36,748 bases of DNA, taken from positions 1 to 36,748 of the IMG/VR virus record IMGVR_UViG_3300009440_000019; one strand, given 5' to 3'. Below the pieces are notes generated by a model, which made no database searches, was not told where the DNA came from, and was given only the letters and a program-made list of their open reading frames with translations. A program made the translations under genes and the position numbers. Position 1 is the stretch's first letter. Every line of letters begins with the position of its first letter. This document shows positions 1-36,748 of the stretch, one piece after another. Origin of the DNA: a virus.

Positions 1-171
1 AAGTTCAAGAAGCAATTTGATCTTGCTGAGCACATTCGAGTAGAACACGTTAGTATTACTGATGGTATTCTCTCAGTATTCTTACAGAAGGAAGTACCAG
101 AAGAACTTCAGCCTAAGAAGTTTACAATTCTTCAAGCAGCTCCTGGCGATCCAGAGTTCTTGACTGAATAA
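1..171 (+). CDS. hsp20: Small heat-shock protein (Hsp20/alpha-crystallin family), C-terminal part
   Basis: Only the last 56 codons are in the window; the gene begins to the left and ends with TAA at 169-171. The visible protein has the closing pattern of an alpha-crystallin domain: FDLAEHIRVEHVSITDGILS followed by a strand, then VPEELQPKKFTI. The final F-T-I resembles the I-x-I anchor that IbpA-type proteins use to form oligomers. Proteins of this family are ATP-independent holdases that bind unfolding proteins in the cytoplasm. Hsp20 genes are a known accessory trait of T4-like marine phages, where a role in virion protein folding is suspected but unproven. A hairpin follows the stop codon, so this is probably the last gene of its transcript. 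The family call is confident; the length and N-terminus cannot be seen. Confidence 0.85.
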   Translation, partial: KFKKQFDLAEHIRVEHVSITDGILSVFLQKEVPEELQPKKFTILQAAPGDPEFLTE

Positions 172-231
172 TTATGAGCTCACGATCGTCCTATCCCACC
201 TTTGCGTGGTGATGGCGCTTGAGACTTCTTT

Positions 232-273
232 AAAGGTCTTTCCCTCTTTCGCCTAAAGTAAAGGGGACCTTTT
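232..273 (+). terminator. Probable factor-independent terminator after hsp20
   Basis: AAAGGTC (232-238) pairs perfectly with GACCTTT (266-272). After a three-base T bulge on the left arm the stem continues with CCC (242-244) against GGG (263-265) and T245-A262. The right arm runs into TTTT (270-273). It lies 60 bases past the hsp20 stop codon and just before the next late promoter, where a transcript end is expected. The T tract is short, so efficiency may be moderate. Confidence 0.6.
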
Positions 274-295
274 GAGTTTCAAAAATAAAAACTTG

Positions 296-303
296 TATAA
301 ATA
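296..303 (+). promoter_or_regulatory. T4-type late promoter TATAAATA
   Basis: Exact match to the T4 late-promoter octamer, which the phage sigma factor gp55 recognises without a -35 element. AGATT (5 bases) separates it from the ATG at 309. In T4 this octamer covers about -13 to -6, so transcription would begin at the start codon. Confidence 0.8.
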
Positions 304-308
304 AGATT

Positions 309-2690
309 ATGAGTTTATTCAAAACAAGAGGATTATTATTAAGTAACAAGCTTGCAGATGTTTCAAATAAGAGCGCCGCTGTTACAAATCTGTTGTCACA
401 GTATGGTGGTGAAGGTATAAAATTTACTATTGACGACATCGCGCCATTAATTGGTATATCAGGCACCACATTTGATCCAGCGCAAGCCTTTGATACAAGA
501 CTTGCTAGCCTGCCATATGACGGTGAATATCAAACATTCAAAAACATATATGATGATTATAAATTAGTTTTTAACGATACGTCTTATGTGGGTGGCACGG
601 GTCTTGCAGCAAAGTATTATGCTCTAGATAATGATACACTTCCAGCCGGCTTTAAAGACGAACTAGATGTAAGCGCGACTCCCTTTGATATATCGGCAAT
701 TTTTAACGAAGACTCTCCTACTGTTACATTTGATGATATTTTTGACAGCCCGACCGTTAAGCCAGATATGTCTGATAACTATTGGTCAAATGGTTCATTT
801 AATTATGGTTCGCAATCAATCGATCCAAAAATAAAAAATAACAATGAGTCAGATCACTCCTCTTTTATTCTGTATAAAGGATATTACGCACACGGGAGTA
901 AGACCACTTACGTAAGAGGACCTAGAGTATCAACTAGCTTATACGTTAGATTAATATTAATTGATCCAGAAACTGATATTAGAATAATAGACGCATCATT
1001 CGAGCCTGGCGCCACAACACAATACGCTTATCCCATTGACGGTCATATTTTAGAACCATTTAAACATTATGAAATTCAAATCGGAGTGTTTATCATCGGC
1101 GATATACAAGGTGATAAGACATTTTCTATTCTAAGAGAGTGGGATCAATACTTAGCTAAAAACTACTTGTATCCACCTGAAAAAGATTTTAGTGAAAATC
1201 CATCGATTTATAAAACTAAATACGCTCAAACATTAAAAGCTCAAGGGAGTTATTTAGAAGTAAACACAGTTGATTCTCCATATGAAAATATAGAAGATCG
1301 TGTTGGTGGAATATTAGAAGCAGACTATAAAGATTTAATTATTGATGGTCCCATTCAGATTAATTATCAGCCACCTAAAAACTTTAAAGATATTAAAAAA
1401 TATACGGAGGATATACTAGATACAGATATATCTGAAAACTCTAATGTTTTAATATTAGAGGACGATACGAATATTGAGGTGGGTAATTATATTGATGGTA
1501 TTAAATCAATAAATGGAAACGCTATATATGTAAAAGAAATTCCTGAACGATCAGTGCGCTTCACACAAGGCACTACACCAGCCATCGTTGTTCTTACAGA
1601 AAAAATAGACACTACTCAGTTAATCCAAGGTTTAAATACAATTACTTTTATTGAGCATCGTGGTTTAAGATCAATCGGTACACTCACTCACATTAACCAG
1701 GGCACCAACCCACCTGATTTCACAATTGAAAATGTATTTGCAAATGGTACTAAATTTAGAGGTGGGGACGCAGTAGTATTTAACGCTGCTGATACAAGTG
1801 AATTTTTTGATAATGATGTAAATTGGGTACAAATTAGAGATGTTGATCCAATTTCATTTAAGACTGCAGGGCTCACCACTGGCGGTAAAACCGTTGATGG
1901 AATTACAGACGCTGGCGGTTTAATACATAACGATGGCGATTCGATAAGAATCTTTTTATATAATCAGTCAGGCGTTGATAATTTAGCAATGGATAACTTC
2001 TGTCTCTTTAAAGATGCAGACGAAAGTCCAGCTGTAAGCTTAATTCAAGCAAAAATTGCAGGGCAAAGAGATTTTATTGCTGCTGGCGACCCCGGCGAGC
2101 TCGACGTTGATGTCTCTACAAGTAGTATTTTAGAATACGGGGGTAACATACTTGATTCAAGCGATTTATTAGATTTAAACATTACGTATGATGCTGCGCA
2201 AGGTCTGATCGTGGCCGATACAACAATTACCGGCGTCGACGACAACAACGATGGAACAACCACACTAACACTAAGTAACGCCCCCACGGCAACGTTAGGT
2301 GCTTCTACAGTATTTACGATTGCAAATTATCAAGATGTTGCATTAAGTAAGTACGAATGTTTCCGCCCTTCTGATACAAATCCTCCGTTCGCTGGTACAG
2401 GTAGTGGACAAAGAACACGACCAGAAACAGGTCTTTCAGTATTAAGCTTTCAGAACACTGAAGACAGTCCTGATTCGCAAGTACGATGTGAGTTACAGTT
2501 CAACGCACTAAATATTCACGGTGATGGTATTACTATAACACGCCCAAAGACATATAATCCTGGCTCTCTACTACTGTCTTATGATACTATAGTTAAATTT
2601 AAAGGCTTTACATCAATAAAAAGCGATAACAACGTTGTATCAGAAACGACCGAAGGGAACTTTTTTATACCATTAGAAACGATTGTGTAA
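309..2690 (+). CDS. Virion structural / fibre-like protein, 793 aa, possible PA14-like N-terminal domain
   Basis: No confident family name. The N-terminus (MSLFKTRGLLLSNKLADVSN, then AAVTNLLS) is the short leader seen on many tail-fibre proteins of T4-like marine phages and resembles the starts of the 582-aa and 1263-aa fibre proteins here. Residues about 98-265 follow the order of a PA14 carbohydrate-binding domain: GLAAKYY, WSNGSFNY, then LILIDPETDIRIID and HYEIQIGVFI. I infer this from the pattern only. The remainder is beta-rich and low in Cys. The late promoter ends 5 bases before the ATG and there is no Shine-Dalgarno site; the next in-frame Met is near residue 154, so this start is favoured. 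It is the only fibre-like gene on the plus strand and it converges on the minus-strand block. A virion protein is likely; receptor binding is a guess. Confidence 0.7.
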   Translation: MSLFKTRGLLLSNKLADVSNKSAAVTNLLSQYGGEGIKFTIDDIAPLIGISGTTFDPAQAFDTRLASLPYDGEYQTFKNIYDDYKLVFNDTSYVGGTGLAAKYYALDNDTLPAGFKDELDVSATPFDISAIFNEDSPTVTFDDIFDSPTVKPDMSDNYWSNGSFNYGSQSIDPKIKNNNESDHSSFILYKGYYAHGSKTTYVRGPRVSTSLYVRLILIDPETDIRIIDASFEPGATTQYAYPIDGHILEPFKHYEIQIGVFIIGDIQGDKTFSILREWDQYLAKNYLYPPEKDFSENPSIYKTKYAQTLKAQGSYLEVNTVDSPYENIEDRVGGILEADYKDLIIDGPIQINYQPPKNFKDIKKYTEDILDTDISENSNVLILEDDTNIEVGNYIDGIKSINGNAIYVKEIPERSVRFTQGTTPAIVVLTEKIDTTQLIQGLNTITFIEHRGLRSIGTLTHINQGTNPPDFTIENVFANGTKFRGGDAVVFNAADTSEFFDNDVNWVQIRDVDPISFKTAGLTTGGKTVDGITDAGGLIHNDGDSIRIFLYNQSGVDNLAMDNFCLFKDADESPAVSLIQAKIAGQRDFIAAGDPGELDVDVSTSSILEYGGNILDSSDLLDLNITYDAAQGLIVADTTITGVDDNNDGTTTLTLSNAPTATLGASTVFTIANYQDVALSKYECFRPSDTNPPFAGTGSGQRTRPETGLSVLSFQNTEDSPDSQVRCELQFNALNIHGDGITITRPKTYNPGSLLLSYDTIVKFKGFTSIKSDNNVVSETTEGNFFIPLETIV

Positions 2691-2692
2691 TA

Positions 2693-4441
2693 TCAAACGT
2701 CTTCTTCTTTTTTAACAAGAATATAATAAGTTGATTTAATTGTTTCCAAATCTTGTGGAGGTGATGCCATATCTTTGAAATCACCAAAAGTTGGGAAGGC
2801 AGCAATTTCAACGTCCACGTCGTCTGTCCATTTATCAACTTTCCACGGATAAGGTGCGTCTGCAAGCGTAATAGTTTTCTTTGCAAGAATTGTAGTAGTA
2901 TCAGTTAATTGCCACTGTGTTCCATCGTGTGAAAATTCGTATGGCCCTGATGCCAACCAACTGTCATCGGGCTGCTTAACAAACACTTGTAGCTCAAATA
3001 CATCGGTACCAATCGTACCATTTAATTGAAATTGACCAATTTCATCTTCGTCAATTTCATCTACAATAACTTTCATCTTGTGAGTGAATCCGTCGTTAGA
3101 TCCATTTGTCTGCCCCGCTACAAAACCAGGGTCGTTAATACTACCAGATGGTGATGACGCTCCGTCAATTTGATCTGTTTCAAGGTCAAGTCGAACATCA
3201 TCTTCAAATGCTAGTGTGCCAACTTTAGCAACTTCAATGTTAGGTGAATCAACTACTATCGCATTAATGGCGGAATCTTCAATCCAAACACCTGTAAATG
3301 TAGAAAATGCGCGCGACAGTACATCTGGACTTAACGACTGAATAAGATATGGACCTGGTGCGCCATCTCCCAGCTCATCTGGATTATTTTGAAGCCCAAT
3401 TGTGCTAGCTGGATCAGTATAACGCAAAACACCTTCAACACTTATCGTTGAATTACCACGATTTAAAAACCGATTCTCTTCACTTTTGTATAATGCATTT
3501 TTAAACTTACTAGAGTCATTAATAATATTATTGTTAATTATATCTAGATAAGTTTTTAAAGGATTATCAATACCAATACCTAAGATATTGGTTCTATTTT
3601 CTAATATATCACCTTCATAACGGATTTCAGGCTCATTAATATTTAAGAAATTACTTTTTGTAACACCTTTTTTTCGTGTAAAAATAAGTTGATTCTTACC
3701 TGCACCGTTAAAATATACGCCAACGTTTGAAACCGATTCTAACTTAAAAGACTTTTCATTAGTATCAATATTAAACTCTTCTTCAACCACTTTATATGGA
3801 AAATTGGTATCGGTTTCTGACAAACCCCCTTCTTCATCTTCAATTTCTGTTATTATATCTCCAGCCGAGAAAAATGCACGATTATAGCTTACAATAAAGC
3901 GCCCGCCTTCGTATCTATCGGTTAATGTTATTTTGTTAACAGTAATATCAGCATCATCGTCAATATTAAGTGGCAATGCAGGAACAGTTTCAACATAGTC
4001 ATCAAACACTGGCAAGCTTGTACTATCACTATTAACTGTCTTAACATTATATGTAACATTATTATATTCTAATTGATCCCCTACACTAATTTGATTCTGG
4101 CCATTTTGATCTCGTGCACTTTTTAAAAATAGAAGTTTAGCGTTTTGGGTTCTATATGATTGTGGTAAAATATCATTAGGGCTCCAGCCCACTGCAAGCG
4201 TCTCGGCAATAACCTCCCCCCACGTACTTACTGCAACACCTTCATTATATTTAACGGTATATGTATAAGTGTTAGTAGTAAATTTAAATGTATCAGTGTT
4301 AGATAAGTTTCCTCGAAATACCGTTAAATCATTTTCAACATCAAACGCTTTAGTTCTAGGGCCTGACAACAAGTTTGTCAATGCCGACTGAATTGGAGTA
4401 CGTTGAGATAAATTACCCTGTAATGTAAATCCTATTGCCAT
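2693..4441 (-). CDS. Fibre-like virion protein, 582 aa, with C-terminal module shared with the LRR fibre
   Basis: Not recognised as a named family. The N-terminus (GNLSQRTPIQSALTNLLSG) has the ALTNLL element also found near the start of two other fibre proteins here. Residues about 55-330 are beta-rich, with a strongly acidic stretch (about 155-210). Residues about 496-552 form a module with a [DP]-[FY]-x-F strand, QWQL, a YPW motif and a W-x-D-D-V ending that recurs inside the neighbouring LRR protein. No enzyme motif or membrane segment is visible. It is the last gene of the leftward block: its start is 3 bases after the upstream stop codon (4445), and its stop lies 2 bases from that of the convergent 793-aa gene. 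Tail or fibre component is inferred from position and composition. Confidence 0.65.
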   Translation of the reverse strand: MAIGFTLQGNLSQRTPIQSALTNLLSGPRTKAFDVENDLTVFRGNLSNTDTFKFTTNTYTYTVKYNEGVAVSTWGEVIAETLAVGWSPNDILPQSYRTQNAKLLFLKSARDQNGQNQISVGDQLEYNNVTYNVKTVNSDSTSLPVFDDYVETVPALPLNIDDDADITVNKITLTDRYEGGRFIVSYNRAFFSAGDIITEIEDEEGGLSETDTNFPYKVVEEEFNIDTNEKSFKLESVSNVGVYFNGAGKNQLIFTRKKGVTKSNFLNINEPEIRYEGDILENRTNILGIGIDNPLKTYLDIINNNIINDSSKFKNALYKSEENRFLNRGNSTISVEGVLRYTDPASTIGLQNNPDELGDGAPGPYLIQSLSPDVLSRAFSTFTGVWIEDSAINAIVVDSPNIEVAKVGTLAFEDDVRLDLETDQIDGASSPSGSINDPGFVAGQTNGSNDGFTHKMKVIVDEIDEDEIGQFQLNGTIGTDVFELQVFVKQPDDSWLASGPYEFSHDGTQWQLTDTTTILAKKTITLADAPYPWKVDKWTDDVDVEIAAFPTFGDFKDMASPPQDLETIKSTYYILVKKEEDV

Positions 4442-4444
4442 AAA

Positions 4445-7400
4445 TTAAGTCTCGCTTGAATCTTTTATTGTTATTATAATGGTTGAAGAAATATTGTTAC
4501 CACCCACTTTTCTATCGTTTTGGCCATATACAGTGAATTTAATATTAGTTCCATTTTGACTTCTACCAATTGGAGTATGCACATTAGCAACCCCATTATC
4601 ATCTAGCTGTATTGGAAAATTATAATATGACTTGCCTCCAGCAGTAATAATATCGGCTTTTGCAATTTCAATTGTTTCAGCTGCATTTGGAGAATCATCA
4701 AAAGAACCATTATTATTAAGATCAATTTCTTTTTTAATAACAATTGCCTTTTCACTCGGACTCAGCACGCCGCCATCTAAATCTTCTGTGACATCATCAG
4801 CATTAACGAGTGTATCCCATTTTAATCTAACATTAACTAGACCATCATAGTCTGAAGAATCAAAATATTGGACCTCAAAATCATTATTAGTTTGAATAAT
4901 CCCATTTGGCCGATAAACAATAAGGTTAGGATCACCACCCTCTTTAGAAGGTGACTCGAGCTCGAAGACTTCTTTTTGATTTAATTCTTCCGAAGAATCA
5001 TAACGAGGTGATGCCGGCGTATCCAAATCTATACTAAGAGACGGCGCCTTTGGAGCAGGTGGATATACTTTATACTGAACACCATTAATAATATGCCCAT
5101 TGTTTTTTAGCTCTACAACCATATCGTTAATATCAATATATTTTCTTTTTATAATATTAGTTTCTTCATTATTTCTTAGAGCTAAATATGCGTCGTTCAA
5201 CTTGAAGTTACCGGCTTTGTATACATTATAAATACTTCTAATAATATTAACAACAGTACCTTCATCCCAATTATTATTATTTAATATTAATTCTTCGATG
5301 TTTGAACATTCTTCAAATAAATTGGTCTTATCACTAACATTAATACTTTCAAAATAATTATTGGATATATCTAATACTTTTAAGTTTGTAAAATTCTTAA
5401 AAGACGGGATCGCCGTCGCGCTGCTAGTAAAGCTTCCTGATAACAATAATTTTTCTAAATTAGGTGATTTCGTAGCATCAGCATCAGCGAAAGATGTAAA
5501 TTGATTATTATTGCCCTTGATCCCTTTAAGTTTAGTGAATTCAGTTTGATTATTTGCACCTCCAAATAATTCTTTAAACCCTAGTGCTCCAGTAAATTTA
5601 TTATCATGAAAATAAAACGCTTCTAGTGCTGTACTACAATCACTGTGTAATTTAAGTGCACCACTAGCACCCCAACCTCCAGTAAATGCATTATTTGAAA
5701 TAGTTATATTTCCTAAAGACAATGTTTCGTCTTCAACATAAGTTGGATCGACGGTGCTCACACCCACATATTGATTTATTTTGAATAATGGAAATCTACC
5801 TTCAGTTATCCCTTTGCTTTCATACGCGAATCTTTTTAAATTATAAAGATTATTAAAAATAGCAGGCCCATCATCATCAGTACTTTCAAACTCTAAATTA
5901 TTCTTAAAATCGTTTTTAATTTCTGTCAAAGTATTCCGCACGGTTCGGGCATTGTCAAAAAAAATAGGATCAAAATTATAAGCAAAAAGCTCTAGTGGAT
6001 TAGCCACCTCGTTCAAGCCATCTGTCATAGAAGAAAAAACATCTAAAGGCATCGCTGACAAGTCAATTGGTTCTTCAACTTCAGGAGAGTCTTCATCGGT
6101 CGTCATAAAATCACTAAACACCAGCTCATCCACATCAGGCCACACGGCATTCCAAGGGTATAGTGTATCTAACGAATCTGCAGTAGCTATAACACTAACA
6201 GTAACAGTATTTTTTAGCTCCCATTGAACATTGGTGGCGTTATATTCAAATACAAAATCGCCGTTTGAATACGTAGTAACCTCGTGATAATTAAGGGGGC
6301 TAGGTACATCTTTTGTATACTCACCACCCGCGGCGAGAACTAGTGAGGTGGCCAATGTGAACTTAGTAACAAAAACATTATTGTTGTTTAGCATCGCGGT
6401 GCGCGCTGACGGGTAAATCTCTGACAAATAACTGCTGTTCCAGTAACCACCAAATTCAATCAACTTAAGCTTAGCGCAACCCTTAAAGGATGGCATTGGT
6501 CCGAAACAATTACCATCACGCGCGTTTATTCTCGTAAGCCTATTACAATTTAGAAACTTAAAGTTGTTATTATTATTACCAATATTATTTTTACTAGTAA
6601 AAAATTGATATCTTATATCATCAAATCTGTCACCAAGCTGCTCGCCGGTCGCCTTATTTTCAAAGGTACTATAGCCATCCATACTAGTCGCAGCAAAATA
6701 ATCAATAGAACTGTTTTTAAAATTTGGAATTCCAAGCTTAGTATCACCGATCCAAAAGTCTTTTAAGTTAGATTCGTCTGAAAGAGCGGTGCGAGCCGCA
6801 TTGTTGTAATTGTTATTGTTCCAATAACCTGGTACAGTATCGTCATAATACCCAAGATGATCACTTAGAAATCCATTATTAGTTAAGCGATAATATTTGA
6901 CTATATTAACATTATCAGCTGAACCAGCCGGATCAGGTACATGGAACGTACCTGATCCAGCTGTGTTAAATTTATTACTCTGAATTTCAAGCAGAGTCAA
7001 CTTTGGTCCTATATCAGGTGTAACGCCAGAAAACTGGTTGTTATTTACTCTTATTTCTTGTAAATCTGGAAATCTATCCGCGAACGCGCTTTTGTTAGTG
7101 CTATCAAAATTAAGAACTAAATAGTACAATGAATAACTATAGTCAATTTTAATTATGCTCGTTGGCACTAAATTTAATATTGATTCAATAGTCTTTTCAG
7201 GAGAAGCGGTTGGACTAATGAAGTTTCTATAAAAAACAAACGATTTTAAATTAGGTGCAAATTTTACTATATTAGGGTGTACACTAAATAAATTATAAGA
7301 TATATCTAATGTTTCTAACGCAGTTAGTTTAACAAATGGTAGTGCTTTTAATTTTACGTTAGAAACTGTGAGTGATTTATATTTATTAGGCGCTAAATAT

Positions 7401-8236
7401 GATTCAATAGTTCTATCTGCTTGTTGGCCTTGAAATCCTATCGCATTATCGCCAGCTCTAAACTGACCATAGCCATCCCCTTCAGTCAGTGATGTTCCAC
7501 TATTTGTTAAAATATTAAAATCTATATCCGAGTCGGTGGAGGTGACCCTAAACGTACTAGAATCTAACTTACTAAAATTTCCATCAAATTGCAATGGTAT
7601 ATTTTTCATTGCAAACGCATAATATTCACTACCATTTACATTGACTTTAATTTTATTTGTGGCGATCTCAGTGTTAGGATATATTCTTTCTGATAATGGT
7701 GTTAACAGTTTAATTGTAGACGTTATAACCTTTGCTGGATCTACGGCAAACTTACGAGAAGACGCGATTTCTACTTCAGTACCATATCCTACAAAATTAT
7801 CATTTGCATCCGTGGCATTTATTTTTGATTTTTCCCAAGATGTAACACGAGACGAACCAATTGTTGATATAACTAAATTTCCGTCACCATCAATATTTGA
7901 AAGTGTGTAGTGTTTTAACGACGTTGATGCAGTTCGACCAGATATATTTAAATTTCCTTTCAGTTCTACATCTCCAGTTATTTGAAATAAATCAGAAAGT
8001 CGACTCGCGTTCGCGAATGATTCTGACAAATACCTAGAAGTTTCATCTATAGTATTTACATCACTATTTGATAGCATCTGAAAAGAACTAGAGATTGTAC
8101 TTATATTACGCAGTGTATTAAAGTCTAAAGGATTTAACCCTAGATTCGTCAGTGATTCCTCAGCGTCAAGTGCTAATTCAGATAGTGCATTTCTAGCGGT
8201 TATACCAAAAATAGTCGGATTTTTAAAAGATGCCAT
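4445..8236 (-). CDS. Leucine-rich-repeat tail fibre / putative receptor-binding protein, 1263 aa
   Basis: Residues 1-100 look like a marine T4-like fibre N-terminus: SLTNLGLNPLDFNTLRNIST, then ITGDVELKGNLNISG. Two blocks of irregular leucine-rich repeats follow, about 290-600 and 795-1000. Clear units include LETLDISYNLF, LQEIRVNNNQFSGVTPDIG, LEAFYFHDNKFTG, LKVLDISNNYFES and IEELILNNNNW. The F-[ST]-G-x-x-P ending of some units recalls plant-type LRRs. A module at about 655-712 (FVFEY, QWEL, YPW, WPDVD) interrupts the array and recurs in the 582-aa protein. The C-terminal 200 residues are beta-rich and hold an EF-hand-like loop, DLNNNGSFDD (about 1172). LRRs form curved ligand-binding scaffolds, so adhesion to a host surface molecule is inferred. 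An exact late promoter sits 5 bases before the ATG, which is supported because the next Met is residue 54. Asn-rich (AAT) runs are frequent. Confidence 0.8.
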   Translation of the reverse strand: MASFKNPTIFGITARNALSELALDAEESLTNLGLNPLDFNTLRNISTISSSFQMLSNSDVNTIDETSRYLSESFANASRLSDLFQITGDVELKGNLNISGRTASTSLKHYTLSNIDGDGNLVISTIGSSRVTSWEKSKINATDANDNFVGYGTEVEIASSRKFAVDPAKVITSTIKLLTPLSERIYPNTEIATNKIKVNVNGSEYYAFAMKNIPLQFDGNFSKLDSSTFRVTSTDSDIDFNILTNSGTSLTEGDGYGQFRAGDNAIGFQGQQADRTIESYLAPNKYKSLTVSNVKLKALPFVKLTALETLDISYNLFSVHPNIVKFAPNLKSFVFYRNFISPTASPEKTIESILNLVPTSIIKIDYSYSLYYLVLNFDSTNKSAFADRFPDLQEIRVNNNQFSGVTPDIGPKLTLLEIQSNKFNTAGSGTFHVPDPAGSADNVNIVKYYRLTNNGFLSDHLGYYDDTVPGYWNNNNYNNAARTALSDESNLKDFWIGDTKLGIPNFKNSSIDYFAATSMDGYSTFENKATGEQLGDRFDDIRYQFFTSKNNIGNNNNNFKFLNCNRLTRINARDGNCFGPMPSFKGCAKLKLIEFGGYWNSSYLSEIYPSARTAMLNNNNVFVTKFTLATSLVLAAGGEYTKDVPSPLNYHEVTTYSNGDFVFEYNATNVQWELKNTVTVSVIATADSLDTLYPWNAVWPDVDELVFSDFMTTDEDSPEVEEPIDLSAMPLDVFSSMTDGLNEVANPLELFAYNFDPIFFDNARTVRNTLTEIKNDFKNNLEFESTDDDGPAIFNNLYNLKRFAYESKGITEGRFPLFKINQYVGVSTVDPTYVEDETLSLGNITISNNAFTGGWGASGALKLHSDCSTALEAFYFHDNKFTGALGFKELFGGANNQTEFTKLKGIKGNNNQFTSFADADATKSPNLEKLLLSGSFTSSATAIPSFKNFTNLKVLDISNNYFESINVSDKTNLFEECSNIEELILNNNNWDEGTVVNIIRSIYNVYKAGNFKLNDAYLALRNNEETNIIKRKYIDINDMVVELKNNGHIINGVQYKVYPPAPKAPSLSIDLDTPASPRYDSSEELNQKEVFELESPSKEGGDPNLIVYRPNGIIQTNNDFEVQYFDSSDYDGLVNVRLKWDTLVNADDVTEDLDGGVLSPSEKAIVIKKEIDLNNNGSFDDSPNAAETIEIAKADIITAGGKSYYNFPIQLDDNGVANVHTPIGRSQNGTNIKFTVYGQNDRKVGGNNISSTIIITIKDSSET

Positions 8237-8241
8237 AGCTT

Positions 8242-8249
8242 TATTTATA
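8242..8249 (-). promoter_or_regulatory. T4-type late promoter TATAAATA for the LRR fibre gene
   Basis: On the minus strand TATAAATA is followed by AAGCT and the ATG at 8236, a 5-base spacer. The octamer contains the TAA stop codon (8245-8247) of the upstream 1562-aa gene, so promoter and stop codon share bases. Confidence 0.8.
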
Positions 8250-11200
8250 TCTCTGCTGTATTGATACTTACCTGCATATTGTTTATTTCTTCAGATTCAT
8301 CAGCAAGATTTAGTGTTTTACCTATAACAAAATACGCAGTAGAATCTCTAAAACCCGGTTGTACTTTAATTCTATCTTCACCAAAAATACTATCTAATTG
8401 AAATTTCTTAATGCTTCTACTCGCGCTTTCTCCACCCACAAAGTAAGTTGATAATGATTTTAATCTTGTGCTGTACGTATTACTAGTAAAATTACCATCA
8501 TAATATTTAAGTTTAGATCTAAAATCTGACTTATCAAACATTCTTCTTAATCTCTTTCCAGCACTTAAATCAATTTCTAAGGAACTTAATCTATCAACAT
8601 CTTGAAATGTTTCAGACTTAATAGTAATAGCATTTACATTCGTAATAGTATCTTCATGAGTATCACCTAAAGGATAAGAAACCTTTGCATTTTCATTTAA
8701 CAAAAACGTTGGAGATGTTACGGTACGATCATCAGCATCTTCCTGTAAAATATTAATATTATTAATAACAGAGCCATCTTCCATTTTAACAACAAGATAT
8801 AATGGATATGGATTGAAACTAAATATTTTTGAATTACTCTTTTCAACTGGTACACTACTGTTTGTAAAGTTAGCACCTTCAACACCACTCCCTCCAATTG
8901 TATAAACAACTTGAACTGAAGTAAAACTAAATTTAGTCGAGCTATTTCCATCATTTCCATCCGAAGCTATTGTCTCTAATGTAGCATTCGTACCAGACAA
9001 TTTAAAAAGATAAGCAGACTGTAGTGAGCCATCATTGTCGTATGTGAAACTTAAAGCATCGGTAATAAATACAATTTTATCGTTTTCCGTTGTAAATGCT
9101 CCTTCGTTATTTAATCCAAGTTGACCGTTTACAAAGTCGACTGTTTTAATACCATTATCATCTTCAATAGCATCATTAAAACTATTATTGTCAATGATTA
9201 AATATTGTCCTTCGGTGGTGATATCTTCATTTGATATAAAATCAGGGTGTGGTGGTTCGCCCGTGTCTGGATCGATAGCGCTTACATCATATCTTGATAA
9301 AATATCATTATCTGTAAATAACGTCGCGGCTGATAATACATTAGTTAACGTATCGCCTAACTCAACATCAAAAAATCTAAGGCCTGTGAAACTCTCAACA
9401 TCCGCAACATTCAATTTTATCTTTGAGCAAACTCCACCGGTGCTAGGTACACTAGATATAAGGCTACCATTGCTCTCATAGTTGTCAGATGGTATAGGTT
9501 TTATTCTATAATCCATCTGAAATCTATTAACATTCGCCCATGTTGTTTCACGTGAAGTACCATCACTAGCTATACGTCCTGCTAATAATGCATTTCTATC
9601 AGTATAAGATATTCCTTGAAAATACCATTCAGATCCGAGGAAATCAATAGCTTTTAACGGTTGGGGGTTATTTGGATCACCATAATCAAACCCTCGTAAC
9701 TCTTCTTCAGTTGCTCCACCTGCTATTGGTTTTTTATCAGTGAATCCAATTTCAAAATTGCAACCACCTGTACTGTATTCTGGACTATGTCTTTGTGTGG
9801 GGTTTAAGAATCTTACTTCATTGTTTCTTCCACTAATTGGTGTAGCAGCTGCACCAATATGCCGCTTCCTACCAATAATTGCTGGGTGTTGATATACATA
9901 GCTGTATTCTCTAAGACCGTTTTCTTCAGATCCATCAAAATATTCACTATCAATAAACCTTGTGTCAGCAATAACAGGAAATGCAATTGCATTGACCGAT
10001 TGAGCGTGGGTTGTTACGGCTTGACGCCTGTAGTCTATTTCATTTCCAACTACAATAAGACTATTTGTACCAGGTGCAGCCCCAGTCATGCCTATCATTC
10101 CAATATTTACTTCATACTCTCTGAAAGTATTTTTAGTTTTTAATCTAACGATTGGTGTTTTAAAGTCTTCAATTGATGGAAGCTGATCACCTAGAACATC
10201 ATTTAGCGCATATCCAAATTTTGCCACGCCTGCTTCAGATGCTGCGCTAACCGCAGTTTTAAATTCTTGATATGTTTCTTTAAATGCAATCCATCGACTT
10301 AATACTGATCTATGTATAATGTGAGCATCATCGTCTTCTAATCCAAAGTAATTATCCCGATCCTGCTCGACGCTTAGATCCCAAACCTCTGCGCCGTTGA
10401 TATATTCGACGTTTGGATTATATCTAGCTGACAAACGATCTGGATCACCACCACTATCTACCGCAAGCTCGGCGATCTTAGCCTGCACGTCCATTTTTGA
10501 CAATGCTAGATATCTTATGTCGTCGTGAATTTCAATATGAAAATCTATACGCGGTGATTCCGTTAACTCTGAGTCCTCAACGGTCTCACCAACAGTGTTT
10601 GCAATTAAGCCATTATCGTATGTAAAGGCAAAACCTGGACACGCTTCACACTCAATAAAATCAAGCTGAGAAAAATCGCTTACTGAAGTGTTTAACTGTG
10701 ATGGATATACTAATTTACGATTCTCTTTTTTTATACCAAGTGAATTTTCAATATTCTTTTTAGGCTTTAAACCTATTAATGGAATTATATCATTACCTTT
10801 AACTGGCTTTTCTTCAGCTGTATAACTATATTGTCTTTTAGTACCTTCATCTCCGCCATCAATATAAACAGATGAACCATATTTAAAAACAAACTGAGGT
10901 GCTAACGATGTAGATTTATTAGCAAGGTCAATACGGTAAACCATTTTAAAGAATGGATCTTCTAAACACGGCTGATCTAATGTATTTTCAATTAGTAACG
11001 TATGCATTAGAACCCATCTTGCTTCATTATTATCAACTGGGACATATGCATAAAACTTTGCGCCCACAGCACCATACCATGAAAATTCTACTTTCCACAT
11101 GGTAACCTTTTCTACGTCTAGAATATAACCAATATCCGTAGGTTTAAGATTCTGCAATGTGTCATTATTAAATAAAGATTGTGGTATAACGGTTTCGTAG

Positions 11201-12933
11201 ATATCAGGCAAACTTTCTCCTGTAAATGGATCTAAGGACACACCACCATCTTGACCAATTGCTGGAATTAACGTTTGCTTACCAAGAATACCATTTAATT
11301 CTAAAGATTTATCTGATAATGGAATTGTAGATCTACGTACAATTTGAAAAGAGGCTCCTCGTATTCTGAACAAGTAACTATCTGTTTTATTCTGAATACC
11401 CCATTCAATTTTTCCTGTAGTGTCTTCTTTATCGATCACTGCGCGAGCACCGAAAGTAAAACCAGATACACGGCCAGGCTGATAACGAAATGCTTCTTTT
11501 GACTGTAAAATAATCGAATCTTGCGTACTTTGTCCAAAATCATAACCTGGTGCACTTACTTTTATCCAACCCTGCTGATTTAACTGTTTTAGGCTAAACA
11601 AACCAATCGGAGATGCTAAGCTCTTGCTTCCTGATGCATTATTATAAAATGAAACTGTTTCACTTGTACCATTATCTTTCCAGCCAGTAGCGTTCATCAC
11701 GTCGTAATCAGCCGCCTCAATCGCACCACTTGTTAATACACTAAACAGCGTAGAAGAAGAAATCTTAAATTTATTTAATTTAATTTTTACCCAAGTATCT
11801 GTCCATATGTCAATTAATCTAAAAGCTTCACTTTGAAAGGCTGCAGCGGCTTCTGGTGTTTCATACTCTGGATAATGTAATGTGTATATTTCAGTTGTTT
11901 CTGACGCATCGTATGTATTAAATGAATTTTTCTTTAATGTAACTTTTGATGGATCTAAAAATCTATTTTTTATATCGGCACCATAAATGCCTGGGTCTTT
12001 TTCATACGCTAAATATAGAAAGTTGCCTAACCGTACAAAGTTTAGGAATAAACTATATTGTGCATTCTGACCTCGGTTAGTTAAAGGTGTCCAAGGGAAA
12101 GAATACGGAACTGGAAACGCAGTAATTTCTAAAGCTTGCTCAGTTGTATTTTCTGTTACGCGAGTATTATAACGATTAATACCACTTTCTGTAGCTCTAT
12201 TTTCCCATGGTATATATCGTGAATACCCACTGCTGACATTTTTAAATATTTCCCAATTATCACTTTCAAATCCCAAAGTTGACACGTCAGAGAATAAACT
12301 CAATTGAGTTTCGGCTCTTGGCACACCTAAAAGAGAAGCACTCACAGAAGAACTCTCTGGAAATTGTTCTTCAACCTTAACTGTAGATCCCGCAGCTAAT
12401 ACAACTCCTGTTGCATTTGCTGATGTAATAGTATCAAGGAATGTTATATTTGTATCAGTAAATAAATCATTACCTGCAGCATCTGTTAATTTGGCAAGGG
12501 TGATTGAATCAAAAAGACTACTTTCTACTTTAACCTCTTGAGGTGTATTTCTATCAAAACCAATTAAAGATTTATTACCAACTGTATTAATGAATCTTTC
12601 AAAGACAAATTCAATCTTCGTACCAGATGCTATATCTTTTAATAATGGTTTACTTAGATAAAGCTTAACTTTTCCATTTACAATTGTAATTGCAGTAGCA
12701 GTAATAAAATTATTTAAATTTATATCTTCTAAATTATAATCGCGCTTTACTTGCGTTCCAATTTCAAAAACACTATTGTCTACACCATATACGTAATCAC
12801 CTTCTTTTAATATTGACAATAGATTTAAATCTTCACCTGTGATTAAATCTTCTTGAAATTTATTTAATGTTAATGTACTATCACCGGCACTATGTGTGCC
12901 GACGAGTGTGGTATTAAAATGATATTGTGCCAT
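8245..12933 (-). CDS. Large virion structural protein, 1562 aa (paralogue of the 1142-aa protein)
   Basis: Belongs to a group of very large tail/baseplate-associated proteins of T4-like marine phages with no assigned function. Blocks shared with the 1142-aa neighbour occur in the same order: LLGVPRAETQLSLFSDV (about 201), FRYQPGRVSGFTFG (about 482), QIVRRS (about 530), VEFSWYGAVGAKFYAYVPV (about 615), EARWVLMH (about 637), FVFKYGSSVYIDGGDEGT (about 681), and GLKPKKNIENSLG with VYPSQL (about 721-746). Residues 1-195 and roughly 760-1562 are specific to this copy. The extra N-terminal region and the insert at about 250-470 make it longer. The stop codon is overlapped by the next late promoter. 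The start at 12933 has GATAAATA 7 bases upstream. A fibre or adsorption-apparatus part is inferred; no enzyme motif is seen. Confidence 0.75.
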   Translation of the reverse strand: MAQYHFNTTLVGTHSAGDSTLTLNKFQEDLITGEDLNLLSILKEGDYVYGVDNSVFEIGTQVKRDYNLEDINLNNFITATAITIVNGKVKLYLSKPLLKDIASGTKIEFVFERFINTVGNKSLIGFDRNTPQEVKVESSLFDSITLAKLTDAAGNDLFTDTNITFLDTITSANATGVVLAAGSTVKVEEQFPESSSVSASLLGVPRAETQLSLFSDVSTLGFESDNWEIFKNVSSGYSRYIPWENRATESGINRYNTRVTENTTEQALEITAFPVPYSFPWTPLTNRGQNAQYSLFLNFVRLGNFLYLAYEKDPGIYGADIKNRFLDPSKVTLKKNSFNTYDASETTEIYTLHYPEYETPEAAAAFQSEAFRLIDIWTDTWVKIKLNKFKISSSTLFSVLTSGAIEAADYDVMNATGWKDNGTSETVSFYNNASGSKSLASPIGLFSLKQLNQQGWIKVSAPGYDFGQSTQDSIILQSKEAFRYQPGRVSGFTFGARAVIDKEDTTGKIEWGIQNKTDSYLFRIRGASFQIVRRSTIPLSDKSLELNGILGKQTLIPAIGQDGGVSLDPFTGESLPDIYETVIPQSLFNNDTLQNLKPTDIGYILDVEKVTMWKVEFSWYGAVGAKFYAYVPVDNNEARWVLMHTLLIENTLDQPCLEDPFFKMVYRIDLANKSTSLAPQFVFKYGSSVYIDGGDEGTKRQYSYTAEEKPVKGNDIIPLIGLKPKKNIENSLGIKKENRKLVYPSQLNTSVSDFSQLDFIECEACPGFAFTYDNGLIANTVGETVEDSELTESPRIDFHIEIHDDIRYLALSKMDVQAKIAELAVDSGGDPDRLSARYNPNVEYINGAEVWDLSVEQDRDNYFGLEDDDAHIIHRSVLSRWIAFKETYQEFKTAVSAASEAGVAKFGYALNDVLGDQLPSIEDFKTPIVRLKTKNTFREYEVNIGMIGMTGAAPGTNSLIVVGNEIDYRRQAVTTHAQSVNAIAFPVIADTRFIDSEYFDGSEENGLREYSYVYQHPAIIGRKRHIGAAATPISGRNNEVRFLNPTQRHSPEYSTGGCNFEIGFTDKKPIAGGATEEELRGFDYGDPNNPQPLKAIDFLGSEWYFQGISYTDRNALLAGRIASDGTSRETTWANVNRFQMDYRIKPIPSDNYESNGSLISSVPSTGGVCSKIKLNVADVESFTGLRFFDVELGDTLTNVLSAATLFTDNDILSRYDVSAIDPDTGEPPHPDFISNEDITTEGQYLIIDNNSFNDAIEDDNGIKTVDFVNGQLGLNNEGAFTTENDKIVFITDALSFTYDNDGSLQSAYLFKLSGTNATLETIASDGNDGNSSTKFSFTSVQVVYTIGGSGVEGANFTNSSVPVEKSNSKIFSFNPYPLYLVVKMEDGSVINNINILQEDADDRTVTSPTFLLNENAKVSYPLGDTHEDTITNVNAITIKSETFQDVDRLSSLEIDLSAGKRLRRMFDKSDFRSKLKYYDGNFTSNTYSTRLKSLSTYFVGGESASRSIKKFQLDSIFGEDRIKVQPGFRDSTAYFVIGKTLNLADESEEINNMQVSINTAEI

Positions 12934-12940
12934 AATGTAC

Positions 12941-12948
12941 TATTTATC
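12941..12948 (-). promoter_or_regulatory. Probable late promoter GATAAATA
   Basis: One mismatch from TATAAATA, at the first base, where marine T4-like phages are reported to be relaxed. It lies in the 64-base gap before the 1562-aa gene; the spacer GTACATT gives 7 bases to the ATG at 12933, hence a leader of about 2 bases. Nothing else convincing is seen in this gap. Confidence 0.55.
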
Positions 12949-12997
12949 GTTCTTTCCATGTGGTACCTGCGTTAACTTTTTATTTAACACTGACAGC

Positions 12998-15900
12998 TTA
13001 TTGCTCTTCCCAAGTGATGCTTGCATTAACTTGTGCTGCAGCACTAACATCCGATGATCGAATTGAGAGATATAAATTGTCTGGCAAATCAGTTAGTGGG
13101 AATGAGATATAATCTTTATTATAGTCAAAATATGAACTTAGATCAAAATATTCACTACCATTTTGTAAGAAGAACGTAGCAATCTGTGTTCCAGTGCCAG
13201 CGATAGGTCTTCCCTTAGTATTTACAATTTCAATCGAACTCAATCTTTCAATTTCACTATTTGGAATATTCACCGGCGCTGTTGCAACGCTACCATCTTC
13301 ATTATATTGCTTTGCATATAAGAAAGTTCTATTAGTCGTATCAAATGTCAATTCTTCTGTATATGTATCTAAAGAACGGAATTCATATTCAACAAGGCCA
13401 CTTCCAGAGTTAATTGGATCAACTCTTTCAACAAAGCCAAATAATGATCTTTGAGCACCAGGATTATTTACATCTAATACTCTAAACCATCCATAAACTT
13501 TATCACCGATAGCGAAATCAGTACTAAAGGTTTGATCAAGGTTTACAAATGGCTCGGTCCCCGCAGTTGTATAAGATAATCGTGTCGGTAAACCTGCAGG
13601 TGCCAATGGAATAGCAGGCCCACTTTTAATAACGAGCTCTTCACCTGTCGCTGGATAATTACTACCATCAATGAAGATATCATCAGTTTGATAAATCGCA
13701 TTCTTGACCAGTTCAAGTTTAACATTATCTGATTGCGCGCCTGTGGATGTCATACCAACAGAAAGCTTTGTAGGATACACTTGAACACGATTTCTTACTT
13801 TGTATCCTTGTGAACTCTCAATTTCAGTCTTTGAAGTCAAACCATAAATTACTGGAGATGACTTTGATATGATTTTAATATCATCTACACCCAAACTGCC
13901 ATGATCATTAAAGTCTGTATTTAAATACAGCGTTGATGTATTATTAGCAATATCTCTTTCAATAAATTCAACTCTCAAATTTACATCTGCAGGATTACTT
14001 GTAACTACCTTTGCACCCATCAAGATATCATCTGGTATTTCAACACTAGTCGTCCCCGAAAGTTCAATTGTATTAGCTGTAAGAGTGTTTTCAATAGTTA
14101 ATGTATTTAATATACCAGTCTCCGTGGAGCCGGTGTCAGCATACGATGATGACGACATTTCCGTGCTGTCTTCTGGTGCGTAATTAAACAGTCTTACTGT
14201 ACCACGGTCACCTCCATCAATATAATAAGATGAACCGTACTTAATCACGAACTCAGAGTGTGACTTACCCCCTGCGTAACTTATTCTATCTCCTAAAGGT
14301 CTACTGGTTCCACCAAGTGTTTTTTCAGTGCCTCCACCATAAACAGTGTATGTGATTGGAAGTGTAGCATTACCAAGAGACGCAACCTTTAATTGATTTG
14401 ATGCGCGAATATGATGGATTCGTACCCATCTTGCTTCATCATTACCAACTGGAACATAAGCTAAGAACAGAGCACCCACAGCACCATACCATGAGAATTC
14501 AATCTTATTCATTATGACCTTTGAGAAATCGATATCCCATGCAGACGCGTCTAATTTTTTACCGGCAACTCCCTGACCAGGATATTGAATAGTGCTTTCG
14601 CCATCTCCGCTTGGTAGTCTTACAACATCAGAATAAACATAAGATTTATTTGTAGAGCCGTCTAAGAAGTCAAAGTTGAATCTTGAGCGAGGAATTCTAT
14701 ATTCGTAAACACCATAATATTTTGGATCAACATTATGACGAATCCAATGGCGCCACGATCTTGTTTGTTGATTTGCATTAAACTCTGTGGTTCGCGTCAC
14801 TGTATCACCTATCCTTGCAAGGCTGATACATAGCTCACCATTATTGACGGCATCGATATCAGCAACAAAGCCGTTGAATTCATTTACGTCTGAACTACCA
14901 AATACTGAAGTATCAATTGCGCCTACATGATCGGCGGCATCGCCGTAAGCGACGAGATTAATATCATGCTCACGTCTATATGGAAACATAATATCTGCAT
15001 CCACTTCGTCAGCATATTCTGGGAATATAAATGGTACAGGCGTAATGATAAACTGTTTCTCTGGATCGATAGTTACGCCACTTTCCAGTACTATGTCAAC
15101 ATCACCACCGGTGCCAATTGCTTTAACAACTTTAATAGTATTACCGACAACTTCAGTGATTCGAAGTAATGAAGTATGTGCTTCATCCGGTGCCTCTGGT
15201 GCTGGATCGGCCTCAAATAATGCATTGCCAAGGTCTGTTGTATTGTATCTTACAATCTGATCTTTTTCAAGACCGTCAACGTTGTTTAATGTAATTGTAA
15301 GAACACCATTTGATAAAGTCGGAGTGATTTGAATCTTGTGCTTAGTTTCCTTCTTTAACAAAGATGGATCATACATTGCTGCATGTGTCATTAGAAGACC
15401 ATCTCTTACAATCGCTAAATCACCAGCATAGTGCGCAATAAGCGTTCGTGGGGCGGCGGTTAACTCGCTTTCTAACAAATCAAACGCGGCGTCCTGTGAT
15501 ATAAACACATCAGTAGTAGTTGTCCCGACAACTAGAGAGGTTACAATTGTGTTTGGCGCAATGAGATAGTTACTATTATCATCGGCTGCAGTAATATCAC
15601 TTAATGACATACCAATTTGAGGTGCACCAGCGCCATTGATTGCGTTGATTGTAATTTTATTACCTTCAACGGTGTTCAAACTTAATTCAAAGGAAGCGCC
15701 GTCTGATTTACCCACAACACCGTAATCTTCTTTTTGATGAGTAGTCTCTGTACCATATGTGGTACCTCTATATTTAATTAGAGCATGTGTTCTTCTTACA
15801 ACACAGAATTGATCTCCTTTACCAGTATCTCTAGTTTCCCAATAGTAACCATCAAACTTATCGTAAATACCATATTTTCTAATTGCTGCATTACGATTAT

Positions 15901-16426
15901 CCACCACTGGTGCACCAGGTGTTTTTGAAGTTTTAACACCGAATGTTGCAGCAGAAACACGACCAGGTTGATATCTAAAGAATCTTTTAGATGTTAAGAC
16001 AGCTGTTTTATTTGGAGCTGCTTCTAATAACGCACCAGCTTCTTCTGGCACGTGAGACAGACCATATCCAAAGTTTTTAGCGAGGTCGCCGGCGCCACCA
16101 GCACCAAAGCCGTTTAACTCATATGGGCTACTTGCAACATCTAAGTCTGTTTTTTCAGCTGGTAAAAATGTCCATTCACTAGGATCAACATCATATGTGT
16201 TAACGTCAGCAAAAATCCCCAAGGCAACTTCAGAGCGTGGAATACCAAGAAGAGATAATGCAACCTCAGATTGAATCTTGTTTTGTTCTTCAACAGGTAT
16301 TGCTGCCTGGTCAGACGCTAAGACGACGGGCAACGACTTGGCTGCTGAAGCTTGACCTCTAGGTATCGGAGCGGTACGCCCGATTGTTACGATATTATTC
16401 GCTCTATTAATTGTTTTTGTTGCCAT
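12998..16426 (-). CDS. Large virion structural protein, 1142 aa (paralogue of the 1562-aa protein)
   Basis: Shares ordered blocks with the downstream 1562-aa protein: LLGIPRSEVALGIFADV (about 59), FRYQPGRVSAATFG (about 150), CVVRRTHALI (about 208), IEFSWYGAVGALFLAYVPV (about 642), EARWVRIHH (about 664), FVIKYGSSYYIDGGDRGT (about 726), then GLTSKTEIESSQG with VYPTKL. VRDGLLMTHAAMYDPSLLKK (about 340) is another segment typical of this group in marine T4-like phages. The protein ends VNASITWEEQ after beta-rich sequence. Its ATG overlaps the preceding stop codon by one base (TAATG), which implies translational coupling; an AAGGAA lies about 14 bases upstream, rather far for a ribosome site. Likely exposed tail or fibre-network component; biochemical role unknown. 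Confidence 0.75.
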   Translation of the reverse strand: MATKTINRANNIVTIGRTAPIPRGQASAAKSLPVVLASDQAAIPVEEQNKIQSEVALSLLGIPRSEVALGIFADVNTYDVDPSEWTFLPAEKTDLDVASSPYELNGFGAGGAGDLAKNFGYGLSHVPEEAGALLEAAPNKTAVLTSKRFFRYQPGRVSAATFGVKTSKTPGAPVVDNRNAAIRKYGIYDKFDGYYWETRDTGKGDQFCVVRRTHALIKYRGTTYGTETTHQKEDYGVVGKSDGASFELSLNTVEGNKITINAINGAGAPQIGMSLSDITAADDNSNYLIAPNTIVTSLVVGTTTTDVFISQDAAFDLLESELTAAPRTLIAHYAGDLAIVRDGLLMTHAAMYDPSLLKKETKHKIQITPTLSNGVLTITLNNVDGLEKDQIVRYNTTDLGNALFEADPAPEAPDEAHTSLLRITEVVGNTIKVVKAIGTGGDVDIVLESGVTIDPEKQFIITPVPFIFPEYADEVDADIMFPYRREHDINLVAYGDAADHVGAIDTSVFGSSDVNEFNGFVADIDAVNNGELCISLARIGDTVTRTTEFNANQQTRSWRHWIRHNVDPKYYGVYEYRIPRSRFNFDFLDGSTNKSYVYSDVVRLPSGDGESTIQYPGQGVAGKKLDASAWDIDFSKVIMNKIEFSWYGAVGALFLAYVPVGNDEARWVRIHHIRASNQLKVASLGNATLPITYTVYGGGTEKTLGGTSRPLGDRISYAGGKSHSEFVIKYGSSYYIDGGDRGTVRLFNYAPEDSTEMSSSSYADTGSTETGILNTLTIENTLTANTIELSGTTSVEIPDDILMGAKVVTSNPADVNLRVEFIERDIANNTSTLYLNTDFNDHGSLGVDDIKIISKSSPVIYGLTSKTEIESSQGYKVRNRVQVYPTKLSVGMTSTGAQSDNVKLELVKNAIYQTDDIFIDGSNYPATGEELVIKSGPAIPLAPAGLPTRLSYTTAGTEPFVNLDQTFSTDFAIGDKVYGWFRVLDVNNPGAQRSLFGFVERVDPINSGSGLVEYEFRSLDTYTEELTFDTTNRTFLYAKQYNEDGSVATAPVNIPNSEIERLSSIEIVNTKGRPIAGTGTQIATFFLQNGSEYFDLSSYFDYNKDYISFPLTDLPDNLYLSIRSSDVSAAAQVNASITWEEQ

Positions 16427-19400
16427 TAGATATTAACTATTCCTTTTGAAATTATGAATTCGTTTTCTACACCGATTCGTGTATTTTGTGAGTTTCCACT
16501 TGTCATGACTTTATCGCTAAACACGTCGCCGACGTTAAACGTCTGTTCTGTATTTATACTTATTGTTATTGTCCGAGTTGCTCTATTTACATTTGTTACT
16601 TCATGAACTAAATCAGGATTTAGACTGGTTGTTATAAAAATTTTGTCGGCCACGCTACTATCAATCCCCTCATCGTCTTCAAACGCGGTGTCGGTCGAGG
16701 CATGTGGACATTTTAATATAATTTTATCACCGATTGACACTGAATTAATATTTATATCATTGGTAACGTTACCAAATGTATCAGTTGATGGAATAACTAG
16801 GCTTAATGTTCCTGCATCGCCGGCGACCGTTAATGATATTTCGTTAAATGTAACAACGGCTTCTGTTGTTCGAATGTATTTATACTCTTTTGCTATTAGC
16901 TCATATATAAGACCAACTAACGTCTCACCTGCCAGCGCATTGCCAGTACCATATAAGTTTGAATAATTTGATCTATGTGTTTGATATGCTTGTTTTACCT
17001 TTGCATGATCCGCAACATTGCGGATATCAGTAATGCCGGCTGCGGTAACTTCAAATTGGAAATTACCAGTTGCTAAGTCTTCCTCAGCTGAGGTTACATT
17101 AATTTTATTACCTAATGATGAGTAACTAAAAGCTTGATATTGTGTTTTATCAATAAAATACTCTTTAACACCATCTTTTACCACAGTCTCAAAATTATCC
17201 CTAATTGTAACTTCTGTGCCATAAACGGGCTCGTCATCTATTTCTTCTGGGAGGGATGATAAATATAAATTTTCGCCATCTCGTAAGAAATTAATCGATT
17301 CAGACACATAGTTTCCACTGCCTGTTAAGTCAATATTAATAGAATCATACTCGCTATCAAATGTATCAACCGCACCAATAAATTCATTTGAGCTACCTAA
17401 AATTAAGTTTGGAGATAATATAGTGTTTGTTGATCCATAAACTAATACACCAGCACCACTATTTCTTATAACATTTCCTAATAAAACACCAACACTCAAA
17501 CCTGCAAGATCGGATTCAACATTAAAGTTTTCAAATGTTGAACTAGTGATTTTTAAGTTTGAAGAATCTCTAGCGTGCAAAGGACATGCTAGATTATCTT
17601 GATCTCCTGTTAAAAATACAGCTCCATTTTGAATCTGTGAATTTGCAATAGTAAAATACTTAGTATTTTGGCCAAGCACCGCACCAGACACGACGTTCTG
17701 TATTTTTACATTATCAAATGTTAAGTCGGTTGAATTTGCTACTCGTACTAATACATTTGACTGTGTGAGTTGAAACTTAACTTGATTAATAAAGTTACCA
17801 TCTAATGTTATATTTGATAATGTACATTTAGATGAATCATCTAGAATTATCATATTATGACTATACGAAGAAGGAGTGCTACTAAATATATCACCGGCCG
17901 GCTGGCTTTGCCGACTTATGGCATTTGATGTGGAAGTGTGCCACGGATGTGCTTTTAATACTGTATTTTGCTTTGAACTCCCTTGTATTTTTATACCATT
18001 AGGTATTTTAATTAAATTAGTATAATATGTTCCATCTGGAATTGTAACAGTTGTCTCACCTTTATTCTTTTTAGTGTTTAATAGATATTCAATACCACCT
18101 ATTAACTCTCCACTAGCATTTAGTACAGTAGAATTATCATGATAAAATTCTAATTCTTTCTTAGTGGTGTGTGCGTTCGTGGTGCTAAGAGTTTCAACAA
18201 ATGTTACAGTATTATCTGCACTAACGGAGTCAACAGTAAGTCTTGAAATGCCTTTTTTATAAATCTCTTGGGCAGAAGCATTCTGTAAATCAGCCCATGT
18301 AATAGGCAAGTAGCTTAATCCTGTATCAGGATCATACTCCCCTAATTCGTTTTTATTAGCCCACTCATTAGTTATGAAATTACCATAATCTGTGAAGTTA
18401 AATTGTGTCTGCCCTGCCATTTCATCTTCACCAAGAACGGCTATTAACTTAAAGTCTGAATCATTAAAACTATTTGTGGCTCTATAAATTAGAACATTAT
18501 TATTAGTGTTGGACCTGTTAGCGCTACTAATTCTATTATATGTTGTTTCACTAAACTGGTCCAACGAAACATTTTTACCTGGTATACTTCCAGTTCCAAT
18601 TTGAAATGTATTAGTAGTAAACGTGTCAGCTTCTGTTAATTTACCTGTATCGCGACTAAATTCAGCAATTCTATATTTATATGTTGTGTTGGGGGTTCCC
18701 TGTGTAGCAAGGAACGTTGCAACAACCGCCCCGACATCATTTTCAGCAAGAGGGGGAGGGGTAGGCTGTGAATCCGTGTCTGCTTTTGCAATACCAAAAA
18801 CTGATACATTTTGTCTACTTTTAAGTAATTTATTTGTTTTTAATGATTTTAAAATTACTGGTGCATCGTCGGCCGTTGTAAGTCTTTCATTTTTACCGTA
18901 ATCTTTTTCAGCATCATCTAGCTCTTCAACTATAATATAATTTTTATCGCTATTAACCTTCAGAATTTTAATTTGTTTATTTTCTTCAAAGAGGTTATCA
19001 CCAATTGGTGTTTGTGTAACAAGAGTTGCGTCTTCTTGTACACCACTTGTGCTATTTAAATATAATACTGATGTGCCTTTAAAGGTTCCATCATCATTTG
19101 CTAATAAAATAAGAGGTTCTTCAAATGCAGTAATCGAGTAAACATCAAATAATGAACTATCATTAATACCGCCTGAAACAACAATTGTAGAAGCTTCAAT
19201 ATCACCATCGCCTAAAGTAATTGCTAAACCAGTGGCCGTAGACAAATCAAGGCTTTTCGCTGAGAGAGTACCATCGATAGTTAAGTCACCATCAGTGTTA
19301 GATCCACTTTTAATTTGTAAGTCACCTACTACATCTTGTGATCCATCAGCCGCTAACTTATTTTTCTCTAATTCTAAAAAGTTAGAATCAAGTTCAGCGT

Positions 19401-19728
19401 TTGTAAGAGGAAGCCCCTTTGCTTTAACAGTTGTGATATAAAGTTCACTGCCAGCAATCAGGCCTGTAATGCCAGTAATGCTATTGCCACTTACAGTAAT
19501 AGTGTCATTAACGACGCTAATAATTTTATTATGCGTTGATAAATCATCAGCATTAAGCAACCGCATTCCTGACTTTACTTTCTTTAATAAAGGTATTGAC
19601 GCATTATCAACAGTGATTGCCGTATTTGCGCCACTGACTAAAGTCGGCGCTGCCGCTAACGTAACTACTATGTAACGGTAATCTGCTAATTCAGCAGGTT
19701 TATTTCTAATTGTTAGGTCAATACTCAT
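16426..19728 (-). CDS. Tail fibre with right-handed beta-helix domain, 1100 aa
   Basis: Residues about 100-160 (LPLTNAELDSNFLELEKNKL, then GDLQIKSG and GDLTIDGTLSAKSLDLST) are a common attachment segment of phage tail fibres. A proline linker (TPPPL) lies near 324. Residues about 555-800 have the short hydrophobic strands and Asn-rich turns of a pectate-lyase-like right-handed beta-helix: TVTIPDGTYY, GIKIQGSS, NMIILDDSSKCTLSNITLDG, DLTFDNVKIQNV, NLKITSSTFENF, GAGVLVYGSTN. This fold is used by polysaccharide-binding or -degrading tailspikes; no catalytic residues can be assigned. The C-terminal 300 residues probably trimerise or cap the helix. The start lies one base after the TAA of the 194-aa gene, with no Shine-Dalgarno site. 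Host glycan recognition is inferred. Confidence 0.75.
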   Translation of the reverse strand: MSIDLTIRNKPAELADYRYIVVTLAAAPTLVSGANTAITVDNASIPLLKKVKSGMRLLNADDLSTHNKIISVVNDTITVSGNSITGITGLIAGSELYITTVKAKGLPLTNAELDSNFLELEKNKLAADGSQDVVGDLQIKSGSNTDGDLTIDGTLSAKSLDLSTATGLAITLGDGDIEASTIVVSGGINDSSLFDVYSITAFEEPLILLANDDGTFKGTSVLYLNSTSGVQEDATLVTQTPIGDNLFEENKQIKILKVNSDKNYIIVEELDDAEKDYGKNERLTTADDAPVILKSLKTNKLLKSRQNVSVFGIAKADTDSQPTPPPLAENDVGAVVATFLATQGTPNTTYKYRIAEFSRDTGKLTEADTFTTNTFQIGTGSIPGKNVSLDQFSETTYNRISSANRSNTNNNVLIYRATNSFNDSDFKLIAVLGEDEMAGQTQFNFTDYGNFITNEWANKNELGEYDPDTGLSYLPITWADLQNASAQEIYKKGISRLTVDSVSADNTVTFVETLSTTNAHTTKKELEFYHDNSTVLNASGELIGGIEYLLNTKKNKGETTVTIPDGTYYTNLIKIPNGIKIQGSSKQNTVLKAHPWHTSTSNAISRQSQPAGDIFSSTPSSYSHNMIILDDSSKCTLSNITLDGNFINQVKFQLTQSNVLVRVANSTDLTFDNVKIQNVVSGAVLGQNTKYFTIANSQIQNGAVFLTGDQDNLACPLHARDSSNLKITSSTFENFNVESDLAGLSVGVLLGNVIRNSGAGVLVYGSTNTILSPNLILGSSNEFIGAVDTFDSEYDSINIDLTGSGNYVSESINFLRDGENLYLSSLPEEIDDEPVYGTEVTIRDNFETVVKDGVKEYFIDKTQYQAFSYSSLGNKINVTSAEEDLATGNFQFEVTAAGITDIRNVADHAKVKQAYQTHRSNYSNLYGTGNALAGETLVGLIYELIAKEYKYIRTTEAVVTFNEISLTVAGDAGTLSLVIPSTDTFGNVTNDININSVSIGDKIILKCPHASTDTAFEDDEGIDSSVADKIFITTSLNPDLVHEVTNVNRATRTITISINTEQTFNVGDVFSDKVMTSGNSQNTRIGVENEFIISKGIVNI
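16551..16558 (-). promoter_or_regulatory. Possible internal late promoter TATAAATA
   Basis: Exact octamer within the 3' end of the 1100-aa fibre gene, about 125 bases before the 1142-aa gene. It could give that gene its own transcript, but the bases also simply encode Ser-Ile-Asn-Thr, and chance copies are expected in such AT-rich DNA. Confidence 0.25.
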
Positions 19729-19729
19729 T

Positions 19730-20314
19730 TTAATTAATTGTAATTCTCCATGTTATTGTTATAACATCATCTTTTTGTTTTGTGAATGTGTTTCCTTCGT
19801 CAAATGTTGTTCGACATATTAATTTTCTTGTAGCGCTACTAGGTGATGCATTAATATTAGTTGCAATTAATGCAATTTCTCCAATAGGTACAGCAGCACC
19901 AATGTCAAGCTCTGGCCAACTGTCACTTGCTGGACTATTAAGTTCATCATCATTATTGTCTTTTACTAGTGTTTCATTTAAATTATCAAAAAAGTTAGTA
20001 AGATAGATGATACTATTGTTAGGTATATTTACATCCTCATTATCTACAATAGCAGATGAATCGTAGTTAATATCTTTATAGATCGGATCAGACAGCGTAT
20101 CAATATTATCACTCACAGTTTGATCTGCAAAATTTTTACCTATAGCAATTTCTGAAATTTTATCATCAGTATTATCTTCAAAAATTCTTTTGACAAAGAA
20201 TTCTTTACCGGCGTTTGTAACAACGTTATTTACTTTGATTTGGCGGGAACTGCCGTCTTTTGACTTTACATCAATAAAAACTTCGCCCTTTACTTTAATG
20301 CTTTCTTTATTCAT
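19730..20314 (-). CDS. Small virion protein, 194 aa, possible fibre/baseplate adaptor
   Basis: Not firmly recognised. It starts with a lysine-rich beta-strand pattern (IKVKGEVFIDVKSKDGSSRQ), followed by NNVVTNAGKEFFVKRIF, the kind of N-VVTNAGk opening shared by many small phage tail and fibre proteins. The middle is very acidic (about 60-140, including DNNDDELNSPASDS). The end, VITITWRITIN, is a beta strand. It starts by an 8-base overlap (ATGAATAA) with the 64-aa gene and ends one base before the beta-helix fibre gene, so all three are probably made together. An adaptor between baseplate and fibre is a positional guess. Confidence 0.6.
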   Translation of the reverse strand: MNKESIKVKGEVFIDVKSKDGSSRQIKVNNVVTNAGKEFFVKRIFEDNTDDKISEIAIGKNFADQTVSDNIDTLSDPIYKDINYDSSAIVDNEDVNIPNNSIIYLTNFFDNLNETLVKDNNDDELNSPASDSWPELDIGAAVPIGEIALIATNINASPSSATRKLICRTTFDEGNTFTKQKDDVITITWRITIN

Positions 20315-20501
20315 TTATTAAGTTATTTATGATATTTTTTAGTGCAGCAACCTCATTCATTAAATATTCTACCTTTTCTTCTAGTTTTTTCTTTTGTTTT
20401 CTTTTGTTTATAAAGGCGTGATATGCATCAATGTTTGTATTAATGATAGCTTTTGATTTTTCATCCCGCGAAAAATCTGGATTTTCCTCTGTCTTTATCA
20501 T
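20307..20501 (-). CDS. Small coiled-coil protein, 64 aa
   Basis: The protein opens MIKTEENPDFSRD, then AIINTNIDAYHAFINKRKQK, and ends in a heptad-like helix with I/L/V at core positions (LEEKVEYLMNEVAALKNIINNLI). Small proteins of this design, with an A-Y-x-x-F/Y-x-x-K-R motif before a C-terminal coiled coil, occur among the tail-fibre genes of marine T4-like phages; their role is unknown. The start codon overlaps the stop of the 1981-aa gene by four bases (ATGA), and its own stop overlaps the next gene by eight. The two tight overlaps support it as a real gene despite its size. A homotrimeric adaptor or assembly factor would fit. Confidence 0.7.
   Translation of the reverse strand: MIKTEENPDFSRDEKSKAIINTNIDAYHAFINKRKQKKKLEEKVEYLMNEVAALKNIINNLINE
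20324..20331 (-). promoter_or_regulatory. Possible late promoter CATAAATA
   Basis: One mismatch at the first base from TATAAATA. It lies in the 3' end of the 64-aa gene, 9 bases before the ATG of the 194-aa gene, which would give a leader of about 4 bases. The bases also encode Ile-Ile-Asn-Asn. Confidence 0.35.
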
Positions 20502-23500
20502 ACATCAGTTGCTGCAATCGCAATTAAGTTCCTTACCTTACAGTATTTAGCATTATCTAGACCAACAAAGACTATTTTTACGCGTGCAGATTGGAATTCT
20601 TTATTACCAGCGTCTGGTGAATCATCGTTTGGATTATTTCTAATTTCAAATTCCATACGTGGATAATCACTTTCATCCTTTGCAATTGGTATTATACTAG
20701 TAGGCTGTTCGTCCGCTTTTATAATAGTCGCTTCAATATACTTTCGCCTTGTAATATATGTACCGGTTGAGACTTCATATTTTTCGGTTTCGTTATCAAA
20801 ATTAGCAAATACACGAATATCTGTTTCAGCTAAATCTGTTGGTTTATGTACACTAGCAAATACTTTTAATATATTTCCTGGTGTTAATAAACTAATATTT
20901 TTTGTAATATATCCGTTATTAGCTTTAACAAGTAAACCATCATTATCATTTGAAAATGTATTCCTAGAATTAACATTGCTTAATCCCAATAGTGATATTC
21001 TTTCTAAATCAATTATAGGTGAAATGTTAACATCTTCAGTAGAAAGTGTAGCCGTTAATTGAACATTATTAATATTTTGATTCTTTATCGATTCTTTTAA
21101 TTCGTAGTTTTCTCTACTTTCTATTGCATTAAATGATTTTACTACACCACTTTGATTGATAAAATTAATGTTATAATTTATACTAGTGTTTGGTAATAAT
21201 AGATTTTCATCAAATAAATTGAATGCAGTAAAATCAAAATCACCAATGTCTTGTGTTTCAATAGAGTCATCTGACCTAGCGAATGTTGTATTAAATGTGA
21301 ATGTTTTTTCTTCAGTTGGAAAAACACATTTATTAATCTGAAATACTAAATCGCGAGTTTGATCTGGTGTCCATGTTCTTGTATTTTGACTTTTTAATAA
21401 TACGCCTACGTCTGGATTATCTGTAATTGTAGTACCAGAGATTAAATCAGTCCTACCTAATACAGAAGTCCATACTCTGTAATCAGTTGAATTTGATGAA
21501 ACAACCAATGCATACTCAGTGTTTGATTTTAAATAAACTGGATGTTCAAACTGAAAATTAGTAGTATTAGAACTACTTATGATACTAGAAGCTATTTCTG
21601 GCTCACGCCCAGAAACTTTCACTTGAGAATTTGCTTTTTTAACTCTTGATCCCGGTATAATCTCTTGCGTAGGTATACCTAGTTCTGTTGGTACAATATA
21701 AACCTCTACATCCATATTTGCAGAAGGCTTTTCAGCGAAAAACAAATCTATATCAGATATAAAAACACCATTGGTATATGTTTCTTCAATCTTAAAGGTT
21801 TGCGCAATTGGATCACGTCTCCATCTCCACCACTGTCGGCGTCTACGTACGATACGTTGTCTTGTTGTCGTGAACTGTCTATTTTGTCTAACAGCTTCTA
21901 CTTCTAATTCAGGTGTTCGTGTACTTTGAATCAATCTAGATTTTGAAGAAACTAAACCTCTAGCGTGATACTCTGACTCCGCTATTGAATCGGCTTCATC
22001 ATCATTATTGTTAGGTGATGATGTTAACTTAAACTGTCTAACACCTGTTCTAAACCTAAGGCTTGAATTGTTTGGAATTCTAAAGAAACCTGTAATATCT
22101 CCTGCTTCAAGCGTAGTAACTAAAGGCTCAGCGAATGCATTGATTCTATTACTTCTAATAGGTAAATCATTTTCGCGTCTACTATCTGGTTTACCACGAC
22201 CACGGAATGATCTAGATGTGCTTCTGCCAAATCTAACAAATTCTGGCGACATCGCGCAATAATCTGTAACATCTTCGTCGTCAAAGAACGCATAAAGCCT
22301 AGTATTTGGTTTCATACCAGTAGCTTTAAACGAAACAAACCTAGAACGAATAAACGGAACAATATTAATATCAACAACTCTATCACCAAGATCTTCAGTG
22401 ATTACGTCTTCGCCAATTGTTGTAACAGTTCCAGTACGTGATTGATTTGTTGTTGTTTGTGTTAGTGTTGAAGTGCCACCATTCCAAGTTGCAAGCAGGC
22501 CAGCGCCCCATCTTCCCCAACGTCTGTTTTGAAGAGTTGTACGTCCAAAATTAACAGTAGTACTTCTTGTACTTTGCCAATTTGTTTGCCAGGAATTCCA
22601 TTCAGTACCTAACACACCTTCAAATACATCTGTGTTATTAGCAAGAAACTCAATCGCGTCCATTGCGCCATTATTATTAATGGTAACGGCAGGACGCCTT
22701 TCTGTGTCGATCCATTCATCAGAAGATGGTGACAACGTTAAAGTACCAACATATGTTGAGACTTCAAATGGTTGTAGGTTGAGCGTTTCTGTAACAAGTT
22801 TATTCTCTACTAATGTTTCTGTTGCGCCTTCCCACAATGATACTTGTTCTTCAGAAAGATCTCCTGTTTGTACATCAACATCATTTTTTTCAATTATTTC
22901 TTTTCTTGTTGATTCAGTTGGATTTAGTACAACATCTGGATTAGCACCAACGAACATATCAACCGTTTCTCTAATATTTTGCACAGACGTGACGTTATCG
23001 ACAGTAAAGCCTTCGCCATTCTCTGGCTTTAAACCAGTGTCTGAGTTTTCAATAAACACCGCGTTGGTAGTGTGGTAGGTGATTTCATACCAAGTACTAG
23101 ATGCTACTTCTTCAAAGAAATTAACGGTGTTATTAACATAAGAAAATCCTTTTGAAACATACTTAGGCCGGCCGTCGTATGGTTGATTCTTATTATACAT
23201 TTCATATCTAAAGAAGTCTTCACCTTCAAATTTTGCAGGAGCGATCCGACGAAACGCGGTGCCTCCGCCGCTTCTATGCTGAACATATAACCATCCTGCA
23301 AAATCTTTGTCTAACAATTCACGTCTTGCATCGTTATTTCTTCCAGCTGAATAACCTGCATTATATAATGTGTATATTCCTGTGATTTCGCTATCAAACT
23401 CATCATCAAACTCTTTGGCATAAATGTCTGAACTTCTTGCAAGTCCGTTTTTAGGCACATAATTATTTTTTGCATCATATTTATATGTAATGCTGGGATT

Positions 23501-26443
23501 TAAATAGTCATCAACTGAAACGCCGACGTTCGTCCTTAAAATTGGATTAATTTCAACATTATAAGACTTATATAATTTAAAATTCTTTTGCTTGTAGTAT
23601 GGTCTTAATACACTTTCTTTTTTATCAACAGCAACAAGATAATCAGTCAAACTAGTATCACCAACACCATGTCCAGAAAAGTTATCTACAAGAAATCCAT
23701 TTTTAAACATTTCATCGTTTAGTTCATTTCTTACTGTAAGTGATTCTGCTTCTTTTTCTAATAGTGATAAAGCCGTAAGGTATTCTATTCTGTCAACACG
23801 CTTATCAATATTGCCAATTTGGCTCATAGTAAAACGCTTGTGATCAAACATTTTTTTATTAATGTCTGCAATGTTACATGTAAAGTATGGTAAAAAATAT
23901 TCGTATAATTCTAAAGAATTATTTGGTGCTTCTGGCGGTGTCGGCTCAAGTGCAGACGTGCCTTTTATAATTCTTAGATCGCCTTCACTATCAATGATTA
24001 ATTTATCAATTCTATTAAGATAATAATCCAATGATACAGTCGACACTGAATTTGGTCTTAGAATAGTTGCACGATCAGCAACACCAGCAGCATTTTTCTT
24101 AACACGAAAATCTACATAGTCAGAAACTTTTCTATCATTATAAAATGGGATATCACAGAAGCTAATATCGTCGTCACTATATGAATCGCGTGAAAAATAT
24201 TCACCTTCGGCGCTATGTTCAAAATGCGTATATTCTAGCGTATACTCTTGCAGGCCCTCGTTTTCGTCACCGTCGATAAACTTATTTAATATGAGTGCAC
24301 CGGTATTGCCACTCGCACTAAGTTTTAAAATAGGTGTTTCATAATAGTCATTAGTTAAGCCATCGCTCTCAACACTAATAATATTATTGCTATCACCAAA
24401 ATATGCCACAGCGACCTCACTCTCTTGCTCGGCAGCGGTACTATTCACTACGTCACCCTTAAAAATCTTTATATTTTTATCAAACATCAGATCTTGATGT
24501 ATATCTTCATCTAGAGCAGTTGTATAAGTAACAGCGCCACCGTCGGCCTCAGGGAACGTAAATTTATGTCTTTTTCTCGTAAGTGTTTTGCTGCGGCGCT
24601 TTGATCCGTCAGTATCTTCTACTGTAATAGGCGCTAAAATCCTATAGTCAGTAGCCAAACCAGCAAAGTCCTGCGCGCCGTTGACTGCTTCAAAACTTAC
24701 TCTAGTAGAATTCGCGCCCTCGCTAATTGTGTAATCACTAGTTGGAACAACCACATCGTTCTTTATAATAACATATTCATCTGATTCCACATCCACAATT
24801 TCTTCAAATGATTCAACACCACTGACACTAATAGTCAATATGCCACCACCTAGAGTTGGTTGCATTTCTTGAATCTTTTGATATTTTAACTTTGAAACAG
24901 ACTTAACCCCTTCATACGGTAGTTCAAAAATCTGAGTAGAATCTGTTGTGTATGTAACAACATCAGCAGCTTCGTACCCTCCATCTTGAGCAAATACACT
25001 AGTGTGATTAACACCATCAAATAAGTAACCCCTTATTTTATCAGTGCCTGGAATACTTACAAGTGCTTTTAATTTATTAGCGCGATTTGCCGTGCTGGCA
25101 AGTAAAATATTTGATGGGCTGTCGTTATAATTAATTTCAACATAATTACCATATCGAATTGAAAAGTCTACATCAGTGCCTGTTGCGGTGTCTGCGACAG
25201 GGTCACGTGGTAAATCACCCATTAACACAACTTTAGATGGATACGTATATCTATATCCATTTACATATGCGATTGCTGTATCAATTTCTAAAGCATACTT
25301 ATTTTTCGCTATATCAACAGAGTCAATTTCAAAAGGCCCGGTGTTTGTAATATACTCTTCTGTATATAACCCATCATTGCCTTCACCATCATTTAAGAAG
25401 TATTTAAAATTAATTTTAAATGGATTTAGAATATAATTGCCGTCACTCTCGTATGTTCTTGCAGCTAAAGTATTATCTAAATTACTTTTACTATTATTAG
25501 CTACTACTTCTACACCATTATCTCTAACGGTTAATATACGTTTTATTTCTCCTATAGTATTTGAATCAGGCTTTGATACCTTACCTTGTTCTAAATTTAA
25601 ATCATATAAAACGTCGTCTTGTGTTACAAACGTAGGATCTAATACGATTTGATATCTATTTGCACCAGGAGCTGCAAAGTTTAATGAGCCATTAGCGTTA
25701 TCATTTAGAGTTATATCATCAGCTGCACTAATAACGCTTTCTACAATTTTAAATACTAAATCTCCTCTTACTATTTTATCTTTAGTGTCTTTTTTATAAA
25801 AACGATTAGTAGTTGGTAAATGTACAAAACTACCATTAATAAAATAAATGTTTTCAGCTATTGCGAATGAAAACCCGTAACCAGTTTCTGTAATAGTTCC
25901 AAACGGATCATTTGCGATAAAATCAACATCCAAAGCATTTTTGTATTTACCATCTTTCCAAAATAAACTATCAGATGCTACAAATTTATGAGATTGCTCA
26001 TATTGAATGTGCATTCTAACTTTACGAACACCTGCTGCGTTAGTGAAATTTTCAACACCAAGGATTTTAGCTGAGCCACCGTTTTCACCTCGCGACTCAA
26101 TTGCTTTTTGAAGCTTTAATGTGCTAACTAGAGTATCAATGGTTAAATTCTCATCTCCGTCAACTGGTGTAAATTCAAACTCAATATAGTCAACGCTATC
26201 AGTGAATGTCGGCTCAGCGTTAGTCGCTAGAGCTTGACCATCTTTAAAAAACCCTAACCCAAATTGATTAATTTGGTTTTGAAGAATCGATTGTAGTTGA
26301 TTCAGTTCTCGTGTTTGTACAGCAAATCCAGGTTGAAACAAAATACGTAAGTAATTTTTGTCGTTAGGTGTTTCATTATTGTTGTCTTTCAGTTGAAAGT
26401 CATCAAAGTAAGGTGCGTTATTATATGTTGTAATATTTGCCAT
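20498..26443 (-). CDS. Giant DUF4815-type baseplate/tail structural protein, 1981 aa
   Basis: The N-terminus (YNNAPYFDDF, then NYLRILFQPGFAVQTRELNQ followed by LQSILQNQINQFG) is the recognisable opening of the DUF4815 family, large virion proteins of T4-like cyanophages and relatives. Later landmarks of the same proteins are an Arg/Trp-rich stretch (RRWGRWGAGLLATWNGG), NIVPFIRSRFVSFKATGMKP with NTRLYAFFDDEDVTDY, and WWRWRRDPIAQTFKIEE followed by FISDIDLFFAEKPS. It follows gp8, where T4 has gp9, gp10 and gp11, and may take over part of the wedge-periphery role. It is by far the largest gene here. It starts one base after the gp8 stop, with no Shine-Dalgarno site. Virion location is near certain; the exact position in the particle is not known. 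Confidence 0.85.
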   Translation of the reverse strand: MANITTYNNAPYFDDFQLKDNNNETPNDKNYLRILFQPGFAVQTRELNQLQSILQNQINQFGLGFFKDGQALATNAEPTFTDSVDYIEFEFTPVDGDENLTIDTLVSTLKLQKAIESRGENGGSAKILGVENFTNAAGVRKVRMHIQYEQSHKFVASDSLFWKDGKYKNALDVDFIANDPFGTITETGYGFSFAIAENIYFINGSFVHLPTTNRFYKKDTKDKIVRGDLVFKIVESVISAADDITLNDNANGSLNFAAPGANRYQIVLDPTFVTQDDVLYDLNLEQGKVSKPDSNTIGEIKRILTVRDNGVEVVANNSKSNLDNTLAARTYESDGNYILNPFKINFKYFLNDGEGNDGLYTEEYITNTGPFEIDSVDIAKNKYALEIDTAIAYVNGYRYTYPSKVVLMGDLPRDPVADTATGTDVDFSIRYGNYVEINYNDSPSNILLASTANRANKLKALVSIPGTDKIRGYLFDGVNHTSVFAQDGGYEAADVVTYTTDSTQIFELPYEGVKSVSKLKYQKIQEMQPTLGGGILTISVSGVESFEEIVDVESDEYVIIKNDVVVPTSDYTISEGANSTRVSFEAVNGAQDFAGLATDYRILAPITVEDTDGSKRRSKTLTRKRHKFTFPEADGGAVTYTTALDEDIHQDLMFDKNIKIFKGDVVNSTAAEQESEVAVAYFGDSNNIISVESDGLTNDYYETPILKLSASGNTGALILNKFIDGDENEGLQEYTLEYTHFEHSAEGEYFSRDSYSDDDISFCDIPFYNDRKVSDYVDFRVKKNAAGVADRATILRPNSVSTVSLDYYLNRIDKLIIDSEGDLRIIKGTSALEPTPPEAPNNSLELYEYFLPYFTCNIADINKKMFDHKRFTMSQIGNIDKRVDRIEYLTALSLLEKEAESLTVRNELNDEMFKNGFLVDNFSGHGVGDTSLTDYLVAVDKKESVLRPYYKQKNFKLYKSYNVEINPILRTNVGVSVDDYLNPSITYKYDAKNNYVPKNGLARSSDIYAKEFDDEFDSEITGIYTLYNAGYSAGRNNDARRELLDKDFAGWLYVQHRSGGGTAFRRIAPAKFEGEDFFRYEMYNKNQPYDGRPKYVSKGFSYVNNTVNFFEEVASSTWYEITYHTTNAVFIENSDTGLKPENGEGFTVDNVTSVQNIRETVDMFVGANPDVVLNPTESTRKEIIEKNDVDVQTGDLSEEQVSLWEGATETLVENKLVTETLNLQPFEVSTYVGTLTLSPSSDEWIDTERRPAVTINNNGAMDAIEFLANNTDVFEGVLGTEWNSWQTNWQSTRSTTVNFGRTTLQNRRWGRWGAGLLATWNGGTSTLTQTTTNQSRTGTVTTIGEDVITEDLGDRVVDINIVPFIRSRFVSFKATGMKPNTRLYAFFDDEDVTDYCAMSPEFVRFGRSTSRSFRGRGKPDSRRENDLPIRSNRINAFAEPLVTTLEAGDITGFFRIPNNSSLRFRTGVRQFKLTSSPNNNDDEADSIAESEYHARGLVSSKSRLIQSTRTPELEVEAVRQNRQFTTTRQRIVRRRRQWWRWRRDPIAQTFKIEETYTNGVFISDIDLFFAEKPSANMDVEVYIVPTELGIPTQEIIPGSRVKKANSQVKVSGREPEIASSIISSSNTTNFQFEHPVYLKSNTEYALVVSSNSTDYRVWTSVLGRTDLISGTTITDNPDVGVLLKSQNTRTWTPDQTRDLVFQINKCVFPTEEKTFTFNTTFARSDDSIETQDIGDFDFTAFNLFDENLLLPNTSINYNINFINQSGVVKSFNAIESRENYELKESIKNQNINNVQLTATLSTEDVNISPIIDLERISLLGLSNVNSRNTFSNDNDGLLVKANNGYITKNISLLTPGNILKVFASVHKPTDLAETDIRVFANFDNETEKYEVSTGTYITRRKYIEATIIKADEQPTSIIPIAKDESDYPRMEFEIRNNPNDDSPDAGNKEFQSARVKIVFVGLDNAKYCKVRNLIAIAATDV

Positions 26444-26444
26444 A

Positions 26445-28169
26445 TTAGAATTCGATTATGAAATTCAGTGTTTCTATTTGATTAAGCTCGCGTTGGATTG
26501 GGTCACTGTTATTTATAAATAAAATGTCGCCAGAAAATGCATCAACCTCTGGATTTACCAATGAATTGGCTTTAATTGTAAATGTTTTGCCTTTGATTAA
26601 TACGGTTTCACCTGCTTGTAATCGAGCAGTACTTGATTGTTCAGCACTTAATATATATCTGATAACTCTTTCGTTCGGAGCAGTATCTTTAAAATCAATT
26701 AATATTGCTCTAGTACCAGAAACTTGCCCTTCGATAATATCGTCTGCTTCAACCGTCGAGTTGTCATCAATTACTAGTGTACAACTATACTTTGCATCAG
26801 CGGTTGTATCAGTTAATACATCACTTGAATTATTAAATTTAAGTGGATTTTGAATAATTCCAACTTGTCTAAAATCATTTCCTGTTGTAAAATCACCTGA
26901 CTGCGCAGAAATTCTAACGTTAATAAAGAGAGATGACGCGTTCAATTCTTTTTGTAAATTTCCTGCATGACCTTCTGGTGGCGAAATAATTACATTTAAA
27001 TTGTCATCAGCTGCCGTGACAGCTGAACCTATAGCTCGATTAATAACCGAGATTAGTGATGCTGATTTAAATCCATTGCCTGCTTTAATAATGTCAAATG
27101 TTGTTAGTTGACCATCATTATTAATTTTTCCGTATATAATTGAACTAGATTGTACTAACTGAACTTTTGCGCCAGCGATATATCCACCACCAGGATCAAT
27201 AACTTCAACAGATTCGACAGTGCGAGTCACTTGGTTAATTGTTGCTAATCCGTATGCTGAAGTAATGTTAAGGTCTTCAAACTCACTTACTTGTAATTCA
27301 CTTGTTTTTAATCTAAACTTAACTGGTACTTTTTGATAGTGGGCCGGATCTGTATCTAGAAAATAATCAGCACCTCCAGATGTGAGTTCAAGATTATCAA
27401 TCTGCAGTGCACCAGTTGCCGGTATGTTAGTTATTCTCATCTCGGCAAACGCCGTTGTAGAGGTATCGCCATCTCCATCTACAAAGAACGGCACTTCTGA
27501 GAGATTAGGATAAATTCCTTTTGATGCATCAGAATCCTTAAAATCAATTCTGTCAACCTGACCTCCATCTTTAGACTTTATAACATCATCTTCTCCAGCT
27601 GGCAATGGTAAATGAGTTTCTGTATCAAATTTTATTAGCGTTGACGCACCATAACTAATTAATAATTTCCATTTATAACCATCATCTGTGTTAAATATAC
27701 CAGTATCTTGACTGTCTGGCTTATTAATTGATGCTGCACCGTTATTATTATCGATACATTTATATACTTTGCCATTATCGGCTATAACATAAAAGGGCTC
27801 ATTTTCAGATATAGAAGAAAGATCTATTCTATTTGAATATTGACTATAAACTGTTCCAGAAGTCCACACGTGTTTTTTAAATGCGACTCTAGTTTCACTT
27901 TTTCTTATTTTGCGTAAAGCGGTAATACTTTTTCGTGTATTAAGATTATCTAAAATAGCATTTGTCGGCAAAGGAAAATCCGCAGGGCTATCTGGGTCAA
28001 ATGGTGTCGGCCGGCCATAGAACGCATATAACGCTATTAAATCGCGATCAATAGAGCTTTTAAAATTATTTAAAAATCCAAAGCGCGCCTCTTGCGTAAG
28101 AAATGATTTATTATCGTCAGATCCATCAAAAGACGTTGAACTGCTGCCTGGTGTAATTGTTATTCCCAT
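26445..28169 (-). CDS. gp8: Baseplate wedge protein gp8, 574 aa
   Basis: T4 gp8 (334 aa) is a dimeric wedge subunit that binds gp7 and gp10. Landmarks align in order: LIALYAFYGRPTPF with T4 IFITFGRSEPW, VYKCIDN with VYRCLDV, a GxxxxxDGYKWKLL segment with GDGYVWEYL, FRQVGIIQNPL with FRQISIITNPL, and the C-terminal ETLNFIIEF with EEINILFTF. The extra 240 residues include GGADYFLD, DPGGGYIAGAKV and KAGNGFKSASLISV, a repeated glycine-turn beta unit. An exact late promoter lies 4 bases before the ATG and overlaps the stop codon of the preceding gene. Confidence 0.9.
   Translation of the reverse strand: MGITITPGSSSTSFDGSDDNKSFLTQEARFGFLNNFKSSIDRDLIALYAFYGRPTPFDPDSPADFPLPTNAILDNLNTRKSITALRKIRKSETRVAFKKHVWTSGTVYSQYSNRIDLSSISENEPFYVIADNGKVYKCIDNNNGAASINKPDSQDTGIFNTDDGYKWKLLISYGASTLIKFDTETHLPLPAGEDDVIKSKDGGQVDRIDFKDSDASKGIYPNLSEVPFFVDGDGDTSTTAFAEMRITNIPATGALQIDNLELTSGGADYFLDTDPAHYQKVPVKFRLKTSELQVSEFEDLNITSAYGLATINQVTRTVESVEVIDPGGGYIAGAKVQLVQSSSIIYGKINNDGQLTTFDIIKAGNGFKSASLISVINRAIGSAVTAADDNLNVIISPPEGHAGNLQKELNASSLFINVRISAQSGDFTTGNDFRQVGIIQNPLKFNNSSDVLTDTTADAKYSCTLVIDDNSTVEADDIIEGQVSGTRAILIDFKDTAPNERVIRYILSAEQSSTARLQAGETVLIKGKTFTIKANSLVNPEVDAFSGDILFINNSDPIQRELNQIETLNFIIEF
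26510..26517 (-). promoter_or_regulatory. Possible late promoter TATAAATA upstream of the 1981-aa gene
   Basis: Exact octamer inside the 3' end of gene 8, 66 bases before the ATG at 26443; it would give a leader of about 60 bases. It is part of the palindrome ATTTATAAAT and codes for Phe-Ile-Asn, so chance is a real alternative. Confidence 0.35.
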
Positions 28170-28173
28170 CTTG

Positions 28174-28181
28174 TATTTATA
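28174..28181 (-). promoter_or_regulatory. T4-type late promoter TATAAATA for gene 8
   Basis: TATAAATA then CAAG then the ATG at 28169: a 4-base spacer. The TAA stop codon of the preceding gene (28177-28179) lies within the octamer. Confidence 0.8.
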
Positions 28182-30258
28182 TTTGTTGAATTGTTATTGA
28201 ATCGTCCACAAAATCTTCATAGAAGTATACATTATCTGGAGTTGTTGGTGTGGGGCCTTCTACATAATCAATGTCTAACACACAAATCTTATTTGTAGCG
28301 TATACTAACTCAGGATCTATATCAAGCTCAGTTGGTAATAAATAAGCGCCTCCGTAGTCAACTTTTAATTCAGTTGAGAAATCAGAAGAAATAATTGTTT
28401 TCTTAATATTATTGAAAACCTTTTCCCCAGCTGGATGTAATAAATCTTTATAAAACGATAGATATTCACTAAACCCTACGTCAACTTGTAGTTCATAAGA
28501 AAACTTTTGATAGAAATCAGAATCTTGTAATACTGTACTTGATGATAATCGGCCGGATTCATTAATATATTTGCCAGAAGTATCAATAAGAGAATTAAAC
28601 TTTAGAGTAAGTTCTGCGCCGTCACCGTTTTCTGACTTAATTTTTAAATTTGCTCGATTAATACCAATACTTGAGTCAATAATAGATTCTGTTGTACTGA
28701 CTGCAGCGTCATTAGCACCTTCTACTTCAATGAAATCTTCGTAGAAGTAATTTTCAAATGTGGGTGATGTTTGGTGCGCAAGGTATCCAGTATAGTCTTC
28801 AAATGTAAAGTCATAGGTTGAATACAATGATATTCCATCAGGTTGTGTGTATAATGAGTTGTAAGGATAGAGTGGCTCATGAAAATCAGCGGAGGTGGAA
28901 ACTGTTGGAGCTGGCGAGACGCCCTGTCTTACTATCCATGAATCGGGTGTAGGTAGTGCATCACCATAACCATATCCATCATAAAGAATCACAGCAGATT
29001 GATTATTTGCTTTATCAAATGAAATTTTCCAGATATATTGTTGGCCACTAGGAAGATAACCAGAAAAGTCAGCCCATAGATAAGTTGGTGCACCACCATT
29101 GGTACCTGGCTTTGTATATGATGGTCCACCTGAACTCGTGGTACCTGTTTTAACATACGTTCCATTCACATCTTCTGTCCCAGCGCTATAGACTACTATT
29201 TCGTCAGAAACTGGGTGTAATATATAATGTGGCGGTTGTTTATTAACAGCAAATACAGTTGCGGTATGACCTGTTTTAATAAACTCTTCTGCAAAAAATA
29301 TATCATCATTAATGATATTATCTATTACTACTATTTCGCCATTTTTTCTTTCTACTAATTTGAAATCACTTAGAAAGATATCTAACTCTTCATTATTAAT
29401 TGTAGTTCCAGCGCCATAATCTAAAATATTAATTCCTGTTATTTCACCATTAATATTAACTGAACTTACAACAGCCTGGAAAGATATATCACTATAACCT
29501 TCTAAAAATATTTGATCTCCTACTTGATAATTTGCACCACCCCGAACAATATTTAACTCAGATAACGTTTTGTATACTTGTCCGTATGTTTTATCATTTG
29601 AATCCTTTACTTCATATCCATATTCAAATGTTCCTATAACTGAATTCGCTAATAATTCAATAGAATAAATTGTCTCACCTTCATATACTCTAAAAGATAT
29701 GCTTGAGCAGAAGCCTGACGCAATTACTCGACCATTAGTATCAACTTGCTTTATTGTTTTACCTTCGAGCAAAAAAGGATCTTCATTACCATCCTTTGAT
29801 ATAATTCTAATAAATGAATTTTTCTTAAAATCACCGTTTGATGGTATTAACACTTGTGACCAAGGTTCAAACACGGTAACACTTTTATTAAAGAAAAGCC
29901 TAAAGAAAACGTCAACCATTTTCTTATTACCGCGCAGATTATAATAATCAACCAGTCTTTTAATTAAAAATTTCCGCGTAACAACATTTGATTCAGGTAC
30001 ACCTTTAGTTACTTGAAACGCAAGTTCTCCAATAAATTCTTGTTCAGTAACTCTATCTAAGTCTCTATTAGTAGTAATATTTGAAATAAGTGAAGACGAA
30101 ACATCAATGTAATTTGAATTTTCTGGTAATGATTTAAAAAATTCTTTATCATTTTCTCCAATGTAATATTCCTTTAAGAATTTTACAAGTTCAATACTAC
30201 CTGGCTTTAGTTGTTCAGGTAAAAGAGAGTTGATTCGACTCTGTTCAAAGTTATTCAT
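28177..30258 (-). CDS. Baseplate structural protein in the gene-7 position, 693 aa
   Basis: Lies between wedge genes 6 and 8, where T4 has gene 7 (1032 aa), but I cannot align it to T4 gp7. The N-terminal 140 residues (LPEQLKPGSIELVKFLKEYY, DLDRVTEQEFIGELAFQVTK, KRLVDYYNLRGNKKMVDVFF with RLFFNKSVTVFEP) are the conserved start of a structural protein found beside gp6 in marine T4-like phages. GGANYQVGD with ILDYGAG (about 240-285) resembles the glycine-turn units of gp8. Near the end, QDSDFYQKFSYELQVDVGFS followed by LLHPAGEKVF is another mark of that family. The ATG overlaps the gp6 stop by one base (TAATG). I infer a wedge component that stands in for gp7. Confidence 0.75.
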   Translation of the reverse strand: MNNFEQSRINSLLPEQLKPGSIELVKFLKEYYIGENDKEFFKSLPENSNYIDVSSSLISNITTNRDLDRVTEQEFIGELAFQVTKGVPESNVVTRKFLIKRLVDYYNLRGNKKMVDVFFRLFFNKSVTVFEPWSQVLIPSNGDFKKNSFIRIISKDGNEDPFLLEGKTIKQVDTNGRVIASGFCSSISFRVYEGETIYSIELLANSVIGTFEYGYEVKDSNDKTYGQVYKTLSELNIVRGGANYQVGDQIFLEGYSDISFQAVVSSVNINGEITGINILDYGAGTTINNEELDIFLSDFKLVERKNGEIVVIDNIINDDIFFAEEFIKTGHTATVFAVNKQPPHYILHPVSDEIVVYSAGTEDVNGTYVKTGTTSSGGPSYTKPGTNGGAPTYLWADFSGYLPSGQQYIWKISFDKANNQSAVILYDGYGYGDALPTPDSWIVRQGVSPAPTVSTSADFHEPLYPYNSLYTQPDGISLYSTYDFTFEDYTGYLAHQTSPTFENYFYEDFIEVEGANDAAVSTTESIIDSSIGINRANLKIKSENGDGAELTLKFNSLIDTSGKYINESGRLSSSTVLQDSDFYQKFSYELQVDVGFSEYLSFYKDLLHPAGEKVFNNIKKTIISSDFSTELKVDYGGAYLLPTELDIDPELVYATNKICVLDIDYVEGPTPTTPDNVYFYEDFVDDSITIQQI

Positions 30259-32081
30259 TAATCAATAATAGATGCTTGTATTGCTTCGTTCTTGTCAGTA
30301 ATATTAATTGTTGTTTTATCTAAATCAATTGCAATTAATTGTTCTCTCTTACTTAAAATGTCATATGAATCTGGGCGAACTCTAACTTCAATAGTTACAG
30401 TTGAATCAGTCGGTAACGCGTTAATAATTAGGTTACCTGTTTCTGGAACTAATGTTCCAGCGTTGTAATCAGAAATTATTTTTTCTCCTGTACTAGATAA
30501 TCTAAACAATCTTAGTTTTCTAGTTGTAGCACTACCATTAATAGGAATGTCATCAATTTGATAATTAACATTATTAATTCTCCATGAAGTTGTGTTAATA
30601 AATGACTCAGGTTGATCTATTTCACCAAACAGTTTAAATCCAAAATCTATGTTAGTTGCAAGAGTTGTGTTAGATTGAATACTAAACTTTTTATAACAAT
30701 ATACTTGTGCTAATGAATTTAAAATTGAAGAATTTGTTTCGTCAACTTGTTTTAAAAATTTAGAATAGCGAAAAACATTTTCAAACTCTTGGAATGATGC
30801 ATCAAACACTGAAATATTATTTCTAATTTGTTTTTCTAAATCGGGTTTAAGTAAAGAAGTTTTATTTGTGTCAAATGTTACAAATAATTTTAAATATAAA
30901 AATGTCAAATCAGCGTCTATGATTTCTGTATCAATTGCTAACATTTTCTTATCGTCCAAATAAGATTTAATAGTCTCTTTTTGCAAAGGGGTTAATATCT
31001 CTTCTCCACTTTTTGGCTTAATTGCAATAAAAACTTTGCCATATTGTGGAGGTGTCTTTTCTTGACCGCCAAATACAGAGATATCTTGAATTAAATTACT
31101 AAATCTTTCATTAATAATTGCTTTATAGTCATTACTAGTTACTGCTCGATTTTTTGCGGTAAATGATAAAGGCGCATTGAATTTAATATTTTCAATACTA
31201 TCTCTTTCTACACCGCCAGCTGATTTTGATGTTGTGCCAATTTTAGTAGTTGCAATTGGAAAACTTGGATCACCCCAAGACGCAAGTGAGAAAGTATGAA
31301 TACCATTAGCCTCTGGTCCTTTTGTTGAAAGATATTCGCATATTATAACAGATCCTGCAGTAGGTTTTTTTCCAAATACGTCATTACCAAATTCAATTTG
31401 ATATCTGCCATCATAGTTTTCAAAAATATAATATATTTCTGATGTGTCTGTTATCGCATCTCCGACACTAAATAATTTATATGTAGTTGCGTTATCATCA
31501 CTTATTGTTGCGTTTTCTTTTACTCTTATAACTAGTGTTGTTTTATCAATATTCTGATCTGTTATAGTAAACCGCTGATTGGCTAAGTTATTATACACAA
31601 ATCTATCTGTTTTTTCTACGCCCTCAATTATTTCAATGTTTTCAAACTTAAATTTTCCATCTACTGGCTCTTGCGTTGGCGTTTCACTTTTTGTTTTAAA
31701 CGTAAATGTAACACTATCCACCTTTCCTATAAATGAACTACCTTTTGGAACTGATAGACTTTCAATTTCTCCGGCATCAAACTCTAAACTAATTTCTGCG
31801 GTTGATGCGATTCTACTCTGTGGTGTATAACCAATAAGTTTAGCATGAGAAACTACATTTGAACGAATTTGTGCTGTATCAAGAAATGACTCATTTACTG
31901 CCATATGTGCATTTACAGCATTATAATGAGTGTTATATACAAGTATATCGAGTATTTGATTTAAGCCTGATCCTTCAAAATCTAAATCTTTAAAAGGAGA
32001 ATCTTGTCTCTTAAAGAATGACTTTATATTATCTTTGATTCTATCAAAATCAAGCTCAGTAGTTTGTAATTGTTTAGCCAT
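30258..32081 (-). CDS. gp6: Baseplate wedge protein gp6, 607 aa
   Basis: T4 gp6 (660 aa) forms the inner ring that ties the six wedges together, and its fold relates to the gpJ family of baseplate proteins. The N-terminus here is diagnostic: FKDLDFEGSGLNQILDILVY, then NTHYNAVNAHMAVNESFLDT and SNVVSHAKLIGYTP. The middle has a conserved DGRYQIEFGNDVFGKKP segment, then LSFTAKNRAVTSNDYKAIIN, in which new-ring contacts are expected. The length is near normal. The ATG shares one base with the gp25 stop codon, so translation is probably coupled. Confidence 0.93.
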   Translation of the reverse strand: MAKQLQTTELDFDRIKDNIKSFFKRQDSPFKDLDFEGSGLNQILDILVYNTHYNAVNAHMAVNESFLDTAQIRSNVVSHAKLIGYTPQSRIASTAEISLEFDAGEIESLSVPKGSSFIGKVDSVTFTFKTKSETPTQEPVDGKFKFENIEIIEGVEKTDRFVYNNLANQRFTITDQNIDKTTLVIRVKENATISDDNATTYKLFSVGDAITDTSEIYYIFENYDGRYQIEFGNDVFGKKPTAGSVIICEYLSTKGPEANGIHTFSLASWGDPSFPIATTKIGTTSKSAGGVERDSIENIKFNAPLSFTAKNRAVTSNDYKAIINERFSNLIQDISVFGGQEKTPPQYGKVFIAIKPKSGEEILTPLQKETIKSYLDDKKMLAIDTEIIDADLTFLYLKLFVTFDTNKTSLLKPDLEKQIRNNISVFDASFQEFENVFRYSKFLKQVDETNSSILNSLAQVYCYKKFSIQSNTTLATNIDFGFKLFGEIDQPESFINTTSWRINNVNYQIDDIPINGSATTRKLRLFRLSSTGEKIISDYNAGTLVPETGNLIINALPTDSTVTIEVRVRPDSYDILSKREQLIAIDLDKTTINITDKNEAIQASIID

Positions 32082-32515
32082 TATCGTAATCTTTCAAGTG
32101 CAAATGAGATTTCTTCTCTAATATTTGAAAACTGTACATTAAATGCTATTATAACATTAAACATATTTCTGTCTATATCAGCAACCACATTCACTTGTGT
32201 ATTTGATATTCTACTTTCGTTTCTTTGCAGTGTTTTTATTATTTCTTCTTTTAAGGAAAATGCTGTTAATGGGGTAACAGGTTCAAATAAATATCGCGTT
32301 ACATTTCCACCAATGCCCATTTGAAATGGTCTTTCCCCTTGATTTGTTAATATAATATTTCTAACGGACTGTTTAATAGCATCTAAATCTTTTAATGGAA
32401 CAATATCATTCTTAACTGGATGTTTTTTAAACGATAAGGGTATATCAGTATAGACATTTTTTGTAGCGATGTTAGACGCTTTTGTTTCATTATAATCTGA
32501 TAGCCCTATTCCCAT
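32081..32515 (-). CDS. gp25: Baseplate wedge protein gp25, 144 aa
   Basis: GPW/gp25 family, lysozyme-like fold without activity, at the inner wedge next to gp6 and gp53; it also provides the sheath-initiating contact in contractile tails. Markers are DIPLSFKKHPVKNDI, the run VRNIILTNQGERPFQMGIGG and the late hydrophobic strands FNVIIAFNVQF. T4 gp25 has 132 residues, so the length is right. An exact late promoter is placed 6 bases before the ATG, in the 14-base gap after gene 5. No Shine-Dalgarno site is present and the next Met lies near residue 66, so the start is secure. Confidence 0.94.
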   Translation of the reverse strand: MGIGLSDYNETKASNIATKNVYTDIPLSFKKHPVKNDIVPLKDLDAIKQSVRNIILTNQGERPFQMGIGGNVTRYLFEPVTPLTAFSLKEEIIKTLQRNESRISNTQVNVVADIDRNMFNVIIAFNVQFSNIREEISFALERLR

Positions 32516-32521
32516 ACGTTC

Positions 32522-32529
32522 TATTTATA
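32522..32529 (-). promoter_or_regulatory. T4-type late promoter TATAAATA for gene 25
   Basis: TATAAATA then GAACGT then the ATG at 32515 (6-base spacer, about a 1-base leader). It directly abuts the gene 5 stop codon at 32530-32532. Confidence 0.8.
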
Positions 32530-33528
32530 CTAATTAAGGAAGATATTTGGAGCAGTAGTTGTTTGATTGCCGCCATATTTCTCTGTACATGTTCCAGTTT
32601 TAGTTTCTTGATAAAGATATTTGGTAATCACTTCTTTTTGATGTTCACCGATCTCAATATCTTCGTAACCTCCAACTCTTTTTATTATATTACCATTAAC
32701 TTGAATATTCCAATCACCTTTAATGTATGTGGAGCAGTTGGCATCAACTGTGAGATTGCAATTACCAATCACATTTACATTCTGGTTCTTAACAACAACT
32801 TGAAAATCATTTCCAACAATAACACTTGTCTCATCTCCAGTTGGAGTGATCTCTCTATACGTACCAGTTCTATGAATGGTTGAGATTCTTTCTTGACCTG
32901 GTGTCACATCGAATTCAACAATGTGTGAATCTTCTAAAGTATCTGTCGCTTTCTCATAAGCAATGACATGATTCTTAGGATATTGTGGTTTAATAACTGA
33001 ATCAATATCTGGGAATACCCAATTGTTTTCATGAGCAGCATTTGCTGTAGGAACAACATCATGTGTCTCTCTTAACTCTTTCTTCTTCGTATAAGAGAAT
33101 GCTTTCTTATAGGCTTCATCAATACTCTTAGCAGCTAGTGGAGTCTCAGCAATATCAAGTTTTGTGTTCACTGGATATCTTTCATCTGGATCAGTAAACC
33201 CTACGTTATAATCTACTGCTGAAGATATCGATGGTATACTGCCAAGAATAATGGGATCTTGTGCATTAGGTCCATCACGAAAGAACCCTACAACCCAAGA
33301 GCCATGAAGCAGGCCTGTTGCCGATTGACCAAGTTCAGTCATTGAAGCTGACGTAACTGGAAGCATTGGTGTCGCCCAAGGTAATTCTTCTGTCGGAATC
33401 TCTATCTTATCACTATTGTGATAACCATAACATCTTACGCGTACTCTGCCCATTTCTTTTGGATCATGAATGTCTTCAATGACACCTGTAAACCAAGCAA
33501 ATGTTTGTCCTATAAAATTTTCAATCAT
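32530..33528 (-). CDS. gp5: Baseplate hub / central spike protein gp5, 332 aa, no lysozyme domain
   Basis: Residues 1 to about 105 form the gp5 OB-fold: FTGVIEDIHDPKEMGRVRVR, LPWATPMLPVTSAS, LLHGSWVVGFFRDG and DPIILGSIPS. The C-terminal third has the repeating V-x-G-x(n)-V strands of the triple-stranded spike helix (VVVKNQNVNVIGNCNLTVDA, then YIKGDWNIQVNGNIIKRVGG). T4 gp5 (575 aa) carries a lysozyme between these parts; here about 130 residues of linker-like sequence with no lysozyme motif take its place. The protein would thus pierce the membrane mechanically, with peptidoglycan cleavage done elsewhere. The ATG overlaps the gp27 stop by four bases (ATGA), fitting the gp27-gp5 complex. Confidence 0.92.
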   Translation of the reverse strand: MIENFIGQTFAWFTGVIEDIHDPKEMGRVRVRCYGYHNSDKIEIPTEELPWATPMLPVTSASMTELGQSATGLLHGSWVVGFFRDGPNAQDPIILGSIPSISSAVDYNVGFTDPDERYPVNTKLDIAETPLAAKSIDEAYKKAFSYTKKKELRETHDVVPTANAAHENNWVFPDIDSVIKPQYPKNHVIAYEKATDTLEDSHIVEFDVTPGQERISTIHRTGTYREITPTGDETSVIVGNDFQVVVKNQNVNVIGNCNLTVDANCSTYIKGDWNIQVNGNIIKRVGGYEDIEIGEHQKEVITKYLYQETKTGTCTEKYGGNQTTTAPNIFLN

Positions 33529-34850
33529 ATATTAATATTTAAAGATTCTTTTTTGACGCGGACATTCGTATAATATTCGCCGTCTTCTAATCGATGCACT
33601 GCTGATATAATTATATATCTGCCACTTAAACTTTGATCATATATATCACTTGAATCATCATTATAAAGAGTAGTTGCTCGTGCTTGTGGATCTATCACCT
33701 TTGGAAATTTAAGTTCTATAACACTACCTGCATTTAAATAACTATCTCCAAAAAGTTCTATATTGTGTGTAGTAAATTCTAGATTTTCATTAAACGCGTT
33801 TAAGATATGCCCACTGTCTTTTCTCAAATTATTATGATTAAGTGTATCACCCTCATATGAAAACTCATTAGTTGAAATATACTCACAGTGCGCTTGATAC
33901 GTAGTCGAATAATCTATATCTGATGTTTTAGATAATGATGTTTTATTATTAAGTGTATTTGAAACATCAAAGTTATTATAAGTAAAATCTATCTTTGTAT
34001 ATGTTTTATTGCCGTAATCTAGATAATTATTTTCAGAGGCATATGCACCCCGCAGTGAATTAAATGTCTTTCCAAATTTTAATTCTGATTGTGTATTAAT
34101 CATTCTTGTTGAGCGCTCAATATAATCATCCCTTGACATTGGCTTACTAGTGTATTCTTTGCCATCAAAGTATGTGCCATATAGTTCAGCTGTAACTAAA
34201 TCTGATAGTGCTGCAATTACAACTTCTCCATTTAATTTCTGAAATACGAAGAATGGTGAACTAACATCATTATATGTATTTTTTCTAAAATATTCTACAG
34301 CTTGTAAAGGATGCTGCCATTTAAGAATTCCGCGGGACCGTGAGATAGATGTACTTAATTCTGTTATTTTAGCGACGCTTAAATCGCTTTGTAATATTTT
34401 TTTAATCTCATCGGAAGTATTGTTATTATATGCCCGTGATATTTTAAAAGTTTTATCATACACTGAAAAAGAGGAAGCTGCAGCTATACTGAATGATTGG
34501 ACATTCTCGCTATTTTCTCTTTTGTATCGTGGAAATTCTGTAACTAATAAATCAAGTATTATTTCTTCATCATTATTAAGTTCATGTTGACTACGTGATA
34601 TTACAATTTCAATTTTCTCTTGACCGATCAATTGAAGATCTTCAATTAAATTATTACTATCAATTATTCCTAAATTTACAATAATGCTAGTGCTATAAAT
34701 GCTTTCAGTAATAGAAAAGTTATCTATAATAGGTCGTAACTCATAAATCAATCCTAAATGATTTGTAAGTTTTACTGACTTTAGATTTATACTTGACGGT
34801 ATAAATGCTGTTTCTCCCGCGGGTGCGAAGTTTTTTGGGATATTATTCAT
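33525..34850 (-). CDS. gp27: Baseplate hub protein gp27-like, 441 aa
   Basis: T4 gp27 (391 aa) forms the trimeric hub ring that joins the tail tube to the gp5 spike. The call rests on three points: the gene lies directly before gene 5; the size fits; and the C-terminal pattern NIELFGDSYLNAGSVIELKF then SGRYIIISAVHRLEDGEYYT resembles the T4 end (GNFNLTPGVKIIF, then FYVDEVIHEL). The N-terminal half (LIYELRPIIDNFSITESIYS) is consistent with the first tube-like domain of the gp27/VgrG fold. It starts through an 8-base overlap with gene 53 (ATGAATAA). Confidence 0.85.
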   Translation of the reverse strand: MNNIPKNFAPAGETAFIPSSINLKSVKLTNHLGLIYELRPIIDNFSITESIYSTSIIVNLGIIDSNNLIEDLQLIGQEKIEIVISRSQHELNNDEEIILDLLVTEFPRYKRENSENVQSFSIAAASSFSVYDKTFKISRAYNNNTSDEIKKILQSDLSVAKITELSTSISRSRGILKWQHPLQAVEYFRKNTYNDVSSPFFVFQKLNGEVVIAALSDLVTAELYGTYFDGKEYTSKPMSRDDYIERSTRMINTQSELKFGKTFNSLRGAYASENNYLDYGNKTYTKIDFTYNNFDVSNTLNNKTSLSKTSDIDYSTTYQAHCEYISTNEFSYEGDTLNHNNLRKDSGHILNAFNENLEFTTHNIELFGDSYLNAGSVIELKFPKVIDPQARATTLYNDDSSDIYDQSLSGRYIIISAVHRLEDGEYYTNVRVKKESLNINI

Positions 34851-35583
34851 TGATTAATTCTTTATATGTATCAATAAATGTACTAAGTAAGCCTGGTCTA
34901 ATAATCTTAATAAGAGAGCGCTGCTCATCTTCATCTTCTAAATGTCTTTTATAAGAAACAAAATCTGTTGTAAGCATAATGTCTCCAGTAGCAGAATCAA
35001 AAATATTATAAGTCATTGGTGCATTTGCTGCGCTCGCCCATCCATCGATCGCCGTCAATACTAATGGAGAACCTTCATGACCTGTAATTTTAAAGGCCTC
35101 ATTTTCAACATTGTCTAAAATGGAATACGAGCCTTTAAGCCAAATTTGCTGTCGGGTTTCATCAATTTTATAAATTTCAATTCCTTCGTTATTGCCAATT
35201 GTAATAGTTTGACTTAAAGGTGTTGGAAGGCTACAAATAATTTGAAGTGTTGCGGCATCGACAGCTAATACAGAATACGGATCATAATTATCTTCAATGA
35301 ATTCATTTAGTATAATTTGTCCTTTAGGCCATGCAGTATAACCTTCTTTTAAAAAATCGTTTACTATAAAAAATGTCCAATAAAAACTTGAGTTATCATA
35401 CAAACGAAATGCCATTTGATCAGGTCTTTCACCATCTTCTATTCTTTCAAACTTATAATTTAAAAAGCCGTCAATTACGTTTTCATTTACATCTACATGA
35501 CGGTATATATTAATAATATCTGATAAGACATTATCATTTTTTAAATCGTATTGTATTTTTGGAAATTGTGAAAAAAATCTCAT
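34843..35583 (-). CDS. gp53: Baseplate wedge protein gp53, 246 aa
   Basis: T4 gp53 (196 aa) clamps neighbouring wedges at the inner baseplate. The family mark is the LysM-like segment here at about 40-95: YKFERIEDGERPDQMAFRLY then DNSSFYWTFFIVNDFL and YTAWPKG, equivalent to the T4 region with LANAIYGNPQLYWVLLMCND. The opening FFSQFPKIQYD also fits. The C-terminal half is extended by about 50 residues relative to T4. The gene starts 15 bases after the gp48 stop, with neither a late promoter nor a Shine-Dalgarno site in the gap. Confidence 0.9.
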   Translation of the reverse strand: MRFFSQFPKIQYDLKNDNVLSDIINIYRHVDVNENVIDGFLNYKFERIEDGERPDQMAFRLYDNSSFYWTFFIVNDFLKEGYTAWPKGQIILNEFIEDNYDPYSVLAVDAATLQIICSLPTPLSQTITIGNNEGIEIYKIDETRQQIWLKGSYSILDNVENEAFKITGHEGSPLVLTAIDGWASAANAPMTYNIFDSATGDIMLTTDFVSYKRHLEDEDEQRSLIKIIRPGLLSTFIDTYKELINE

Positions 35584-35598
35584 ATCTATAAAGTTTAA

Positions 35599-36483
35599 TT
35601 AAAATGAACCGAAGCCTCTTACACCACCTGAATTTGTGTTATTCGTTGAACTGGAAACCTTTTGTGGAGGTATTTGTTTATTATTATCACTAGACTCGTT
35701 GAAAGTTCCTTCTTGATCTAATTCGTTTTCCATATTATCAATATCATTTCTGGTCAGTGCACGTGTTTCTTGATATGTAAGTGATAAGTCAATTACAACT
35801 GGAGCACCACCCTTAAAAAATGCATTTGAATTTGGGTTATAGTTTGTTGTAACTGTTGTTAAATAACAATCATATATCTTTGGCATAAATCTATTTTCTT
35901 GAAAAGCACCATTTATATTCTTTAAAAATTTAACTTGCCAAATTGGTGGATATGTGAGGATAATACTTGCAGGGTTTTCTTTGTCGCTATTACCAGTCGA
36001 AGCGTATGATAATCCCTTAAAGCGTCGAATAATTTGTTTAACTGTCTCTGCTTCAGCTTCAGACTCTGGTATAAATTTATATGTAAATGAAAAAGAACGA
36101 ACCGCATTTCCACTAAATGTTGTATTTGTGTTTGGGTTAGTAATAGTGCCTGCAGCTTTCTCAACTTGTTCACCTGTCATACCTCCAAGTCCACCAGCCT
36201 TTTTTTTAATTTTTAATCCTGCAGCTTTAAAGGCTTGTCTAATACCTCCACCGAAAAGACCGCCGGTATTTGCACCCATTATGCCAAAATCAATTGTGTT
36301 GTATGTCGCTTGATCATTAACGCTTAAACCAGTTGGTGAAGGCAGATAAATAGAATAGCCAAGATCTTTTTCTTTTTTAAGCTCCGCACGAAACACTGCA
36401 ATTGAATTCTTTGCAGCGACTTTGTCTGATCCCAATGTCGACGGAAACATTAAATCTGCTCTGTAATCTTCTGTTTTACTCAT
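35599..36483 (-). CDS. gp48: Baseplate tail-tube cap/initiator gp48, 294 aa
   Basis: T4 gp48 (364 aa) sits on the hub and starts tube polymerisation together with gp54. The match runs in order: SIYLPSPTG with T4 GGIYLPFQK; NPNTNTTFSGNAVRSFSFTY then KFIPESEAEAETVKQIIRRF with FNNTTKRTYSLKFTFYPKNS and VNQVIKTLK; TYPPIWQVKFL with TYPTVCSVRFV; and MPKIYDCYLTTVTTNYNP with MPAVITSISVVP. A Gly/Lys-rich stretch (about 73-105) holds GGLFGGGIRQAFKAAGLKIK. It is the first gene of the long leftward block, with an exact late promoter 5 bases before the ATG. Confidence 0.9.
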   Translation of the reverse strand: MSKTEDYRADLMFPSTLGSDKVAAKNSIAVFRAELKKEKDLGYSIYLPSPTGLSVNDQATYNTIDFGIMGANTGGLFGGGIRQAFKAAGLKIKKKAGGLGGMTGEQVEKAAGTITNPNTNTTFSGNAVRSFSFTYKFIPESEAEAETVKQIIRRFKGLSYASTGNSDKENPASIILTYPPIWQVKFLKNINGAFQENRFMPKIYDCYLTTVTTNYNPNSNAFFKGGAPVVIDLSLTYQETRALTRNDIDNMENELDQEGTFNESSDNNKQIPPQKVSSSTNNTNSGGVRGFGSF

Positions 36484-36490
36484 ATATATA
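36483..36490 (+). promoter_or_regulatory. Possible plus-strand late promoter TATATATA for gene 4
   Basis: One mismatch from TATAAATA, then TTTATA (6 bases) to the ATG at 36497, the same geometry as the exact sites. It overlaps the gene 48 start codon and promoter. No better plus-strand match lies nearby. Confidence 0.4.
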
Positions 36491-36496
36491 TTTATA
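36489..36496 (-). promoter_or_regulatory. T4-type late promoter TATAAATA for gene 48
   Basis: On the minus strand TATAAATA then TATAT then the ATG at 36483: a 5-base spacer. Its other edge touches the ATG of the divergent gene 4 at 36497. Confidence 0.8.
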
Positions 36497-36748
36497 ATGA
36501 CTTATAGAGGAAAATATAAAGTAAAGAATATAAATAAGTATGAAGGTGATTCTTCTAATTGTACATTTCGTTCACTTTGGGAACGTCAGGTCTTTAGATG
36601 GTTGGACGATCATCCAAAGGTATTGAAATGGGGCTCGGAAACAGTTGTTATACCATATAGATGTAAGACTGATGGTAAACCTCATAGATACTTCACTGAT
36701 CTAAAAATAAAAATGGATAATGGTAAAACATATATCATTGAGATCAAA
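36497..36748 (+). CDS. gp4: Head completion protein gp4 (PD-(D/E)xK nuclease-like), N-terminal part
   Basis: The first 84 codons are present; the gene runs off the right edge. MTYRGKYKVKNINKYEGDSS matches the T4 gp4 opening, and SLWERQVFRWLDDHP, IPYRCKTDGKPHRYFTD follow as in the family. T4 gp4 (150 aa) is needed to complete the DNA-filled head before tail joining. Residues E29, D68, E82 and K84 (the last two in YIIEIK) are placed like the core of PD-(D/E)xK nucleases of the TnsA type, suggesting nuclease ancestry, possibly trimming of packaged DNA; this is inference. It diverges from gene 48 with only 13 bases between the two start codons and no Shine-Dalgarno site. Confidence 0.9.
   Translation, partial: MTYRGKYKVKNINKYEGDSSNCTFRSLWERQVFRWLDDHPKVLKWGSETVVIPYRCKTDGKPHRYFTDLKIKMDNGKTYIIEIK

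Follow-up and report, generated by a model that had tools for sequence, protein, structure and literature searches.

A conserved leucine-rich-repeat protein family at a fixed place in phage tail operons, with a probable host-binding or baseplate role

Leucine-rich-repeat (LRR) solenoids are a standard recognition scaffold in eukaryotic immunity and in bacterial adhesins, and the LRR scaffolds of InlA, VLR and TLRs bind glycans and proteins. To our knowledge, no internalin-like, Leptospira, plant-type or VLR LRR ectodomain occurs on a phage tail. Single LRR proteins encoded by phages are already known, and what is new here is a tail adhesion or baseplate protein built on an LRR scaffold. ORF287 of the Vibrio jumbo phage vB_VhaM_pir03 is an LRR protein of the BspA type (PMC7765460), and Leptospira phages carry canonical LRR proteins. 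These are phage-encoded LRRs like the protein described below; however, no sequence link to it was found in either, nor evidence of a tail module of its type. The cyanophage S-TIM5, which carries the counterpart discussed below, has been described as being without the structural module common to cyanophages and T4-like phages (PMC4928673), and its virion proteins have been identified (PMC10665884).

We analyzed a 36.7-kb virus record (IMGVR_UViG_3300009440_000019, positions 1 to 36,748), referred to here as the window. P0001 is encoded on the minus strand at 4445..8236 with an ATG start and comprises 1263 amino acids. A sequence-only reading had marked exactly this open reading frame without naming a strand. 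The assignment of P0001 as an LRR tail-module protein draws on the ORF, Pfam, a shuffle test and AlphaFold2. Its N-terminal domain (residues 1 to 280, 7397..8236, minus strand), delimited by family conservation, consists of helices at residues 25 to 84 followed by β-structure, with conserved blocks around R130-W134, TEIATN and AMKNIPLxF. It had been described as a fibre-type N-terminus, a label that the searches do not establish: residues 1 to 280 have no match in Pfam or PHROGs and form a domain found only in this family, with no recognized fibre anchor. LRR block 1 follows (residues 281 to 600, 6437..7396, minus strand; about 11 solenoid strands by AlphaFold2, Foldseek and VIA-align, Z 16.8). 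An insertion between the blocks (residues 601 to 798, 5843..6436, minus strand) is poorly conserved by alignment occupancy and mostly of low pLDDT. LRR block 2 (residues 799 to 1010, 5207..5842, minus strand) has seven strands and ends in a conserved LRR plus a helical cap (residues 992 to 1007), as judged from Pfam LRR_8, AlphaFold2 and the family consensus. The C-terminal region (residues 1011 to 1263, 4448..5206, minus strand) holds the Ca-loop-like motif DLNNNGSFDD (residues 1172 to 1181, window 4694-4723), and no homologues of this region were found in the family alignment.

The repeats are evident in the sequence of P0001. The strict LRR core motif, [LIVFM]xx[LIVFM]x[LIVFM]xxNx[LIVFM], occurs seven times, compared with a mean of 0.76 and a maximum of 4 in 2000 shuffles; the maximum in a second shuffle set (n = 1000) was 5, and the other proteins of the window have 0 or 1 such motifs each. 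Tandem LxxLxLxxN core repeats of ~20 to 30 residues, one criterion for the LRR superfamily, thus occur in P0001 above chance. By hand, 16 LRR units could be cut, nine at residues 287 to 607 and seven at residues 799 to 1001, which together with the predicted strands bears out the two blocks first placed at about 290-600 and 795-1000. Pfam LRR_8 matched residues 925 to 989 (E = 3.5e-5), which is under the curated cut-off for P0001 alone. Furthermore, a profile built solely on the block 1 units ranked the homologues of S-TIM54 (3.8e-5) and locus L066 (7.3e-5) above every non-LRR protein of the set. The F-S-G-x-x-P turn of plant-type LRRs had also been noted in the sequence. The literal unit occurs once (residues 402 to 407), whereas the whole family has the form G-x-[IVMF]-P-x-F as its consensus. 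The plant-specific LRR class is defined by LxGxIPxxLxx in most repeats; GxIPxF is present in several P0001 repeats and in the family consensus but absent from some repeats.

P0001 is predicted to fold as an LRR solenoid. Structure prediction had been proposed as a check, with a model lacking a solenoid as the adverse outcome, and a curved β-strand solenoid was predicted in both blocks. The AlphaFold2 model of residues 1 to 1060, computed with a 32-sequence alignment, showed pLDDT of ~80 to 95 across much of residues 280 to 430 and 840 to 1010, with solenoid strands at 288, 309, 332, 363, 394, 415, 448, 493, 521, 569 and 592 in block 1 and at 802, 843, 873, 905, 929, 954 and 982 in block 2. Residues 1 to 170 and 600 to 700 were of low confidence. 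The mean pLDDT was 62.9 and the pTM 0.58, so the model does not establish how the parts lie relative to one another. The solenoid had already appeared in a model of residues 255 to 660 with a single homologue, whose mean was 51.5 and whose block means reached 87. For this model, the PDB matches listed by Foldseek were LRR proteins, and the rows listed by VIA-align were again LRR proteins, with Z of 16.0 to 16.8 over 270 to 311 residues. All PDB matches listed for the longer model were LRR proteins as well, among them plant LRR receptors, SHOC2 and TLRs, with a best E of 2.9e-9.

The gene order of the window places P0001 near the end of a tail operon. In the order of transcription, genes matching PHROGs families for a tail tube cap, a baseplate wedge (gp53-like), a tail protein, a hub (gp5-like), a gp25-like and a gp6-like protein and further wedge families are followed by a 1981-residue DUF4815 protein and then by P0005, P0002, P0001 and P0003. 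The T4 gene numbers (gp48, gp53, gp5, gp25 and gp6) are our reading of the PHROGs names and the gene order. The module as a whole is of the T4-like baseplate and fibre type. The closest named gp6 to that of the window is from Methylophilales phage Melnitz (36% identical). The gp5-like hub (window 32530-33528) has 332 residues versus 851 to 932 in the matched hub/lysozyme PHROGs and seems to be without a lysozyme domain. P0005 (12998..16426, minus strand, 1142 residues) belongs to phrog_1645 and has a full-length homologue in S-TIM5. P0002 (8245..12933, minus strand, 1562 residues) is also assigned to phrog_1645, a virion structural protein, and lies directly upstream of the LRR gene across nearly the whole family. 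P0001 is the penultimate tail gene on this strand. The next gene encodes P0003 (2693..4441, minus strand, 582 residues), related by sequence comparison to the ORF downstream of the LRR gene in loci L078-L083; by the same means, the convergent P0004 (309..2690, plus strand, 793 residues) has homologues in L071 (4e-16) and 14 other loci. The sequence-only reading had named P0001 a tail fibre. This holds insofar as it is encoded in a tail/baseplate operon and is likely a tail-module virion protein; a fibre anchor was not recognized, and receptor binding is something we only infer.

Direct searches with P0001 of 50,697 phage records, of IMG/VR in two scans and of genome contigs all ended without a match, because single-sequence patterns were too narrow, and it was the neighbor P0005 that revealed the family. 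A scan of IMG/VR with a P0005 alignment was used, taking the best 80 of 327 loci; the family counts are lower bounds, and some searches may omit very near records. An LRR homologue followed the P0005-P0002 pair in 59 of 60 informative loci, directly in 55 and after one small ORF in 4; the remaining locus (L074) ends with the available stretch. A minus-strand gene followed the LRR gene in 32 of 32 loci. The homologue search suggested by the sequence-only reading thus yielded dozens of viral contigs with a P0001 relative at the same place. Of the 60 family sequences, 42 were left after incomplete members and near-duplicates (70% identity) had been taken out. Complete members range from 610 to 1641 residues, and Pfam LRR_8 (E ≤ 0.01) was found in 42 of the 44 members scanned, with a best value of 1.3e-22. 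The family is defined by the N-terminal domain, a capped LRR solenoid and the position after the phrog_1645 pair, and P0001 has all three. Fragments are common among the 37 family contigs, 20 of which carry a gp6-like gene. The homologue in IMGVR_UViG_3300044299_003627 (G006), a gene cut by the contig end, is 38% identical to P0001 in the N-terminal part and 33% in the LRR part. A Pfam LRR_8 scan over gp6 relatives gave nothing convincing and was insensitive, missing the G006 homologue; an IMG/VR scan with P0003 did not recover the LRR family, and tblastn with two family members added no named phage. Judging from the named relatives (marine cyanophages and Melnitz), the other relatives may be marine or aquatic.

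Among named phages, the counterparts are in S-TIM5 (gp118, YP_007006107.1) and S-TIM54, both annotated as virion structural proteins. The gene order in both is that of the window: homologues of P0005 and P0002, the LRR protein, a gene for ~650 residues and a convergent gene. LRR_1 exceeded its cut-off in both counterparts and LRR_4 did so in S-TIM54. The N-terminus of S-TIM5 gp118 aligned with the P0001 N-terminal domain with a profile score of 46.3 (maximum 22.8 in 100 column-shuffled decoys), that of S-TIM54 could likewise be aligned by profile, and intermediate contigs matched P0001-type and S-TIM-type profiles alike. The counterparts resemble P0001 in gene position, LRRs, a distantly related N-terminal domain and a structural assignment; they differ in having little direct identity (BLASTP E 0.004) and another repeat arrangement. 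Their hosts are Synechococcus. Their gp6-like genes gave a weaker match than those of the family contigs, and no relationship was shown between P0003 or P0004 and the S-TIM5 genes at equivalent positions. S-TIM5 (NC_019516, 85770-93368) shares the P0005-P0002-LRR module with window 8245-16426, in a phage having T4-like baseplate genes. A family of tail LRR proteins would link S-TIM5 to phages with T4-type baseplates via a common tail module, and gp118 is a testable handle on the family in a cultured phage.

Variation within the family was somewhat higher in the LRR part. The mean identity over 106 non-independent pairs was 0.72 for the N-terminus versus 0.64 for the LRR part; P0003 and P0004 positions vary as much as the latter (0.63). 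The change rate was 0.33 at exposed LRR-strand positions, 0.24 in the rest of the LRR part and 0.175 in the N-terminus. Exposed non-concave positions (x2 and x10) were as variable as the concave ones, so the variation singles out no binding face, and the test for directed diversification of the concave face was not specific. In three members (L107, L111 and L125), the LRR protein contains a C-type-lectin-like domain (Lcl_C), placed after the N-terminal domain and before the C-terminal LRR cap, and the L125 protein also contains DUF5013. No whole-gene replacement of the LRR gene was seen across the informative loci. The sequence-only reading had called the LRR surface diversifiable, and no support was found for a special mechanism: a reverse transcriptase was found in one of 50 family records, with the variable repeats of that record in other genes, and the LRR part is somewhat more variable than the N-terminus. 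Most of the records, including the window, are fragments, and a reverse transcriptase may lie elsewhere in those genomes. Among the assigned genes of the window, a genome fragment, there is no reverse transcriptase. A diversity-generating retroelement is located in L148 (G067:137000-156000, at 11505-15378), about 8 to 11 kb past the LRR gene of a 282-kb phage contig. It includes a reverse transcriptase ORF (14320-15378), a template repeat near 14105-14276 and two lectin-like ORFs (11505-12485 and 12802-13992), both with variable repeats at the end.

LRR scaffolds had been called rare in phage fibres, and rarity among named phages was supported by the lack of a P0001 match in the phage records, the few records with canonical LRRs and the lack of a significant match among viral structures. 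A library of viral structures gave nothing at E ≤ 0.001 with the P0001 model, the best hit (E 0.017) being a Pithovirus LRR protein. A canonical LRR consensus hit 50 phage records, of which most are Listeria records without annotation, alongside two Leptospira phages, Tenacibaculum phage PTm1 and one 462-kb phage; this consensus misses S-TIM5 and therefore gauges the rarity of canonical LRRs only. Many of the OR84xxxx records named Listeria phage LM 4-11-1 / 4-14-1 are unannotated and carry canonical LRRs, which may be host internalin DNA. The open literature that we searched yielded no description of a tail protein with LRRs, and an earlier mention in subscription papers is possible.

We consider it rather likely that P0001 is a baseplate-attached adhesin in a myovirus tail family, mostly with T4-type baseplates, with its LRR surface toward the host. 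The N-terminal domain would attach P0001 to the periphery of the baseplate or to its neighbors P0005 or P0002, and the predicted solenoid of about 18 LRRs, with its conserved C-terminal cap, would project outward. The solenoid face and the inserted domains could then meet a host surface protein or glycan during adsorption. An adhesin role is suggested by an LRR part that is less conserved than the N-terminus, the greater change at exposed strand positions and the three Lcl_C inserts, and also by the binding of glycans or proteins by LRR scaffolds in InlA, VLR and TLRs, which are among the structural matches of P0001. Chance as the source of the LRR pattern, through an Asn/Leu-rich sequence, would accord with the irregular repeats and with Pfam scores under the curated cut-offs for P0001 alone. 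However, it is already contradicted, and practically dismissed, by the shuffle test, family Pfam matches down to 1.3e-22, the AlphaFold2 solenoid and LRR structural matches at Z of about 16 to 17.

Many receptor-binding tips are exchanged, whereas the LRR gene stays where it is, and a structural role fits this point equally. P0001 might be a baseplate or fibre-hinge scaffold for P0002, P0005 and P0003, with other proteins recognizing the host. In line with this, the gene strictly keeps its place beside P0005-P0002 in 59 of 60 loci, with no swap for an unrelated scaffold, the excess of variation is mild, and the phage of L100 directs diversity-generating elements at separate lectin-like proteins. 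However, the wide length range (610 to 1641 residues) and the lectin-like inserts would be unusual for a pure scaffold, and the penultimate tail gene is the usual place of an adhesin, which leaves a scaffold role rather unlikely, though worth serious consideration. A role outside the virion, as an assembly chaperone or as a binder of host proteins in the infected cell, is quite improbable: LRR proteins are often intracellular, and intracellular SDS22 and SHOC2 are among the listed PDB matches, but the gene lies within the structural operon in every lineage seen, and in S-TIM5 and S-TIM54 the counterparts carry the annotation of virion structural protein. P0001 is likely located in the virion, and its family is probably a widespread component, as yet unnamed, of host binding or of the baseplate. 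Such a conserved tail family would provide a new receptor-recognition scaffold and a marker for a poorly known myovirus group.

Taking the adhesin reading further, we tentatively propose, with somewhat more doubt than confidence, that a large uncultured myovirus lineage and S-TIM5-type cyanophages recognize their hosts by LRR solenoids at one fixed place of the tail module, elaborated by lectin-like inserts, as a phage counterpart of internalins and lamprey VLRs. T4-like long and short tail fibres and receptor-binding proteins with Lcl_C or C-type-lectin domains share with P0001 the baseplate/fibre region and the likely role, but they are trimeric β-structures or C-type-lectin folds rather than LRR solenoids. 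The ectodomains of InlA, LSS01692 of Leptospira, MIK2/BRI1 and VLR share with it the LRR solenoid; those of the plant type have the G-x-I-P turn, and such ectodomains serve to bind proteins or glycans. They are, however, cellular receptors or adhesins with about 10 to 18% identity to P0001 in structural alignments.
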